Positions 1 through 64,000 of a stretch of DNA of 64,000 nucleotides are shown here, in pieces; the first letter of the stretch is position 1; each line of letters begins with the position of its first letter. The position numbers and the translations under genes are program-made. The notes under the pieces are model-generated. The model saw only the letters and a program-made list of their open reading frames with translations. It searched no databases and was not told where the DNA came from. The stretch is from an uncultured Lachnospiraceae bacterium. GTDB taxonomy: Bacteria; Bacillota; Clostridia; Lachnospirales; Lachnospiraceae. The DNA lies in NCBI GenBank assembly GCA_947652735.1, contig CANTEG010000011.1, forward strand, positions 1 through 64,000, given 5' to 3'.

Positions 1-51
<51 letters not shown>

Positions 52-108
52 ATATACAAAATATGAATTTGAATTCTTTTATTTGACGCTCTCTTCGCGA
101 CAAGTGAT

Positions 109-137
109 ATAATACCATAAGAAAAAACGTATGTCAA
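109..137 (-). promoter_or_regulatory. sigma-A type promoter of the tRNA-Gly transcript
   Basis: On the minus strand TTGACA (132-137) is separated by 17 bases from TATTAT (109-114), a near-perfect vegetative promoter about 58 bases before the tRNA 5' end. Confidence 0.8.
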
Positions 138-192
138 TAAAAAGTTAATAAAAAATATCGTAAAAAATAATAAAAATTCCATGAAAAAACAA

Positions 193-220
193 TTGTAAAA
201 AAAAAAGGCTTTGGTATAAT
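193..220 (+). promoter_or_regulatory. promoter of the LtaS-family gene
   Basis: A perfect TATAAT (215-220) is preceded by TGG, making an extended -10. A weak -35, TTGTAA (193-198), lies 16 bases upstream. The coding start at 294 is about 67 bases downstream of the expected transcription start. Confidence 0.65.
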
Positions 221-293
221 GAACAATGTAGTTGTTGGTGAATAAAACAAATACATGTAATAATATTAGTTTCTTCAAATGAAGGAGAATGAT

Positions 294-2423
294 ATGAGCA
301 AAAAGATGAAAGCTGTTAAAAAACAAAAGAATGAAATTGAAATCGCGGCAACAGTTGATACAGCAGCAGTTAATTCTGATGCAACAGCAGATGAGTCGGT
401 AGTGGGTGAGGATAATATTCGGACGGATACATTGAATAATGATGAGACTGAAAAGAAAAGTATAGGGATGCGTTTTAAGAAATTATTAGGTGCATCAATA
501 CATACATGGATATTTAAGTGTTTCGTTGTGGCTCTTATTCTGGAACTGGTACTGGAGATACTTGGAAGGCGTTCCATATTTGGCGGCTTTTCATTCCTTA
601 TTGGTTCACCTATTGTGTATATTTATAATGTATCCATTATATTTTTCACACTATTGTTTGCACTGTTCTTAAGAAAAAGAGTGTTTGGAATGATTTTTAT
701 AAGTATGGTGTGGATTATATGTGGAATCATTAATTTTATTGTGCTTGGGTTCAGGGTAACTCCGTTTGCCGCAATAGATTTTCTTATGCTCAAGGATACA
801 TTTAGTATGATAAATGTATATTATAGCAAGGGACAGCAGGTCATTATTGTGATAGCAATTATAGCGGTGATTGCCCTCATGGTCGTGCTGTTTAAGAAAA
901 CTCCAAAATTTGAGGGGGAGCGGAGAGTTAAGGGAACCATGCTTGCATGTATTATCGCATGGTGTGTTGTTCTTTGGTTTACAAAATATAGTGTAAAGCA
1001 TAACTTTATATCTGATGACTTTGCAAATCTGGGTACGGCATATAAGGATTATGGATTTGCCTACTGCTTCACAAATAGTATTATTGATAACGGAATCAGT
1101 AAGCCGGATACTTATTCTGAGGAGCATATTAAGGAAATAAAAGCAGAACTTGATAAGGATAAGTCCACCGGACGTCAGAAAAAACCTAATATAATTATTA
1201 TTCAGTTGGAGTCGTTTTTTGATCCAAATGATGTTGTAGGACTTACCATGAGTGAAAATCCGCTTCCAACCTTTACCAAATTAAAGGAGAAGTATCCATC
1301 GGGCTATTTTACGGTTCCTGCACTAGGTGCTGGTACGGCAAACACTGAGTTTGAGGTGCTTACTGGAATTAAGTCAAGTTATTTTGGAGCGGGAGAGTAT
1401 CCATATAAGACTACGGTAAATGAGGTTCCTGTTGAAGGGCTTTGTTCGCTTTTGAAGAAACAGGGATATGGTACTTATGCCATTCATAACAATAAGTCAT
1501 CTTTCTATGACAGAAAAAATGTATATAACATGATGGGCTTTGATGCATTTATATCATTGGAATATATGTATGATATTGATTATACCTCAACAGGATGGGC
1601 AAAAGATGCCTCGCTTGTTGAAGATATTATGAAGTGCCTTAAGGATACGGACGGACAGGATTTTGTTTATACAATCAGTGTTCAGGGACATGGCCGGTAT
1701 CCGGGTGGTGAGGATACCTGTGATGACCATATACAGGTACAGTATGATAATCTTGAAATGGAACAGCCGATTCATTATTATGTGAATCAGATTTATGAAA
1801 TGGATTTAATGATTGAGCAACTTATAAAAGAGCTTGATGCTTATGGTGAGGATTATGTGCTTGTGCTTTACGGTGACCATCTTCCGTCGCTTGAGCTTAC
1901 TGAGGAACAGCTTCCTGACAGTACGTTGTTCCAAACGGAGTATGTTATGGTGAATAACATTAATCTTAAGCTTGAGGATGAGGATATTAATGCAAGTGAC
2001 ATTTCTTTGAAGCTACTCGATGCATTAAACTTACCCCTTGGATATGCACAGAAGGCTCATAAGCTTTATACGGGAAAGGTGCTTGATGATGTACTTGTAA
2101 ACATTGCTTACGATATGCTTTATGGTGATAATTATTTGTATGAAAATCAGGTTATGGTGCCTGAGGGTGATATGAAGATGGGTGTTGACAAAATTGTTGT
2201 ATCTGATGTCAAAAATGAGGATGACCATATTGTAATTTCGGGAGAAAATTTTAACCAGTATTCCGTTGTTTATGTAAATGGGGACAGACAGGATACGATT
2301 TACATTGACAGAAAAACACTTATGGTTGAGGGGATGACGCTTTATGGCGGTGATGAGCTGAATGTCAGACAAATTGACAAATCCCACCATGAGCTGAGTG
2401 AGACAAATTTGTTTATTTTTTAA
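294..2423 (+). CDS. LtaS-family membrane sulfatase (phosphoglycerol transferase-like)
   Basis: A 709-residue protein. After a charged, low-complexity cytoplasmic N-terminus of about 60 residues come roughly five membrane segments (about residues 70-230), then an extracellular alkaline-phosphatase-fold domain starting near residue 297. Visible active-site features are the LESF motif (E306), T348 in GTANTE at the position of the LtaS nucleophile threonine, and the metal motif GDH (D528, H529). Family members move glycerol phosphate from phosphatidylglycerol to lipoteichoic acid or related polymers on the outer membrane face. I chose the ATG at 294 because AAGGAG sits 7 bases upstream. The in-frame ATG at 279 overlaps that ribosome binding site. 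Whether the substrate is LTA or another glycopolymer cannot be told. Confidence 0.85.
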   Translation: MSKKMKAVKKQKNEIEIAATVDTAAVNSDATADESVVGEDNIRTDTLNNDETEKKSIGMRFKKLLGASIHTWIFKCFVVALILELVLEILGRRSIFGGFSFLIGSPIVYIYNVSIIFFTLLFALFLRKRVFGMIFISMVWIICGIINFIVLGFRVTPFAAIDFLMLKDTFSMINVYYSKGQQVIIVIAIIAVIALMVVLFKKTPKFEGERRVKGTMLACIIAWCVVLWFTKYSVKHNFISDDFANLGTAYKDYGFAYCFTNSIIDNGISKPDTYSEEHIKEIKAELDKDKSTGRQKKPNIIIIQLESFFDPNDVVGLTMSENPLPTFTKLKEKYPSGYFTVPALGAGTANTEFEVLTGIKSSYFGAGEYPYKTTVNEVPVEGLCSLLKKQGYGTYAIHNNKSSFYDRKNVYNMMGFDAFISLEYMYDIDYTSTGWAKDASLVEDIMKCLKDTDGQDFVYTISVQGHGRYPGGEDTCDDHIQVQYDNLEMEQPIHYYVNQIYEMDLMIEQLIKELDAYGEDYVLVLYGDHLPSLELTEEQLPDSTLFQTEYVMVNNINLKLEDEDINASDISLKLLDALNLPLGYAQKAHKLYTGKVLDDVLVNIAYDMLYGDNYLYENQVMVPEGDMKMGVDKIVVSDVKNEDDHIVISGENFNQYSVVYVNGDRQDTIYIDRKTLMVEGMTLYGGDELNVRQIDKSHHELSETNLFIF

Positions 2424-2451
2424 AAATTTTTTAAAATACTGTAATATGTGT

Positions 2452-2480
2452 TTGAATAGTGCTGAAAAATGTTGTATAAT
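2452..2480 (+). promoter_or_regulatory. promoter of cheX
   Basis: TTGAAT (2452-2457), a 17-base spacer and a perfect TATAAT (2475-2480), about 65 bases upstream of the cheX start. A small AGCC-TTTA-GGCT hairpin follows in the leader. Confidence 0.75.
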
Positions 2481-2544
2481 ATGTGCGAGCCTTTAGGCTG
2501 AAGAATTAATATTTTATTATTATGTATAAGGAGACGGAAATACC

Positions 2545-3024
2545 ATGATGCCATCAATTGATGTGAAACTTATTAATCCATTTCTTCAGTCAAGTATTTC
2601 CATCATGGAAAGTGTTACAAGTGTTAAATTGACTGTAGGAAAACCAGAAAAGACAGATTTCGTTTTTAGCGAGCCTACATATGCGATACAGGTTGGTATT
2701 GTTGGTGAGATGAAGGGACAGGCAATTTTGGCAATGAAAGATGAAAATGCCAAAGATATAGCGTCTAAAATGATGTATGGTATGCCTGTTGCAGAGCTTG
2801 ATGAGATGTCATCATCAGCTTTGAATGAGCTGAGCAATATGATTTTGGGAAATACTGCTACTATATTCTCTACGCTTGGAATTTTGATTGATATTACACC
2901 TCCTCTTGCAGTGCATGGCTCAAACTTGAAGCTTAAGTCTGATATAGACGGTATAAAAGTTCCTCTTATGTATGAGGGCAGAGAGTACATAGGTCTTTAT
3001 ATTTGTGTACATCAGGGCAAATAA
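2545..3024 (+). CDS. cheX: CheX-family chemotaxis phosphatase
   Basis: A 159-residue single-domain protein of the CheX/CheC/FliY class. CheX dephosphorylates CheY-P to reset the flagellar signal. The ExxN catalytic signature is visible as E95-L-S-N98, followed by the usual glycine-asparagine (ILGN). The start has two adjacent ATGs (2545, 2548) behind AAGGAG, and either could be used. It has its own promoter and is not linked to other che genes here. A second CheX-like domain is encoded at 26170, so the cell has at least two. Confidence 0.85.
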   Translation: MMPSIDVKLINPFLQSSISIMESVTSVKLTVGKPEKTDFVFSEPTYAIQVGIVGEMKGQAILAMKDENAKDIASKMMYGMPVAELDEMSSSALNELSNMILGNTATIFSTLGILIDITPPLAVHGSNLKLKSDIDGIKVPLMYEGREYIGLYICVHQGK

Positions 3025-3028
3025 CTGA

Positions 3029-3057
3029 TTGACATAAGCTTGTATGAGTGTTAGTAT
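3029..3057 (+). promoter_or_regulatory. promoter of guaB, overlapping the cheX end
   Basis: TTGACA (3029-3034), a 17-base spacer and TAGTAT (3052-3057) with an upstream TGT, lying just after the cheX stop codon. Transcripts from here would carry a leader of about 108 bases including the hairpin at 3101-3145. Confidence 0.7.
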
Positions 3058-3100
3058 ATCATCATCTTAAAAGTACATAGATAATTTAATATGAGCAAGT

Positions 3101-3145
3101 AAAAAATGTTGTATTTGTTAGCTATAGTCATTTACAACATTTTTT
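3101..3145 (+). terminator. hairpin with U-rich 3' arm: cheX terminator and/or guaB leader attenuator
   Basis: A 13-bp perfect inverted repeat (arms 3101-3113 and 3133-3145, loop 19) ends in TTTTTT, the form of an intrinsic terminator. Because the likely guaB promoter is upstream of it, the hairpin would also be in the guaB 5' leader. It ends 26 bases before the guaB start. Confidence 0.6.
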
Positions 3146-3147
3146 AG

Positions 3148-4623
<1,476 letters not shown>

Positions 4624-4664
4624 TGGAGTGCAAAAAATAAAGTCATAAAATAAAGTCATAAAAT

Positions 4665-4713
4665 AAGAACGTGCTGCGTAATGAGACAATCTTTTCGTGC
4701 GGCACGTTCTTTG
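4665..4713 (+). terminator. guaB terminator
   Basis: AAGAACGTGC pairs with GCACGTTCTT around a loop that can extend the stem, followed by a T-rich stretch (TTGTTCTTTT). Confidence 0.85.
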
Positions 4714-4779
4714 TTCTTTTATATGAATGTCCTTTGTTCTTTTGTATAAAATAAAATACACTTTTTTGACAGAAAAACA

Positions 4780-4808
4780 TTTACAAAAAAACAGTTGAAT
4801 GATATATT
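4780..4808 (+). promoter_or_regulatory. promoter of the pantothenate gene block
   Basis: TTTACA (4780-4785), a 17-base spacer and TATATT (4803-4808). The resulting leader is about 145 bases. It holds a small inverted repeat GGTAT...ATACC near 4818-4842 and no gene or known riboswitch that I can see. This accounts for the 336-base stretch between guaB and panG, together with the guaB terminator. Confidence 0.55.
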
Positions 4809-4959
4809 TTCCATGGATGGTATTCGAAAGAAACCATACCGGAAAATAAAAGTGTCAGATTATGCTTTATGTTCCGTCTTTGTAGTATGAGCAAGGGTGA
4901 TGCAAGTGTATGTATTGCAGCATGTAGTTTGCCTATAAAACAAGAAGGAAGGTGATAGT

Positions 4960-5817
4960 ATGAGGATTGGATTTATTGGCGCTGGAAAGATGGGCTTTAC
5001 TTTGGGGAAACACCTGAAAAAAAGCACCGACATCGTGCTTGTGGGATATTTTAGCCAAAATCCCGAAAGTGCAAGGGAAGCCGCAAAATTTACTGATACC
5101 AAATACTATGAGGATTTGAATGAACTTGCAGATTTATGTGACGCTTTGTTTATTACAGTACCTGACGGGCAGATAGCTGTTATTGCCAAAATGCTTGACA
5201 GACTAGGGATTGCCATGGAGGGGAAGATTTTATGTCATACGAGTGGGGCACTTTCCTCACAAATTTTTTCTGGTATGCACAGCCAAATTTACGGCTATTC
5301 GATACATCCTATGTGTGCGGTCAGCTCAAAGACCAAGTCGCACGTAAATTTCAGCAAATGCTTTATTACAATTGAAGGGCACGAAAAATATTTGGATTTT
5401 TTTGTACGGTTGTTTGGCTCATTGGGACATGAGGTTAAAATAATTGGACAAGAGAATAAGATAAGGTATCATGGTGCTGCAGTTATGGCGAGCAATTTGG
5501 TTATCGGCTTGTATCATATAGCACAGGAGGAACTTTCTAAATGCGGTTTTACATCTGAGGAAGCCGGTCGTGCACTGAAATTTTTGTTTTGCTGCAATGC
5601 CGAAAAGTTGGCAGAATATGGATGTGGGGAAGCACTTACGGGTCCCGTTGAACGATGTGACAGAAATACAATTGCCAAGCATATGTCGGTGCTTGACGGT
5701 GAAGCACTTGAAATTTATAAATTATTGTCAAGGCAGCTTATAGATGTGGCAAGGGAGAAGCATGGCGAGGCAATGAAGGATAGATATGATGAGCTTTATG
5801 AGATGCTGAAACCATAA
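4960..5817 (+). CDS. panG: Rossmann/DUF2520 oxidoreductase, probable PanG-type ketopantoate reductase
   Basis: A 285-residue protein with an N-terminal dinucleotide-binding motif IGAGKMG (residues 5-11) and an all-alpha C-terminal half typical of the Rossmann-like/DUF2520 family. PanG proteins in Francisella and Enterococcus are recognised alternative ketopantoate reductases that replace PanE. I infer this role because the gene opens the panB-panC-panD-coaBC block and no panE or ilvC is present in the window. It would reduce ketopantoate, the PanB product, to pantoate, the PanC substrate. Ribosome binding site GAAGG precedes the ATG. The family assignment is firm and the function is inferred from context. 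Confidence 0.7.
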   Translation: MRIGFIGAGKMGFTLGKHLKKSTDIVLVGYFSQNPESAREAAKFTDTKYYEDLNELADLCDALFITVPDGQIAVIAKMLDRLGIAMEGKILCHTSGALSSQIFSGMHSQIYGYSIHPMCAVSSKTKSHVNFSKCFITIEGHEKYLDFFVRLFGSLGHEVKIIGQENKIRYHGAAVMASNLVIGLYHIAQEELSKCGFTSEEAGRALKFLFCCNAEKLAEYGCGEALTGPVERCDRNTIAKHMSVLDGEALEIYKLLSRQLIDVAREKHGEAMKDRYDELYEMLKP

Positions 5818-5846
5818 AAATATTAACAAAATAGATGTTGTGGGGA

Positions 5847-6288
5847 ATGTTTATAAAGAATAAGGCTGTTGAAATTAATATTATTGATTTTATAAAAAAA
5901 TACAAAATATGACTGCTTGTATTGGTATCCGCTTAATGTACCTGTAACTGACATGCTTATGATTGCTTACGATATAGATAAAATTTATGATAAGCAGGAT
6001 ATTGATTATTTGAGACAGGTAATGGATAAATGCAGCATTGTACACGCAGAGAAATTTCAAATGGACAGTTCTGAGTATACTGAAAAGGTTAATTTGCTCA
6101 AGCTGTTATATGAAAAAGATGAGGATGGCTATAATTTTCCGTGGTGCGTAGAAGCATTTTATTTTGAACAATCACGAACGTGGATGATTTATGTATCTCA
6201 TGAGGGAACAATCACATTTACGGGATGTGATATTGTTGATGCTGCAAGAACCATCATTCCTGATGAGTATTTATATTGTTTGTGTTAA
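5847..6288 (+). pseudogene. small unknown gene interrupted at an A7 tract
   Basis: A short frame starts with ATG at 5847 (21 codons, stop near 5910). A second frame, open from 5896 with only a TTG start (5917), continues to 6288. They join into one protein of about 146 residues if one A is removed from the seven-A run at 5894-5900. The merged product has no recognisable domain. It is acidic and aromatic-rich (YWYPL, WCVEAFYFEQS, a WMIYVSHEG segment). No good ribosome binding site precedes the TTG. It may be a real frameshift, a phase-variable tract or a sequencing error. It lies between panG and panB but shows no visible link to pantothenate. Confidence 0.5.
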
Positions 6289-6316
6289 GTTTTCTATGAA
6301 AACTTGACACGCAGCG

Positions 6317-6354
6317 TCAGCCCATTTGCTGAAAGCAAATTTGGAATGGGCTGA
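6317..6354 (+). repeat. hairpin in front of panB
   Basis: TCAGCCCATT (6317-6326) pairs perfectly with AATGGGCTGA (6345-6354). An inner TTTGCT-GAA-AGCAAA gives an alternative pairing. It has no T tail, so it is not a typical terminator. It ends about 15 bases before the panB ribosome binding site. Confidence 0.6.
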
Positions 6355-6381
6355 TGTTCAAGAAGATAGGAGGACAAAAAC

Positions 6382-7209
6382 ATGAAAAAAACAGTTTTAA
6401 CATTTGCGGAGGCGAAGGAACAGGGAGAGAAGCTTACCATGCTTACAGCCTATGACTATTCAACTGCAAAGCTGATAGATGGAGCTGGGATTGATGCAAT
6501 ACTTGTGGGCGACTCACTTGGAAATGTAATACTTGGCTATGAGGATACCCTTTCCGTTACGGTTGAAGATATGATACACCATGGGGCGGCTGTGGCAAGG
6601 GGAGCAAAGGATGCTCTTGTCGTAATCGATATGCCGTTTATGTCTTATCAGACTTCCGTTTACGATGCGGTTGTAAATGCAGGAAGACTGATGAAGGAAG
6701 GCAGGGCAGGTGCGGTAAAGCTGGAGGGCGGAACTGAAGTCTGCTCTCAAATAAAGGCTATAACTGATGCAGGAATACCTGTCATGGCACATCTTGGGCT
6801 GACACCACAGTCGATAAATGCATTTGGAGGCTTTAAGGTGCAGGGTAAAACGGAAGCAGCAGCAAAAAAACTTGTGGAGAATGCAATTGCAGTTCAGGAG
6901 GCAGGTGCGTTTGCTGTCACCTTAGAATGTGTTCCGGATAAGCTTGCGAGGCTTGTCACAGAAAAGCTTGATATACCTACGATTGGTATAGGTGCAGGTG
7001 CAGGCTGTGATGGACAGGTGCTTGTATATGCAGATATGCTTGGAATGTTTAGCGATTTTACACCAAAGTTCGTGAGAAGATTTGCAAATACGGGTCAGAT
7101 TATGACTGATGCATTTAAGGCGTATATAGAAGCTGTCAAGGACGGTTCTTATCCGGAGGAGAAGCACACCTATAAAATAGACGATGACGTGATTGAAAAG
7201 CTGTATTAG
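6382..7209 (+). CDS. panB: 3-methyl-2-oxobutanoate hydroxymethyltransferase
   Basis: A 275-residue TIM-barrel enzyme that adds a hydroxymethyl group from 5,10-methylene-THF to 2-oxoisovalerate, making ketopantoate, the first committed step of pantothenate synthesis. Signatures are LTAYDYSTA near the N-terminus, the metal-binding VGDSLGN loop, KLEGG and GIGAG. Length is standard. AGGAGG lies at good spacing before the ATG. It is followed at 20 bases by an MBL-fold gene and then panC. Confidence 0.97.
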
Positions 7210-7229
7210 AATTTGCAGGGAGATATGTT

Positions 7230-8105
7230 ATGGAATTAGTGCGTGTGGGAGAAAAAACCTATTATATTAAAAATCCTACTAATATAGGAATTTACAAAGC
7301 AGATGATGAAAATGTTTATTTAATTGATAGCGGAAATGATAAGGATGCAGGAAAAAAGATATTAAAATTAGTTGGAGAACAGGGTTGGAAGATAAAGGGA
7401 ATTATAAACACCCACTCAAATGCAGACCATATTGGCGGGAACCAGGTTATCTGCGACAGGACAGGATGTGATGTATATGCCTGTGAAATTGAGAAGGCAT
7501 TTACGGAATATCCCATGCTGGAACCGTCATTTTTATATGGTGGATACCCATTTAAGGATTTAAGAAATAAATTTTTAATGGCAAAGGGAACAAAGGCAGT
7601 AAACATAACAACGCATTTACCTGATGGTCTAAAGTATTTTAGCTTAAAGGGACATTTCTTTGACATGGTAGGAATTAGAACATCGGATGATGTTGTTTTT
7701 TTAGGAGATGCACTGTTTAGTGTGGAAACAATTACAAAGTACCATATGTTTTTCATTTATGATGTCAGGGAGTTTCTTAATACATTGGATTACCTGGAGG
7801 GTATAGAGGGAAAATTATTTATTCCTTCTCATTGTCAGGCAGTGGACGATATTAAGGATTTAATTTTGTTAAATAGAAATAAGATAAATGAAATTTTAAA
7901 ACTGATATATGAGTATTGTAAAAATAAAGTGACATTCGATGAGATTTTAAAATATGTCTTTGATACATATTCACTGACAATGAATGCGAATCAGTATGTG
8001 CTTTGCGGAAGCACGGTAAGGTCATATTTATCTTATTTGTGCGATGAAGGCAGGATAGCATATGGGTTTGATGAAAATAAAATGATTTGGAAACAGGCTT
8101 GTTAA
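7230..8105 (+). CDS. MBL-fold metallo-hydrolase inside the pan operon
   Basis: A 291-residue protein with a metallo-beta-lactamase fold in the N-terminal 200 residues. The metal motif is THSNADHIGGN (about residues 60-70), where the second histidine of HxHxDH is an asparagine. SHC near residue 195 provides a later ligand. The C-terminal 80 residues look helical, like a winged-helix or DNA-binding-like tail. Its place between panB (20 bases away) and panC (26 bases away) suggests co-transcription, but no pantothenate step needs such an enzyme, so its substrate is unknown. Thioester or glyoxalase-II-like hydrolysis is a possibility only. Confidence 0.75.
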   Translation: MELVRVGEKTYYIKNPTNIGIYKADDENVYLIDSGNDKDAGKKILKLVGEQGWKIKGIINTHSNADHIGGNQVICDRTGCDVYACEIEKAFTEYPMLEPSFLYGGYPFKDLRNKFLMAKGTKAVNITTHLPDGLKYFSLKGHFFDMVGIRTSDDVVFLGDALFSVETITKYHMFFIYDVREFLNTLDYLEGIEGKLFIPSHCQAVDDIKDLILLNRNKINEILKLIYEYCKNKVTFDEILKYVFDTYSLTMNANQYVLCGSTVRSYLSYLCDEGRIAYGFDENKMIWKQAC

Positions 8106-8131
8106 GGGAAAAAGAACGGAGGATTTAAAAT

Positions 8132-8989
8132 ATGAATATAGTAAAAACAATCAAGGAAGTAAGAGAAAATGTAAGGCAGTGGAGAGGAGAAGGTTTTTCC
8201 GTAGGACTTGTACCTACGATGGGATATCTCCATGAGGGTCACGAGAGCCTTATCAAGAGGGCTGTTGCAGAAAACGACAGGGTTGTTGTCAGCGTTTTTG
8301 TAAACCCAATGCAGTTTGGTCCGAAGGAGGATTTGGCAAGCTATCCAAGGGATATTGATGCGGACAGCAGACTTTGTGAGGCAGCGGGGGCAAGCCTTAT
8401 ATTTCACCCTGAGCCGGAGGAAATGTATGATGAGGGATTTTGCTCTTTTGTTGATATGACAGGACTCACCAATGCACTTTGCGGACTTTCCAGACCAGTG
8501 CATTTCAGGGGCGTGTGTACGGTAGTAAATAAACTGTTTAACATTGTTACTCCAGACAAGGCATATTTCGGTGAGAAGGATGCACAGCAGCTCGCAGTTG
8601 TTAAGCGGATGGTTAAGGATCTGAATATGGATATCGAGATTGTGGGATGTCCTATTATAAGGGAAGAAGATGGTCTGGCAAAAAGCTCCCGAAACACATA
8701 TCTTTCACCTGAATCAAGAAAGCAGGCAGTTGTACTTTCAAAGTCAATCTTTATGGCGAAGAAAATGATTGAGGATGGGGAGCGGGATGCCAAAAAGGTA
8801 AAGAATGCCATGAGGGATATGATAAATGAAATGCCTCTGGCTGACATAGATTATGTAGAAATCGTGGATGTAAATACAATGCAAAGTATAGACAAAATAG
8901 AGGGTGACATACTCTGTGCAATAGCTGTAAATATCGGCGGAGAGGCAAGACTAATTGATAACGTTATGCTATCCCTGAGCAATGCATAA
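8132..8989 (+). CDS. panC: pantothenate synthetase
   Basis: A 285-residue cytosolic ligase that joins pantoate and beta-alanine using ATP through a pantoyl-adenylate. It has the HIGH-like nucleotide motif PTMGYLHEGH (about residues 28-37), FVNPMQFGP, the substrate loop FGEKDAQQ, and KSSRNTYLSP in place of KMSKS. The start follows GGAGG. Its stop codon lies inside the left arm of a 19-bp inverted repeat (8986-9004) belonging to the repeat region before panD. Confidence 0.97.
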   Translation: MNIVKTIKEVRENVRQWRGEGFSVGLVPTMGYLHEGHESLIKRAVAENDRVVVSVFVNPMQFGPKEDLASYPRDIDADSRLCEAAGASLIFHPEPEEMYDEGFCSFVDMTGLTNALCGLSRPVHFRGVCTVVNKLFNIVTPDKAYFGEKDAQQLAVVKRMVKDLNMDIEIVGCPIIREEDGLAKSSRNTYLSPESRKQAVVLSKSIFMAKKMIEDGERDAKKVKNAMRDMINEMPLADIDYVEIVDVNTMQSIDKIEGDILCAIAVNIGGEARLIDNVMLSLSNA

Positions 8990-9251
8990 GCAAGTGCAAT
9001 ATGCACGAGCAAGTATGCTTGCAGAGAGCATATTGCACTTGCTTATATAGTGCGAAGCACGGCACCGACTCGAAGCGAAGCGGAGAGGAGGTGGCATTGC
9101 GAAGAAGAGGAACATGTATTGCGAAGAAATGCACGAGCAAGCATGCTTGCAGAGAGCATATTGCACTTGCTTATATAGTGCGAAGCACGGCACCGACTCG
9201 AAGCGAAGAGGAGGTGGCATTGCGAAGAAGAGGAACATGTATTGCGAGGAA
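8986..9251 (+). repeat. two-copy tandem repeat with palindromes between panC and panD
   Basis: Unit 1 (9001-9128) and unit 2 (9129-9251) are nearly identical direct repeats with a 128-base period. Unit 2 lacks about 5 bases in the middle. A 19-bp perfect inverted repeat (8986-9004 with 9028-9046) uses the panC stop region as its left arm, and each unit has an inner GCAAG/CTTGC hairpin. The rest is rich in GCGAAG-type words. Reading frames in it are repeat-driven and not convincing genes. It resembles a small non-autonomous intergenic element. Confidence 0.8.
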
Positions 9252-9268
9252 AATGAAAGGAGAACCAT

Positions 9269-9661
9269 ATGTTTTTAAATATGCTGAAAGGCAAAATTCA
9301 CAGGGCAACAGTAGTACAGGCTGAGGTAGATTATGTGGGAAGCATAACCATAGACGAGACACTTATGGAGGCAGCGGGCATACTGGAATATGAGCGTGTT
9401 CAGGTTGTGGACGTAAATAACGGAAACAGGCTTGAGACATATGTTATTGCAGGTGAAAAAGACAGCGGAATGATTTGCTTAAACGGTGCTGCCGCAAAGC
9501 TTGTTGACGTGGGGGATAAGGTTATTATCATGTGTTATGCACAGATGACTGCTGAGGAATTTAAAAGTAATCCTCCAAGAGTGGTATTTGTAGATGATAA
9601 TAATAAGATAAACAGGGTTACAAGATATGAAAAGCATGGATTGCTGGAGGATATGGTGTAA
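9269..9661 (+). CDS. panD: aspartate 1-decarboxylase proenzyme
   Basis: A 130-residue pyruvoyl-dependent enzyme that makes beta-alanine for PanC. The self-cleavage site is G24-S25, and S25 becomes the pyruvoyl group. The numbering matches the canonical position exactly, which supports the ATG at 9269 over the in-frame ATG at 9281. AAAGGAG lies 7 bases upstream. The typical KGKIHRATV start and a GAAAKL segment are present. It is separated from panC only by the tandem repeat. Confidence 0.96.
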
Positions 9662-9776
9662 TTAACATATCATACGAAGGAATGCAATTTGTAATGAAGT
9701 AGCCATGAACAAAACTTAGTTTTAGAAATAATGTGTTTTGCTCATTTTTATAAATGAAGAAATTGGGAGGTTTCAT

Positions 9777-10973
9777 ATGCTTACAGGAAAAAGAATTGTC
9801 CTTGGTATTAGTGGAGGGATAGCTGCATATAAGATGGCAAATGTTGCCAGTATGCTTGTTAAGCTTGGGGCGGATGTCCATGTTATTATGACGGAGGCCG
9901 CTACACATTTTATTACCCCTGAGACATTTGAGGTTCTTACAAAAAACAGATGCTACACGGATACATTTGACCGTGGAATGGACATGCATGTGCCGCATGT
10001 TACCCTTGGAACGACAGCGGACTGCTTTCTGATTGCTCCTGCAAGTGCAGATATACTTGGCAAGATTGCAAATGGAATTGCAGATGATATGCTGACAACA
10101 ACGGTGCTTCCTGCAAAGTGTCCTGTATTAATCGCACCTTCCATGAATGTACATATGTACGAAAATCCTATTGTGCAGGATAATATGAGAAAGCTTGCCT
10201 CATATGGATATGAGATAATTGAGGCTGACTGCGGATTTCTCGCATGCCGTGATACGGGAAAGGGAAAGCTCCCACCTGAAAAGGATTTGGTGGAATATAT
10301 ACTTCGTGCCTGTGGAAAAACGAAAGACCTTCAGGGTAAGAAGATTCTTGTAACAGCGGGGGCAACGAAGGAAGCAATAGACCCTGTCAGATATATAACA
10401 AACCACTCCACAGGGAAGATGGGATATGCAGTTGCGAGAATGGCAATGCTGCGGGGGGCTGATGTAACTCTTATATCGGGAGAAACTACCATTGACGCAC
10501 CGATGTTTGTAAATACCATAAGGGTAAAATCGGCAAAGGATATGTTTGATGCCGTAATGTCATATAGTGAAAATCAGGACATTATTGTGAAGGCAGCGGC
10601 AGTAGCTGACTACAGACCTGTCAGTACCGCAGATGAAAAAATAAAGAAAAATGACAGCACTATGAATATAGAGCTTGAAAAGACAGATGATATATTAAAA
10701 GCACTTGGAGAACGTAAAAAGGCAGGACAGTTCCTGTGCGGTTTTTCAATGGAAACAGAAAACATGATTGAAAATTCAAGGGCAAAGCTGGAAAAGAAAA
10801 ATCTTGATATGATAGCGGCAAACAATCTTAAGGTTGCAGGTGCAGGCTTTGCAGGAGATACAAATGTGCTTACGCTAATTACAAAGGATGGGCAGTGTGA
10901 GCTTCCGATGATGAGTAAGGAGGAGGCTGCGGACAGACTGCTGGATGAGATTTTAAATAGAGGGGTTATATAA
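9777..10973 (+). CDS. coaBC: bifunctional phosphopantothenoylcysteine decarboxylase / phosphopantothenate-cysteine ligase
   Basis: A 398-residue fusion. The N-terminal flavoprotein decarboxylase (CoaC) begins GISGGIAAYK and includes the HVTLG histidine, PSMNVHMYENP and ACRDTGKG with the catalytic cysteine. The C-terminal ligase (CoaB) begins TAGATKEAIDPVR and includes the NHSTGKMG and KKND loops. It converts 4'-phosphopantothenate to 4'-phosphopantetheine in CoA synthesis, extending the pan block toward CoA. The start at 9777 follows GGGAGG. An upstream in-frame extension to 9738 lacks a ribosome binding site. Confidence 0.96.
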   Translation: MLTGKRIVLGISGGIAAYKMANVASMLVKLGADVHVIMTEAATHFITPETFEVLTKNRCYTDTFDRGMDMHVPHVTLGTTADCFLIAPASADILGKIANGIADDMLTTTVLPAKCPVLIAPSMNVHMYENPIVQDNMRKLASYGYEIIEADCGFLACRDTGKGKLPPEKDLVEYILRACGKTKDLQGKKILVTAGATKEAIDPVRYITNHSTGKMGYAVARMAMLRGADVTLISGETTIDAPMFVNTIRVKSAKDMFDAVMSYSENQDIIVKAAAVADYRPVSTADEKIKKNDSTMNIELEKTDDILKALGERKKAGQFLCGFSMETENMIENSRAKLEKKNLDMIAANNLKVAGAGFAGDTNVLTLITKDGQCELPMMSKEEAADRLLDEILNRGVI

Positions 10974-11064
10974 TAGTTATATTTTTATGACTTTAGGGCG
11001 GTTACCACGGATGCGGATGTTTGGATTGGAATAAATTGTCAGTATAGAAACAGGGAGGCATGGA

Positions 11065-11568
11065 ATGTCAATCTATATGATTAGAAGTAAATCCAGAGGA
11101 CAAAGAAGAAAGTTTAAAACATTGTCAGGCTGGATTGATAAAATAGAACCTTTTAAAGATACGAATAAAGAATTTGAGCATTTTCATGTTCCTTGTGGTC
11201 CCTGGCTGGCGAAACCTAAAACATCAGCCAAAATCAAAACACAATTTTGTAAAATATGGATTGAAAAAACAGAAGAGTTTATTGCCAAAAAGCCAAAAGA
11301 GTTATCCTTTTGTAAGGTTGTAGCCGTGATTACATATCCCGATGTAAGAAATTCGCAGATTATTATTTTTTATGATGAGGAATACTATAAATCCTTTTGG
11401 GACAGAAAAGGACCATATCAAATATGGACTCCCATTAAGAAGAAACATTCATTTGCAGAAGAAAGAGGAATCCTAACAAGGTTACCTGAGATTGGATATA
11501 TAGAAGAATTGGATGATGAAGATTATCATACAAAATCATATCTTTGGTTTTATGGGGAATGGTTATAG
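11065..11568 (+). CDS. DUF3916-like protein
   Basis: A 167-residue soluble protein without signal peptide or membrane segment. The basic N-terminus (RGQRRKFK), the central HFHVPCGPWL region, a VVAVITYPDVRNSQIIIFYD strand pair and an acidic, aromatic C-terminus fit what I recall of the DUF3916 family of Firmicutes, whose function is unknown. GGGAGG precedes the ATG. It neighbours a broken DUF2262-like gene. Small, patchily distributed genes of this kind often sit in immunity-type clusters, but that is inference. Confidence 0.55.
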   Translation: MSIYMIRSKSRGQRRKFKTLSGWIDKIEPFKDTNKEFEHFHVPCGPWLAKPKTSAKIKTQFCKIWIEKTEEFIAKKPKELSFCKVVAVITYPDVRNSQIIIFYDEEYYKSFWDRKGPYQIWTPIKKKHSFAEERGILTRLPEIGYIEELDDEDYHTKSYLWFYGEWL

Positions 11569-11653
11569 TTAAATATCGTAAGATAAATTTAATGGGAAAA
11601 CAAAACATAGGTAATGAAGTGTTGTTGCAATATATGATATTGATGCAGATAGT

Positions 11654-12197
11654 ATGGTAAAGAAGATAAAGGTGATAGCGTGGCCCATTTCTTTAGATGA
11701 ATATAAAGAGCAGAACGAATACAGCGAATATTTTAACACACTTACCAATGGTGTGATTTATAAGGTTGCAGGAAGACTACAATATAATGCTTTTGGTGAA
11801 GTGGCATTTTTGTATATTAAAGAGGTTTTGGAAGAAAACGTATCGGGAACAAAGCTTGATAAAAAAACGGGAAAAGTATCTGGCTCCCATTCATTTAGAG
11901 GATGAAGTATTAGGCAAATTAGTATTGGAAAAATCAGAAGGGCTATTTGAGGGCATATATAATTTTTCAGGTGACGATATTACGATTTATATTGAGGTGG
12001 AATGGAGCAGTAAAGCAACATGGAAAAGGTCTTTGTCTGTGGCAAGGGATTTTGTGGAGCAGATTGCAAAAAAGGATAAGGAGACCAGAAAATATTTTGC
12101 AGAAACTTTATTTAGCTTTGGTATGACTATTATTTATTCTGTTACATTCATTATTACTGTTTGCATTATGATATGGCGACACACGCATCAGAGTTAA
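11654..12197 (+). pseudogene. frameshifted DUF2262-like gene
   Basis: Two overlapping frames (11654-11905 and the frame ending at 12197) read as one protein if a single base is removed near 11870-11876, giving ...KTGK-YLAPIHLEDE... across the join. The second part, GKLVLEKSEGLFEG...ITIYIEVE followed by an ARDFVEQI helix, resembles DUF2262 proteins of unknown function. The last 25 residues form a hydrophobic segment that is unusual for that family. No ribosome binding site precedes the ATG at 11654, and codons upstream read like a continuing protein, so the 5' end may be damaged too. Confidence 0.6.
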
Positions 12198-12223
12198 AAT
12201 ATTTTAGGGTGGGGGAATACATC

Positions 12224-12688
12224 ATGCCTTTCACATACAAAAGAGCAACAATTAAAGACATAGATATACTTACAAGAACAAGGATAGAGGTACTTAGGGC
12301 GGCAAATGGACTGTCTGAGGATGTTGATATGAGTGAAGTGGAAAAGCAGTCACGCATGTATTACGAAAAAGCACTTTGTAATGATATGCATATTGCATAC
12401 CTTGTTTTTGATGAAAATTGCTTTGTGGGAGCCGGAGGAGTCAGCTTTTTTCAGGTTATGCCTACATACCATAATTCAAGTGGAAATAAGGCTTATATTA
12501 TGAATATGTATACAAAGCCTGAATACAGAAGAAAGGGTATTGCGTATAAAACCTTGGATTTGCTTATAGAAGATGCAAAAAGCAGGGGGATAACAGCAAT
12601 TTCTTTGGAGGCTACTGATATGGGACGTTTCTTATATGAAAAATATGGCTTTGTAAAAATGAAAGATGAAATGGAACTGCCGCTATGA
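12224..12688 (+). CDS. GNAT-family N-acetyltransferase
   Basis: A 154-residue acetyl-CoA-dependent acetyltransferase. The pyrophosphate-binding loop is YRRKGIAYKTL (about residues 105-115), preceded by the MNMYTKPEY strand. The C-terminal LYEKYGFVKM motif is typical. The substrate cannot be read from the sequence. The start at 12224 follows a purine-rich GGGTGGGGG stretch. An upstream in-frame ATG (12161) would overlap the preceding broken gene and is less likely. Confidence 0.88.
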   Translation: MPFTYKRATIKDIDILTRTRIEVLRAANGLSEDVDMSEVEKQSRMYYEKALCNDMHIAYLVFDENCFVGAGGVSFFQVMPTYHNSSGNKAYIMNMYTKPEYRRKGIAYKTLDLLIEDAKSRGITAISLEATDMGRFLYEKYGFVKMKDEMELPL

Positions 12689-12723
12689 AAAGGCATTTAA
12701 TAGAAAATTAAAGGAGAGCTTTT

Positions 12724-14376
12724 ATGAACGAAAAAAGACAGGCATACAACCCGTTTTTGCCGGTTGACGAGTATATTCCTGACGGGGAACCACACATTTT
12801 TGACGGAAGAGTCTATCTGTACGGCTCCCACGACAGGGAGGGCGGCTACACATTTTGTATGGAAGATTATGTGACGTATTCTGCCCCTGTCTGCGATTTG
12901 ACCGACTGGAGATACGAGGGTGTTATTTACAAGGCATGTAATGACCCTGATTATCCCGTTAAGAAATATATGTATGCCCCTGATGTTGTGCGGGGAAATG
13001 ACGGAAGATACTACCTTTATTACTGTATGTCCGGTGATTACGGGGTTGGCGGTTATACAGGAGCCATTAAAGTGGCGGTTTGTGACAGTCCTTGCGGAGA
13101 GTTTCGTTTTTTGGGAACTGTTCAAAATCCTGATGGTACTCCCATGAAAAAATATGTATGCTTTGACCCTGCCGTTATAAATGACAATGGAGTCATTCGT
13201 TTATATTATGGCACCCAATATGATTATGAGGAAAGAGAGGATTTTGAGGAAAATCCTGATTATATTTTACAGGAAATGGAAATGTTCGGCAGGACGAAAG
13301 AGGAGATTTTCGCCTACAGGCAGGATAAGGAAAGTTCCCTAAACGGTAAAGAGGGTGACTGCGACAGTATTATGGGTGCAGCAACCCTTGTGCTATGTGA
13401 TGACATGCTTACTGTGAAGGAACCGCCTAAGCATATTATTCCTTACAGGGTAAAAAATACAGGTTTTGCGGCACATCCGTTTTTTGAAGGTGCCTCCATG
13501 CGTAAGGTGGGGGATAAGTATTATTTTGTGTATTCCTCTTTCCAGAACCATGAGCTTTGTTATGCAACAAGTGATTATCCCGACAGGGATTTTACATTTG
13601 GAGGGACGATTGTGTCAAATGGAGATATCGGCTATGAGGGTAGAACCATTAAGCACAATATGACAGGAACAACACACGGAAGCATTATTGAAATCAATCA
13701 TCAGTGGTATGTGTTTTATCACAGGCTTACCCATAAGTCCGATTATTCCAGACAGGCATGTGCGGAAAAAATTAAATTTGAGAGGGATGGAAGCATTAGG
13801 CAGGTTGAAATTACAAGCTGCGGATTAAATGACGGGCCGCTTATTGCAAAGGCGGGATATGAATATTCGGCTGTCATTGCCTGTATAGTTACAAATGGTC
13901 ATATGCCTCACGGATGCAACAGTATTTACAGGGATGCGTTTCCAAATGTATCCCACAAGGGTGATGACAGGTTTATTGCCGAGATTGAACATAATACCCT
14001 GATTGGATATAAGTATTTTGTCTTTGATAGCGTAAAGACCATTAAGCTTACAGTGAGAGTTGAGAGCGACAGAAACAGGGTTTTGTATGAAGGCCCTGTG
14101 CGTGTAGATGAGAGATCAGGCTCAGGAAATACGGAAAATGATATATCGGAAAGAAAAGCATTAACGGATGATGAAGAACATAATGTATTACATGAGAAAA
14201 TATCCTTTGAGGTTCGGCTTGCGGAGGATGGACCGATTGTGGGTGAAATAGAGCTTTCCGACTGTGAGGAGTGGACTACCTTTGAGGGAATGGTAAGTGT
14301 GCCTGACGGAGAGCATGGACTTTTTCTGACATACAAAGGAAGCAGGAAGGTACAGCTTTTGACGGTGGGGTTTTAA
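12724..14376 (+). CDS. glycoside hydrolase family 43 enzyme (beta-xylosidase / arabinofuranosidase type)
   Basis: A 550-residue cytoplasmic glycosidase (no signal peptide). A five-bladed propeller occupies about residues 10-340. Likely catalytic residues are the Asp in PDGEPHIF (base), the Asp in FDPAV (pKa modulator) and the Glu in PFFEGASMRK (acid). A C-terminal beta-sandwich-like part covers about residues 380-550, with an acidic insertion near residues 465-495. It would trim plant-derived xylo- or arabino-oligosaccharides taken up by the cell. No transporter gene is adjacent. AAAGGAG precedes the ATG. Confidence 0.9.
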   Translation: MNEKRQAYNPFLPVDEYIPDGEPHIFDGRVYLYGSHDREGGYTFCMEDYVTYSAPVCDLTDWRYEGVIYKACNDPDYPVKKYMYAPDVVRGNDGRYYLYYCMSGDYGVGGYTGAIKVAVCDSPCGEFRFLGTVQNPDGTPMKKYVCFDPAVINDNGVIRLYYGTQYDYEEREDFEENPDYILQEMEMFGRTKEEIFAYRQDKESSLNGKEGDCDSIMGAATLVLCDDMLTVKEPPKHIIPYRVKNTGFAAHPFFEGASMRKVGDKYYFVYSSFQNHELCYATSDYPDRDFTFGGTIVSNGDIGYEGRTIKHNMTGTTHGSIIEINHQWYVFYHRLTHKSDYSRQACAEKIKFERDGSIRQVEITSCGLNDGPLIAKAGYEYSAVIACIVTNGHMPHGCNSIYRDAFPNVSHKGDDRFIAEIEHNTLIGYKYFVFDSVKTIKLTVRVESDRNRVLYEGPVRVDERSGSGNTENDISERKALTDDEEHNVLHEKISFEVRLAEDGPIVGEIELSDCEEWTTFEGMVSVPDGEHGLFLTYKGSRKVQLLTVGF

Positions 14377-14422
14377 TATATTAAAAAGGCAGTGACGTCA
14401 AAAGCATCAGGAGGAGAATGCA

Positions 14423-14554
14423 ATGGGGGAATTATCAATAAAATACAATGAGCTTTGTGCAATGTCCGATAAAATTCCTTTTTATGAGGAGTTTGGATTT
14501 TCTGCAAATCGTGAGTATAAAAAAAGTGATTTGATAAAATTGTCTCAGGGATAA
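14423..14554 (+). CDS. 43-residue ORF, possible remnant of an acetyltransferase
   Basis: A short ORF with a very good ribosome binding site (AGGAGGAG, 7 bases before ATG). Residues 18-27 (IPFYEEFGFS) look like the C-terminal end of a GNAT acetyltransferase, so it may be a decayed fragment fused to a new start, or a genuine small protein. No other domain is visible. Confidence 0.4.
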   Translation: MGELSIKYNELCAMSDKIPFYEEFGFSANREYKKSDLIKLSQG

Positions 14555-14562
14555 TAAATGGA

Positions 14563-14585
14563 AAATTCAACCGTACGTTGAATTT
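14563..14585 (+). terminator. short hairpin upstream of the XRE gene
   Basis: AAATTCAAC (14563-14571) pairs with GTTGAATTT (14577-14585) around a 5-base loop. The T tail is weak, so it could be a poor terminator or a DNA operator. Confidence 0.4.
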
Positions 14586-14663
14586 ATCCCACTATTTCTA
14601 GTATGCGGTTATTGTTTATGGTAATCAGGTAAGCTATCATAAAAGAAAAATGGAGGTCTTTTT

Positions 14664-14903
14664 ATGCTAAACAGTATTAAGGTCGGTAGTTTTATTATGG
14701 ACAAGCGTAAATCCATAGGGCTTACCCAACAGCAGCTCGCACAAAAATTAAATGTTTCCTTTCAGGCTGTATCAAAATGGGAAAACGGAACCACATATCC
14801 GAATATTGAAATTTTGAAGGATTTGGCAACTGTTTTAAATGTAACTGTGGATGAGATTTTATCGGGAAATGAAAAGGATAATGAACGTGTCGGTAAAAAA
14901 TAA
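14664..14903 (+). CDS. small XRE-family helix-turn-helix regulator
   Basis: A 79-residue protein that is almost entirely one HTH_3 domain. The recognition region is LTQQQLAQKLNVSFQAVSKW (about residues 20-39), followed by ENGTTYPNIEIL and a short charged tail. There is no effector domain, so it is a minimal DNA-binding regulator. GGAGG precedes the ATG. It is 28 bases upstream of an epimerase-family gene and may control that unit or itself. Confidence 0.9.
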   Translation: MLNSIKVGSFIMDKRKSIGLTQQQLAQKLNVSFQAVSKWENGTTYPNIEILKDLATVLNVTVDEILSGNEKDNERVGKK

Positions 14904-14931
14904 TATAAGCAATATCAGGAGGTAAATGCAG

Positions 14932-15831
14932 ATGAAAAATGTGCTTGTTACAGGAGGAACGGTTTTTGTAAGCCGTTATGTTGCCGAATATTACGTTAGA
15001 AAGGGCTTTCATGTATTTGTTCTTAACCGTGGTACGGGAAAACAGCCTGAGGGTGTGACATGGATTTGTGCTGACAGGGGAAATATAGGCGATAAGCTGC
15101 GAGAGTATCATTTCGACGTCATTTTCGACATAACCGCTTATACAAAAGATGATGTGAACAATCTGCTTGATGCAGTGGAAATGTACGACGACTACATATT
15201 AATAAGCTCCTCGGCAGTATATCCTGATAATGAAAAACAGCCGTTTTGCGAGGAAACCCCTTTAGGAGCGAATAAATTTTGGGGAAAATACGGAACGGAT
15301 AAAATCGAGGCTGAAAATGCATTGTTACAAAGAAATCCTGATGCATATATTTTAAGACCGCCGTATTTGTATGGTAAATACAACAACGTATATAGGGAGG
15401 CTTTTGTATTTGACTGTGCCCTTTCGGATAGAAAATTTTATTTGCCGCAGGACGGCAGTATGAAATTACAATTTTTTCATGTGGATGACCTTTGCAGATT
15501 TATGGATGCTATTTTGGACAAAAGACCTGACAGACATATTTTTAACGTGGGAAATGAAGAGTCAATTTCTATTAAGGACTGGGTAAAGAACTGCTATGGG
15601 GCATTGGGTAAAGATGCGGATTTTATAAATGTAGACAGAAGCGTGGAACAGCGGAATTATTTCAGCTTTTATAATTACGAATACTGCCTTGATGTTGGTG
15701 AGCAGACAAAGCTTATGCCAAAAACAAAGAATTTTGACGAGGGTATCAAAGAGGCTTTGGAATGGTACATGGAAAATCAAGCGGATGTCAGAAAAAAGCC
15801 GTTTATGGAGTATATTGAAAAGCATCTGTAA
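14932..15831 (+). CDS. NAD-dependent epimerase/dehydratase family protein
   Basis: A 299-residue extended-SDR protein. The N-terminal dinucleotide motif is GGTVFVSRY, a known variant of GGxGFxG. The catalytic YxxxK appears as YGTDK (about residue 123) after an SSSAVYP strand. Substrate is probably a nucleotide sugar or related sugar, but no partner genes identify it. AGGAGG lies 9 bases before the ATG at 14932. The ATG at 14926 is too close to it. Confidence 0.85.
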   Translation: MKNVLVTGGTVFVSRYVAEYYVRKGFHVFVLNRGTGKQPEGVTWICADRGNIGDKLREYHFDVIFDITAYTKDDVNNLLDAVEMYDDYILISSSAVYPDNEKQPFCEETPLGANKFWGKYGTDKIEAENALLQRNPDAYILRPPYLYGKYNNVYREAFVFDCALSDRKFYLPQDGSMKLQFFHVDDLCRFMDAILDKRPDRHIFNVGNEESISIKDWVKNCYGALGKDADFINVDRSVEQRNYFSFYNYEYCLDVGEQTKLMPKTKNFDEGIKEALEWYMENQADVRKKPFMEYIEKHL

Positions 15832-15899
15832 AAGTTGGAAAAATAATGTGGCAAAGCCAAATTGCAAAATGTTGATGTTCAAATAACAGGAGAGAAAAT

Positions 15900-16334
15900 A
15901 TGATAAGAGAAATAACAAAATCTGATTTTGATGGATTGATGAAGTTATACATGCAACTGCATGATAATCCAATGCCGGAAAAAACTTCTGATATTATGTC
16001 TTTATGGGATAAGATTACGAATGATGAAAACCATCATATCATTGTTGCGGAGGAGAATGGAGAAATTGTGTCCTCCTGCGTCTGCGTCATTATTCCAAAC
16101 CTGACCCATAACCAACAGCCATACGCATTTGTAGAAAATGTTATCACGGATAAAAATTACCGCAAAATGGGACTTGCCACAAAGTGTTTAAATTATGCCA
16201 AGGAAATAGCGGTAAAAGAACACTGCTATAAGTTGATGCTGCTTACAGGCTCCAAGGAGGAAAGCACGCTTAATTTTTACAGACAGGCGGGCTATAACAG
16301 CGAGGACAAGACAGCGTTTATCCAGTGGATATAA
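15900..16334 (+). CDS. GNAT-family N-acetyltransferase
   Basis: A 144-residue single GNAT domain with the acetyl-CoA loop YRKMGLATKCL (about residues 83-93) and the C-terminal STLNFYRQAGY motif. AGGAGAG precedes the ATG. Substrate unknown. It is the second acetyltransferase of this accessory stretch and is not similar in detail to the one at 12224. Confidence 0.88.
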   Translation: MIREITKSDFDGLMKLYMQLHDNPMPEKTSDIMSLWDKITNDENHHIIVAEENGEIVSSCVCVIIPNLTHNQQPYAFVENVITDKNYRKMGLATKCLNYAKEIAVKEHCYKLMLLTGSKEESTLNFYRQAGYNSEDKTAFIQWI

Positions 16335-16367
16335 GGTATAAACTTTACCAATTTTTATTTATTTTTG

Positions 16368-16442
16368 AATATCCCTTAAAATATTACGGACAATATCCTG
16401 TCATAAGGAGTTGATATTGTATGCAATATTTTAAGGGATATT
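16368..16442 (+). promoter_or_regulatory. 18-bp perfect inverted repeat enclosing the start site of the next gene
   Basis: The left arm (16368-16385) and right arm (16425-16442, codons 2-7 of the following gene) are perfectly complementary over 18 bases. Inside, an 8-bp stem (16390-16397 with 16413-16420) leaves AAGGAG (16404-16409) in a 15-base apical loop and puts the ATG (16421) in an internal loop. The RNA could control translation initiation. At the DNA level it could also be an operator. Confidence 0.7.
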
Positions 16443-17257
16443 ATTTTAAATGCAGTGAAAATGATAAGTCAGTTGCGTTAATACCTGCACTTCACCATAA
16501 TGGAAACAGGAAGAACGCTTCATTGCAGGTAATTACAGGGGAACAGGTCTATAGTATTCCCTATTCCGATATTAAATTTCAAAATGGAATAATAAAGCTT
16601 GGAAGAAATTTATTTTCTGAAAAAGGAATGTCTTTAGATGTTAATTACGGGGATTGTAAAATAAAGGGTAAGGTATATTTTAAAAGCTTGAAAAAATTAA
16701 GCTATGACATTATGGGACCCTTTCGGTACATTCCCTTTTTACAATGCAGACACAGCGTAGTGAGCATGAGACATTTCGTTAAAGGAAACATAGTAATTAA
16801 CGATACAAATTACAGCTTCAACAATGGTGTGGGATATATAGAAGGGGACAGGGGGTATTCTTTTCCGAAAGAATATATTTGGACACAGTGCCATTTTAAA
16901 AATGGTTCCCTTATGCTGGCTGTTGCCGATATACCATTTGGAATATTTTCATTTAAAGGAATTATCGGTGCTGTTGTGATTGACGGAAAGGAATACCGTA
17001 TTGCGACCTATCTCGGTGCACGGATTTCCTATATGGGAAACAATACTGTCATCATAAAACAGGGAAACTATAAGCTTTATGCCAGTCTGCTTGAGGAACA
17101 TCATCAAGACCTAAGCGCACCTGTAAATGGTGAGATGATACGGACGATACGTGAAAGCGTTTCTGGCAGAGCATATTATAGATTTTCCCATAAAAACAGG
17201 GCTTTGCTTGAATTGGAAAGTGATAATGCAAGCTTTGAGTATGAAATGGGGAAGTGA
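16421..17257 (+). CDS. tocopherol cyclase-like family protein
   Basis: A 278-residue beta-rich protein matching the bacterial relatives of the tocopherol cyclase family, seen in the HNGNRKNASLQVI start, the MGPFRYIP segment and the GYIEGDRGYSFPKEYIWTQC core (about residues 141-160). Bacteria of this type do not make tocopherol, so the true reaction is unknown. No signal peptide is present. AAGGAG precedes the ATG, and the whole start region sits in a long hairpin. Confidence 0.75.
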   Translation: MQYFKGYYFKCSENDKSVALIPALHHNGNRKNASLQVITGEQVYSIPYSDIKFQNGIIKLGRNLFSEKGMSLDVNYGDCKIKGKVYFKSLKKLSYDIMGPFRYIPFLQCRHSVVSMRHFVKGNIVINDTNYSFNNGVGYIEGDRGYSFPKEYIWTQCHFKNGSLMLAVADIPFGIFSFKGIIGAVVIDGKEYRIATYLGARISYMGNNTVIIKQGNYKLYASLLEEHHQDLSAPVNGEMIRTIRESVSGRAYYRFSHKNRALLELESDNASFEYEMGK

Positions 17258-17349
17258 AGGATAGAAAATGCAATAAAATGCTTCAAGTGGTTTTATAATA
17301 AAATTTGCGGTAAGATGCAAATAATTGATACTGTTCTTTATTGTTTTAT

Positions 17350-17378
17350 TTGAATAAACACAACATATGTGGTAAAAT
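17350..17378 (+). promoter_or_regulatory. promoter of pyrE
   Basis: TTGAAT (17350-17355), a 17-base spacer and TAAAAT (17373-17378), about 60 bases before the pyrE start. Confidence 0.65.
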
Positions 17379-17437
17379 TTAGAAAGTGCATTTGATGTTC
17401 GTCATAAAACGTGATTTTAAAAGGAGATTTTAAGGAT

Positions 17438-18112
17438 ATGGAGCAGTACAAAAAGGACTTTATTGAGTTTATGATTGATTGTAAGGTACTCAAGTTTGGG
17501 GACTTTGTCACAAAAAGCGGAAGAAAAACTCCGTTCTTTGTCAATACTGGTTTTTATAGGACAGGAAAACAGCTTAAAAAGCTTGGTGAGTATTATGCGG
17601 AAGCAATAAAAGATAAGTTTGGTTTTGAATTTGATGTTCTCTTTGGTCCTGCATATAAGGGGATTCCTTTATCTGTAGCTGCAACAATGGCAATCGCAGA
17701 TAAATACGATGCCGATATTAAGTATTGCTCAAACCGTAAGGAGATTAAGGATCACGGTGATAAGGGAATTCTTCTTGGAAGCCCGATTGCTGACGGTGAT
17801 AAGGTAGTTATTATAGAGGATGTGACAACGGCGGGTACATCCATTCAGGAAACCCTGCCAATCGTAAAGGCACAGGGAGATGTAGATGTGCTGGGACTTG
17901 TGGTTTCTGTTGATCGTATGGAGCGTGGACAGGGAGAGAAAAGTGCACTTATGGAGATAGAGGAAATCTATGGACTTAAGACAACTGCCATCGTAACGAT
18001 GGCTGAGGTTGTGGAGCATCTTTACGATAAGCCGTATAAGGGTGAAATCATCATTGATGATACATTAAAGGCTGCTATAGATGCTTATTATGAGCAGTAT
18101 GGCGTGAAATAA
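17438..18112 (+). CDS. pyrE: orotate phosphoribosyltransferase
   Basis: A 224-residue type I phosphoribosyltransferase that makes OMP from orotate and PRPP in pyrimidine synthesis. The PRPP loop is VVIIEDVTTAGTS (about residues 124-136), the FGPAYKGIPL region binds substrate, and the DHGDKG flexible loop is present. It stands apart from other pyr genes here and has its own promoter. The start at 17438 follows AAAAGGAG. An in-frame ATG at 17411 precedes that site. Confidence 0.95.
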   Translation: MEQYKKDFIEFMIDCKVLKFGDFVTKSGRKTPFFVNTGFYRTGKQLKKLGEYYAEAIKDKFGFEFDVLFGPAYKGIPLSVAATMAIADKYDADIKYCSNRKEIKDHGDKGILLGSPIADGDKVVIIEDVTTAGTSIQETLPIVKAQGDVDVLGLVVSVDRMERGQGEKSALMEIEEIYGLKTTAIVTMAEVVEHLYDKPYKGEIIIDDTLKAAIDAYYEQYGVK

Positions 18113-18225
18113 AACTGTCAATAATCAAATTAAGGGTTGGAATCATTATATGTGGCGACAGTGATTCATCGAACGAAAACTTAAGACTATGATACCATAA
18201 AGAACAAAGAAAAGGAGATGGAATT

Positions 18226-18375
18226 ATGGAGAAGTTGTACAATAAAATGAATTCTATTGGAATTAGCAGTATTGTTATGGGTGTTGTTACCATAGTAGCA
18301 GCTGTTGGCGCAGGTGTTGTTATGATTGTAAATGGCTCCAGACTTCTTGCAAGCAAAAAGGATATAACATTCTAA
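18226..18375 (+). CDS. 49-residue single-pass membrane protein
   Basis: A small ORF with a strong ribosome binding site (AAAGGAG, 8 bases before ATG). About residues 11-36 form one hydrophobic helix rich in Val, Ala and Gly (ISSIVMGVVTIVAAVGAGVV), ending in a short basic tail (ASKKDITF). Such short proteins are common in Lachnospiraceae, with no known role. It sits between pyrE and an HD-domain gene. Confidence 0.65.
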   Translation: MEKLYNKMNSIGISSIVMGVVTIVAAVGAGVVMIVNGSRLLASKKDITF

Positions 18376-18414
18376 GAATAAAACATAAGATGCATTTAAA
18401 AGAGAGAGATACTT

Positions 18415-19017
18415 ATGACGGATTATATAACAACATATAGCAAGATAAATTTCAGACCGCTTGAGCCTGTTGCTGATGATATCAGGATAGAGGATATTGC
18501 ACATTCTCTTTCTATGCTGTGTAGGGCAAACGGACATTACGCATCCTTTTATTCAGTTGCAGCACACTGTCTGAACTGTTATGAGGAGGCATGTGCAAGA
18601 CGCGAGACGCCGCATGTTAAGCTTGCATGTCTGTTACATGATGCGGTGGAAAGCTACATATCGGATGTTACAAGACCAGTAAAAAAGTATCTGGAGGAAT
18701 ACCAAAAGATAGAAGAACGTCTTTCAAATCTGATATATGAAAAATTTCTCGGAAGACCGCTTACGGAATATGAGGAAAAGATGGTAGGTATCATTGATGA
18801 CGCAATGCTTTATTACGAATTTTTGGAGTTCGGTGCGGTAAAGCTTATGGATGAACCGCCTTATGTGGCTGCAACACCTGACTTTTTCAGAGGAACAATG
18901 AAACAGGTGGAACAGGAGTATTTGGATGTTTTTCATTCCATTGATTTAAATGATGTTACAGAGGTTAAGGAGACCATAAAATGGGTTCCTAAAAGCTTGA
19001 AACAGAACAATAATTAA
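18415..19017 (+). CDS. HD-domain phosphohydrolase (YfbR-like)
   Basis: A 200-residue protein with the HD metal-binding pattern: an early histidine in YSVAAHCLN (about residue 47), the LLHDAVESYISDVTRP block carrying the paired His-Asp (about residues 77-92) and a later DDAMLYYEF helix. This is the layout of the YfbR/phage-type group that acts on nucleotides or (p)ppGpp-like compounds. It is cytosolic. The exact substrate cannot be assigned. Confidence 0.75.
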   Translation: MTDYITTYSKINFRPLEPVADDIRIEDIAHSLSMLCRANGHYASFYSVAAHCLNCYEEACARRETPHVKLACLLHDAVESYISDVTRPVKKYLEEYQKIEERLSNLIYEKFLGRPLTEYEEKMVGIIDDAMLYYEFLEFGAVKLMDEPPYVAATPDFFRGTMKQVEQEYLDVFHSIDLNDVTEVKETIKWVPKSLKQNNN

Positions 19018-19060
19018 AAGCAGATATTAAGTTCTGCATATTACAGTTTGGAGATTTTAT

Positions 19061-20116
19061 ATGAACAAAAAAAATGTAGCTGTCGGAATATTGGTAATTG
19101 CACTTGTCGTGTTGTCATATTTGAATATCCTGCCTGACGTAACGGCAGTTCAAATGGTATTTAATATTGCACTTATTGTTGCAGGTTTTATCATGCTTAT
19201 CAAGGGAGCTGATATTTTTGTTGACGGAGCTTCTAAAATAGCTACAAAATTCAATATACCCCAAATGGTAATCGGACTTACAATTGTTGCATTTGGAACA
19301 TCACTTCCTGAGGCAGCAATCAGCATAAAAGCAGCAGTGAATAAAAATGCAGGTATCACGGTTGGAAATGTTGTGGGCAGTAATATCATGAATATATTGC
19401 TCATTCTTGGTGTTGCATCATGTATAGCAGCACTTCCCATTAAGAAAAATACATTAAAGATTGAAATCCCATTTGTAATTTTTATAACGATTGTTTTGCT
19501 TGTGCTCGGAGTCTTAGGCGGAGAACTCTCACTTTTGGACGGCATTATTCTTATCGTGCTTATGGCACTGTTTATGATATATCTCATAAATTCGGCAAAG
19601 AACGGTGAGACCGACGATGAGGAGACAACACTTTCAGAAAAAGATACTATGCTGAAGCTGTTTGCGCTTGTGGTGCTTGGCGGTGTCTGTATTGTCATTG
19701 GAAGTAACGTAACTGTGGATGCGGCTTCTTACGTGGCAGGTGTGTGTGGTATGGATGACAGACTTATTGGTCTTACGGTAGTTGCATTTGGAACATCGCT
19801 TCCTGAGCTTGTTACGTCTGCTACGGCTGCGAAGCACGGCAAGGTTGATATTGCCATTGGAAATATAGTCGGAAGTAATATATTTAACATACTTTTTGTT
19901 GTAGGATTGTCAAGTGTAGTATCAAATTTGGCAGCAGGGCTTCCTGTGGCTTTTGCAACTGAATTTATCAAAGATACAATCGTGGCAATTTTTGCGGCAG
20001 TTTTACTTTTCTTATGTGTATTAAAAAACAAGAAGCTTGACAAAAAGGGTGGTATTGTTATGCTCGCTGTTTATGCAGTATACTTTGCATATATTCTTTA
20101 CATGAACTATCACTAA
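19061..20116 (+). CDS. calcium/sodium antiporter, YrbG/CaxA type
   Basis: A 351-residue integral membrane protein with about ten hydrophobic segments and an internal duplication. Each half carries a copy of the alpha-repeat: FGTSLPEAAISI with VGNVVGSNIMN, and FGTSLPELVTS with IGNIVGSNIFN. The acidic residues in these repeats bind the cation. A charged cytoplasmic loop (about residues 185-200) separates the halves. It exports Ca2+ in exchange for Na+ or H+. A terminator follows at 20203-20253. Confidence 0.92.
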   Translation: MNKKNVAVGILVIALVVLSYLNILPDVTAVQMVFNIALIVAGFIMLIKGADIFVDGASKIATKFNIPQMVIGLTIVAFGTSLPEAAISIKAAVNKNAGITVGNVVGSNIMNILLILGVASCIAALPIKKNTLKIEIPFVIFITIVLLVLGVLGGELSLLDGIILIVLMALFMIYLINSAKNGETDDEETTLSEKDTMLKLFALVVLGGVCIVIGSNVTVDAASYVAGVCGMDDRLIGLTVVAFGTSLPELVTSATAAKHGKVDIAIGNIVGSNIFNILFVVGLSSVVSNLAAGLPVAFATEFIKDTIVAIFAAVLLFLCVLKNKKLDKKGGIVMLAVYAVYFAYILYMNYH

Positions 20117-20202
20117 ATGGTACAAAATATTTTCTGCTATGGTAATTTGCTACAATATATTTATGGTTAATATCTCACAGCAGTAAGGCATTATCCATCT
20201 TT

Positions 20203-20253
20203 AAACAAAAATTTATAAATCATGCCATGCAATTGATTATAAATTTTTGTTTA
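20203..20253 (+). terminator. terminator after the antiporter gene
   Basis: A long AT-rich stem, AAACAAAAATTTATAA with TATAAATTTTTGTTT, closes on a 15-20 base loop and runs into a T-rich tail. It may work in both directions. Confidence 0.7.
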
Positions 20254-20271
20254 TTTTTATTTAAAATCGTA

Positions 20272-20301
20272 TTGACATATTACTAATATTGATGCTAGTA
20301 T
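20272..20301 (+). promoter_or_regulatory. promoter of the adhesin gene
   Basis: TTGACA (20272-20277), an 18-base spacer and the extended -10 TGC-TAGTAT (20293-20301). The mRNA leader of about 145 bases contains two short hairpins, TGCTT/AAGCA near 20332 and GATGC/GCATC near 20352, and no riboswitch class that I recognise. Together with the terminator this explains the 336-base gap. Confidence 0.75.
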
Positions 20302-20452
20302 GTATACACTCTAAAACAAAACATTGGTGTGCTTGTCGTGAAGCAGGCTAAGATGCGGATGATAGCATCGGAAACTTTATTCTTTATCTTCATTTTTCGG
20401 ATTTTCCCATTGAAACATAAGCTTTTGCAGAATTTATTTACGGAGGAATGTT

Positions 20453-23400
20453 ATGTTGAGAAATAAATTATGCAATAAAATGCTTACAGTGTGCGGAATT
20501 ATAATTTTTGTTGCCGCTTTATTTGGAAGCATTGTTAAATTAAGTGCATCCGAGAGTAATGTTATTTTTTCAGAGGGAGGTGATTTTAGAAATTATATTT
20601 CAGGAACAGGAACGTATTTTGACTGGGTTAGGTCGTTTTATAAGGATGGAAATGACAGAGTTGCATATTGTACCCAGTCAGACAGACCGCCTGCGGTTGA
20701 GGATGCAGGTGCATACACGATAAACGGTGCTGTAATTGAGGGTTCGGAAGGCATACATAAAAATATAACGACAATTGCCTGTAACGGTTATCCGCTCAAA
20801 TATGGTACCTATGCGGTGAAGGGTTCGGGAAAAAACATAGAATATAAGTCAGGACTTATCATAGGTGACAAGCTTTACAAGTGTACCGAGGAGGAAGCAA
20901 GAGCCGCAACTGCATTTGCAATTCACAGGAAAATGATAGATTATGCAGAGACAGATAAGGAACATGCAGAGGGAAACAACGTAACGATTACAACAATTGA
21001 AAATGGCATGGATGCAGTAAACGATGTAAATAAAATACAGGATGCACTATATAAAAGTGTTATCGCCAAATACAGTATCAATATGTCATGGGTCGAAAAG
21101 GATGAGAACGGTAACTATAAAAAGGTTGAAAAGCCAAAAGCTGTTTCGGAGGACGGCAAAAATCTTGACTATTATATAAAAGTAACTACCTTTGACTGTT
21201 ATGCGGACCATTTTGAACTGCTTACAGGTGATAACTATTTAGCAGGAGTGGTCATATATGATACAGAATATAAAAGTGCATTTGAAAAATTTGTCCATAT
21301 CAAGGTGCCAAAAACAGACGGAAGTGGTAAAGAGATAGGATTAAAATGCTATTCCAGTGTTTCGGCAAAGGAAAAGGCAACGACGCTTGGAAGCGAAAAA
21401 TATCAGGATTTTATTATTATTCCTGAAAGTGAAATTGTGTCAGAAAGTATTTCCACAGATTATCCGGGAGGGGACTTGACTGTGTCCAAAATAGATGCAA
21501 CAACAGGATTTCCACTTGCGGGGGCAGTGTATGGCATATATGGTGACAGCAAATGTAGTAAGCTTGTGACAACGGTTGAGACAGATAAGGATGGTCAGGG
21601 AACCATACAAAATCTTGATGTGGGAAATTATTATGTCAGGGAAATAACCCCGCCCCACGGATATTCACTCAATACGGAGATTATTCCCATTACGGTAAGG
21701 GCAGGAGAACAAAGTGAGGCAAAAACCGTAAATATACCCATTGAAATATGCATAGAGGTGGAAAAAAGAGACAAGGAAACCAATTCCACAAACCCGCAGG
21801 GAGACGGAACATTAATAGGAGCTGAGTATGGGCTTTATGCCAAAACAGATATCAGCCATCCCGATGGAAAAACAGGAATTGTATACAAGGCAGATGAATT
21901 AATTGATAGACTGAAAATTGACAGTGACTGCAAGGCAAAAAAGGATAATCTTGTTGTGGGGCAATACTATATTAAGGAGCTTAAGGCACCGGAAGGGTAT
22001 GTGCTTGATACTACAGTGTATGACGTTGACTGTGCCTGTGATGGTTACTCAAAAAAGACTTATACGGCAAAATGTACGGTCCTTGAAACTCCTGCAAAAC
22101 AGGCGTTCCAGCTCATAAAATACTATGGTGAGACAGGTGAGGAGCAAAAGCCGTTGAAGCAGGCAGGTTTTTCAGCATGGCTTTTGTCGGAGCTTTCAGT
22201 TGATGAGATGGGACAATATGATTTTACATCGGCAAAGCCTTATCCAATAGCCAGTGACGGCTCAACGGAGCTGTTTACGGATGAACAGGGATATGCATGC
22301 AGTAAGGAGCTTCCGTACGGAACTTATATCGTAAGGGAGACAACGGTTCCGTCAGGCTACAAGCCCATAAAGGACTTTATTGTAGTGATAGATAAAGACA
22401 GCCGAAAACCGCAGGAATGGAGACTGCTTCATGATGACAGCTTTGGTGCAAAACTGAAAATCATCAAAAAGGATGGAAGTACAAAAAGAACCATTTTGAA
22501 ACCGGGTTTTGCGTTTAAAATATATGATATGGACCACAAATGTTATGTGGAGCAGGAGACAAGCTATCCTGAGTATAAGCTGCATCAGTCATATATGACA
22601 GGAGAGGAGGGATACTTAATTCTTCCAGAGGAGCTTCCGCCAGGGAATTATAGAATTGAGGAGGTTGCCTGTCCTATCGACAGTAAGTATACGTTAAATA
22701 ACGAAACGGTAGAAATAAAAATATCCGCAGATGAGCCATATAAGCTTGAGGACGGAATCCCCATAGTCGAGATAGAATTTTGCAATCAGCCTGTCTATGG
22801 CAGACTTAAGGTTAAAAAGCTTTTGGAGCTTCAGGGTGTTTTGCCAGACTGCCTGACAAGTGATGCCAAGACAGAGCTTCAGGTATCCTTTGAACTTTAC
22901 GCGGCGGAGGATATTTATTCCTATGACGGTAATATTGACGAACAGGGAAACAGGGAGAAGCTGCTTGCGGAAAATGAGCTTGTACATACCTTTGACATAG
23001 ATATCAGAAACGGGAATGAGGCAGTAATTGAAGGACTTCCGCTTGGAAAATATTATTTAAAGGAAACGGGTACAATTCCGGGATATGTTTTTACGGATAA
23101 GCCTATCTATGTGGAATTAAAGTATCAAGACGAGACAACAGCGATTGTAACAGAGGAACTATCCGTTATCAATGAACCTACGGAAATCAAAATATACAAA
23201 AAGGATAAAGCAACAGGGACAAATCTTTCAGGTGCAGACCTTATTGTTATGGATGCAAGCGGGAATGTGGCTGCTAAGTGGACATCAGATGACAGTGCCC
23301 ACAAGGTATATGGACTTACAATCGGAGAGCAGTACACAATACATGAGGCACATGCACCAAAGGGTTATGATGTGGGTGAGGATGTGCAATTTACCCTTGA

Positions 23401-23581
23401 AAAAAATAAACAGGAGATAAGCATATACAATGAAAAAAGCAAGCTTGTCCTCGGAGAAAAGGGCAGACTTGACAGTACTCCAAACACGGGAGACCGCCCG
23501 AGGATGGTTGTATATATCTTATTGGCAGTAAGCCTGCTTGGTATAGCTGTTATTCTTTTGCGTTTTTCTCCAAAAGACTGA
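20453..23581 (+). CDS. sortase-anchored adhesin with thioester-like N-domain and repeated SpaA/CnaB domains
   Basis: A 1042-residue surface protein. A signal peptide (residues 1-32) is followed by a domain resembling bacterial thioester adhesins: C73 in AYCTQS, the NGYPLKYG segment and a TxxAIx helix. The usual thioester glutamine is A154 here. About six prealbumin-like SpaA/CnaB domains follow, starting near residue 341, recognisable by repeated YYVRE, YYIKE, YIVRE, YRIEE and YYLKE strands. The C-terminus has a sorting signal TPNTGD, a hydrophobic helix and a short tail (RFSPKD). CnaB domains usually form internal Lys-Asn or Lys-Asp isopeptide bonds. Its last 32 bases overlap the convergent GGDEF-EAL gene. 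Confidence 0.88.
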   Translation: MLRNKLCNKMLTVCGIIIFVAALFGSIVKLSASESNVIFSEGGDFRNYISGTGTYFDWVRSFYKDGNDRVAYCTQSDRPPAVEDAGAYTINGAVIEGSEGIHKNITTIACNGYPLKYGTYAVKGSGKNIEYKSGLIIGDKLYKCTEEEARAATAFAIHRKMIDYAETDKEHAEGNNVTITTIENGMDAVNDVNKIQDALYKSVIAKYSINMSWVEKDENGNYKKVEKPKAVSEDGKNLDYYIKVTTFDCYADHFELLTGDNYLAGVVIYDTEYKSAFEKFVHIKVPKTDGSGKEIGLKCYSSVSAKEKATTLGSEKYQDFIIIPESEIVSESISTDYPGGDLTVSKIDATTGFPLAGAVYGIYGDSKCSKLVTTVETDKDGQGTIQNLDVGNYYVREITPPHGYSLNTEIIPITVRAGEQSEAKTVNIPIEICIEVEKRDKETNSTNPQGDGTLIGAEYGLYAKTDISHPDGKTGIVYKADELIDRLKIDSDCKAKKDNLVVGQYYIKELKAPEGYVLDTTVYDVDCACDGYSKKTYTAKCTVLETPAKQAFQLIKYYGETGEEQKPLKQAGFSAWLLSELSVDEMGQYDFTSAKPYPIASDGSTELFTDEQGYACSKELPYGTYIVRETTVPSGYKPIKDFIVVIDKDSRKPQEWRLLHDDSFGAKLKIIKKDGSTKRTILKPGFAFKIYDMDHKCYVEQETSYPEYKLHQSYMTGEEGYLILPEELPPGNYRIEEVACPIDSKYTLNNETVEIKISADEPYKLEDGIPIVEIEFCNQPVYGRLKVKKLLELQGVLPDCLTSDAKTELQVSFELYAAEDIYSYDGNIDEQGNREKLLAENELVHTFDIDIRNGNEAVIEGLPLGKYYLKETGTIPGYVFTDKPIYVELKYQDETTAIVTEELSVINEPTEIKIYKKDKATGTNLSGADLIVMDASGNVAAKWTSDDSAHKVYGLTIGEQYTIHEAHAPKGYDVGEDVQFTLEKNKQEISIYNEKSKLVLGEKGRLDSTPNTGDRPRMVVYILLAVSLLGIAVILLRFSPKD

Positions 23582-25958
23582 TAAACTCTGAGCCACTGAC
23601 AGGCTTTGAAAAAAGGTAACCCTGAAGTGTGTCACAGAATTGGTCGCGTAAAATACTAAGCTGTTCGGAATCCTCCACACCCTCTGCAACGACTGTTATA
23701 TTCATCTTATGTGCAAGTGAAATAATTGTGTCTGCAATACAGCGGTCTTTTTCATTTGTACATATGCCCTGTATAAATGACTTGTCAATTTTGAGAGTGT
23801 CTATTGGGATACGTGTCAGGTAATTAAATGATGAGTAGCCCGTGCCAAAGTCATCTAGTGCTATTGTGGCACCAAGTGCTTTCATCTGGTTAATCAGGTC
23901 TAAATTGTGTTCGAAAGAGTCCATAAGGACACTCTCGGTGATTTCTATTTCAAGATACCTTAAATCCATGCCGGTTTTCTCCGGTATGGATTTAATTGTA
24001 TCAATCAAATGTGTATCCTTAAGCTGTGCAGTGGAAATGTTAACGGATACCCGAAGTGGGTTAAAACCGCTGTCAATCAGAGACTGGTTAAAGCTGCACG
24101 CCTCGTATAATGCCCATTCGCCAAGCTCATTTATCAGTCCGTTTTCCTCTGCAACAGGAATAAATTCCACAGGAGAAATCAAACCAACCTCCTTGGAGTT
24201 AATCCGCATGAGTGCTTCATAGCCAGTGATTTTATTTGTAATAACATTGACCTGAGGCTGATAGTTTAAATAAACTTCGTTGTTTTCAATTACGGTTTCA
24301 AGTATTTCTGCCAGATTGTTTTTTCGGTTTACGTCATCCTCCATATAGCTGTTGAAAAATCTATAGCTGTTTTTGCCTGAGTTTTTTGCACTGTACATTG
24401 CGATGTCTGCATTTTTAATCAGCTCGCTTATGGTAAGTCCATCCTTCGGAAAGCATGCAATACCAACGCTCATGGAAACATGTGCGAACTCATCGTCAAG
24501 TTCAATCGGATGCTGCACGATTGTCATAAAATCAGTGGCATAGCTCTCTAAGTCCTCCAATGCACCATATGTATTTTTCAGGATAAGAAATTCGTCTCCG
24601 CCTGTTCTTGCAAGTATGTCATCCTCCGATGTGCATGATGCAAGCTGGTCAGCAACCTTTTTCAGGAGCAAATCGCCGTAATCATGTCCTAAGGTGTCAT
24701 TTACATTTTTGAAATTATCAAGGTCAATAAAAAATATAGCTTTTCTGGCAAGCCCCCTGCTTGCGTTTAAAAAGGATTCATGTGCGTATTTCATAAATGC
24801 AACCCTGTTGTACAATCCTGTCAACCCGTCATGATATGCCAGATGTTCAATGTGGGCGTAATTCTTTTTAAGAAGTGCCTCATTTGCCTCAAGCATTTTA
24901 TTGGATTCCGTTAATTGGTTGTAGTTGTCTGATATTATATTCATCATGGAATTAAAGCTTGTGGAAAGCTCGCCAAATTCATCATCTGTGTCTATATTGC
25001 ACACGATATCAAGATGTCCGGCAGCCGCCTCTGTCATGTCGTCTTTCAGGGTAAGGATAGGTGTTGTATATTTTTGCACAAGCGTACGGCTTATTCTGAG
25101 TGTTATGATAAACAGTAAAATAAGCAATGAAATTAATATGAGAGGAACAGTAGAAATGATATCACGGTATGGGCTGTCATCCGGTTTGATAATGTATATC
25201 CAGTTAAAATCAGGTAAAACTGCATAACCGTATATATTGTTTAAGGTTGCTTCGTTGTCGGTAAAGTAGCCGTTTGAAGCACCTGACCCAAGAAGTGCAT
25301 TGGCAAGCCCGCTTAATTTGCTGCCGTCCTGAAACAGCTTGTGTGAAAAAAGAAAGTCATCTGTTCCAGTGAGAACGGATGCGTCACCAATTTCAGGTAC
25401 AAAGGCAGAAAAATAATCTGCTGTTATGTTTGCACATAAAAGACCTACTGTTGTTTTTTGGGTAACAACAGGGGTGATAATATCTATACTGTTACTGTTT
25501 GCCGCGTGCATGACAGTCGTTGTCGTGATGTCAGAAAGGGGCATATCCATATACTCTTTCCAGTCACCTGTATGACTGCTGTCGGTACCTGTAATATAAG
25601 CACCGTTTCTATCATAGAGATAAATATTGATATAGCCGTGGGCATAGTCAGTGCTTGACTGAATTTCATCCATGACTGCTTCATAGTATGACGAATCAGA
25701 ATCAGATAATCCGTCTGAGCTTTCCGATGTCAGATATTGAACAGAAACGGAATTGGAAAGACTTTCAAGCATTGCAAGCTGAATACTTAGCTGGGCATCA
25801 AATCCTTCAGCATTGTTCTTTGCAATTTCAGTTGCAGAAACCTTTGCCATATCAAGATATTTGTTATATGAAACAATATAGGTAATAGCCGTAACGATAA
25901 TAAGCGGCAGTGTCGCTAAAAGCAGAAGCGACAGATTCAGTGATTTTTTAATGGACAT
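23550..25958 (-). CDS. membrane GGDEF-EAL c-di-GMP enzyme with extracellular Cache-like sensor and HAMP
   Basis: An 802-residue protein. An N-terminal membrane helix is followed by an extracellular Cache-like sensor (about residues 35-265), a second helix, a HAMP domain (about 290-345) and then cytoplasmic catalytic domains. The cyclase motif GGDEF is intact (near residue 452). The phosphodiesterase domain keeps EAL (near 581), SVNIS, EITES, DDFGTGYSS (near 702) and VAEGVE. Both making and breaking c-di-GMP are therefore possible, with the balance set by the sensed ligand. GGGAGAG precedes the start and a promoter lies at 25999-26027. It converges on the adhesin gene, a plausible target pathway. 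Confidence 0.93.
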   Translation of the reverse strand: MSIKKSLNLSLLLLATLPLIIVTAITYIVSYNKYLDMAKVSATEIAKNNAEGFDAQLSIQLAMLESLSNSVSVQYLTSESSDGLSDSDSSYYEAVMDEIQSSTDYAHGYINIYLYDRNGAYITGTDSSHTGDWKEYMDMPLSDITTTTVMHAANSNSIDIITPVVTQKTTVGLLCANITADYFSAFVPEIGDASVLTGTDDFLFSHKLFQDGSKLSGLANALLGSGASNGYFTDNEATLNNIYGYAVLPDFNWIYIIKPDDSPYRDIISTVPLILISLLILLFIITLRISRTLVQKYTTPILTLKDDMTEAAAGHLDIVCNIDTDDEFGELSTSFNSMMNIISDNYNQLTESNKMLEANEALLKKNYAHIEHLAYHDGLTGLYNRVAFMKYAHESFLNASRGLARKAIFFIDLDNFKNVNDTLGHDYGDLLLKKVADQLASCTSEDDILARTGGDEFLILKNTYGALEDLESYATDFMTIVQHPIELDDEFAHVSMSVGIACFPKDGLTISELIKNADIAMYSAKNSGKNSYRFFNSYMEDDVNRKNNLAEILETVIENNEVYLNYQPQVNVITNKITGYEALMRINSKEVGLISPVEFIPVAEENGLINELGEWALYEACSFNQSLIDSGFNPLRVSVNISTAQLKDTHLIDTIKSIPEKTGMDLRYLEIEITESVLMDSFEHNLDLINQMKALGATIALDDFGTGYSSFNYLTRIPIDTLKIDKSFIQGICTNEKDRCIADTIISLAHKMNITVVAEGVEDSEQLSILRDQFCDTLQGYLFSKPVSGSEFISLLEKNAKE

Positions 25959-25998
25959 GTTAATTTCTCTCCCGGTAAAATTGGTATAACTGACTTAA

Positions 25999-26027
25999 AT
26001 ATTAACAAAAAAACCCCTGTTTTTCAA
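25999..26027 (-). promoter_or_regulatory. promoter of the GGDEF-EAL gene
   Basis: On the minus strand TTGAAA (26022-26027), a 17-base spacer and TAATAT (25999-26004), about 40 bases before the start codon. Confidence 0.65.
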
Positions 26028-26107
26028 CTTGAAAATCTTTTTTGGAGATATAATAAAAGTTCAAAAGCAGATTATGTTTTTGTTCATGATTATTATGTAG
26101 AATAAAG

Positions 26108-26136
26108 TTGATTTTGCATCTCTTTTTGTGTATAAT
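26108..26136 (+). promoter_or_regulatory. promoter of the CheX-fusion/cheY unit
   Basis: TTGATT (26108-26113), exactly 17 bases, then a perfect TATAAT (26131-26136). The coding start is only about 27 bases beyond the expected transcription start. Confidence 0.75.
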
Positions 26137-26169
26137 TCAAGATATGGCATTTTTGTAAGGAGGAGAAAT

Positions 26170-27060
26170 ATGTTTGGTGTTTATTTTGGTAAGTATCTAC
26201 AGGATATTGGTGTATTGACAGGGGAACAATATGACAACATAGTAGAGGAAAGCCGTCATTCAAGAGTTAAGATGGGACTTTTAGCAGTAAATGAGGGACT
26301 GATGACCGAGGCACAGGCGGATGAGGTCAATCAGATTCAGGCGATGAAAGATGCACGTTTTGGGGATATTGCTATAGAGAAAGGATATCTTACGGACAGT
26401 CAGGTTGGAGATCTGTTAAAAAAACAGGGAGATTCATATCTGCTTTTTGTTCAGGCTCTGATTGAAAAGGATATTTTGTCGCTTGAGGAAATACAGAAGC
26501 ACCTTAACAAATACAAAAAGGTTGAACGGTTTACCGCTCTTGACGTAGATGCATTAAAAAGCTCTGATATTGACAAGATTATTCCTATATTTACAAGGGA
26601 TTCAACTGTACCTGCCGTGGTAAAGGATTATATTGCCATGATGGCGAGAACAATTATAAGATTTGTAGATAACAAGGTGAGATTTGAAAGAATTGAGCGC
26701 CTGAATACATATACATCCAAATATATTGCAAGCCAGTGTTTTTCTGGTGACTATGAATTATTCATAGGAATTTGCGGAGACGGAGATAAGCTGATTGGAG
26801 AAGCATATGCAAAGGAGGAGTTTCCAGAGATTGATGAGGATTGTTTGGACTCTGTTTGTGAGTTTATCAATATATGCAATGGCTTGTTTGCTTCAAAAAT
26901 GAGTCAGGAAGATGCAACAATTGATATGCTTCCTCCAAATATGTATACAGAAATTACAACAATTAGTTCAGAGGGAAATATGTTTATGATTCCTTGTTTT
27001 ATCAGAGGACAACGTGCTGATATAATCATATGTATGGAGTCCCACTGGAGTATAGTATAA
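26170..27060 (+). CDS. CheX-like phosphatase domain fused to an MshEN/GspE-N-like N-terminal domain
   Basis: A 296-residue cytosolic protein. The first 120 residues are helical and repetitive (FGKYLQDIGVLT, MGLLAVNEGLMT, FGDIAIEKGYLT), the pattern of GspE-N/MshEN-like modules, some of which bind c-di-GMP. The C-terminal half resembles CheX, with the ExxN signature in CEFINICNG (near residue 240). AAGGAGGAG precedes the ATG at 26170. The upstream in-frame ATG at 26128 lies within the promoter. A cheY gene follows 32 bases later, so this is probably its phosphatase or regulator. The N-terminal ligand is inference. Confidence 0.7.
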   Translation: MFGVYFGKYLQDIGVLTGEQYDNIVEESRHSRVKMGLLAVNEGLMTEAQADEVNQIQAMKDARFGDIAIEKGYLTDSQVGDLLKKQGDSYLLFVQALIEKDILSLEEIQKHLNKYKKVERFTALDVDALKSSDIDKIIPIFTRDSTVPAVVKDYIAMMARTIIRFVDNKVRFERIERLNTYTSKYIASQCFSGDYELFIGICGDGDKLIGEAYAKEEFPEIDEDCLDSVCEFINICNGLFASKMSQEDATIDMLPPNMYTEITTISSEGNMFMIPCFIRGQRADIIICMESHWSIV

Positions 27061-27092
27061 TATTATCATTTCATGAAAGGGTGAACAAACAC

Positions 27093-27449
27093 ATGGCAAA
27101 TATACTTATTGTTGATGACTCAAGAACATCCAGAAAAATACTGAGGGGTGTTTTGGAAGATGCAGGTCATACTGTAATTGATGAAGCAAAGAACGGTCAG
27201 GAAGGATATGACTTATATGTACAGCATAAGCCGGATCTTGTGACGATGGATATCACGATGCCGGTTATGGATGGCGTTGAGGCACTTAAGAAAATCAAGG
27301 GCGATTTTCCTGATGCCAAGATTATTATGGTTACTGCCGCAGGTCAGAAGCACAATATGCTCGATGCAATCAAGAGCGGGGCTTCGGAATTTATTACGAA
27401 ACCGTTTGATGCTAATCAGATAACATCTATGATTGACAGCATATTATAA
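27093..27449 (+). CDS. cheY: CheY-like single-domain response regulator
   Basis: A 118-residue receiver domain only. Acidic pocket VDDS (residues 7-10), the phosphorylated Asp in TMDITMP (near residue 52), the conserved Thr in MVTAAG and the Lys in FITKPFDA are all present, so it should be phosphorylated by CheA and act by protein contact. The start at 27093 follows AAAGG. It pairs with the CheX-fusion gene upstream, and the TMDITMPVMDG signature is typical of Firmicute CheY. Confidence 0.88.
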   Translation: MANILIVDDSRTSRKILRGVLEDAGHTVIDEAKNGQEGYDLYVQHKPDLVTMDITMPVMDGVEALKKIKGDFPDAKIIMVTAAGQKHNMLDAIKSGASEFITKPFDANQITSMIDSIL

Positions 27450-27450
27450 T

Positions 27451-27645
27451 ATATAAGGGTCCTAAGGAGTCCTCCCACTTCGCGGGTCCGTTTTTAAGAT
27501 ATATTATATGACATATAAGGGTCCTAAGGAATCCTCCCACTTCGTGGGTCCCTCCTTAGGACATGTTATACTACAATAATAAGTCAGGGGACTGTCGCAG
27601 AGATTCCTCAGTGCGGGAGCCCCCTTTCGTGTTTTAAGATTAGGA
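27451..27645 (+). repeat. repeated hairpin sequences between cheY and the AspA-like pair
   Basis: A 40-base direct repeat occurs at 27451-27490 and 27513-27552, with about 3 differences. In the second copy GTCCTAAGGA pairs with TCCTTAGGAC downstream and encloses a CCCAC-TTC-GTGGG hairpin. The first copy ends in GTTTTTAAG, like a terminator. A third, unrelated hairpin with GGGGACT/AGCCCC arms lies at about 27586-27625. No gene is seen in these 217 bases. Confidence 0.75.
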
Positions 27646-27666
27646 AACTGTTTTAGGAGAACTACT

Positions 27667-28608
27667 ATGATTGAAACTGTTGTTTCCGTTGATTTGATGG
27701 TGGAGGAAGAACTCAAGATTAAGAAAAACAGACTTGCACCTGATTTTCTGACGGGTTATGAAAAGAGAATATGTCTTGTTTCAGGCTTGTATGGAGATGA
27801 ACTTCAGGGACAGTATATATGTTATGAGGTTATCAAGCGTATTAAACATTCCTTTGATAAGCTAAGGGGAATTGTTGATGTATACCCAAGCTTAAATCCT
27901 ATGGGGTTAGATTCAAGAATCAGGGAAATTCCAGGCTCTGACATGGATATGAATGTTATATTTCCAGGGTCAAAATCAGGTGCTCTTGGAGAATATACCG
28001 CATCCTGTATTTTTGACGACATTTCAGGGGCGGATGTATGTATCGACCTTCATTCGAGCAATCTGTACATTCAGGAGATGCCGCAGGTAAGGATAAACAA
28101 TGACAGGGTGAATGAACTTCTGCCTCAGGCAAAGAAACTGGGACTTGATATGGTGTGGATTCATCCGAGTACGTCGGTTTTAAATGGAAGTCTTGCATAC
28201 TCCTTAAATGGTGTAGGCGTAAACACAATGGTGATTGAGTCGGGAGGTGCCTACAAAATCAATCAGGAGTACTGTAACAAAATTGTGGACGGTTTGTTTG
28301 TTTTAATGAAAAGCATCGGTGTATGGGCAGGAAAAACGGAAGATATCAAGGAATCAAGAGTTGTTTATGACAAGGACATTAAATATATCAATGCAGAGAG
28401 CAGTGGTATATTTATACCAAATGTCAATATATATGCCAATGTAAAAGCAGGAGATAAAATAGGTACTATAGTCAATGTCATTACTGGTTCGGAGGAGGAA
28501 ATTGTTTATGCATCGGATAACGGAATGATATGTTCCATCCGTGATTATCCTGTTATCGAAGAAGGGTCACTGATAGCACGTATATTAGGTGGTGATGCAA
28601 ATGAATAA
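27667..28608 (+). CDS. AspA/AstE-like (M14 family) deacylase homologue, first of a pair
   Basis: A 313-residue protein with the succinylglutamate desuccinylase/aspartoacylase fold. Normal members bind zinc through HxxE and a later His. Here the first histidine is Y42 (GLYGDE, E45 kept), and the later ligand DLH (H129) is kept. A catalytic-type Glu is present in VIESGGA. The C-terminal 80 residues form the usual beta-domain. Its activity is doubtful because one zinc ligand is missing. It overlaps the next gene, a diverged paralogue, by 8 bases, suggesting the two products work together. Confidence 0.75.
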   Translation: MIETVVSVDLMVEEELKIKKNRLAPDFLTGYEKRICLVSGLYGDELQGQYICYEVIKRIKHSFDKLRGIVDVYPSLNPMGLDSRIREIPGSDMDMNVIFPGSKSGALGEYTASCIFDDISGADVCIDLHSSNLYIQEMPQVRINNDRVNELLPQAKKLGLDMVWIHPSTSVLNGSLAYSLNGVGVNTMVIESGGAYKINQEYCNKIVDGLFVLMKSIGVWAGKTEDIKESRVVYDKDIKYINAESSGIFIPNVNIYANVKAGDKIGTIVNVITGSEEEIVYASDNGMICSIRDYPVIEEGSLIARILGGDANE

Positions 28609-29536
28609 AGAGATTATTTTTTCCATGAATACGGCATTTCGCGGTGAATATGTCATACATGGGTATTCATACGGACGGGGAGAACAATCGGCATGTATTG
28701 TTGGTGCAATGAGAGGAAATGAATATCAGCAGCTTTATATCTGTTCCCTTTTGGCAAAAAAGCTGGCGGAGCTTGAGGCACAGGGAAGCATTGCATCAGG
28801 GAAAGAAATTTTACTGATTCCTACATTGAATTACAGCTCCATGAATGCAAAGAAAAAGAGGTGGATATCGGATGATTCTGATATTAACAGGTCGTTTCCC
28901 GGAAATCCAAAGGGGCCTGCAACGAGTAGAATCGCAGCAACGCTTCTTGAGAGAATAAAAAATTACTCATACGGGATACAGTTCACCAGCTTTTATTTGC
29001 AGGGCAGGTCAATCCCGCATGTAAGGATGATGGCGACAGGAAAAGAGAGTATCAGTCTTGCAAATCTGTTTGGCATGCCTTATGTTTTAACAGGAGAAAA
29101 CAGGGCATTTGACAAGGTTACATTAAATTACAATCTGCAACTTCAGGGAACACAGGCATTTTCTGTCTATTCATCCACCACGGAGACGATAGATGATGCC
29201 AGTGCAAACATGGCAGTGTCCTCCGTCCTTAGATTTTTGACGAGAATGGGCATTATAAAATATGACTGTCATGGAGGATATATTTCCACAACCATTAACG
29301 AAAGTGCACTTGTGTCAATCAAGGCAGATGAGGCAGGTTTTTTCAGAAAGCTTGTGGAGGTGGACAGCGAGGTCAAAAGAGGACAGGTGCTTGCGGAGAT
29401 TGTAAATCCTATGGATGGCAGCGTAAAAGCAGAGATTGTGGCGTCGACAGATGGAATCGTTTTTTTCGTTCAGGATTCCCCTATGGTTTTCCAGAACGTA
29501 GTTGTATATAAGATAATTAGAAGAATACACCGATAG
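28601..29536 (+). CDS. degenerate AspA/AstE-like paralogue, second of the pair
   Basis: A 311-residue paralogue of the preceding protein with the same fold and length. The zinc site is further eroded: GAMRGNE has R38 for the first His (E41 kept), and the DLH motif is QFT (T129). It is therefore probably non-catalytic and may be a structural or ligand-binding partner of the upstream protein. The C-terminal part (VKRGQVLAEIVNP, GIVFFVQDSP) has the lipoyl-like beta form typical of the family. The start at 28601 follows AGGTGG and overlaps the upstream stop codon. In-frame GTG/ATG codons at 28589-28597 are alternatives. Confidence 0.7.
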   Translation: MNKEIIFSMNTAFRGEYVIHGYSYGRGEQSACIVGAMRGNEYQQLYICSLLAKKLAELEAQGSIASGKEILLIPTLNYSSMNAKKKRWISDDSDINRSFPGNPKGPATSRIAATLLERIKNYSYGIQFTSFYLQGRSIPHVRMMATGKESISLANLFGMPYVLTGENRAFDKVTLNYNLQLQGTQAFSVYSSTTETIDDASANMAVSSVLRFLTRMGIIKYDCHGGYISTTINESALVSIKADEAGFFRKLVEVDSEVKRGQVLAEIVNPMDGSVKAEIVASTDGIVFFVQDSPMVFQNVVVYKIIRRIHR

Positions 29537-29556
29537 GTGTTGCAAGGAGGAAAGAC

Positions 29557-32500
29557 ATGAGTAAGGTTAGAAGAGTTTATGTTGGTAAGAAGGAGGCATA
29601 TGGCGTTAAAGCGGCTGAGCTTAAAAAGCAGATAAAGGATTATCTGGGCATTAGGACAGAGGCTTTAAATGTTCTTGTAAGATATGACATTGAGGGAATA
29701 TCAGATGAAACATATGAAAAGGCAAAGGCAACTGTTTTTTCAGAACCGCCGACTGACATAGTGTATGAGGAGTCTTTCCCCGTAAAAGAAGGACAAATTG
29801 TATTTTCCCAGGAGTATCTCCCAGGACAGTTTGACCAGAGGGCAGATTCTGCGGAGCAGTGCGTAAAGCTTTTGGACGAGGAGGCAGAACCGATTATCAA
29901 ATCTGCCACAACCTATGTGATAACTGGTGAGATAACCAAGGAGCAGGTAGAGGCAATCAAAGAATATGTGGTGAACCCTGTTGATTCCCGTATTGCTGAT
30001 GAAGCAAAGCCTGAAACGATTGTCACCGAATTTGAGGAACCAAAGGATGTTATTATATTTGACGGCTTTAAGGATATGGATGAGGATAGCTTAAGAAAGC
30101 TGTATGATTCTCTTGGACTTGCCATGACATTTCAGGATTTCCTTCACATACAGAATTATTTTTCATCTGATGAAAAGAGAGATCCGTCAATGACGGAGAT
30201 TCGTGTGCTTGACACATACTGGTCAGACCATTGCCGTCATACAACATTTTCAACAGAGCTTAAAGGTGTCAGCTTTGATGACGGATATTACCATGACATG
30301 ATAAGCAATACCTATGACAGATATGTGGATGCAACAAAGGTTATGTACAAGGACAGAAATGATAAATTTATATGTCTGATGGATATTGCATTAATGGCAA
30401 TGAAAGAGCTTCGTGCTGCGGGAAAGCTTGAGGACATGGAGGTATCAGATGAGATAAATGCATGTTCAATTGTAGTTCCTGTGGAAATAGATGGAAAAAC
30501 AGAGGAATGGCTTGTAAGCTTTAAAAACGAAACCCACAATCATCCGACGGAAATTGAACCGTTCGGAGGTGCTGCAACATGTCTCGGAGGTGCAATCAGA
30601 GATCCGCTTTCAGGACGTTCTTATGTCTATCAGGCAATGAGAGTTACAGGTGCGGCAGACCCTACGGTGTCACTGAAGGATACAATAAAGGGAAAGCTTC
30701 CACAGAGAAAAATTGTTACCGTTGCAGCTGAGGGTTACTCATCATACGGAAACCAGATAGGTCTTGCCACAGGTCATGTAAATGAGGTATACCACCCAAA
30801 TTATGTGGCAAAAAGAATGGAGATTGGTGCGGTTATGGGAGCTGCACCGAGACGATGCGTAAAAAGACTTACATCCGACCCAGGAGACATTATTATTCTT
30901 CTTGGCGGACGCACGGGAAGAGATGGCTGCGGTGGAGCGACAGGCTCGTCCAAGGCACATACGGAAAGCTCCATTGAGACTTGTGGTGCAGAGGTGCAAA
31001 AGGGAAATGCACCTACAGAGCGTAAAATTCAGAGACTGTTCAGACGTGAGGAGGTTGCCTCACTGATAAAGAAGTGTAATGATTTTGGTGCGGGCGGTGT
31101 TTCCGTTGCCATAGGTGAGCTTGCAGATGGACTCCGTGTTGATTTGGACAAGGTGCCTAAGAAATATGCGGGACTTGACGGAACAGAGCTTGCAATATCA
31201 GAGTCCCAGGAGCGTATGGCAATCGTCATTGACCCGAAAGATGTGGATACAATGATGAAATATGCAAATGAAGAAAACCTTGAGGCAGTCTGTGTTGCAG
31301 TTGTAACTGAGGAGCCAAGACTTGTGCTTTGTTGGAGAGGTAAGGAAATTGTCAACTTAAAGCGGGCATTTCTTGACACAAACGGAGCACATCAGGAGAC
31401 AAATGTAAGTGTTGAGCTTCCTGATGAAAATGCAAAATATTTTGAGGAGAAAAAAGATACATCAGATATCAAAAAGCTTTGGCTTGATACACTTGCGGAC
31501 TTAAACGTCTGCTCACAAAAGGGACTTGTGGAAATGTTTGATTCTTCCATAGGTGCAGGAACGGTTACAATGCCTTACGGAGGAAAGTATCAGCTTTCAC
31601 CAACACAGACAATGATAGCTAAGCTGCCTGTCATGGAAGGAAAGACGGATACCGTCACGATGATGAGCTATGGCTTTGATCCATATTTGTCAACATGGAG
31701 TCCTTATCACGGAGCAATCTATGCAGTGCTTACTTCTGTTGCAAAGATTGCAGCGTCTGGCGGAGATGTAAGTAAAATAAGACTTACGTTCCAGGAATAT
31801 TTTGAGAGACTTGGTGCGGATCCATACAGATGGGGTAAGCCGTTAGCGGCACTTCTTGGAGCCTATGATGTACAGATGGGTCTGAAGCTTCCGTCAATCG
31901 GAGGAAAGGACTCCATGTCAGGTTCCTTTAATGACATTGATGTACCACCTACGCTTGTGTCATTTGCCGTGGATGTGGCAAGCTATAAGCATGTTGTTAC
32001 CACAGAGCTTAAGCGTGCAGGAAATGTTCTTTTGAAGTTTGATATTGACAGAAATGCGTATGATATTCCTGATTATGAGGATGCTCTTTCCAAGTATGAT
32101 AAGCTTTATAAGGCAGCCAGGGAAGGTCTTGTGGAGTCAGCCTATGCGGTAGGCTTTGGCGGAATTATCGAGGCTGTGAGCAAGATGGCATTTGGAAACA
32201 AGCTCGGTGTAAGCATAGATGCAGGGGTTACGGCAGATGCACTTACAAGGAAAGACTACGGTTCTATTATTATTGAGGTTAAAAAGGAACATGTGTCGGC
32301 TTTTGACTTTGCATATGTAATTGGTACGGTGGAAGATGCAGCGGAATTTGTTTTCGGAAACACAAGTGTATCGATGGAAGATGCACTTAACGCGTGGACA
32401 AATAAACTGGAAAAGGTATTTCCGACAGAGTCCGGTGTCAGCCAAAACCACAAAGTTGATGACACACTAAAAATAGAAGACGGAATTGTAAAATCAGATA

Positions 32501-33342
32501 TATTTGATGCGGGAAGCATTCTTGTGGCAAAAAATAAGGTCGCAAGGCCAAAGGTATTTATTCCTGTATTCCCTGGTACAAACTGTGAGTACGATTCTAT
32601 GAAGGCATTTGCCGATGCAGGTGCGGATGTAAATGCAATTGTATTCAAAAATCAAAATCCACAGGATATCAGAGATTCAGTGGAGGCATTTACGAAAGCA
32701 ATCAGCGAAAGCCAGATTATAATGTTCCCAGGTGGATTTTCGGCAGGTGATGAGCCTGACGGTTCCGGAAAGTTTATTGCCACTGCATTCAGAAATGCCA
32801 AGATTTCCGATGCGGTAATGAAGCTTTTACATGAGAGGGATGGTCTTGCACTTGGAATCTGTAACGGCTTCCAGGCACTGATTAAGCTTGGGCTTGCACT
32901 TTACGGTGAAATCAGACCGCAAAGTGATGACGCACCGACACTGACGATGAACAGCATCGGACGTCACCAGTCAAAGATGGTATATACTAAGGTTGTGTCA
33001 AACAAAAGCCCGTGGCTTTCAAAGGCTGAGCTTGGTGGTGTATATGCCATACCTGCGTCACATGGTGAGGGACGTTTTGTTGCAAACAATGCGTGGATTA
33101 AGAAGCTGTTTGATAACGGGCAGGTTGCAACCCAGTATGTGGATGCTGACGGAAATCCGACGATGGATGAATATTATAATGTAAACGGTTCATACTACGC
33201 CATAGAGGGTATTACAAGCCCTGATGGAAGAATACTCGGAAAGATGGCTCACTCAGAACGAAAGGGTGACGCTGTTTCCATCAATATATATGGTGAGAAG
33301 GACCAAAAGATATTTGAATCGGGAGTGGCGTACTTCTCTTAA
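29557..33342 (+). CDS. purL: phosphoribosylformylglycinamidine synthase, long fused form
   Basis: A 1261-residue single-chain enzyme of purine synthesis that converts FGAR and glutamine to FGAM with ATP. The order is an N-terminal PurS-like segment, a linker, two PurM-like ATP-binding halves (with SDHCRHTTFST, FKNETHNHPTE and GGKDSMSG) and a C-terminal class I glutaminase (FPGTNCE, FPGGFSAGDE, and the nucleophile Cys in LGICNGFQAL near residue 1105). Its size matches the large clostridial/proteobacterial type, which needs no separate PurS or PurQ. AAGGAGG precedes the ATG. No other pur genes adjoin it. Confidence 0.97.
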   Translation: MSKVRRVYVGKKEAYGVKAAELKKQIKDYLGIRTEALNVLVRYDIEGISDETYEKAKATVFSEPPTDIVYEESFPVKEGQIVFSQEYLPGQFDQRADSAEQCVKLLDEEAEPIIKSATTYVITGEITKEQVEAIKEYVVNPVDSRIADEAKPETIVTEFEEPKDVIIFDGFKDMDEDSLRKLYDSLGLAMTFQDFLHIQNYFSSDEKRDPSMTEIRVLDTYWSDHCRHTTFSTELKGVSFDDGYYHDMISNTYDRYVDATKVMYKDRNDKFICLMDIALMAMKELRAAGKLEDMEVSDEINACSIVVPVEIDGKTEEWLVSFKNETHNHPTEIEPFGGAATCLGGAIRDPLSGRSYVYQAMRVTGAADPTVSLKDTIKGKLPQRKIVTVAAEGYSSYGNQIGLATGHVNEVYHPNYVAKRMEIGAVMGAAPRRCVKRLTSDPGDIIILLGGRTGRDGCGGATGSSKAHTESSIETCGAEVQKGNAPTERKIQRLFRREEVASLIKKCNDFGAGGVSVAIGELADGLRVDLDKVPKKYAGLDGTELAISESQERMAIVIDPKDVDTMMKYANEENLEAVCVAVVTEEPRLVLCWRGKEIVNLKRAFLDTNGAHQETNVSVELPDENAKYFEEKKDTSDIKKLWLDTLADLNVCSQKGLVEMFDSSIGAGTVTMPYGGKYQLSPTQTMIAKLPVMEGKTDTVTMMSYGFDPYLSTWSPYHGAIYAVLTSVAKIAASGGDVSKIRLTFQEYFERLGADPYRWGKPLAALLGAYDVQMGLKLPSIGGKDSMSGSFNDIDVPPTLVSFAVDVASYKHVVTTELKRAGNVLLKFDIDRNAYDIPDYEDALSKYDKLYKAAREGLVESAYAVGFGGIIEAVSKMAFGNKLGVSIDAGVTADALTRKDYGSIIIEVKKEHVSAFDFAYVIGTVEDAAEFVFGNTSVSMEDALNAWTNKLEKVFPTESGVSQNHKVDDTLKIEDGIVKSDIFDAGSILVAKNKVARPKVFIPVFPGTNCEYDSMKAFADAGADVNAIVFKNQNPQDIRDSVEAFTKAISESQIIMFPGGFSAGDEPDGSGKFIATAFRNAKISDAVMKLLHERDGLALGICNGFQALIKLGLALYGEIRPQSDDAPTLTMNSIGRHQSKMVYTKVVSNKSPWLSKAELGGVYAIPASHGEGRFVANNAWIKKLFDNGQVATQYVDADGNPTMDEYYNVNGSYYAIEGITSPDGRILGKMAHSERKGDAVSINIYGEKDQKIFESGVAYFS

Positions 33343-33363
33343 AATAATACAAGGAGGTCTGCT

Positions 33364-34590
33364 ATGGACAGAAACAGAAAGCTTTTCATTTGTTTTGTGA
33401 TGTTTATTGTTGCAATCATAGCAGGCTTTTTTGAAACAACAGTTATGCTCGATAAGGAGAAGGTGCCTGACCCGGCAACCAGCTCTGATGCCTCAGATGA
33501 TGGATATGGATTTAACAGCCAGGTTGTCATTCAGGCATCAATCATCGGTACATCGGCGATCATAACAGATGAATATGACAGAGCAATAGAAAAGATTATT
33601 AAAAATATGACGGTTGAGGAAAAGGTTGGCCAGCTTTTCTTCATAAAAAATGATAACCGGTTTGACGAATCCGTTTTAAAGGATTATCCTGTTGGCGGTA
33701 TTATTTTGTTTGCCAGTGATTTTGAACATAAAAGCAAAGAACAACTGACGGAGTCTCTTGCTGCCTTTCAGGCGGCAAGTAAGTATCCGCTCTTGATTGG
33801 AGTCGATGAGGAGGGCGGAACCGTTGTTAGATTAAGTAAGTACAGGGCACTTGCCGATTATGAATTTAAGTCACCTCAGGATATATATAAGGATGGTGGA
33901 TTTGAAGCTATACGCAATGATACAAAAGAAAAGGCGGAGCTTCTGCTTTCCTATGGAATAAATGTAAATTTTGCACCTGTGTGTGATATATCAGTGAACA
34001 GACGTGATTTTATTTACAAGAGAAGCTTTGGTAAGGGTGCAGTGGAGACTTCTGAGTATGTTAAAACTGTTGTGGAGGTTATGAATGAGGAGAAAATCGG
34101 ATGTGTGTTAAAGCATTTTCCGGGATACGGAAATAATGGTGATACACACAATGACATCATCCATGACAGGCGTGATTACCAGACTATCGAAACCCAAGAT
34201 TTTAAACCTTTTATAGCAGGGATAGATGCAGGAGCAGGATGTGTTCTTGTAAGCCATAACATTATTGACTGCATGGATTCCAAGTGGCCGGCATCCCTTT
34301 CTTACTATATACACAGTCTGCTAAGAACCGAACTTGCATTTGACGGAGTCATTATTACGGATGACCTTATGATGGGCGGAGTATCAAAGTTTGTCAGTGA
34401 TAGTGAAGCACCGGTTCTGGCAATTAGGGCGGGAAATGATATGCTTCTTTCCACAAATTATGCCTTGCATTACAATGCAGTTCTTGAGGCTGTGAAAAAT
34501 GGTGATATTACGGAAAAGAGAATCGATGAGTCTGTGAGACGTATTCTCAGGTGGAAGTATTCTTTGGGGCTTATACAGCTAAATGATTAG
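33364..34590 (+). CDS. GH3 beta-N-acetylhexosaminidase-like protein, membrane-anchored
   Basis: A 408-residue glycosidase of the NagZ-like GH3 group. Residues 6-26 form an N-terminal signal anchor, then a linker of about 40 residues, then a TIM barrel. Family signatures are VDEEGGTV, KHFPGYGNNGDTHND (with the histidine that acts as acid/base) and the nucleophile Asp in ITDDLMMGG. It probably removes GlcNAc from muropeptides or other glycans outside the membrane. It starts 21 bases after purL behind AAGGAGG. Confidence 0.88.
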   Translation: MDRNRKLFICFVMFIVAIIAGFFETTVMLDKEKVPDPATSSDASDDGYGFNSQVVIQASIIGTSAIITDEYDRAIEKIIKNMTVEEKVGQLFFIKNDNRFDESVLKDYPVGGIILFASDFEHKSKEQLTESLAAFQAASKYPLLIGVDEEGGTVVRLSKYRALADYEFKSPQDIYKDGGFEAIRNDTKEKAELLLSYGINVNFAPVCDISVNRRDFIYKRSFGKGAVETSEYVKTVVEVMNEEKIGCVLKHFPGYGNNGDTHNDIIHDRRDYQTIETQDFKPFIAGIDAGAGCVLVSHNIIDCMDSKWPASLSYYIHSLLRTELAFDGVIITDDLMMGGVSKFVSDSEAPVLAIRAGNDMLLSTNYALHYNAVLEAVKNGDITEKRIDESVRRILRWKYSLGLIQLND

Positions 34591-34639
34591 ATAAATTACA
34601 GTGAAACGGCAAACGGTTTTTACGGTTTTGGAGGTTCAT

Positions 34640-35077
34640 ATGCAGGAAATTGAATCGATGATGATGGTTAATCTGAATAAATTCAGAAAACTTAATGAAC
34701 AAAGACTTGAATATATTATGGAAAAATATGATTTGAGAAAAATAGATATGGAAATCATTATCTACTTACATAAGTTCGAAAACGTTAAAACGGCAAAGGA
34801 TATTGCAGCTACGGAAATGTTTACAAAGGGTCATATATCACAGTCCGTAAAAAGATTAAAGGAACGGGAATATATTACAGTGACTCAGGATATATCTGAT
34901 TTGCGTGTCCAAAATCTGCATATCACTGACAAGGTGATACCTGTACTTGAGGAGATTGACAGTATAAAGTCAGACATGGAGGCTTGTGTGTTTTCAGGTG
35001 TGACTGAGGAAGAAATCGCAGTTATGAAAACTGTGTTTGAAAAAATGTGTGATAATATAAACAAAATGTTGAAGTAG
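34640..35077 (+). CDS. MarR-family transcriptional regulator
   Basis: A 145-residue winged-helix protein. The recognition region is AKDIAATEMFTKGHISQSVKRL (about residues 53-74), followed by the wing (REYITVTQD..DLRVQNLHIT) and C-terminal dimer helices. The start at 34640 follows TTGGAGG. A GTG 13 codons upstream is the other option. It lies 10 bases before rsmE, so it may be co-transcribed with it. The regulated genes are unknown. Confidence 0.87.
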   Translation: MQEIESMMMVNLNKFRKLNEQRLEYIMEKYDLRKIDMEIIIYLHKFENVKTAKDIAATEMFTKGHISQSVKRLKEREYITVTQDISDLRVQNLHITDKVIPVLEEIDSIKSDMEACVFSGVTEEEIAVMKTVFEKMCDNINKMLK

Positions 35078-35087
35078 AGGCTTATTT

Positions 35088-35825
35088 ATGCATAGATTTT
35101 ACGTGGATGATTTTAATGGAAACGGTAAGGAAATTCATATAACAGGCAGTGATGTCAATCACATAAAAAATGTATTAAGACTGAAAATTGGGGATATGAT
35201 TACCGTAAGTGACGGTTCAGGAACAGATTATATTTGTAAAATAGATGATATTATGTCTGACGTGGTAGTTGCTGCCATAGAGGATGTGATGAGGAATGCG
35301 GCTGAGCTTGGTACTAAGATAACCCTGTTTCAAGGGATGCCTAAGTCGGATAAGCTTGAATTTATTATTCAAAAGGCAGTTGAGCTTGGTGTGACAGAGA
35401 TTGTTCCCGTGATTACAAAGCGCACGGTTGCAAAGCCGGATAAGGGGAAACAGGAAAAAAAGCTTGCAAGATACAATGCCATTGCAGAGTCGGCAGCCAA
35501 ACAGTCGGGACGTGGAATTATTCCTGTTGTAAAGCCGTTTCTGTCATTTGGGGAGGCACTTTCCTATGCAAAGGGCTTGGATATGAACATGATACCTTAT
35601 GAGGAAGCATTGGGTATTGAATATTCAAGAGAGGTTATAAAAAGTATAAAGGGAAAGAAAAGTCTTGGAATATTTATAGGACCTGAGGGCGGCTTTGCCA
35701 AGGAGGAAGTTGAGGCGGCAAAGGATATGGGGGCACACTGTATCACCCTCGGCAATAGAATTTTAAGAACAGAGACAGCAGGGCTTGTGGTGCTGTCCAT
35801 TATTATGTTTTTCTTAGAGGAGTAA
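35088..35825 (+). CDS. rsmE: 16S rRNA (uracil-1498-N3)-methyltransferase
   Basis: A 245-residue SPOUT-class methyltransferase with an N-terminal PUA-like domain (HITGSDVNHIKNVLRLK) and a C-terminal knotted domain with the SAM-binding signatures IGPEGGF and LGNRILRTETA. It modifies U1498 of 16S rRNA. It begins 10 bases after the MarR gene and its stop is 2 bases before the cysteine desulfurase start, so translation is coupled. Confidence 0.95.
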   Translation: MHRFYVDDFNGNGKEIHITGSDVNHIKNVLRLKIGDMITVSDGSGTDYICKIDDIMSDVVVAAIEDVMRNAAELGTKITLFQGMPKSDKLEFIIQKAVELGVTEIVPVITKRTVAKPDKGKQEKKLARYNAIAESAAKQSGRGIIPVVKPFLSFGEALSYAKGLDMNMIPYEEALGIEYSREVIKSIKGKKSLGIFIGPEGGFAKEEVEAAKDMGAHCITLGNRILRTETAGLVVLSIIMFFLEE

Positions 35826-35827
35826 AA

Positions 35828-36970
35828 ATGGAAGTATATTTTGACAATGCGGCAACAACAGCCGTTTACCCTGAGGTGAAAGAGCTAATGGTAAAGCTAA
35901 TGGAGGAGGATTACGGTAATCCGTCATCGCTCCACATGAAAGGGATAATGGCTGAAAATTATATAAAAGAAGCAAGAAACCAAATTGCAAGGCATTTAAA
36001 ATGTCAGGAAAAGGAGCTCGTGTTTACATCGGGAGGAACTGAATCAAACAACCTTGCCATCCTTGGCGCGGCACTGGCAAAAAGAAGGGCAGGAAAGCAC
36101 ATCATTACAACAGGAATTGAGCATGCATCCGTGCGTGAAACAGCAGAGTTTCTGTCAAAGGAGGGCTTTCTGATAAGCTATGTGGATGTCGACGAAACAG
36201 GCAGGGTAGATTTGGAACATTTAAAATCCCTTATCAGGGAGGATACCATACTTGTGTCAACCATGTATGTCAATAATGAAATTGGGACAATCGAACCGAT
36301 TGCCGACATTGCAAAGCTTGTACATGATGAAAGCAAATCAGCCCTTTATCATGTGGATGGGGTTCAGGCATTCGGAAAGCTTACATTTTCTCCAAAGAAG
36401 CTCGGTGTTGACCTTCTTAGCATCAGTGGTCATAAAATCCACGGACCAAAGGGGTCGGGAGCGTTATACATTAAGGATGGTGTACGTATCAGACCGATTA
36501 TATACGGTGGCGGCCAGCAAAAGGCAATGCGTTCCGGCACGGAAAATGTCCCTGCAATTGCGGGAATGGGTCTTGCTGCTGATATTATTTACACAAACCA
36601 TGGTGAGAGAATTGAAAAAATAAAAGCTCTTAAGGACAGGTTTATTGAGCATGTAACAAAGCTGGAACGTGTATTTGACAACAGTGGTGATGCTCCGCAT
36701 ATTGCAAGTGTGAGCTTTGCGGGTGTGAGAAGCGAGGTTATGCTTCATGCTCTTGAGGAAAGAGGAATCTATGTGTCCTCTGGGTCTGCATGTTCATCAA
36801 ACAAGCAACATGCAAGCAATGTGTTAACGGCCATTAAGCTTCCGCAGGAAAGACTGGAGTCAACTTTAAGATTCAGTTTTTCAGAATTTAATACAATGGA
36901 AGAGCTTAATTATACATTAAATGTCATAGATGAATTACTGCCTGTACTCAGGCGGTATGTGAGAAAGTAG
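35828..36970 (+). CDS. cysteine desulfurase (NifS/IscS type) paired with ThiI
   Basis: A 380-residue PLP enzyme that removes sulfur from cysteine as a persulfide. The PLP lysine is in ISGHKIHGPKG (near residue 203), the TGIEHASV region contacts PLP, and the active cysteine lies in the short loop SGSACSS (near residue 320). The gene starts EVYFDNAATT. It sits 9 bases upstream of thiI, so the likely sulfur acceptor is ThiI for 4-thiouridine in tRNA, rather than general Fe-S assembly. Confidence 0.93.
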   Translation: MEVYFDNAATTAVYPEVKELMVKLMEEDYGNPSSLHMKGIMAENYIKEARNQIARHLKCQEKELVFTSGGTESNNLAILGAALAKRRAGKHIITTGIEHASVRETAEFLSKEGFLISYVDVDETGRVDLEHLKSLIREDTILVSTMYVNNEIGTIEPIADIAKLVHDESKSALYHVDGVQAFGKLTFSPKKLGVDLLSISGHKIHGPKGSGALYIKDGVRIRPIIYGGGQQKAMRSGTENVPAIAGMGLAADIIYTNHGERIEKIKALKDRFIEHVTKLERVFDNSGDAPHIASVSFAGVRSEVMLHALEERGIYVSSGSACSSNKQHASNVLTAIKLPQERLESTLRFSFSEFNTMEELNYTLNVIDELLPVLRRYVRK

Positions 36971-36979
36971 AGGATAGTC

Positions 36980-38161
36980 ATGGATTACAAAATGTTTCTG
37001 ATAAAATATGCTGAGATAGGAACAAAGGGAAAAAACAGATATGTGTTTGAGGAAGTCATGTGTAAGCGTATGCGTGCAAGATTGAAGCCACTTGGAGATT
37101 TTGAGGTAAGGCGTGAGTACGGAAGAATATACGTGGAAGCATTTTCGGATTATGATTATGACGACGTGATGGGCGTTCTTGGCACGGTGTTTGGAATCGT
37201 GGGCATATGTCCCGTGAAGGTAGTGGAAGATACGGCATTTGACAATCTGGCTAAGGAAGTTGTGTCATATGTGAAAGAGGAATACGGAAATAAACAGATG
37301 ACATTTAAGGTGGGAGCAAGGCGAAATGACAAGAGCTACCCAAAGTCCTCCATGGAAATAAATTGTGATATGGGAGCTGCAATTTTAGACGCCTTTGACA
37401 ATATGTCAGTGGATGTACATAATCCTGACGTAATGATTAATATAGAAGTAAGAAATGTTGCTTACATATATTCAAAGACGGTTCCGGGACCAGGCGGACT
37501 TCCTGTTGGAACAAATGGCAAGGGAATGGCACTTTTGTCGGGGGGAATAGACAGTCCTGTTGCCGCTTACATGATAGCAAAGCGGGGCGTTGAGATTGAG
37601 GCTGTATATTTTCATGCACCGCCGTATACGAGTGAGAGGGCAAAGCAAAAGGTAATTGACCTTGCAACTATTGTGTCAGGGTATTCAGGACCTATAAAAT
37701 TGCATATCATTAATTTTACGGATATCCAGCTCGCAATATATGATAACTGTCCACATGATGAGCTTACAATCATTATGAAACGGTTAATGTACAAAATGGC
37801 AGAGGAGCTTGCACTTCGCGAGGACTGCCAGTGCATTATAACAGGAGAAAGCATAGGTCAGGTGTCAAGCCAGACATCACAAAGTCTTTATGTTATAAAT
37901 ACAGCGATAAGCGAACTTCCTGTTTTTAGACCATGCATAGGACTTGACAAGCAAGAGATTATTGATATATCAGAAAAGATAGGGACATACGAAACTTCAA
38001 TTCTCCCATATGAGGATTGTTGCACCACATTTGTTGCAAAGCATCCTGTTACAAGACCGAAACTTGAGCAGATACTGAAATCTGAGGAGGCACTCAAGGG
38101 AAAACTTGAGGGGCTTTACGAAAAGGCAATGAATGATATTCAAATTGTACATTGCAGATAA
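36980..38161 (+). CDS. thiI: tRNA 4-thiouridine synthetase (no rhodanese domain)
   Basis: A 393-residue protein with an NFLD/THUMP RNA-binding N-terminus (about residues 1-165) and an adenylating PP-loop domain, LLSGGIDSPVAAYMIAKRG (near 183-201). It activates U8 of tRNA and accepts sulfur from the upstream desulfurase. It lacks the C-terminal rhodanese-like domain of the E. coli form, the usual state in Firmicutes, where a dedicated desulfurase delivers sulfur. A role in thiazole synthesis for thiamine is less likely without that domain. Confidence 0.95.
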   Translation: MDYKMFLIKYAEIGTKGKNRYVFEEVMCKRMRARLKPLGDFEVRREYGRIYVEAFSDYDYDDVMGVLGTVFGIVGICPVKVVEDTAFDNLAKEVVSYVKEEYGNKQMTFKVGARRNDKSYPKSSMEINCDMGAAILDAFDNMSVDVHNPDVMINIEVRNVAYIYSKTVPGPGGLPVGTNGKGMALLSGGIDSPVAAYMIAKRGVEIEAVYFHAPPYTSERAKQKVIDLATIVSGYSGPIKLHIINFTDIQLAIYDNCPHDELTIIMKRLMYKMAEELALREDCQCIITGESIGQVSSQTSQSLYVINTAISELPVFRPCIGLDKQEIIDISEKIGTYETSILPYEDCCTTFVAKHPVTRPKLEQILKSEEALKGKLEGLYEKAMNDIQIVHCR

Positions 38162-38182
38162 ATATATGATTGGGAGAAAGAC

Positions 38183-40324
38183 ATGAATATAATAAAGATA
38201 ATAGCAGAAGAACTTTCGGTAAAGGAGTGGCAGGTCGAAAAGACAATAGAGCTGATTGATGATGGAAACACAATACCCTTTATCTCAAGGTACAGGAAAG
38301 AGGTAACAGGCTCGTTAAATGATGAACAGCTTCGAAGTCTGGATGAAAGACTTACATATCTGAGAAACCTTGATGAGAAGAAAACACAGGTGCTTGCAAC
38401 CATAGAGGAACAGGGAAAGCTTACAGATGAGCTAAGGAAGCAGATAGAGGATGCGATGACCCTTGTTGCAGTTGAGGATTTATACAGACCGTATAGACCA
38501 AAAAGAAGAACAAAGGCGACAATTGCCAAGGAAAAGGGCTTAGAGGGGCTTTCGGTCATCATTTCCCTTGCCATGACGCAAAGGACAATAGAGGAGGAAG
38601 CAAAGGCATACATTTCCGAGGAAAAGGGCGTTCTTTCCGTGGAGGAGGCAATTGAGGGAGCAAAGGATATACTTGCTGAAATCTATGCCGATGATGCAGA
38701 AATCAGAACGAGAGTAAGAGAGCTTACGAGAAGTAAGGGAAAGCTTAAGTCGCAGGCAAAGGATAAAGAGGCAAAATCTGTCTATGAGATGTACTATGAT
38801 TTTGAGGAAAATGTAAAAAGTGCGGTGGGCTACAGAATACTTGCAATCAACAGGGGTGAGGCAGAAAAGATATTGACCGTAAAAATTGAAGCCCCTGTCG
38901 ATGATATCATTGCATACCTGAACAAAAAAATTATTAAAAAACCAAACCATGACAGTGCAAAATATATTTCTGAGGCTGTATGCGACAGCTATGAGAGACT
39001 GATTGCACCGTCTATTGAGCGGGAGATAAGAAATGAGCTGACGGATATGGCGGAGGAGGGAGCAATCTCCGTGTTTGGCAAAAATCTCCATCAGCTTTTG
39101 ATGCAGCCGCCTGTGGCAGGTCAGACAGTTCTTGGCTGGGACCCTGCGTTTCGGACAGGATGTAAGCTTGCCGTTGTTGACCCGACGGGAAAGGTTCTTG
39201 ACACGGTTGTTATTTACCCTACGGCTCCACAAAATAAGGTGGAGCAGGCAAAGCAGGTGCTGAAAAAGCTGATAGATAAGTACAAAATTACACTGATATC
39301 ACTTGGAAACGGAACTGCAAGCCGCGAGTCGGAGATGGTTATCGTTGAGTTGTTAAAGGAAATTAAGGCTGACGTCAAATATGTTATAGTAAATGAGGCA
39401 GGCGCATCCGTATATTCGGCAAGTAAGCTTGCCACTGAGGAATTCCCGAATTTTGATGTGGGACAAAGAAGTGCCGCATCTATAGCAAGGAGAATACAGG
39501 ATCCTCTTGCAGAGCTTGTTAAAATCGACCCGAAATCCATAGGAGTCGGACAGTATCAGCATGACATGAACCAGAAAAATCTGGGAAATGCACTGTCCGC
39601 AGTTGTGGAGGACTGTGTAAACAGTGTTGGAGTAGACTTAAATACAGCGTCAGCATCCCTTTTAGAATATATTTCGGGAATAAATAAGACTCTTGCAAAA
39701 AATATTGTATCTTATAGGGAAGAAAATGGAACATTTAAAAACAGGAAAGAGCTTTTGAAGGTTCCGAAGCTTGGACCAAAGGCATACGAGCAGTGTGCAG
39801 GCTTTCTTAGAATACACAGTGGTGATGAGATATTAGACAACACAAGCGTACATCCGGAAAGCTACAATGCCGCAAAGGCACTGATGTCAAAAATTGGTCT
39901 TAGCGAGGAGGATATCAAGTGCGGCGGTAAGAAAAATATAGGCAAAATGGTCGGTGACAGTGCCGCCATTGCAAAGGAGCTTGAAATAGGAGAGCCGACC
40001 CTTAAGGACATCGTTAAGGAGCTTGAAAAACCAGGACGTGACCCGAGGGAAGAGCTTGACAAGCCTATCCTTAGAAGTGACGTTCTTGAAATGAAAGACC
40101 TTACAGAGGGTATGCAGCTTAAGGGAACGGTAAGAAATGTTATAGACTTTGGTGCGTTTGTAGATATCGGCGTTCACCAGGATGGATTGGTACATATTTC
40201 CAAGATGACAAAGAAGTTTATCAAACATCCCCTTGAGGCTGTTTCTGTTGGGGATATTGTTGATGTAACGGTGATTGGCATTGATTTGGAGAAAAAAAGA
40301 ATACAGTTGTCAATGATAGAATGA
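38183..40324 (+). CDS. tex: Tex-family RNA-binding protein
   Basis: A 713-residue nucleic-acid-binding protein. N-terminal helical Tex domain (FISRYRKE, DLYRPYRPKRRT), YqgF/RNase-H-like domain (WDPAFRTGCKLAVVD near residue 315), a helix-hairpin-helix pair (VGVDLNTAS...LLEYISG) and a C-terminal S1 domain (GMQLKGTVRNVIDFGAFVDI near 640). Tex proteins bind RNA and are linked to transcription and ribosome processes. GGGAGAA precedes the ATG. Its stop codon overlaps the cysS ribosome binding site region. Confidence 0.95.
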   Translation: MNIIKIIAEELSVKEWQVEKTIELIDDGNTIPFISRYRKEVTGSLNDEQLRSLDERLTYLRNLDEKKTQVLATIEEQGKLTDELRKQIEDAMTLVAVEDLYRPYRPKRRTKATIAKEKGLEGLSVIISLAMTQRTIEEEAKAYISEEKGVLSVEEAIEGAKDILAEIYADDAEIRTRVRELTRSKGKLKSQAKDKEAKSVYEMYYDFEENVKSAVGYRILAINRGEAEKILTVKIEAPVDDIIAYLNKKIIKKPNHDSAKYISEAVCDSYERLIAPSIEREIRNELTDMAEEGAISVFGKNLHQLLMQPPVAGQTVLGWDPAFRTGCKLAVVDPTGKVLDTVVIYPTAPQNKVEQAKQVLKKLIDKYKITLISLGNGTASRESEMVIVELLKEIKADVKYVIVNEAGASVYSASKLATEEFPNFDVGQRSAASIARRIQDPLAELVKIDPKSIGVGQYQHDMNQKNLGNALSAVVEDCVNSVGVDLNTASASLLEYISGINKTLAKNIVSYREENGTFKNRKELLKVPKLGPKAYEQCAGFLRIHSGDEILDNTSVHPESYNAAKALMSKIGLSEEDIKCGGKKNIGKMVGDSAAIAKELEIGEPTLKDIVKELEKPGRDPREELDKPILRSDVLEMKDLTEGMQLKGTVRNVIDFGAFVDIGVHQDGLVHISKMTKKFIKHPLEAVSVGDIVDVTVIGIDLEKKRIQLSMIE

Positions 40325-40332
40325 GGTGTAAT

Positions 40333-41742
40333 ATGAAAATTTTTAACACATTAACAAGAAAGAAAGATGAATTTAAGCCGATAAATGAGGGCAAGGTAGG
40401 AATCTATGTATGCGGTCCCACCGTATATGATTATATTCACATAGGAAATGCAAGACCTATGATTGTTTTTGATACGTTAAGGCGGTATTTTGAGTATAAG
40501 GGATACGAGGTTAATTATGTATCTAACTTTACGGATGTTGATGATAAAATAATCAAAAAGGCAATTGAGGAAGGCATTGACGCAAAAGAAGTATCTGAAA
40601 AATTTATTGGAGAATGCAAAAAGGATATGGCAGCCCTTAATGTCAGGGAGGCAAGTGTTCATCCAAAGGCAACCGAGGAAATCGATGATATGATAGCCAT
40701 GGTTGAGACGTTGATAGAAAAGGAATATGCGTACGAGGTAAACGGTACAGTTTATTTCAGAACAAGAAAATTTTCTGATTACGGCAAGCTGTCAAAGAAA
40801 AATCTGGATGACTTAAAAAGCGGTAATAGGGAGCTTCTTGTGTCGGGAGAGGATGAGAAAGAAGACCCGCTGGATTTCGTTTTGTGGAAGCCGAAGAAGG
40901 AGGGAGAGCCGTCATGGGAGTCACCATGGGGTGACGGAAGACCAGGGTGGCATCTGGAATGTTCGGTTATGTCCAAAAAATATATCGGTGATGTTATCGA
41001 TATACATGCAGGTGGAGAGGACCTGATATTTCCGCACCATGAAAATGAGATAGCCCAAAGTGAGGCGGCAAACGGAACCGAGTTTGCAAGATACTGGATG
41101 CACAACGGTTTCTTAAAGATAAACAATGAGAAAATGTCAAAGTCTTTGGGGAACTTTTTTACGGTCAGAGAAATCGGTGAGAAATATAACCTTCAGGTTA
41201 TAAGATTTTTTATGCTGTCGGCACATTACAGAAGTCCGCTTAACTTTTCAGCAGAGCTTGTTGAGGCATCAAAGAGCGGGCTGGATAGAATAAAAACAGG
41301 TGCACTTCATCTTGAGGAGGCAGCAGCCGCAGGAAAAGATGGGGAAATGACAGAGGCAGAACAGGAACATGCTGCCATGATAGATAAGCTTGTAACAAAA
41401 TATGAGGAAGCAATGGAGGATGACCTGAATACGGCAGATGCCATTTCTGTTATATTCGAGCTGATTAAACACACCAATACTACAGTGAAGACAGGTGAGT
41501 CCACCAAGGCATATGTGGAACAGGCATATAATATATTATGTAAACTTACAGATGTGCTTGGTATAAGCTTAAAGGAGGAGGCTGTACTCTTAGATGATGA
41601 GATTGAAAACCTTATTCAGGAGAGACAGGAGGCAAGAAAGGCAAAGAATTTTGCACGTGCCGATGAGATAAGGGATTTGCTTACGGAAAAGGGGATTATC
41701 CTTGAGGATACAAGAGAGGGAGTCAGATGGAAAAGAGCATAG
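40333..41742 (+). CDS. cysS: cysteinyl-tRNA synthetase
   Basis: A 469-residue class I synthetase. HIGH motif HIGNA (near residue 34), KMSKSLGN (near 268), and zinc ligands Cys in YVCGPTVYD, Cys in LECSVMSK and His in FPHHENE. I prefer the ATG at 40333, which follows GAGGTG, over the ATG at 40321, which overlaps the tex stop codon. It overlaps mrnC by 16 bases. The cysS-mrnC-rlmB-sigH order is the classic Firmicute arrangement. Confidence 0.97.
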   Translation: MKIFNTLTRKKDEFKPINEGKVGIYVCGPTVYDYIHIGNARPMIVFDTLRRYFEYKGYEVNYVSNFTDVDDKIIKKAIEEGIDAKEVSEKFIGECKKDMAALNVREASVHPKATEEIDDMIAMVETLIEKEYAYEVNGTVYFRTRKFSDYGKLSKKNLDDLKSGNRELLVSGEDEKEDPLDFVLWKPKKEGEPSWESPWGDGRPGWHLECSVMSKKYIGDVIDIHAGGEDLIFPHHENEIAQSEAANGTEFARYWMHNGFLKINNEKMSKSLGNFFTVREIGEKYNLQVIRFFMLSAHYRSPLNFSAELVEASKSGLDRIKTGALHLEEAAAAGKDGEMTEAEQEHAAMIDKLVTKYEEAMEDDLNTADAISVIFELIKHTNTTVKTGESTKAYVEQAYNILCKLTDVLGISLKEEAVLLDDEIENLIQERQEARKAKNFARADEIRDLLTEKGIILEDTREGVRWKRA

Positions 41743-42161
41743 ATTCCATAATTGATATAAAGGATATTGCGGGTAATGTAAATCCGTACCAGTATTCACC
41801 CCTTGCACTTGCGTATATTGGTGACAGTGTTCTTGATTTGCTTGTGAAACGATATTTTGTTTTGACTACAAATAAGCAGACCTATAAGTACCATAAGGAT
41901 GTGACCAATATTGTAAAGGCTGTTAATCAGGCGGACTTTATAGATAAAATATTGTCTGAGCTAAAGGATGATGAGGCAGACATTTACAAGCGGGGAAGAA
42001 ATACAACGACCCATTCAAAGGCTAAAAATGCCACAGTAAGCCAGTATAGAAAAGCAACGGGGCTGGAGGCACTGATGGGCTATTTGTACCTAAAGGGTGA
42101 TACGGAGCGGTTGGATTACTTTGTTGGAAAAATGATAGACAGGTACATGAAAAAGGAATAA
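41727..42161 (+). CDS. mrnC: Mini-ribonuclease III
   Basis: A 144-residue dimeric RNase III catalytic domain with no dsRNA-binding domain, which matures 23S rRNA in Firmicutes. The acidic motif is LALAYIGDSVLDLLVKRY (about residues 27-44), and GLEALMGYLYL (near 110) supplies the second metal-binding cluster. The start overlaps the end of cysS, implying translational coupling. Confidence 0.95.
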   Translation: MEKSIDSIIDIKDIAGNVNPYQYSPLALAYIGDSVLDLLVKRYFVLTTNKQTYKYHKDVTNIVKAVNQADFIDKILSELKDDEADIYKRGRNTTTHSKAKNATVSQYRKATGLEALMGYLYLKGDTERLDYFVGKMIDRYMKKE

Positions 42162-42210
42162 AAGCATTTACGAAAGGATGTATGCACGATTTGGCATACA
42201 GGTATTTAAG

Positions 42211-42960
42211 ATGAGCGATAACAATGACAGTTCCCATGTGATTGAGGGAAGAAATGCAGTGCTTGAAGCATTTCGGGCAGGAAAAACAATAGATAAGCTG
42301 TATATGCAGGAGGGCTTGAAGGACAGTGTGGCAAGCTCTATATTAAGGGCGGCAAAAAAACATGATACGATAGTAAACTTTGTTGCGAAAGAGAAGCTTG
42401 ACCAGATGTCTGAGACAAAGAAGCATCAGGGCGCAATAGCAATCTGTGCGGCATATGAGTACTCTGATATTGAGGACATATTTGTAAAGGCAGAGGCAGC
42501 AGGTGAACCGCCGTTTATCTTTATTCTTGATGAGATAGAGGACCCACACAATTTAGGTGCCATAATAAGAACGGCAAATTTGTGTGGTGCCCACGGTGTT
42601 ATCATCCCAAAAAGACGGGCGGCAGGACTTACCGCAACAGTTGTAAAGGCTTCAGCGGGAGCCATCAATTACACCCCTGTTGTCAAGGTTACAAATATCG
42701 GAAAGACAATCGATGAGCTGAAAGAAAGAGGCATGTGGTTTGCATGTGCCGATATGGATGGGGAAGTCATGTACAAATGCAATCTTACAGGTGCTATCGG
42801 TTTGGTAATAGGTAATGAGGGAAGCGGAGTAAGCAGACTTGTGAAGGAAAAGTGTGACTATGTGGTTTCAATTCCCATGAAGGGCGATATTGACTCGCTG
42901 AATGCATCTGTGGCAGCAGGTATTCTTGCCTACGAGGTAGTGAGGCAGAACATGTCCTAA
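42211..42960 (+). CDS. rlmB: 23S rRNA 2'-O-methyltransferase, TrmH/RlmB family
   Basis: A 249-residue SPOUT methyltransferase. N-terminal substrate-binding domain (VIEGRNAVLEAF), then the knotted SAM domain with LDEIEDPHNLGAIIRTA, VIGNEGSGVS and IPMKGDIDSLNASVAAGI. It methylates a guanosine of 23S rRNA (G2251 in E. coli). The start is uncertain. The ATG at 42211 has an AGGT upstream, whereas the in-frame ATG at 42178 directly abuts AAAGG with no spacing. The NYN-domain gene often found between rlmB and sigH is absent. Confidence 0.92.
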   Translation: MSDNNDSSHVIEGRNAVLEAFRAGKTIDKLYMQEGLKDSVASSILRAAKKHDTIVNFVAKEKLDQMSETKKHQGAIAICAAYEYSDIEDIFVKAEAAGEPPFIFILDEIEDPHNLGAIIRTANLCGAHGVIIPKRRAAGLTATVVKASAGAINYTPVVKVTNIGKTIDELKERGMWFACADMDGEVMYKCNLTGAIGLVIGNEGSGVSRLVKEKCDYVVSIPMKGDIDSLNASVAAGILAYEVVRQNMS

Positions 42961-43004
42961 GGACTAGAAAGCAGACGGATTCCGTAATACGAAAGGGTTT
43001 ATCA

Positions 43005-43595
43005 ATGGATTACAGCAGGCAGAGTGACAATGAAATAATTAAGCGTATTTCTGACGGGGATGACGATGCCTTGGAATTTATGATGAAAAAGTACGGAAGT
43101 CTCGTAAAAAAGGAAATACGAACCGTATATATTATTGGTGCAGAGACAGAGGATTTGGTTCAGGAGGGCATGATTGGACTGTTTAAGGCAATCAAGGACT
43201 TTGAGCCTGACAAGGGGGCAAGCTTTCCTACATTTGCAACTCTTTGTATAAAGCGACAGATAAAAACTGCAATCACTGCATCTAACAGACAAAAGCACAA
43301 GCCACTTAACACCTATATTTCCATATATGCTGAATCAAATGAAAAGGGGACACTGCTCGGAGAGGATATTGCAGATACAAAGGATGACGCAAATCCTGAG
43401 AAGCTTGTTCTTGTAAGGGAAAGAAACAATGTGCTGAATGAGAGGATTGCATCTGAGCTAAGCAGTCTTGAGCGAAAGGTGCTGAAGCTTTACCTTGACG
43501 GATTATCCTATGCAGACATTGCAGCTGCACTTTCCAAAACAGAAAAATCCGTTGATAATGCACTTTGGAGAATTCGCAGTAAGCTTTCAAAATAA
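43005..43595 (+). CDS. sigH: RNA polymerase sigma-H (early sporulation/stationary phase)
   Basis: A 196-residue sigma-70-family factor. Region 2 includes EDLVQEGMIGLFKAIKDFEP (near residues 47-66) and FATLCIKRQI. Region 4 is LSSLERKVLKLYLDGLSYAD with a helix-turn-helix to the C-terminus. Its place after cysS-mrnC-rlmB is the standard sigH location. It supports a spore-forming ancestry, though no other sporulation gene is in the window. AAAGGG precedes the ATG. Confidence 0.93.
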   Translation: MDYSRQSDNEIIKRISDGDDDALEFMMKKYGSLVKKEIRTVYIIGAETEDLVQEGMIGLFKAIKDFEPDKGASFPTFATLCIKRQIKTAITASNRQKHKPLNTYISIYAESNEKGTLLGEDIADTKDDANPEKLVLVRERNNVLNERIASELSSLERKVLKLYLDGLSYADIAAALSKTEKSVDNALWRIRSKLSK

Positions 43596-43599
43596 TTAC

Positions 43600-43628
43600 T
43601 TGACATGATATTGCAAATAAAGTATTAT
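43600..43628 (+). promoter_or_regulatory. promoter of tRNA-Thr
   Basis: Perfect TTGACA (43600-43605), a 17-base spacer and TATTAT (43623-43628), beginning 5 bases after the sigH stop codon. It mirrors the tRNA-Gly promoter at the left edge. Confidence 0.85.
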
Positions 43629-43655
43629 CATGTCTGTATTAAAATTTAATACGGT

Positions 43656-43728
43656 GCTGGCGTGGCACAGTCGGTAGCGCACCTCATTGGTAGTGAGGAG
43701 GTCACGGGTTCGATTCCCGTCGCTAGCT
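43656..43728 (+). tRNA. tRNA-Thr (GGT)
   Basis: A 73-base cloverleaf: acceptor GCTGGCG with CGCTAGC (one G-U), D-arm, anticodon stem CCTCA/TGAGG around TTGGTAG (anticodon GGT), and a T-arm with GGTTCGATTCC. CCA is not encoded. It has its own promoter and terminator. Confidence 0.93.
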
Positions 43729-43736
43729 TTACTTAG

Positions 43737-43772
43737 AAAAACTCATGAACCGTAAAAAGTTCGTGAGTTTTT
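43737..43772 (+). terminator. terminator of tRNA-Thr
   Basis: AAAACTCATGAAC pairs with GTTCGTGAGTTTT (one mismatch) and is followed by further Ts. The bases from here to 43944 hold no gene I can support. They contain the ribosome binding site GGAGGT for the next gene. Confidence 0.85.
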
Positions 43773-43944
43773 ATTTTGTTACAGAAATTCCTGATATATT
43801 ACGGCATTTATATGAAATCTTACATTTTTTGTTAGTGTTTGTTTCATGTAGCAGATGTTATGATATATGCAACATAAGAAATGTTTTCGGAAATGCTGTT
43901 GAAGAAACAAAAATTTTTTATAACCGAAACGGAGGTATATCATA

Positions 43945-44790
43945 ATGATGAAAAACAAAAAGGGCATCGTGACAGGATTGACAATATTATTGGCATCCAT
44001 GCTGATAGCGGCAGTCATTTATATGATGATTGGAAGAAAAAAGACGGATTATGATTTTACGGTTCCTAATTATTACAGCCTTGCACAATATAATTATGAC
44101 GGTGATTTTCAAGAATTTTATCAGGATAGTTATGATTGGTATAAATCCATAGAAGATAAAGAAGGTGTATATATAATAAATACATCATACAACAGTGCTG
44201 AGATGCTGCAAATTTGGAGAGATGGGGAGGTATATCATAATGTGCCTGATACCCCTTTTTGGGAGTTCACGGTCTCACCTTCTTATCTTAAGCAGATGAA
44301 TATAAACTTAGAGGAAGAAAATTTAAATGCTGCAGCTTCCGGGGTAAGGCTGTATTTAGTACCGGATACGATGCCGGATACTGAATATGAAATAATGCGT
44401 GCTTACTTGGAGGAAACAGCTTTGTATGCAGTGGAGCAAAGCAGGATAAAAACAAATTTTGTAGAAAACAAGGAAGTGAAAGTTATAAGATATACACCAA
44501 CAGACTCTTATTTCACATGGACATCTGAAAGCGGTGAGCCAATTACGGATGATGCCCCCATTTTATATGTCTGCACACCAGAAAATATGAAGTATTATGA
44601 GAGTGAAAGTTTAATTGCAACAGGGGTTGACAGCTATATTAAGTTTTTAAATAAAGATATTATGGAGGATTTAACGAAAGACAATCATTTAACAAAGTAT
44701 AATCTTACATTTACATCGTCAAATGAAATATATAAAAAAGCTGCCAAATATGATTTGGTTGATTCGGGAATTGATAAAGTTTTTGAATAA
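43945..44790 (+). CDS. membrane-anchored extracytoplasmic protein of unknown function
   Basis: A 281-residue protein with an N-terminal signal anchor (about residues 8-29), the rest extracellular. The segment FTVSPSYLKQMNI, then RLYLVPDT and PILYVCTPENM, faintly recalls the extracellular loop of bacteriocin-associated (DUF1430-like) membrane proteins, but the multi-span permease part of those proteins is missing and the resemblance is weak. GGAGGT precedes the ATG. A strong terminator follows, so it is a single-gene unit. No function is assigned. Confidence 0.6.
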   Translation: MMKNKKGIVTGLTILLASMLIAAVIYMMIGRKKTDYDFTVPNYYSLAQYNYDGDFQEFYQDSYDWYKSIEDKEGVYIINTSYNSAEMLQIWRDGEVYHNVPDTPFWEFTVSPSYLKQMNINLEEENLNAAASGVRLYLVPDTMPDTEYEIMRAYLEETALYAVEQSRIKTNFVENKEVKVIRYTPTDSYFTWTSESGEPITDDAPILYVCTPENMKYYESESLIATGVDSYIKFLNKDIMEDLTKDNHLTKYNLTFTSSNEIYKKAAKYDLVDSGIDKVFE

Positions 44791-44802
44791 AAGAGGAAAC
44801 GA

Positions 44803-44847
44803 ACACGATTTTTGTAATATCCATATATTGCAAAAATCGTGTTTTTT
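44803..44847 (+). terminator. terminator after the unknown membrane protein
   Basis: ACACGATTTTTGTAATAT pairs with a near-perfect complement ending CAAAAATCGTGT, followed by TTTTTT. Confidence 0.85.
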
Positions 44848-44899
44848 CTGTGTTTTTTTACATTTTGTACAAAAAAATGATGCAATATACTAAATCTTG

Positions 44900-44908
44900 T
44901 GTTATAAT
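44900..44908 (+). promoter_or_regulatory. extended -10 promoter of the glucosaminidase/cohesin unit
   Basis: TGT-TATAAT (44900-44908), with no good -35 at the expected distance. It lies about 65 bases before the start at 44974. Confidence 0.5.
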
Positions 44909-44973
44909 TTATTTCGTATAGTTTTACTTTGGTTTACATAATTTAATACACACAAATTATGAGGAGAGATAGC

Positions 44974-47022
44974 ATGAAATATAATAGAAAAATTAAAAAG
45001 AGTGTACATATTTTTTTAGTTATAATTTTATTTTTTGTTTCCGCATGTCCGTGGAATTCTAATATTCATTCAAGTGCTGCCGAGACAGGAGTTACAACGG
45101 ATTCGCTTAATTTCAGGTCAGGGGCAGGGACAAGCTATGCAAATGTGAAAGATGCAAATGGGAACAGTATCATTCTGCCCGTTGGCCAGGAAGTAGAAAT
45201 ACTGGATACAAAGAAAGGCTCTGACGGACTTACATGGTATTATGTTTCAACAAAATATAACAATAAAACGTATAAGGGATACCTTTGGGATCAGTATGTT
45301 ACCAAAAAGAATTCAGGAACAACGAGTGACAAATTACAGAATAATTCTGTCTATCCCGTGTCGAATGGATATATGACAGGCATTTCTCCAAATACGAAGG
45401 CAGATGCATTTATTACAAATTTAAGGCTTGCAAAAGCAACGATAAAAAAATCAAACGGTAAGGAACAGACAGGACTTGTTGGTACGGGAAATGTTGTTTC
45501 TTATGAGGGAAGCAGTGCAGAGATTGTAATTTATGGTGACGCAAACGGAGACGGTGAGGTTGGAATTGCAGATTTGGTATATCTGAAAAAGCATATTTTA
45601 GACAAGTCAAAACTAAAAGGCGCATATTTTACGGCTGCTGATATTGATAAAAATAGTCAGATTACAGTTGCCGATTTAGTATACTTAAAGAAGCATGTAC
45701 TTGGAATTGAAGAAATCAAGCAGGACGGAACAAGCTCAGATTCAAATGGCGGCGGTGACGAAACCGGTGACTTTGAGGAGGCACTCGCTGCTGAGAAATT
45801 CCCTGAAAGTTATAAGGATATGCTTAGGGTGATTCACAAACTACATCCTGACTGGCAGTTTAAGGCAGTACATACAGGTATTACATGGGATACACTGATA
45901 GCAAACGAGAAAGCGCAAAAGGTGAATGGTGTGGCAGTTGTAAAGAATACCGTGTGGACATCGTCCCTTTATCCGCACTACAACTGGCGTTCAACAAGTG
46001 TGGGATACAACTGGGCAACCGATAAATGGACAGCCTTTGACGGCAGTATATGGTTTGCAGCATCAGATGACCTTGTGGCATATTATATGGATCCTAGAAC
46101 ATATTTGTATGAAAATTATATATTTGCTTTTGAGAGTCTGTCTTATCACAGTGGAACGCAGACAAGGAAAGGTGTTGAGGCAATACTGAAGGGAAGTTTT
46201 ATGTATAATACGGTACCGCCGGGAGAGACACAAAAATACTCAGAAATTATTATGGAAGCAGCAAAGAAGGCAAATGTAAGCCCATATCATCTTGCATCTA
46301 GAATAAGACTTGAAATGGGTACGACAGCAGGTGGTGCGGCAACCGGAACAAGTACAACGTATCCGGGCATATACAATTTCTACAATATAGGTGCTACGGA
46401 TGGTGCAAATGCATTGATGAACGGACTGAAATGGGCAGCTACGCCAGGCTCATATGGAAGACCTTGGAATACTGTTAAAAAGTCCATTGTAGGAGGTGCA
46501 CAGTTCCTAGGCACTTCATATATCAATGTGGGACAGGATACTTTGTATACGCAAAAGTTTAATGTTACAAATAAGGGAAGTCTGTTTTCACATCAATATA
46601 TGACCAATGTTCAGGCACCTTCGACAGAGTGCATTACGAACTATAATGCATATAAGAATAATAATATTTTGGATACTGCAATGGTATTTAAGATACCTGT
46701 GTATTTAGATATGCCTGAAAAGGCAGTGACAAGACCGGCAGATTCAGGAAATCCGAATAACTGGCTTAAGTCACTTACGGTAGGAGATTATGACCTTACA
46801 CCGAAGTTTGCCGTAAATAAGACAACGGAATATTCGCTTACAGTACCAAAGAACGTCAAGAGCGTTACAATATCCGCAAAACCAGTGAATGGTTACGCGA
46901 CGGTTTCGGGTGCAGGAACAAAATCTCTTGATACAGGCAATAATGTATTTAAGATTACCGTTAAGGCACAAAACGGTAATAAGAGAACATATACCTTAAA
47001 TATTATAAGGAGTACAAAATAA
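44974..47022 (+). CDS. secreted endo-beta-N-acetylglucosaminidase with SH3, dockerin and cadherin-like domains
   Basis: A 682-residue exported peptidoglycan hydrolase. Order: signal peptide (1-37), bacterial SH3 domain (about 40-112), type I dockerin (about 186-248), LytD-like glucosaminidase domain (about 270-565) with the likely catalytic E447 in RLEMG, and a C-terminal cadherin-like beta-sandwich (about 590-680). The dockerin has both calcium loops: DANGDGEVGIAD and DIDKNSQITVAD, each followed by LVYLKKH. The start at 44974 follows GAGGAGAG. The next gene encodes a membrane protein with a cohesin-like module, the expected dockerin receptor. Confidence 0.9.
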   Translation: MKYNRKIKKSVHIFLVIILFFVSACPWNSNIHSSAAETGVTTDSLNFRSGAGTSYANVKDANGNSIILPVGQEVEILDTKKGSDGLTWYYVSTKYNNKTYKGYLWDQYVTKKNSGTTSDKLQNNSVYPVSNGYMTGISPNTKADAFITNLRLAKATIKKSNGKEQTGLVGTGNVVSYEGSSAEIVIYGDANGDGEVGIADLVYLKKHILDKSKLKGAYFTAADIDKNSQITVADLVYLKKHVLGIEEIKQDGTSSDSNGGGDETGDFEEALAAEKFPESYKDMLRVIHKLHPDWQFKAVHTGITWDTLIANEKAQKVNGVAVVKNTVWTSSLYPHYNWRSTSVGYNWATDKWTAFDGSIWFAASDDLVAYYMDPRTYLYENYIFAFESLSYHSGTQTRKGVEAILKGSFMYNTVPPGETQKYSEIIMEAAKKANVSPYHLASRIRLEMGTTAGGAATGTSTTYPGIYNFYNIGATDGANALMNGLKWAATPGSYGRPWNTVKKSIVGGAQFLGTSYINVGQDTLYTQKFNVTNKGSLFSHQYMTNVQAPSTECITNYNAYKNNNILDTAMVFKIPVYLDMPEKAVTRPADSGNPNNWLKSLTVGDYDLTPKFAVNKTTEYSLTVPKNVKSVTISAKPVNGYATVSGAGTKSLDTGNNVFKITVKAQNGNKRTYTLNIIRSTK

Positions 47023-47031
47023 ATCAAGGAA

Positions 47032-47072
47032 GCACCTGATGGTGCGCAGGTCATCAACCTTTGGTTGATGAC
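47032..47072 (+). repeat. two hairpins between the glucosaminidase and cohesin genes
   Basis: GCACC-TGAT-GGTGC (47032-47045) and the perfect 10-bp stem GTCATCAACC-TTT-GGTTGATGAC (47050-47072). No T tail follows, so they look like mRNA processing or stability elements rather than a terminator. Confidence 0.65.
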
Positions 47073-47096
47073 AATAATTAGTAAGGAGTTTATATA

Positions 47097-48596
47097 ATGA
47101 CAAATTTGCGTAAAAGCATCATATTATATATTGTTCTTTTCATGGCAGTCATGCTGCATCCGCTTGGTACGATGGCGGCGAGCGGAAGTGTGTCTGTCGG
47201 TGTGTCTTCATCAACCGTATCAGAGGGTGATACGGTTTCCGTGACCGTAAGTATATCAGCTGACGAGGCAATTGGATATGGTGTGGCAATCTCTTATGAT
47301 TCAGGGGTACTGGAATATACGGGAGGTGCTGACGGCGGCGGTGGAGGAACTGTAACGCTTGTTTCTGAGGGAGATGGAGCATCTGCGGCGTTTTCAAGAA
47401 CAATTTCATTTAAGGCTATTTCAAACGGAAGCTCATCAATCACTGCCTCCTCATATGCAGGAGGCTTATTTGGTTATACCTCAGGTGACATATCAACCTC
47501 CTACGGCTCATCTTCCGTGACGGTTGCAGAGCCTGTTACAACCGAGGCACCTACTACGCAGGCAACCACGGCACAGACAACAGAACAGACCACTGAAGGA
47601 ACAGAGCATACTACGGAAACTGCTACTACAGAGGAGACGACAGAGGATGTGGGAGAGCCTGCTGCAGTGATTGACGGAAAAGAATATTTATTTATTTTGG
47701 ATAAAGAAGTAGAGGGAATACCTGAGACTTACAAGGCTATCGACATGAAATATAAGGAGTGGACAGTGACAGCATTTGAGTCACCTTCCAAAAAGCTGCT
47801 CCTTGTGTGTCTTCGTGACAGTGAAGGCAGCACTGGCATATATATTTACGACAAAAAAGATGATGCATTTACGCCATATAAGGAATACATGGCAAATGAA
47901 AATAAATATGTGATTCTTGCGTTTCCTGATGATATAGAGGTGGCTGATGGTTTTAAAAAGGCTACCCTAAAGCTTGATAATGAAAAATACGATGCTTATA
48001 TGTTGGAGGGAACTAAGATTTATCTTATATATGCCATGAACATAAATGAGGAGGCAGGTCTTTACCTGTATGATTCATCGGAAAAAACATTTATGGCTTA
48101 TATGGGTGATGAGATTTTGGCAGCACAGGAAAAAACAGTGGATACAGTTACTGAGGCAACGATTACCAATGCAGTGCCGGAAAATATAACACTTACGGAT
48201 GACGGATGGTTTGGCAGGGACATGCTCATTTATTATCTGATTGGTGCGGGGGCGCTTATTCTTGTTTTTCTTATTATAATAATTGTTTTGGCAGTGAAAA
48301 ACGGAAGTAAAAAAAGAGAAATAGAAGAGCTTGAAAAAGATTTAAAATATGTATCAAAGGAAAAATCTGACAAAAAAGCGAAAGAAAATAAAAATGACAA
48401 AGAAGCTGCAAAAGATAAAAGTTTTGACAAGGAAAATGTAACCCAAAAGAACGAATCTGATGACAAGGAAAATGCAGAACAAAAGAATGAACCGACTGAT
48501 AAGGATAATATTGTAGTTCCTGAAATTGCTTTGCCAATAATAAAAAAACCAAAAGAGGTAAAAACAGAGAATAACGAAAACAAGATTGACGGATAA
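47097..48596 (+). CDS. membrane-anchored cohesin-like protein
   Basis: A 499-residue cell-surface protein. Signal peptide (1-27), a cohesin-like beta-sandwich (about 28-147; VSVGVSSSTVSEGDTVSVTV opening, then ISYDSGVLEYTG and ISFKAISNGSSSI strands), a Thr/Glu-rich linker (about 148-185), an extracellular domain of unknown type (about 190-340), one membrane helix (about 378-402) and a charged, coiled-coil-like cytoplasmic tail of about 95 residues rich in Lys, Glu and Asp. It follows the dockerin-bearing glucosaminidase by 74 bases. Most likely it docks that enzyme at the membrane. The tail suggests a cytoplasmic contact as well. Confidence 0.8.
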   Translation: MTNLRKSIILYIVLFMAVMLHPLGTMAASGSVSVGVSSSTVSEGDTVSVTVSISADEAIGYGVAISYDSGVLEYTGGADGGGGGTVTLVSEGDGASAAFSRTISFKAISNGSSSITASSYAGGLFGYTSGDISTSYGSSSVTVAEPVTTEAPTTQATTAQTTEQTTEGTEHTTETATTEETTEDVGEPAAVIDGKEYLFILDKEVEGIPETYKAIDMKYKEWTVTAFESPSKKLLLVCLRDSEGSTGIYIYDKKDDAFTPYKEYMANENKYVILAFPDDIEVADGFKKATLKLDNEKYDAYMLEGTKIYLIYAMNINEEAGLYLYDSSEKTFMAYMGDEILAAQEKTVDTVTEATITNAVPENITLTDDGWFGRDMLIYYLIGAGALILVFLIIIIVLAVKNGSKKREIEELEKDLKYVSKEKSDKKAKENKNDKEAAKDKSFDKENVTQKNESDDKENAEQKNEPTDKDNIVVPEIALPIIKKPKEVKTENNENKIDG

Positions 48597-48614
48597 GCTG
48601 ATTAATGCTAGTAT
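48586..48614 (+). promoter_or_regulatory. promoter of glnS
   Basis: TTGACG (48586-48591), a 17-base spacer and the extended -10 TGC-TAGTAT (48606-48614), overlapping the stop codon of the cohesin gene. The same extended -10 occurs in front of the adhesin gene at 20293. Confidence 0.7.
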
Positions 48615-48682
48615 AAGCTTTGCAATATGGTTTTAAGAAATATGACGGCCATAGCAAGGACAGGAAAGGAAACATATGTATT

Positions 48683-50350
48683 ATGGATGGCGAAGTAACT
48701 TCAAGAAATTTTATACAACAAGAGATAGATAATGACCTGAAAGAAGGAAAATACAAAGCGGTGGTCACAAGATTTCCACCTGAACCAAACGGATATCTTC
48801 ATATTGGTCATGCAAAGTCAATTCTGTTGAATTATGGACTTGCAAAGGAATACGGAGGAACCTTTAACTTTAGGTTTGACGATACCAATCCGACAAAGGA
48901 AAAGACTGAATTTGTGGAGTCTATTATCAGTGATATAAAGTGGCTTGGGGCAGACTTTGGCAACAAGGTGTATTTTGCTTCCGATTATTTTGATGATATG
49001 TACGAGGCGGCAAAAAAGCTGATTCAAAAGGGAAAGGCTTATGTATGTGACCTTACGGCTGATGAGATAAGACAATACAGAGGAACGCTTACTGAGCCGG
49101 GAAAAAACAGCCCGTACAGAGACAGGACTGTTGAAGAAAATCTCCAGCTTTTCGAGGATATGAAGAATGGCAAGTTTGAAGATGGAGCAAAGGTCTTAAG
49201 AGCAAAGATAGATATGGCATCTCCTAATATGAATATGAGGGATCCTGTTATTTACAGAATAGCAAGGATGTCACATCACAGAACAGGAGATAAGTGGTGC
49301 ATTTATCCGATGTATGATTTTGCACATCCGATTGAGGATGCCATAGAGGGGGTTACACATTCCATATGTACCCTTGAATTTGAAGATCACAGACCGCTTT
49401 ATGACTGGGTTGTGAGGGAACTTGAATATGAATGTCCGCCAAGACAGATAGAGTTTGCAAAGCTCTACCTTAAAAATGTGGTGACAGGAAAGCGGTATAT
49501 TAAACAGCTTGTTGAGGACGGCATAGTTGACGGCTGGGATGACCCGAGACTTGTGTCTATAGCAGCACTTAGGAGAAGGGGCTTTACCCCTGAATCAATA
49601 AAGATGTTTATGGAGCTTTCTGGAGTTGCAAAGTCTCAAGGTGAGTCAGACTATGCAATGCTTGAGTATTGCATCAGGGAGGACCTGAAAATGAAAGCAA
49701 ACCGCATGATGGCGGTTCTTGACCCTGTCAAGCTTGTGATAGATAATTATCCTGAGGATAAGGTTGAATATTTTGATATAGACAATAATCAGGAAAAACC
49801 GGAGGCAGGAAGCCGAAAGGTTGAATTTGGCAGGGAGCTTTACATTGAACGGGAAGACTTTATGGAAGTTCCGCCAAAGAAGTATTTCAGGCTTTTTCCA
49901 GGAAATGAGGTACGGCTTAAAGGTGCATACTTTGTAAAGTGTGTTGACTTTGAGAAAGATGAAGCTGGAAATGTAACAGTTGTTCACTGTACTTATGACC
50001 CTGAAACGAGGAGTGGTTCGGGCTTTGAGGGACGCAAGGTTAAGGGTACGATACACTGGGTTAGTGCAAAAAGTGCAGTTGATGCAGAGGTCAGACTTTA
50101 CGAGAATATCGTGGATGAAGAAAAAGGAAAGCTGAACAGCGATGGAACATTAAATTATAATCCAAATTCGCTTACAATTTTAAGCAACTGTAAGCTTGAG
50201 TCAGCGTTTCGGGATGCACATGCGGGCGATGCCTTTCAGTTTTTAAGACATGGATATTTTTGTGTTGATGTAAAAGACACGACTGACGAAAAGCTGGTAT
50301 TTAACAGAATTGTTTCTTTAAAAAGTTCATATAAACCAAATGCACAGTAA
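48683..50350 (+). CDS. glnS: glutaminyl-tRNA synthetase
   Basis: A 555-residue class I synthetase of the GlnRS type. HIGH motif [15 protein letters not shown] (near residues 31-45), the FDDTNP loop and the GlnRS-type anticodon-binding beta-barrels in the C-terminal half ([15 protein letters not shown]). The KMSKS position is replaced by VTGKRYI, a form I have seen in clostridial GlnRS. The start at 48683 follows GGAAAGGA. The upstream in-frame TTG at 48620 is rejected. It implies direct charging of tRNA-Gln. Confidence 0.92.
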
Positions 50351-50375
50351 GTGTTGTAATATAGGAGGATATAAA

Positions 50376-51224
50376 ATGGGATTACTTTCGGGGTTAAAAA
50401 GTTTTGGTCTTGGTAAATATGAGGATGCCAAGGTTATAAAGGAGGAAGTGCAGTCAGCGAACGATGGTGACGATTCAAAAAAAACAAGAGCACAGCTCAC
50501 AGAAGAAGATTGCATCTATGACAAGCATTACATATGTCCAATATGTGATTCTTCGTTTACATCAAAAAGTGTGCGTGCCGGAAAGCTTAAACTGATAGGT
50601 AAGGACATGGATTTAAGACCGAGATATGAGGTGATGGATCCGTTAAAGTATGATATCATTACATGTGATAAATGTGGTTATTCATCACTTTTAAAGTACT
50701 ATGGAAAATTGACAACAAAGCAGATGGTAGATATACGGGATGAAATTGGCAATCATTTTTCAGGTTTAGAGAATGAGTCTACAACTTTTTCATATGAGGA
50801 TGCTATATTTCGGTATAAGCTTGCACTTGTATGTGCAATCGTAAAAAATGCAAAGAGCAGTGAGAGAGGTTACTTATTACTTAAGATGTCATGGCTTTAC
50901 AGAGGTCTGAAGGAGAGTAATACCGTGCAGGACCCTGAGAAATTAAAAGAGTATGACAGTGAGGAAATTGAGTGTCTGGAAAATGCATTTGAGGCATTTT
51001 CAACAGCACTTTCAAAGGAACCGCTTCCAATCGCAGGAATGGATGAAAACACGGTTAAATATATATTGGCTGAGCTTGCAAGAAGATTAAAGAAATACGA
51101 GGAGGCAGGCAAGCTTGTGTCAAGTGTTATCGTAAGCCGTTCTGTTTCAGACAGACTGAAGGATCAGGCATTTACTTTAAGGGAGCAGATTAAAAAGGAA
51201 ATGAAAGAAGAATCTGCCAAGTAG
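50376..51224 (+). CDS. DUF2225 family protein
   Basis: A 282-residue cytosolic protein with two CxxC zinc-ribbon-like motifs, CPICDSSF (near residue 54) and CDKCGYSS (near 91), then a helical TPR-like region to the end. This is the layout of DUF2225 proteins of Firmicutes, whose function is unknown. AGGAGG precedes the ATG at 50376. The in-frame ATG at 50340 overlaps glnS. It is followed closely by a papain-like gene. Confidence 0.82.
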   Translation: MGLLSGLKSFGLGKYEDAKVIKEEVQSANDGDDSKKTRAQLTEEDCIYDKHYICPICDSSFTSKSVRAGKLKLIGKDMDLRPRYEVMDPLKYDIITCDKCGYSSLLKYYGKLTTKQMVDIRDEIGNHFSGLENESTTFSYEDAIFRYKLALVCAIVKNAKSSERGYLLLKMSWLYRGLKESNTVQDPEKLKEYDSEEIECLENAFEAFSTALSKEPLPIAGMDENTVKYILAELARRLKKYEEAGKLVSSVIVSRSVSDRLKDQAFTLREQIKKEMKEESAK

Positions 51225-51250
51225 TAGTCAAATATCCAGAGGTGATATAA

Positions 51251-51898
51251 ATGGGACAAATGAATACTTCTAATAAAAATAAGAAGAATATAAACAACAT
51301 AAATAAAACTGAGAAAGACCACAGCATATATATTGTGATATCCAAGACATCGACGCTTCCTTCCAATGTCATTAAGATGTGGACGAAGGAACCATATGCA
51401 CATACGTCACTTGCAATGGATATAGAGCTGAATGAGATGTACAGCTTTGCAAGAAAAAAACTTAAAAATCCATTTCACTGTGGATTTATTGCAGAGGATA
51501 TCACGACAGGTGTTTTTGGCAGGGATGTTGATACGAAGTGCAGAATAGCAAGACTTCGGATAACAAAAGAACAGTACCAAAATCTCCGGGTGAATTTGGA
51601 AAAGTTCAAAAAATATAAGTGGGTATATAAGTACAATTATATCGGTATACTTGGTGTAATGTTCAATAAGGCTGTAGAGAGAAAATATCATTATTTCTGC
51701 TCACAATTTGTATATTACATTCTTGAAAAGTCAGGTGTGGAAATGTTTAACAAAAAGCCAGGGCTTGCAAGACCTGAGGATTTCAGAGTTTGGGATGACT
51801 TAGAACCTATATATGAAGGAAAGCTTATAAATTACAGAGCATACTTAAAAAATAAGGGGCTTAATTCCCAAAGTGAAAAAAAGGCTTCTGCCATGTAA
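51251..51898 (+). CDS. permuted NlpC/P60 (YiiX-like) papain-fold protein
   Basis: A 215-residue protein. After a basic, Asn-rich N-terminus comes a permuted papain-like fold: a likely catalytic His in EPYAHTSLAMD (near residue 51) precedes the Cys in YFCSQFVYYIL (near residue 145), the reverse of normal NlpC/P60 order. Members hydrolyse lipid or peptidoglycan-related amide and ester bonds. No signal peptide is visible, so it probably acts inside the cell. A strong terminator follows. Confidence 0.65.
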   Translation: MGQMNTSNKNKKNINNINKTEKDHSIYIVISKTSTLPSNVIKMWTKEPYAHTSLAMDIELNEMYSFARKKLKNPFHCGFIAEDITTGVFGRDVDTKCRIARLRITKEQYQNLRVNLEKFKKYKWVYKYNYIGILGVMFNKAVERKYHYFCSQFVYYILEKSGVEMFNKKPGLARPEDFRVWDDLEPIYEGKLINYRAYLKNKGLNSQSEKKASAM

Positions 51899-51947
51899 AC
51901 AAGAGTCTGTCGTACCAAAATGTTTGGTGCGACAGACTCTTGTTTTT
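51899..51947. terminator. bidirectional terminator between converging genes
   Basis: A 21-bp stem with a single G-U type mismatch (arms 51899-51919 and 51923-51943) and a 3-base loop, with T runs on the + strand and A-rich sequence upstream giving Ts on the other strand. It separates the papain-like gene from the minus-strand DUF6062 gene. Confidence 0.9.
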
Positions 51948-51953
51948 CTATTA

Positions 51954-52670
51954 CTACTCAATTATTGTAGAATTTGTTTTTATGATGCCGCGGGGAATAG
52001 AGTCCTTAGCATTCTTCCACGGTTCATCCTTATATCTGTAATCAAATTTATCAATAAACCAGCCGATGTCGCTGTTTACCCGTTCCATATTATCAAAGTA
52101 TACCTTGTTTAATGCGTCTAAAAATTCACTATATGCATCCTTGGAAAGCTTCGTACTGCCAAAGTCATACAAAACACCATAATGTTTGGTACAAAAGCCT
52201 TTACATGACATGAACTTTTCACGAAAGGATGGTTCTGTCTTCCATAAATGAAATATTGTATCCACATATCTGTTAAATGTTCCTTTGATTCGGTCACAAA
52301 TAAAACAACTTTCATTCAGCTTTTTTATGTACTCGCCAACGGTGGAGGTCTGCACCTTTTTGAAAAGCCCTCCCTGGGAAACCGGCTTGTTTGCACTTAG
52401 GGCTTTTAAGTCCCTGATTGTTTTGTCGGTATGGGTTTTCATCATAAGGGCAAGACCAAGCTTATTTTTGTCTGCATATAATATCTGCATGTGATGACTG
52501 CAAAACCCAAGTGTGTCTGTTATGGCACGGTTATCGTCCTCCATATAGCTTGGTCCCATCGTATATTCAACTGCATTTTGCTCTAAGTCACGATGCATGG
52601 CACATATGGGACATTCGCAGTCAGATGCAAATGCATCATTAACAGGTATCGTGTACAGTTTTTCAGCCAT
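51954..52670 (-). CDS. DUF6062 family protein
   Basis: A 238-residue cytosolic protein with two paired cysteine modules: CECPICAMH with GFCSHHM (residues 18-60), and CFICDRI with GFCTKHY (about residues 120-165). The repeated CxxC...CxxH pattern suggests two zinc sites in a duplicated fold. It matches the DUF6062 family of Lachnospiraceae-type genomes, function unknown. GGAGAG precedes the ATG. It is transcribed alone against its neighbours. Confidence 0.72.
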   Translation of the reverse strand: MAEKLYTIPVNDAFASDCECPICAMHRDLEQNAVEYTMGPSYMEDDNRAITDTLGFCSHHMQILYADKNKLGLALMMKTHTDKTIRDLKALSANKPVSQGGLFKKVQTSTVGEYIKKLNESCFICDRIKGTFNRYVDTIFHLWKTEPSFREKFMSCKGFCTKHYGVLYDFGSTKLSKDAYSEFLDALNKVYFDNMERVNSDIGWFIDKFDYRYKDEPWKNAKDSIPRGIIKTNSTIIE

Positions 52671-52886
52671 AAAATTCTCCTCTCGTGTATCGGAAGTTAT
52701 GAGTTAACAAAAACAGTATATTATATATCTGCATAAAATGTAAATAGAAGATTTTTGGCACCATAATAACACGTTACTGTATTAAATCATTTGCTGTCAG
52801 GAAAATATTATGTTATTATATGAAAAAATGTATAACGAAGAATAACAAAAATTATTTTCCAGGATAATAGAAAACTTCGTTTCTGA

Positions 52887-52916
52887 TTGGCATATTTCTA
52901 TGAAAACTGCTAATAT
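52887..52916 (+). promoter_or_regulatory. promoter of the chemoreceptor gene
   Basis: TTGGCA (52887-52892), an 18-base spacer and the extended -10 TGC-TAATAT (52908-52916). I saw no sigma-28 type motif. The rest of the 314-base gap from 52671 is AT-rich and shows no gene. Confidence 0.55.
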
Positions 52917-52984
52917 CCAAGCTACATCGTCAAAGACACTTTGTTTGATACCTGAAAAAATCATAAATAAAGAGGAGGTACACT

Positions 52985-54949
52985 ATGAAAGGTATGATGA
53001 GGACTATCAGGGGGAAAATTACGTTACAGACAGCGTTATTTTTGATTTTGACAATTGTGATTTGTGAAGTTGTAAGTGTAAATTCATTAAGGACAAACAT
53101 GACATCCCAGGCGGAAGACTTTGTTAAGGCAGAGGCGGACAGCAATGCCGATGTGATTAACGAGTGGCTGACGGAGCAGGGCAATATTGTACATACCTTG
53201 CGAAATGCCGTTGCATATATGGATAACAAGGATACGGAATTTATTATGGATTATTTGGAGGTTAATTTAAAGGACAATCCATATGCACTTATGTATTATG
53301 TATGTTACGGCTATGACGGGGGCGTATTTCCTGCCGACCACTCAACGCTTGACCTTGATCCTACAACAAGGGGATGGTGGATACAGGCAATTGAGGAAGA
53401 TGGGCTGATATATACAGCACCATATAAGGATTTTGCGAGCGGACAGATGATTGTAAGTATTGCGGAGCCGCTTATGATTGATGGCGAGCAGGCAGTTTTC
53501 CTGGCGGATATAACAATTGATACATTGACGGAGCTTGTGAATAATGTTGGAAGCAACGATGAAATACAGGGTTTTTTGCTGGATGCGGACGGAAATGTAA
53601 TATCTCATCAAAATGAAGCATATCTCCCAAAAGAAGAAGGGAATACGGTTCTTTCGGATGTTTTGGGTGTGGATGTGACGAAGGAATCGGAAATCACTGA
53701 TTATGACGGAGAGCGTAAGCTGATAAATACTGCAAAGGTTGATGCCACAGGATGGATCTTTGGAGTGATGGAGTTTAAAACGGTAATAACAAAACGTGTA
53801 ATAAGAAATATTATATTTATCACGATTGCAGGTGTGGTTTTGCTTTGTGTCGTTGTTGCACTTCTTTATGGAACGGTAAAGAAAAGCTTTAAACCGATAG
53901 ACGAACTCAAAGCATTTATCAGGGAAAAGGTAATCGGTGAAGAAAACTGTGTTGCACAAAAGGATGAGGTTGAGGAAATAAGATATCTGATTCAGGAGCT
54001 TGAAAATCAGTTCATCGGTATTATCAGGCAGACGAAGGGTGAGTCTTGTACCATTCATGCAAAAATGAAAAGTGCAAGTGAAAAGGTTGGTTCCATCAGC
54101 GGTAATATTATGAAAATAAGTGCTGCAATGCAGCAGACAGGTGCAAATGTAGATACACAGACGGAAAGTATAAAAAATATTGACGACACATGCACCCTTG
54201 CAGTAGAAGCAATAGACAGGTTTGAACGTGCGGTAAAGGATATGACAGTACGTTCCACAGAAGTTGTTGAGAGAGCAGATAAGCTTGTACCGGAGCTGAT
54301 TAAGATAAAGGAAAATGCAATCAGGGTAGTCAATGACAGCAGGGAAAGGCTCCAGTCTGCAATCGAGGGAACAAAGGTTATACAGGAAATTTCAGAGGTT
54401 TCGGCAGCCATTCAGGGAATCGCAGCACAGACAAACCTTCTTGCACTGAACGCGTCGATTGAGGCGGCAAGAGCAGGTGAGGCAGGAAAGGGCTTTGCGG
54501 TTGTAGCGGAAGAAATCAAGATGTTAAGTGACAATACGGCGGAAGAAATCAGTAAGGTAAATGAACTTACGTCAAAGGTTGTCGAAAGTGTAAATGAGCT
54601 TTCGAAAGAGAGTGACGGTATTTTGGTGTTTATTGATGGCACAATTCTGAAGGATTACGATAAATTTGAGGCTATGGCACAAAGCTATAGGCAGGATGCA
54701 GATTATTATGTGGGAATCAGCGATGAGGTTGGTGGAAGTGCAAGTGATTTGGGTGCTTTCACACAAAATATTAAGACTACATTGACGGATATCAGAATCG
54801 CACAGGATGATTTATCAAAGGCAATGGAACATGTAAATGAAAACCTACAGGATATCACGTATTCCAGTGAAAATATGTCGGAAGAAACAGAGGATGTTTT
54901 AAGCAGTATCGGCACGTTACAAAGAACGATGGACAATTTCAGGGTTTAG
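52985..54949 (+). CDS. methyl-accepting chemotaxis protein with dCache sensor
   Basis: A 654-residue chemoreceptor. N-terminal membrane helix (about residues 14-32), extracellular double-Cache domain (about 35-265; the [11 protein letters not shown] and [12 protein letters not shown] segments are typical), second helix (about 278-300), a HAMP-like linker and a long coiled-coil signalling domain. The CheA/CheW contact tip is [20 protein letters not shown] (near residues 480-499). The ligand is likely a small metabolite such as an amino or organic acid. GAGGAGG precedes the ATG. Confidence 0.95.
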
Positions 54950-55061
54950 TGTACGTAGACGATAATGAAATGAAGTGAAAGCATCCTATTGCGGTAACAG
55001 GAAATGTTTCGGAGGGAACATGATGAGTAATGTTTGATGCTTAAGGAAAAAGGGAGAAGGT

Positions 55062-58000
55062 ATGATTGGATTTAAAAGAGGAACCGCTGCTTTATTAACT
55101 TTATTTATTATGATGACTTCCTTTGGCATGGCAGATATGGATATTTGCCATGCCATGTCTGTGGGGGAGGCTGATAAAGTTGCGACAGACAGTGATGCGG
55201 CAGTTTATGAAGAAGAAACAGAAAATACCACAGAGGAACATATTACAGAAGAAAATACTACAGACACAGAAGCTGTTATAGAAACGACTACAGAAGCAGT
55301 TAAAGGTGAGAACGAAAACCAGTCTGTTACAATTGATAAAAATGAAATTGTCACAACAGATGTAAACGGGTCTGCTAATATTATATATTATGTTTTGTTT
55401 GATGGAAACGGTGCCACAGACGGCTCCATGACCAGACAGGAGTTTACATATGGAAAGCGGACAAAGCTTCCCCCAAATAAATTTAATAAAAAAGGGTATA
55501 CGTTTGCCGGATGGAATACAAAGGCGGACGGAAGCGGAAAAACTTATAAAAATAAAAGTATGGTAAAAAACCTTACAGCAAAGAACAAAGGAAAAGTTAA
55601 ATTATATGCACAGTGGGAAGCAAATAAATTCCACGTGAAATTTAACGGAAACGGAAGCACAGACGGTTCCATGAAGAAGATGACGTTTACTTATGGAACG
55701 TACCAGAAGCTTACAGCAAATACATTTACGCGAAAGGGATATCGGTTTGTGGGTTGGAACACAAAGGCAGACGGTTCGGGAAAAGCGTATGCTGACGGCA
55801 AAAAGGTGAAAAATCTCTCCGCCCAAAATGGAGAAACAAAAATACTATATGCCCAGTGGAAGAAAATAAAATATAAGATAACCTATGAGCTTGACGGTGG
55901 AACAAATAATAGTAAAAATCCGTCCTATTACTATATTACAAGTAAGAGAATCATACTTGCCGCCCCTGTAAAAAAAGGATATACGTTTGAGGGCTGGTAC
56001 AGGGATAAAAACCTTACCAAAAAGGTGACAAGGATAAACAGTGGCAGCGAGGGAAAAAAGACGCTTTATGCAAAGTGGACGCCAAATAAGTATCGTGTAA
56101 AATTTGACGGAAACGGAAGTACAGACGGTTCCATGAAGAAACTGTCGTTCACTTATGGACAGTACAAAAAGCTTACTGAAAATGCTTTTACGAGAAAAGG
56201 CTATACATTTATAGGCTGGAACACAAAGGCAGACGGTTCGGGAAAAGCGTATGCTGACGGAAAGAACGTGAAAAATCTGTCTGCCCAAAATGGAGGAACA
56301 AAAATACTGTATGCCCAGTGGAAACGGATAAAATACAAGATAACATATAACCTGGATGGTGGTGTAAACAACAGTAAGAATCCATCACATTATTATATTA
56401 CGAGCAAGAAAATAAATCTTGCCGACCCGACAAAAAAGGGCTACACATTTAAGGGCTGGTACAGGGATAAGAAGCTGACGAAACAGGGAGCAAAAATAAA
56501 CAGCGGCAGTACAGGCGTGAAAACGTTCTATGCAAAGTGGACGCCAAATAAATATTATGTGAAGTTTGATTTAAACGGCAGCAAGAGTACGGCAATGAAA
56601 AAGAAAACTTACACATATGACAAATATTACAAGCTTCCTGTGTGTTCTTATACAAGAAGAGGCTATACATTTGCAGGCTGGAATACAAAGGCAGATGGTT
56701 CGGGGAAGTCATATGATGACGGAGCCAAGGTGAAAAACCTTTATAGCACACACAAGGGAACAAGGGTGCTGTATGCCCAGTGGAAACCAATAAGGTATAC
56801 GATTAAGTATGAGCTTAACGGTGGAAAAAATGCCACGGGAGCTGCTGACCATTATTATACAAACAGAGCAGTTACACTTAAGACTCCGACAAGGAGCGGT
56901 TACACATTTGCTGGCTGGTATAAGGAATCCACATGGATAAACAAGGTGGAAAAGATAAGCACAGGACAGATAGGAAATAAGACATTTTACGCAAAGTGGA
57001 CGCCAAAAAAATATACATATACCTTTAACGGCAATGGAAACACAAGCGGCTCCATGAAAAACTATACTGCAAGTGTTGTAGGAACCACATATGATATTGC
57101 GAATGAAAATAAGTATTTAAAGGTGATTGATGTTTCTTCATGGCAGAAAAACATAAACTGGAATCAGGTTAAAAATCAGGTGGATGCAGTTATCTTACGG
57201 TGCGGCTACGGTATGGATTATACATATCAGGATGATTACGAATTTGAGAGAAATGCTGCTGAATGTGAGAGACTTGGAATTCCATATGGTGTTTACTTAT
57301 ATTCTTATGCCACGGATGATAACAGGGCAAAGAGTGAGGCGGCACACATTTTAAGGCTTCTTAAGGGCAAGAAGGTTTCACTTCCCGTATACCTTGACTG
57401 TGAGGAAGGTAACACGGCAGGCTATGCGGCAAGGGCATGTGAGGTTATTGGAAACATTGTACAAAATGCAGGTTACATGTTCGGGGTGTATGCAAATACA
57501 ACATGGTGGAATAACTATCTTCCAACGGTAACAGGATATACCAGATGGGTTGCCCAATATTTCAGCATATGCCAGTATGGTGGAAAATATGATGCATGGC
57601 AGTATTCATCATCAGGCTCTGTTACAGGTATTGATGGCAGGGTTGATATGAATGTAATGTACACAAATTTCCAGCAGGCTGATGTTGCAACGTATACACT
57701 TCCGAAAAATGAGTACGTGAAGAACGGATATACGTTTATGGGATGGAACACAAAGGCAGACGGAAGCGGAAAGACATATGCGGATGAGGCGAGCATCAAG
57801 TCATCTTCAAGGAAAAATGGGGAAATTACCCTGTATGCCCAGTGGAAGCCTACCGTATATACGATTAGTTATGTTTTGAATGACGGAAAAAACAACACGG
57901 CAAATCCGTCAAAGTATACGATTGAGTCACAAAACATCACACTTGCTGCACCAAAAAAGACTGGCTATACGTTTGAGGGATGGTATCGGGATGAGGCATA

Positions 58001-58760
58001 TAGGAAACCGACTGCGGGTATCAATGCAGGAAGCACGGGTAATAGGACATTTTATGCCAAGTGGTCTGGAAATCCATATACCGTACGATTTGATGACAAT
58101 GGAAGTACAAGCGGAAGTATGGCTGACCAGAGTTTTGTATATGGTAACAAAGCAAAGAATCTCAGAACTAACGCTTACAAACGTACAGGCTATGATTTTG
58201 CAGGCTGGAGCACAAAGGCAAACGGAGCTGGAACGGCGATTGCCAATAAGGGACTTGTTGGAGTGGGAGATAGTGCAACACAGCATCTTTCCAAAAAGGC
58301 AGGTGCCGTTGTGGTGCTTTATGCCCAGTGGAATGCACATGAGTATACCATAACCTATGAGTTGAACAGTGGTACGAACAACAAAAGAAATCCTGAAAGC
58401 TATAATGTGGAAACAAGCTTTAAAATTTACGCTCCGACAAGGGAGGGCTATGATTTTGCAGGCTGGTATACCGACAAAACGTTTGAGACAGAGTTTAATC
58501 CTGAGGCTTTGGCGGAAAAACCAAAGAATTTGAAGCTTTATGCCAAGTGGAATGTTACGTCTGAGCCTGTAAATGGCACAGTTGAAGATGATACAACTGC
58601 TGAAACAGGAACAGGTGAGATTTCAGCCACAGAAAATACAACAGTTGAAAATCCAACCAATGAAAAAGCAGCGACTGAAAATGGAATCGCTCAAGACGGG
58701 GCGGAAGCTTATGTATCAACAGACTCTCAATCTGAAAAAAATGAGTCTTTTGATGAATAA
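55062..58760 (+). CDS. large secreted B-repeat protein with a GH25 lysozyme domain inserted in a repeat
   Basis: A 1232-residue exported protein. Signal peptide (about 1-32), a Glu/Thr-rich stretch (about 40-105), then eleven InlB-type B-repeats (Flg_new/Listeria-Bacteroides family) to about residue 1165 and an acidic, Thr-rich tail. Two repeat kinds alternate: about 80-residue units with GWNTKADGSGK and about 73-residue units with GWYRDK. A GH25 muramidase domain (about 686-870; IDVSSWQ with D690, YLDCEEG with D780 and E782) interrupts the eighth repeat. No sortase or membrane anchor is visible at the C-terminus. It may bind the wall or glycans through the repeats. AGGGAGAAGG precedes the ATG. 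Confidence 0.9.
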   Translation: MIGFKRGTAALLTLFIMMTSFGMADMDICHAMSVGEADKVATDSDAAVYEEETENTTEEHITEENTTDTEAVIETTTEAVKGENENQSVTIDKNEIVTTDVNGSANIIYYVLFDGNGATDGSMTRQEFTYGKRTKLPPNKFNKKGYTFAGWNTKADGSGKTYKNKSMVKNLTAKNKGKVKLYAQWEANKFHVKFNGNGSTDGSMKKMTFTYGTYQKLTANTFTRKGYRFVGWNTKADGSGKAYADGKKVKNLSAQNGETKILYAQWKKIKYKITYELDGGTNNSKNPSYYYITSKRIILAAPVKKGYTFEGWYRDKNLTKKVTRINSGSEGKKTLYAKWTPNKYRVKFDGNGSTDGSMKKLSFTYGQYKKLTENAFTRKGYTFIGWNTKADGSGKAYADGKNVKNLSAQNGGTKILYAQWKRIKYKITYNLDGGVNNSKNPSHYYITSKKINLADPTKKGYTFKGWYRDKKLTKQGAKINSGSTGVKTFYAKWTPNKYYVKFDLNGSKSTAMKKKTYTYDKYYKLPVCSYTRRGYTFAGWNTKADGSGKSYDDGAKVKNLYSTHKGTRVLYAQWKPIRYTIKYELNGGKNATGAADHYYTNRAVTLKTPTRSGYTFAGWYKESTWINKVEKISTGQIGNKTFYAKWTPKKYTYTFNGNGNTSGSMKNYTASVVGTTYDIANENKYLKVIDVSSWQKNINWNQVKNQVDAVILRCGYGMDYTYQDDYEFERNAAECERLGIPYGVYLYSYATDDNRAKSEAAHILRLLKGKKVSLPVYLDCEEGNTAGYAARACEVIGNIVQNAGYMFGVYANTTWWNNYLPTVTGYTRWVAQYFSICQYGGKYDAWQYSSSGSVTGIDGRVDMNVMYTNFQQADVATYTLPKNEYVKNGYTFMGWNTKADGSGKTYADEASIKSSSRKNGEITLYAQWKPTVYTISYVLNDGKNNTANPSKYTIESQNITLAAPKKTGYTFEGWYRDEAYRKPTAGINAGSTGNRTFYAKWSGNPYTVRFDDNGSTSGSMADQSFVYGNKAKNLRTNAYKRTGYDFAGWSTKANGAGTAIANKGLVGVGDSATQHLSKKAGAVVVLYAQWNAHEYTITYELNSGTNNKRNPESYNVETSFKIYAPTREGYDFAGWYTDKTFETEFNPEALAEKPKNLKLYAKWNVTSEPVNGTVEDDTTAETGTGEISATENTTVENPTNEKAATENGIAQDGAEAYVSTDSQSEKNESFDE

Positions 58761-58778
58761 TTGAGGAGACTTCTGAAT

Positions 58779-59675
58779 ATGCATATATATTGCAGAGATA
58801 ATGATTTAATACTCGAGGCAGTAAATGATTTTGATATTGAAGATACGCTGGAATGTGGTCAGTGCTTTCATTTTACAAAGCTTGCCCCAAAGGAATATGA
58901 GCTTCTTGCATATGGAAAATATTTACATATAAGACAATGTGGCGACAAAGAACTGTCAAAGCCGGGCAGCTTTATTTTGTATAACACGTCAATGGAAGAT
59001 TATAATTTGGTATGGAAACGCTATTTTGATATGGATACCGATTATGGTGCCATTAAAGAAAACATAATAAATGCTGACGGACGGCTGAAAGATGTGATTG
59101 AAAACCACAGGGGAATCAGAATTTTAAATCAGGATTTTTTTGAAACGCTGATATCCTTTATTATTTCCCAAAATAAGCAGATACCTCATATCAAGCAGAT
59201 TGTTCATATGCTGTCTGAAAAATATGGTGAAGAAATTGTACTTGGCAGCGGAAGAAAAGTATACACATTTCCAACTGTGGAACGGTTATATCAGGTCAGC
59301 GATGAGGAACTTCGGGAATGTAAAGTAGGCTTTCGGGCACCCTACATTAGACAAGCTGTGGATAAGGTGTATCATGGTGAGATAAAAGGAGAAACGCTGA
59401 AAGTATTAAGCTTTCAGGGGGCAAAACAGTCTCTTATGTCAATCAAGGGTGTTGGTGAGAAAGTAGCAAATTGCGTCCTTTTGTTTGGTCTTAGATTTAC
59501 GGAAGCATTTCCTGTTGATGTGTGGATGAAAAGAATTATGGAGGAACTATATTTTCATCAGGATACAAAGAAGGATGCAATAGAAAAATTTGCATGTGAG
59601 CTTTACGGAACTAATGCAGGTTATGCCCAGCAATACTTATTTGCTTATGGACGGGAAATGGGATTAGGAAAATAA
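58779..59675 (+). CDS. OGG1-type 8-oxoguanine DNA glycosylase / lyase
   Basis: A 298-residue base-excision repair enzyme of the HhH-GPD superfamily. An N-terminal TBP-like domain (TLECGQCFHF) precedes the helical core, with FIISQNKQIPHI, the hairpin SIKGVGEKVANCV (near residue 226), the candidate Schiff-base lysine in CKVGFRAPYI and the catalytic Asp in FPVDVWMKR. It removes oxidised guanine, consistent with an anaerobe coping with oxygen stress. The start at 58779 follows GAGGAG. A TTG at 58761 is the upstream alternative. Confidence 0.88.
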   Translation: MHIYCRDNDLILEAVNDFDIEDTLECGQCFHFTKLAPKEYELLAYGKYLHIRQCGDKELSKPGSFILYNTSMEDYNLVWKRYFDMDTDYGAIKENIINADGRLKDVIENHRGIRILNQDFFETLISFIISQNKQIPHIKQIVHMLSEKYGEEIVLGSGRKVYTFPTVERLYQVSDEELRECKVGFRAPYIRQAVDKVYHGEIKGETLKVLSFQGAKQSLMSIKGVGEKVANCVLLFGLRFTEAFPVDVWMKRIMEELYFHQDTKKDAIEKFACELYGTNAGYAQQYLFAYGREMGLGK

Positions 59676-59710
59676 AATTGTGTCCAATTTGTAAAATTTG
59701 AAATTAGGGG

Positions 59711-59738
59711 TTGATTTTTTCCATAAATGGATTAAAAT
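59711..59738 (+). promoter_or_regulatory. promoter of groESL
   Basis: TTGATT (59711-59716), a 16-base spacer and TAAAAT (59733-59738), placed just upstream of the CIRCE operator. Confidence 0.75.
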
Positions 59739-59748
59739 AGTATTTATG

Positions 59749-59775
59749 TTAGCACTCAAAAGAAGTGAGTGCTAA
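59749..59775 (+). promoter_or_regulatory. CIRCE operator (HrcA binding site)
   Basis: A perfect consensus inverted repeat TTAGCACTC-N9-GAGTGCTAA, 33 bases before groES. HrcA repression relieved by heat shock is therefore expected. Confidence 0.97.
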
Positions 59776-59807
59776 AAGTAGAAAATGATTTTTAGGAGGA
59801 ATTTAGG

Positions 59808-60092
59808 ATGAAGTTATTACCGTTGGGAGACAGAGTTGTATTAAAGCAGTCAGCCGCAGAGGAAACTACAAAGTCAGGTATTGTACTTCCATCACAGGCA
59901 AAGGAAAAGCCACAGTATGCTGAGGTTGTTGAAGTAGGACCGGGAGCAGTCGTTGATGGCGAGAAGATTCCTATGGAGGTTAAGGTTGGCGATAAGGTTA
60001 TATATTCAAGATATGCTGGTTCAGAGGTTAAGCTCGGTGAGGATGAGTATATAATCGTGAAGCAGTCAGATATTCTCGCAATCGTTGAGTAG
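59808..60092 (+). CDS. groES: co-chaperonin GroES
   Basis: A 94-residue 10-kDa chaperonin that caps GroEL. Conserved opening LLPLGDRVVLK, the mobile loop (EETTKSGIVLP, about residues 18-28) that binds GroEL, and the C-terminal YIIVKQSDILAIVE. AGGAGG precedes the ATG. First gene of the CIRCE-controlled operon, followed 59 bases later by groEL. Confidence 0.98.
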   Translation: MKLLPLGDRVVLKQSAAEETTKSGIVLPSQAKEKPQYAEVVEVGPGAVVDGEKIPMEVKVGDKVIYSRYAGSEVKLGEDEYIIVKQSDILAIVE

Positions 60093-60130
60093 TCTGGCAA
60101 AAGGATATAATACGGAACCGTAAATTATAA

Positions 60131-61783
<1,653 letters not shown>

Positions 61784-61830
61784 AATCCGACATAGCCCAA
61801 GTAATATAAAATGCCTTTACGAATTAAATG

Positions 61831-61868
61831 CTCCACGTCAACTTTCGGTTGATGTGGAGTGTTTTTTT
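61831..61868 (+). terminator. groESL terminator
   Basis: CTCCACGTCAAC pairs with GTTGATGTGGAG (one G-T pair) around TTTCG, followed by a run of seven Ts. Confidence 0.92.
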
Positions 61869-61913
61869 GATTATAATAAATACCATAATAAAAATTATGG
61901 TTGGAGTGAAAAA

Positions 61914-62633
61914 ATGTATAGATACGAGAAGAAAATTTTATATTCAGATATAGATGAGAACTCAAAGATGTCCATAGAGGGAATCATGAATTCCATGCAG
62001 GATTGCATCAACATAAACTCAGAGTCTATCGGCAAGGGTGTGGATTATATGCACAAAACGAAACGGGCATGGTTTGCAATCGGCTGGAACATATATATAG
62101 ACAGATATCCCGCACTTTTTGAAAATATTGTTGTCAAGACATGGCCATACGGATTTACACCGTCGATGGGATATCGAAATGTTGTCATAACTGACAGTGA
62201 GGGAACTGATATTGTGTATGCCGACTCCGTATGGAGCCTTGTTGATACTGTATCGGGCAGACCGATTCGGATTGAGGAGGCTGATACTGAGGGCTATGTT
62301 CTTGAGGAACGGTATCAGATGGACGAGCTTAGCAGAAAAATTAAGCTGCCACGGGAATTTGAGGATATGGAAATACTAAAAGTGAGACGGTCACATATTG
62401 ATTTCAATGGTCATATGGGAAATGCAAAGTACATTCAGCTTGCAAATGAATATGTACCTGAAAATGCTGTTGTAAAGGGGATTAGGGTTGAGTACAAAAG
62501 CCAATCCAAATATGGGGAAAGTCTTCTTTTGTCAACGGCGTGTGAGGAAGTTGATGCAGGTCAAAGGTTTATCGTTAAGATAACGGGACAGGAGAAACAG
62601 GATATAAAATCTGTGGTGGAGTTTAAATTATGA
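61914..62633 (+). CDS. acyl-ACP thioesterase
   Basis: A 239-residue double-hotdog thioesterase of the plant-FatA-like bacterial family, which releases fatty acids from acyl-ACP. The first hotdog covers about residues 1-130 (AWFAIGWNIYIDRYP, ADSVWSLVDTVSGRP). The second carries HIDFNGHMGNAKYIQLANE (about residues 162-180) with the catalytic Asn/His-type residues. TTGGAG precedes the ATG at 61914. A longer frame runs back into groEL but crosses its terminator, so it is rejected. Its stop overlaps the sbcD start. Confidence 0.85.
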   Translation: MYRYEKKILYSDIDENSKMSIEGIMNSMQDCININSESIGKGVDYMHKTKRAWFAIGWNIYIDRYPALFENIVVKTWPYGFTPSMGYRNVVITDSEGTDIVYADSVWSLVDTVSGRPIRIEEADTEGYVLEERYQMDELSRKIKLPREFEDMEILKVRRSHIDFNGHMGNAKYIQLANEYVPENAVVKGIRVEYKSQSKYGESLLLSTACEEVDAGQRFIVKITGQEKQDIKSVVEFKL

Positions 62634-63742
62634 AACTAATTCATTGTGCTGATTTACATTTGGATTCAAAGTTGAATGCCAATCTTGAGGGGCAAAAGAA
62701 GCGTGAGAGAAAGGCGGAGCTGTTAAATACATTTTCGCGAATGGTTGACTATGCGGTGGAGCATAATGTGGATGCTATCATTATCGCAGGGGATTTGTTT
62801 GATACTGCAACGATATCCGTCACCGCACAAAATACTGTTAAGGCAGCCATAGTAAGTCACCCCTCAATCGATTTTTACTATCTTAAGGGAAACCATGATG
62901 CTGACGGATTTTTGGAGCACCTTGAAATGATACCTGGGAATTTAAAATTGTTTGGCGATATGTGGACAGAATATACGCTTAGTGAACATGTATCGCTGAG
63001 CGGTGTGGAGCTTTCCAGGGATAACGCAGGTCTTATTTATGGTTCCCTTGTGCTTGATAACGACAAGGTAAATATTGTTGTATTACATGGACAGGAACAT
63101 GCGTATCAGGCGAAAGGCAAAGAAGTAACCATAAGTATCTCTGACCTTAAAAATAAAGGAATTGATTATCTGGCACTGGGTCATGTACATTCTTACAAGC
63201 AGGAGAAGCTGGACAGGAGAGGTGTGTATTGCTATTGTGGCTGTCTTGAGGGCAGAGGCTTTGATGAGTGTGGAGAGCACGGTTTTGTTCTCCTTACGGT
63301 TGATGAGGAAAAGCGGAGTGTATCAACGGAATTTGTTCCTTTTGCAAAACGGCTGCTTCATACATTGGAAATTGATATCACGGGCTGTTTGGAAACAGCG
63401 GACATATCGGAACGGATAAGGAATGTTTTGGATGAGGATGCAATACCTGCAAAGGATTTGGTGAAGTTGGTTTTGACAGGCAGCGTTGATGTGGAATGTG
63501 AAAAGGATATAGGTGTATTGCTTAAAAGGTTTGAAGATGAATTTTATTTCCTAAAGATATATGATGAAACAAAGCTTGCAATTGATTTTAATGCATTCCA
63601 GTATGATGAATCCCTTAAGGGTGAGTTTGTAAGAAGTGTGATGAATGATGAGGGACTTTCTTTGGACATGAAGACGGAGATTATACGGTGTGGCATATTT
63701 GCACTTGCCGGAGAGGAGATAGGGGAAAGTGAAAATTATTAA
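62630..63742 (+). CDS. sbcD: SbcD/YhaO-type DNA repair exonuclease
   Basis: A 370-residue Mre11-like nuclease subunit. Calcineurin-like phosphoesterase motifs are all visible: HCADLHLDSK (residues 5-14), AGDLFDT (near 53), KGNHDADG (near 85), LHGQEHAY (near 145) and LGHVHSYK (near 183). It starts with ATGA overlapping the thioesterase stop and overlaps the next, SbcC-like gene by 14 bases, so the two subunits are translationally coupled. The complex processes hairpins and DNA ends. Confidence 0.9.
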   Translation: MKLIHCADLHLDSKLNANLEGQKKRERKAELLNTFSRMVDYAVEHNVDAIIIAGDLFDTATISVTAQNTVKAAIVSHPSIDFYYLKGNHDADGFLEHLEMIPGNLKLFGDMWTEYTLSEHVSLSGVELSRDNAGLIYGSLVLDNDKVNIVVLHGQEHAYQAKGKEVTISISDLKNKGIDYLALGHVHSYKQEKLDRRGVYCYCGCLEGRGFDECGEHGFVLLTVDEEKRSVSTEFVPFAKRLLHTLEIDITGCLETADISERIRNVLDEDAIPAKDLVKLVLTGSVDVECEKDIGVLLKRFEDEFYFLKIYDETKLAIDFNAFQYDESLKGEFVRSVMNDEGLSLDMKTEIIRCGIFALAGEEIGESENY

Positions 63743-64000
63743 TTGCCACGTCGAGAATTTTGGAAAACTGCACGATAAGCACTATAACTTTCAGTCAGGG
63801 CTTACGATATTGAATGAGCCAAACGGAAGCGGGAAAAGTACGCTTGCGGCATTTATCAAGGTTATGTTTTTTGGCTTTTCAGGAGAGGGAAAACGAAGCA
63901 TTCCTGAAAATGAGAGAAAGCGGTTTTTGCCATGGCAGGGCGGTGTATACGGGGGACAGCTTGTATTTGAATACAAAGGAAATACATATCAAATTGTCAG
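63729..64000 (+). CDS. SbcC/Rad50-like ATPase, N-terminal part only
   Basis: The start of a large AAA/SMC-type ATPase, cut by the window end after 90 codons. It begins at a GTG (63729) in front of KIINCHVENFGKL, followed by the Walker A motif NEPNGSGKST (near residues 30-39) and FFGFSGEGKR. Coupling with sbcD identifies it as the ATPase partner. Whether it is SbcC or the YhaN type cannot be decided from this fragment, although the short N-terminus with EPNGSGKS is closer to YhaN. Confidence 0.88.
   Translation, partial: MKIINCHVENFGKLHDKHYNFQSGLTILNEPNGSGKSTLAAFIKVMFFGFSGEGKRSIPENERKRFLPWQGGVYGGQLVFEYKGNTYQIV

Follow-up and report, generated by a model that had tools for sequence, protein, structure and literature searches.

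Two adjacent genes in the window (the whole 64,000-nucleotide stretch analysed), which probably comes from a member of the Lachnospiraceae, probably encode a dedicated complex, in which a SagB-like glucosaminidase would be held at the membrane through its dockerin on the cohesin-like module of the neighboring gene product. We put the probability of this reading, which is drawn from sequence, at about two in three. The neighboring single-pass membrane protein would capture the type I dockerin of the secreted enzyme with its cohesin-like module and so keep the enzyme at the outer face of the membrane, where nascent glycan strands appear. In analogy to SagB-SpdC of S. aureus, the complex likely places or limits glycan cutting, in the release of new peptidoglycan or in the setting of its length. 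We infer the binding, its calcium dependence, the membrane placement, the role in peptidoglycan release, and any role of the tail.

The initial annotation had located the gene pair correctly (Table 1). The ATG of the enzyme gene is preceded by a Shine-Dalgarno-like AGGAGA, and the longest open reading frame begins further upstream, at 44959. The membrane protein gene starts 74 bases downstream of the enzyme gene, and both reading frames are intact. A terminator-like hairpin separates the pair from the gene before it; the consensus scan found 3 sites versus 2.4 expected in shuffles.

Table 1. Features of the gene pair and its upstream flank (positions in the window)
Feature	Position	Strand	Basis or remark
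Terminator-like hairpin, preceding gene / pair	44801..44844	+	20 pairs, T-rich tail; consensus scan
Secreted SagB-like glucosaminidase with internal dockerin, 682 aa	44974..47022	+	Pfam, NCBIfam, family profile
SH3-like module of enzyme	45097..45300	+	PF08239 0.0019, below its cut-off; profile from relatives
Small module ahead of dockerin	45370..45528	+	common to many relatives, absent in nearest ones
Type I dockerin, two loop-helix halves	45532..45702	+	PF00404, solved dockerins, half-to-half symmetry
Glucosaminidase domain with invariant Glu	45769..46758	+	family profile
Cadherin-like beta sandwich of enzyme	46771..47010	+	PF12733 6.2e-11
Membrane protein with cohesin-like module, 499 aa	47097..48596	+	ORF, translation
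Cohesin-like module	47178..47549	+	family profile, PF00963, solved cohesins
Thr/Glu-rich stalk	47541..47651	+	sequence reading
Unnamed extracellular domain, repeat 1	47652..47888	+	no Pfam family of its own, no convincing PDB match
Unnamed extracellular domain, repeat 2	47904..48116	+	homologous to repeat 1
Membrane helix	48231..48302	+	hydropathy, near residues 382-400
Charged tail, about 97 residues	48303..48593	+	sequence reading, comparison with relatives

The enzyme has the module order SH3-dockerin-glucosaminidase-cadherin-like. The SagB model NF052642 matches it at 4e-15 but with 55.7 bits, below the cut-off of 425, and the Pfam glucosaminidase model gives no match at E<=1. Searched against the PDB, the enzyme family profile has its best match in 6u0o_B (4.1e-25), titled LYZ2 domain-containing protein, which we take to be SagB. 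The query Glu is aligned with a Glu of this chain; the invariant Glu is presumably catalytic. In relatives, the dockerin usually forms the C-terminal end of the enzyme and is not, as was also considered, a separate open reading frame; its position in the window enzyme, between the SH3-like module and the enzyme domain, has no other case among the relatives' enzymes listed. The small module ahead of it may, at a guess, have a beta-type fold. The weak N-terminal SH3-like and the C-terminal cadherin-like modules had escaped the initial annotation. A lipoprotein reading of the enzyme (VSAC, residues 22-25) is unlikely, as this Cys is missing from L123 and L124, the two closest relatives.

The dockerin had been described as a complete two-loop type I module, and it matches PF00404 over profile positions 1-57 of 57 (8.7e-10, 39.1 bits versus a cut-off of 22.9). 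Its first loop is canonical; in the second, positions 5-6 are N and S. Across 57 dockerins, half-to-half agreement is highest at positions 18, 14, 17, 21, and 10 (kappa 0.91, 0.90, 0.83, 0.73, and 0.70), followed by positions 11 and 13 (0.60), and it is low at positions 2, 4, 7, 16, and 19 (0.21, -0.05, 0.28, 0.13, and 0.27). The position pair 10-11 is the same in both halves of 31 of the 57, versus 2.9 in shuffles that ignore the relatedness of dockerins. The available part of PMC5429695 gives the cohesin-contact residues of solved R. flavefaciens complexes as Ile39, Ser40, Val43, Met46, Gln47, and Ala/Ser50; the symmetric positions share the spacing of these residues, and it is by spacing that the contact residues were transferred to the present dockerins. 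The halves of the window dockerin differ at just one of the six putative contact positions (10, 11, 14, 17, 18, and 21), where they have I and V, an internal symmetry at the putative cohesin-contact positions that would class it with the dual-binding type. Intermediate symmetry is also found at positions 9, 15, and 20 (0.47, 0.42, and 0.53), outside or partly in the contact set, and helix packing may add to the symmetry. At the contact positions, mean symmetry is 0.88 for the 47 dockerins that have a cohesin neighbor versus 0.63 for the 10 that have none (p 0.007), the latter being a scripted call: L093 does have a cohesin protein (only three of six positions symmetric), L213 has a relative of the cohesin protein, L169 stops at a contig edge, and the other seven have 3, 5, 4, 6, 3, 0, and 2 of six positions symmetric.

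The membrane protein comprises a signal peptide, the cohesin-like module, a Thr-rich stalk, an unnamed two-repeat domain, a membrane helix, and a charged tail. PF00963 has no match in the full membrane protein or in the search of its own genome. The module alone (124 residues) scores 0.0016 and 19.1 bits, short of the 24.1-bit cut-off. PF00963 matches 53 of 60 family members, the window one included, at E<=0.01, and relatives such as G180 and G002 exceed the cut-off. The proposed cohesin homology was borne out by the family profile of the module, which finds solved cohesins, the best being 3l8q_A (3.1e-13). The closest solved cohesins by profile are those of the adaptor scaffoldin ScaB, which, unlike the window protein, is part of cellulosome scaffoldins. 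Translation and hydropathy likewise recovered the stalk, the single helix, and the charged tail that had been read from the sequence. The two-repeat domain between stalk and membrane had been overlooked; its repeats match each other with a profile-profile probability of 98.9 (E 1.7e-17), no Pfam family of its own was found, and its best PDB match, at 0.079, is not convincing.

Cohesin-dockerin pairs are best known as cellulosome glue, and a cellulosome has several cohesins and many dockerin enzymes. The window genome, a 2.77-Mb draft in 40 contigs, contains one PF00404 match over the cut-off (one further weak match, 0.3) and one full cohesin-like module (three partial matches, 0.0016 to 0.37). 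The one-to-one copy number claimed by the initial annotation therefore holds in this draft.

We then compared the modules of the two proteins with those of relatives. Between the window and L123, identity is 77% in the enzyme domain, 36% in the dockerin, and 41% in the cohesin. In a regression against enzyme identity, the dockerin and the cohesin of the window each fall lowest among 17 loci, and its unnamed domain ranks third from the bottom, with a small residual; the cohesin residuals of L132, L129, and L127 are almost as low. The unnamed-domain tree joins the window with L123 and L124 (support 99/98) and the cohesin tree does not, the place of the window cohesin having support 90/53 and a p-AU of 0.07. 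The window cohesin is 46% identical to the sister-type cohesin of L065 and 45% to those of L126 and L064, versus 48% and 47% to the other-type cohesins of L066 and L069. We hold with moderate confidence that dockerin and cohesin have departed from their sisters in the window lineage while enzyme and unnamed domains have not.

There are also hints that plug (dockerin) and socket (cohesin) changed together. In the window clade, once the other modules are accounted for, similarity in the dockerin contact residues correlates with cohesin identity (r 0.389, p 0.0125, n=17); the correlation is r 0.224 (p 0.10, n=16) without the window and r 0.076 (p 0.14, n=29) outside the clade. Over 46 loci, contact residues (0.171) are barely above non-contact residues (0.150), a poor separation, and contact residues follow the enzyme domain more strongly (0.238). 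A joint change would suggest that the enzyme has a membrane partner of its own. Together, the half symmetry at contact-type spacing and the joint departure from sisters are indirect signs that dockerin and cohesin recognize each other.

The gene pair is not unique to the window genome. Among 75 usable enzyme places in named genomes selected by enzyme, a cohesin protein adjoins the enzyme at 56, so that the proposed adjacency extends to relatives. A dockerin is detected in 29 of these 56 enzymes and in 5 without the neighbor, and none is detected in 27 and 14, respectively; dockerin presence and cohesin adjacency show no strong association over the 75 places. The gene pair is therefore steadier than the dockerin. 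In 29 of 54 genomes with a single PF00404 match, the match falls within the gene that immediately precedes this cohesin gene (25 located by coordinates, 4 inferred). The SagB-like enzyme gene is absent upstream of the membrane protein in 19 of 60 fetched regions. Of the dedicated latch that the initial annotation proposed, homology, one-to-one copy number, adjacency, and indirect signs of recognition are supported, and the idea that the latch defines the pair is not supported in that form. Pairs without a detected dockerin (27/75) and solo membrane proteins indicate that the membrane protein has other uses or contacts.

The two proteins could instead cooperate mainly by other contacts, through cadherin-like modules, the unnamed domain, or the enzyme domain, with the dockerin-cohesin contact an add-on in some lineages. 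The pairs without dockerin favor this, as does the finding that 107 of 136 unique enzyme domains have a cohesin neighbor (contig ends not removed) and that dockerin presence needs 9 changes on their tree. However, a cadherin-like module is present in most related membrane proteins but not in that of the window, and the dockerin symmetry and joint module departure suggest that the contact matters here, which leaves this explanation unlikely. Still less probable is a general role of the cohesin-like module in wall binding or adhesion, with the neighborhood reflecting a shared wall operon and the dockerin binding a different target. Solo relatives often stand beside LytR-CpsA-Psr and glycosyltransferase genes (L087 tested, others by their ends), the genomes of 15 of the 19 solo loci have no PF00404 match at E<=0.01, and in L074 an SH3-like module replaces the cohesin, but the window genome yielded no second full cohesin-like module, and both dockerin symmetry and joint departure speak against it. 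An assembly artefact, suggested by the singular dockerin placement and the 40-contig draft, is very improbable, as both frames are intact and the alternation of unusual modules (dockerin, cohesin) with ordinary ones (enzyme, unnamed domain) needs several in-frame false joins.

The dedicated complex can be set beside known systems. A cohesin-dockerin pairing outside cellulosomes, as proposed here, also occurs in Clostridium perfringens; we take it to be that of the NagJ cohesin (2jh2), which is among the family-profile matches (2.6e-5), and we know of no membrane partner for it. For the C. perfringens interaction, the available part of PMC5429695 states that a single mode was demonstrated, whereas the present dockerins mostly keep internal symmetry. 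According to the available part of PMC12272431, S. aureus SpdC (LyrA), an integral membrane protein of the CAAX protease family, is a membrane partner that binds SagB and sets product length. The window pair resembles SagB-SpdC in combining a glucosaminidase of the same family with a putative membrane partner, but its enzyme has a dockerin, and its adjacent partner has a cohesin-like module, one helix after the signal peptide, and no Pfam match to the CAAX protease family at E<=1. Surveys of cellulosome bacteria, as far as the available part of PMC11557425 goes, describe single-cohesin proteins with a C-terminal membrane helix, discussed as anchoring scaffoldins and some with partners called unclear, and up to 39 dockerin proteins in Lachnoclostridium sp. 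MSJ-17. The window protein shares the one cohesin and the membrane helix with these proteins, but its genome has one dockerin, on a peptidoglycan enzyme. Titles and abstract openings among the literature matches listed (few subscription journals) contain no such one-to-one pair of membrane protein and peptidoglycan enzyme. If this reading is correct, a common pairing of one cohesin with one dockerin would position a peptidoglycan enzyme at the membrane, which would give these modules a role in cell-wall growth and be a second answer to the problem solved by SagB-SpdC.

The dockerin-cohesin contact would be one exchangeable way of docking in a wider enzyme-membrane protein family, other members of which have no dockerin. 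Tentatively, this family may form a widespread, as yet unnamed system of wall-enzyme receptors in Lachnospiraceae and certain other Clostridia, in which a single-pass receptor (cohesin, two-repeat domain, helix, tail, and in many a DFIDLD-type end) would retain a SagB-like glucosaminidase on the outside while binding a cytosolic partner within the cell. The docking code would be exchangeable, with matched dockerin-cohesin types and perhaps an enzyme C-terminal peptide (SNVTIVP type) in some dockerin-less lineages. Such matched and exchanged docking pairs would be a natural series for specificity studies. The tail would lie on the cytoplasmic side because a Lys/Arg cluster follows the helix. 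That the DFIDLD-type end is common to other proteins was rejected: in 28 genomes the DNA pattern occurs at 13 places (9 cohesin gene ends and 4 elsewhere) and the reversed control pattern at 14, with no sign of a wider tail family. At the place where many relatives finish in this motif, the window tail carries NIVVPEI.

The window enzyme starts with a signal peptide (read from the sequence), which is followed by a weak SH3-like module, a small module, a type I dockerin, the SagB-like glucosaminidase domain, and a cadherin-like module. The membrane protein begins with a signal peptide and a cohesin-like module; a Thr-rich stalk then leads to an unnamed domain, a single membrane helix, and finally a charged tail (about 97 residues). 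The window genome (2.77 Mb in 40 contigs) has one match above cut-off to PF00404, the Pfam type I dockerin model, and one full-length cohesin-like module. The nearest named relatives of the window are L123 and L124, two loci from Lachnospiraceae assemblies.

Features of the gene pair and its surroundings in the window
Feature	Position	Strand	Remark
Terminator-like hairpin	44801-44844		upstream of the gene pair
Enzyme gene	44974-47022	+	682 residues
Hairpin between both genes	47050-47072		ten pairs and a three-base loop, no T run; read by eye
Membrane protein gene	47097-48596	+	starts 74 bases after the enzyme gene
Unnamed extracellular domain	47652-48116		relatives in L063-L122 too

The Pfam cohesin model (PF00963) does not match the full-length membrane protein, and the isolated window module gives 0.0016, below the cut-off. 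The same model is matched at E<=0.01 by 53 of 60 aligned family members (best 1.5e-9), and the family profile finds solved cohesins with a best match of 3.1e-13 and NagJ at 2.6e-5, antibody domains appearing only from about 0.05 on. At the sequence level, homology of the cohesin-like module to cohesins is established; the cohesin fold itself is putative. The unnamed domain is built from two ~70-residue repeats that are homologous to each other (probability 98.9, E 1.7e-17). A Pfam scan of 54 cohesin-plus-domain sequences revealed no family of its own, and a search of the PDB by sequence gave no convincing match. The domain occurs at E<=1e-6 in 24 of 291 genomes of the class, five of which belong to the window's own family, and only a single repeat was detected in many dockerin-less pairs.

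The membrane protein has matches at E<=0.001 in 102 of 200 family genomes (a few of which are short or contain stops), and the enzyme has matches at E<=1e-10 in 102. We fetched 60 regions selected for the membrane protein, and compiled an enzyme-selected sample of 80 titled loci with 81 enzyme ORFs, six of which were excluded for short flanks. A cohesin protein adjoins the enzyme at 56 of the resulting 75 places, 29 with and 27 without a dockerin; the other 19 comprise five having a dockerin without a cohesin neighbor and 14 with neither. A cohesin neighbor is present for 107 of 136 unique enzyme domains, on whose tree dockerin presence needs nine changes. Given the 56 adjacent places with 27 dockerin-less cases among them, and the nine changes, the gene pair is therefore more stable than the dockerin. 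No description of such a pair was found in the available portions of PMC2914790, PMC12272431, PMC11557425, and PMC5429695. Single-cohesin proteins with a membrane helix, some with unclear partners, are mentioned in the portion of PMC11557425, and Butyrivibrio proteoclasticus B316 is described as lacking cohesin components in that of PMC2914790.

PF00404 is matched at E<=0.01 in 79 of 200 family genomes, 54 of which have exactly one match. In 29 of the 54, this sole match lies in the gene immediately preceding the cohesin gene; 25 were placed by coordinates, and four (G016, G017, G055, and G096) were inferred from a profile-detected dockerin in the region and one match in the genome. The enzyme domain was not detected in the dockerin-bearing gene of G113, one of the 29. 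Of 21 genomes chosen from those with this arrangement, 19 gave no further cohesin with the family profile or PF00963, and G061 and G129 have one additional cohesin each.

Half-to-half symmetry was then assessed for 57 of the 72 parsed dockerins. Agreement peaks at positions 18, 14, 17, 21, and 10 (kappa 0.91, 0.90, 0.83, 0.73, and 0.70, respectively), followed by positions 11 and 13 (0.60) and by 20, 9, and 15 (0.53, 0.47, and 0.42), and is low at 2, 4, 7, 16, and 19, with shuffle controls that ignore relatedness of the sequences. The symmetric-position spacing of 0, 1, 4, 7, 8, and 11 matches Ile39, Ser40, Val43, Met46, Gln47, and Ala/Ser50 in the excerpted text of PMC5429695, where Ile39 is position 11 (our numbering is one lower) and further contacts are named at 44 and 54. 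According to the same excerpt, dual-binding dockerins retain contact residues in both halves, and R. flavefaciens dockerins without such symmetry have a single binding mode. For C. thermocellum dockerins that bring individual enzymes to the surface, as well as for the cohesin-dockerin pair of C. perfringens, the excerpt reports single-mode binding, which makes symmetry noteworthy in a one-to-one system. Helix packing may contribute to the symmetry. Lineages differ in their contact residues (Ala-Leu, Ile-Lys, Val-Tyr, Leu-Phe, and Tyr-Lys), as expected for a varying lock.

The window enzyme domain is 77% identical to that of L123 and 76% to that of L124. Both of these loci have a C-terminal dockerin (86% alike between the two) without the small module in front of it; the window dockerin precedes the enzyme domain and shares 36% identity with these dockerins (best 50%, with L106 and L180). 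The window cohesin is 41% identical to the L123/L124 cohesins, has loop lengths in common with L066 and L134, and is near both cohesin types by identity (L066 48%, L069 47%, and L065 46%). In a regression on enzyme identity (136 pairs from 17 loci), the mean residual of the window is the lowest of all for both dockerin (-29.0) and cohesin (-9.7, those of L132, L129, and L127 being nearly as low), and ranks third lowest for the unnamed domain (-2.5). The unnamed-domain tree groups the window with L123 and L124 (support 99/98), and a cohesin tree built from 24 selected loci groups it with L106 and L092 (support 90/53); forcing the window cohesin to join L123 and L124 carries a penalty of 15.4 log units (p-AU 0.07). 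One dockerin stretch reads VYLKKH in the window versus LYLKRH or LYIKRH in L106 and L092. Within the window clade, the dockerin contact residues correlate with the identity of the cohesins once enzyme domain and unnamed domain are controlled for (r 0.389, p 0.0125, n=17; r 0.224, p 0.10, n=16 without the window), and correlate with neither of the two other domains (n=17). Outside the clade, they do not correlate with cohesin identity (r 0.076, p 0.14, n=29). These sequence comparisons suggest, with moderate support coming largely from the window itself, that dockerin and cohesin changed together.

The closest solved relative of the enzyme is SagB. In the part of PMC12272431 available, its membrane partner SpdC interacts with SagB to give products of the right length, and the complex releases new peptidoglycan. 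In the simplest reading, the window pair would fulfil this role by means of another clamp. We infer this SagB-SpdC-like job, together with the placement of the enzyme at the membrane and the calcium dependence that the initial annotation had proposed. Among the membrane proteins of the window and of L063-L122, a DFIDLD-like motif, picked after inspecting the sequences, lies within the last 12 residues of 37 of 61 versus about 1.5 expected from shuffled tails. This acidic-hydrophobic end is found in 19/19 solo proteins (no SagB-like enzyme gene upstream), 9/12 dockerin-less pairs, and 9/30 dockerin pairs. Neither the window tail nor those of its closest relatives among the fetched regions contain the motif; tails of the window clade have an I-x-[VIF]-P type stretch in its place.

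According to the region maps, 19 of the 60 regions fetched have no SagB-like enzyme upstream of the membrane protein; L086 is among the 19, and L093, whose upstream gene encodes a dockerin protein, is not. The upstream gene of L080 encodes a glucosaminidase of different type with ChW repeats, and those of L087 encode two LytR-CpsA-Psr proteins and a glycosyltransferase; similar upstream genes in other solo regions were recognized by gene ends only. In L074, one of the solo regions, the relative of the membrane protein (7289-8767) has an SH3-like module where the cohesin would be. In L089 and L098 (genomes G181 and G158, with 29 and 25 dockerin matches, respectively), the enzyme is absent and the cohesin membrane protein follows purM/purN/purD-like genes, judged from gene size and ends alone. 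In these genomes, the membrane protein could serve many dockerin proteins. At L102:5093-7213, the dockerin is inserted within the glucosaminidase domain. Seven of the 12 dockerin-less enzymes in the fetched regions (L075, L077, L088, L094, L096, L110, and L120) terminate, after Gly/Ser/Pro-rich stretches, in a short strand-like SNVTIVP-type peptide, a possible substitute docking handle.
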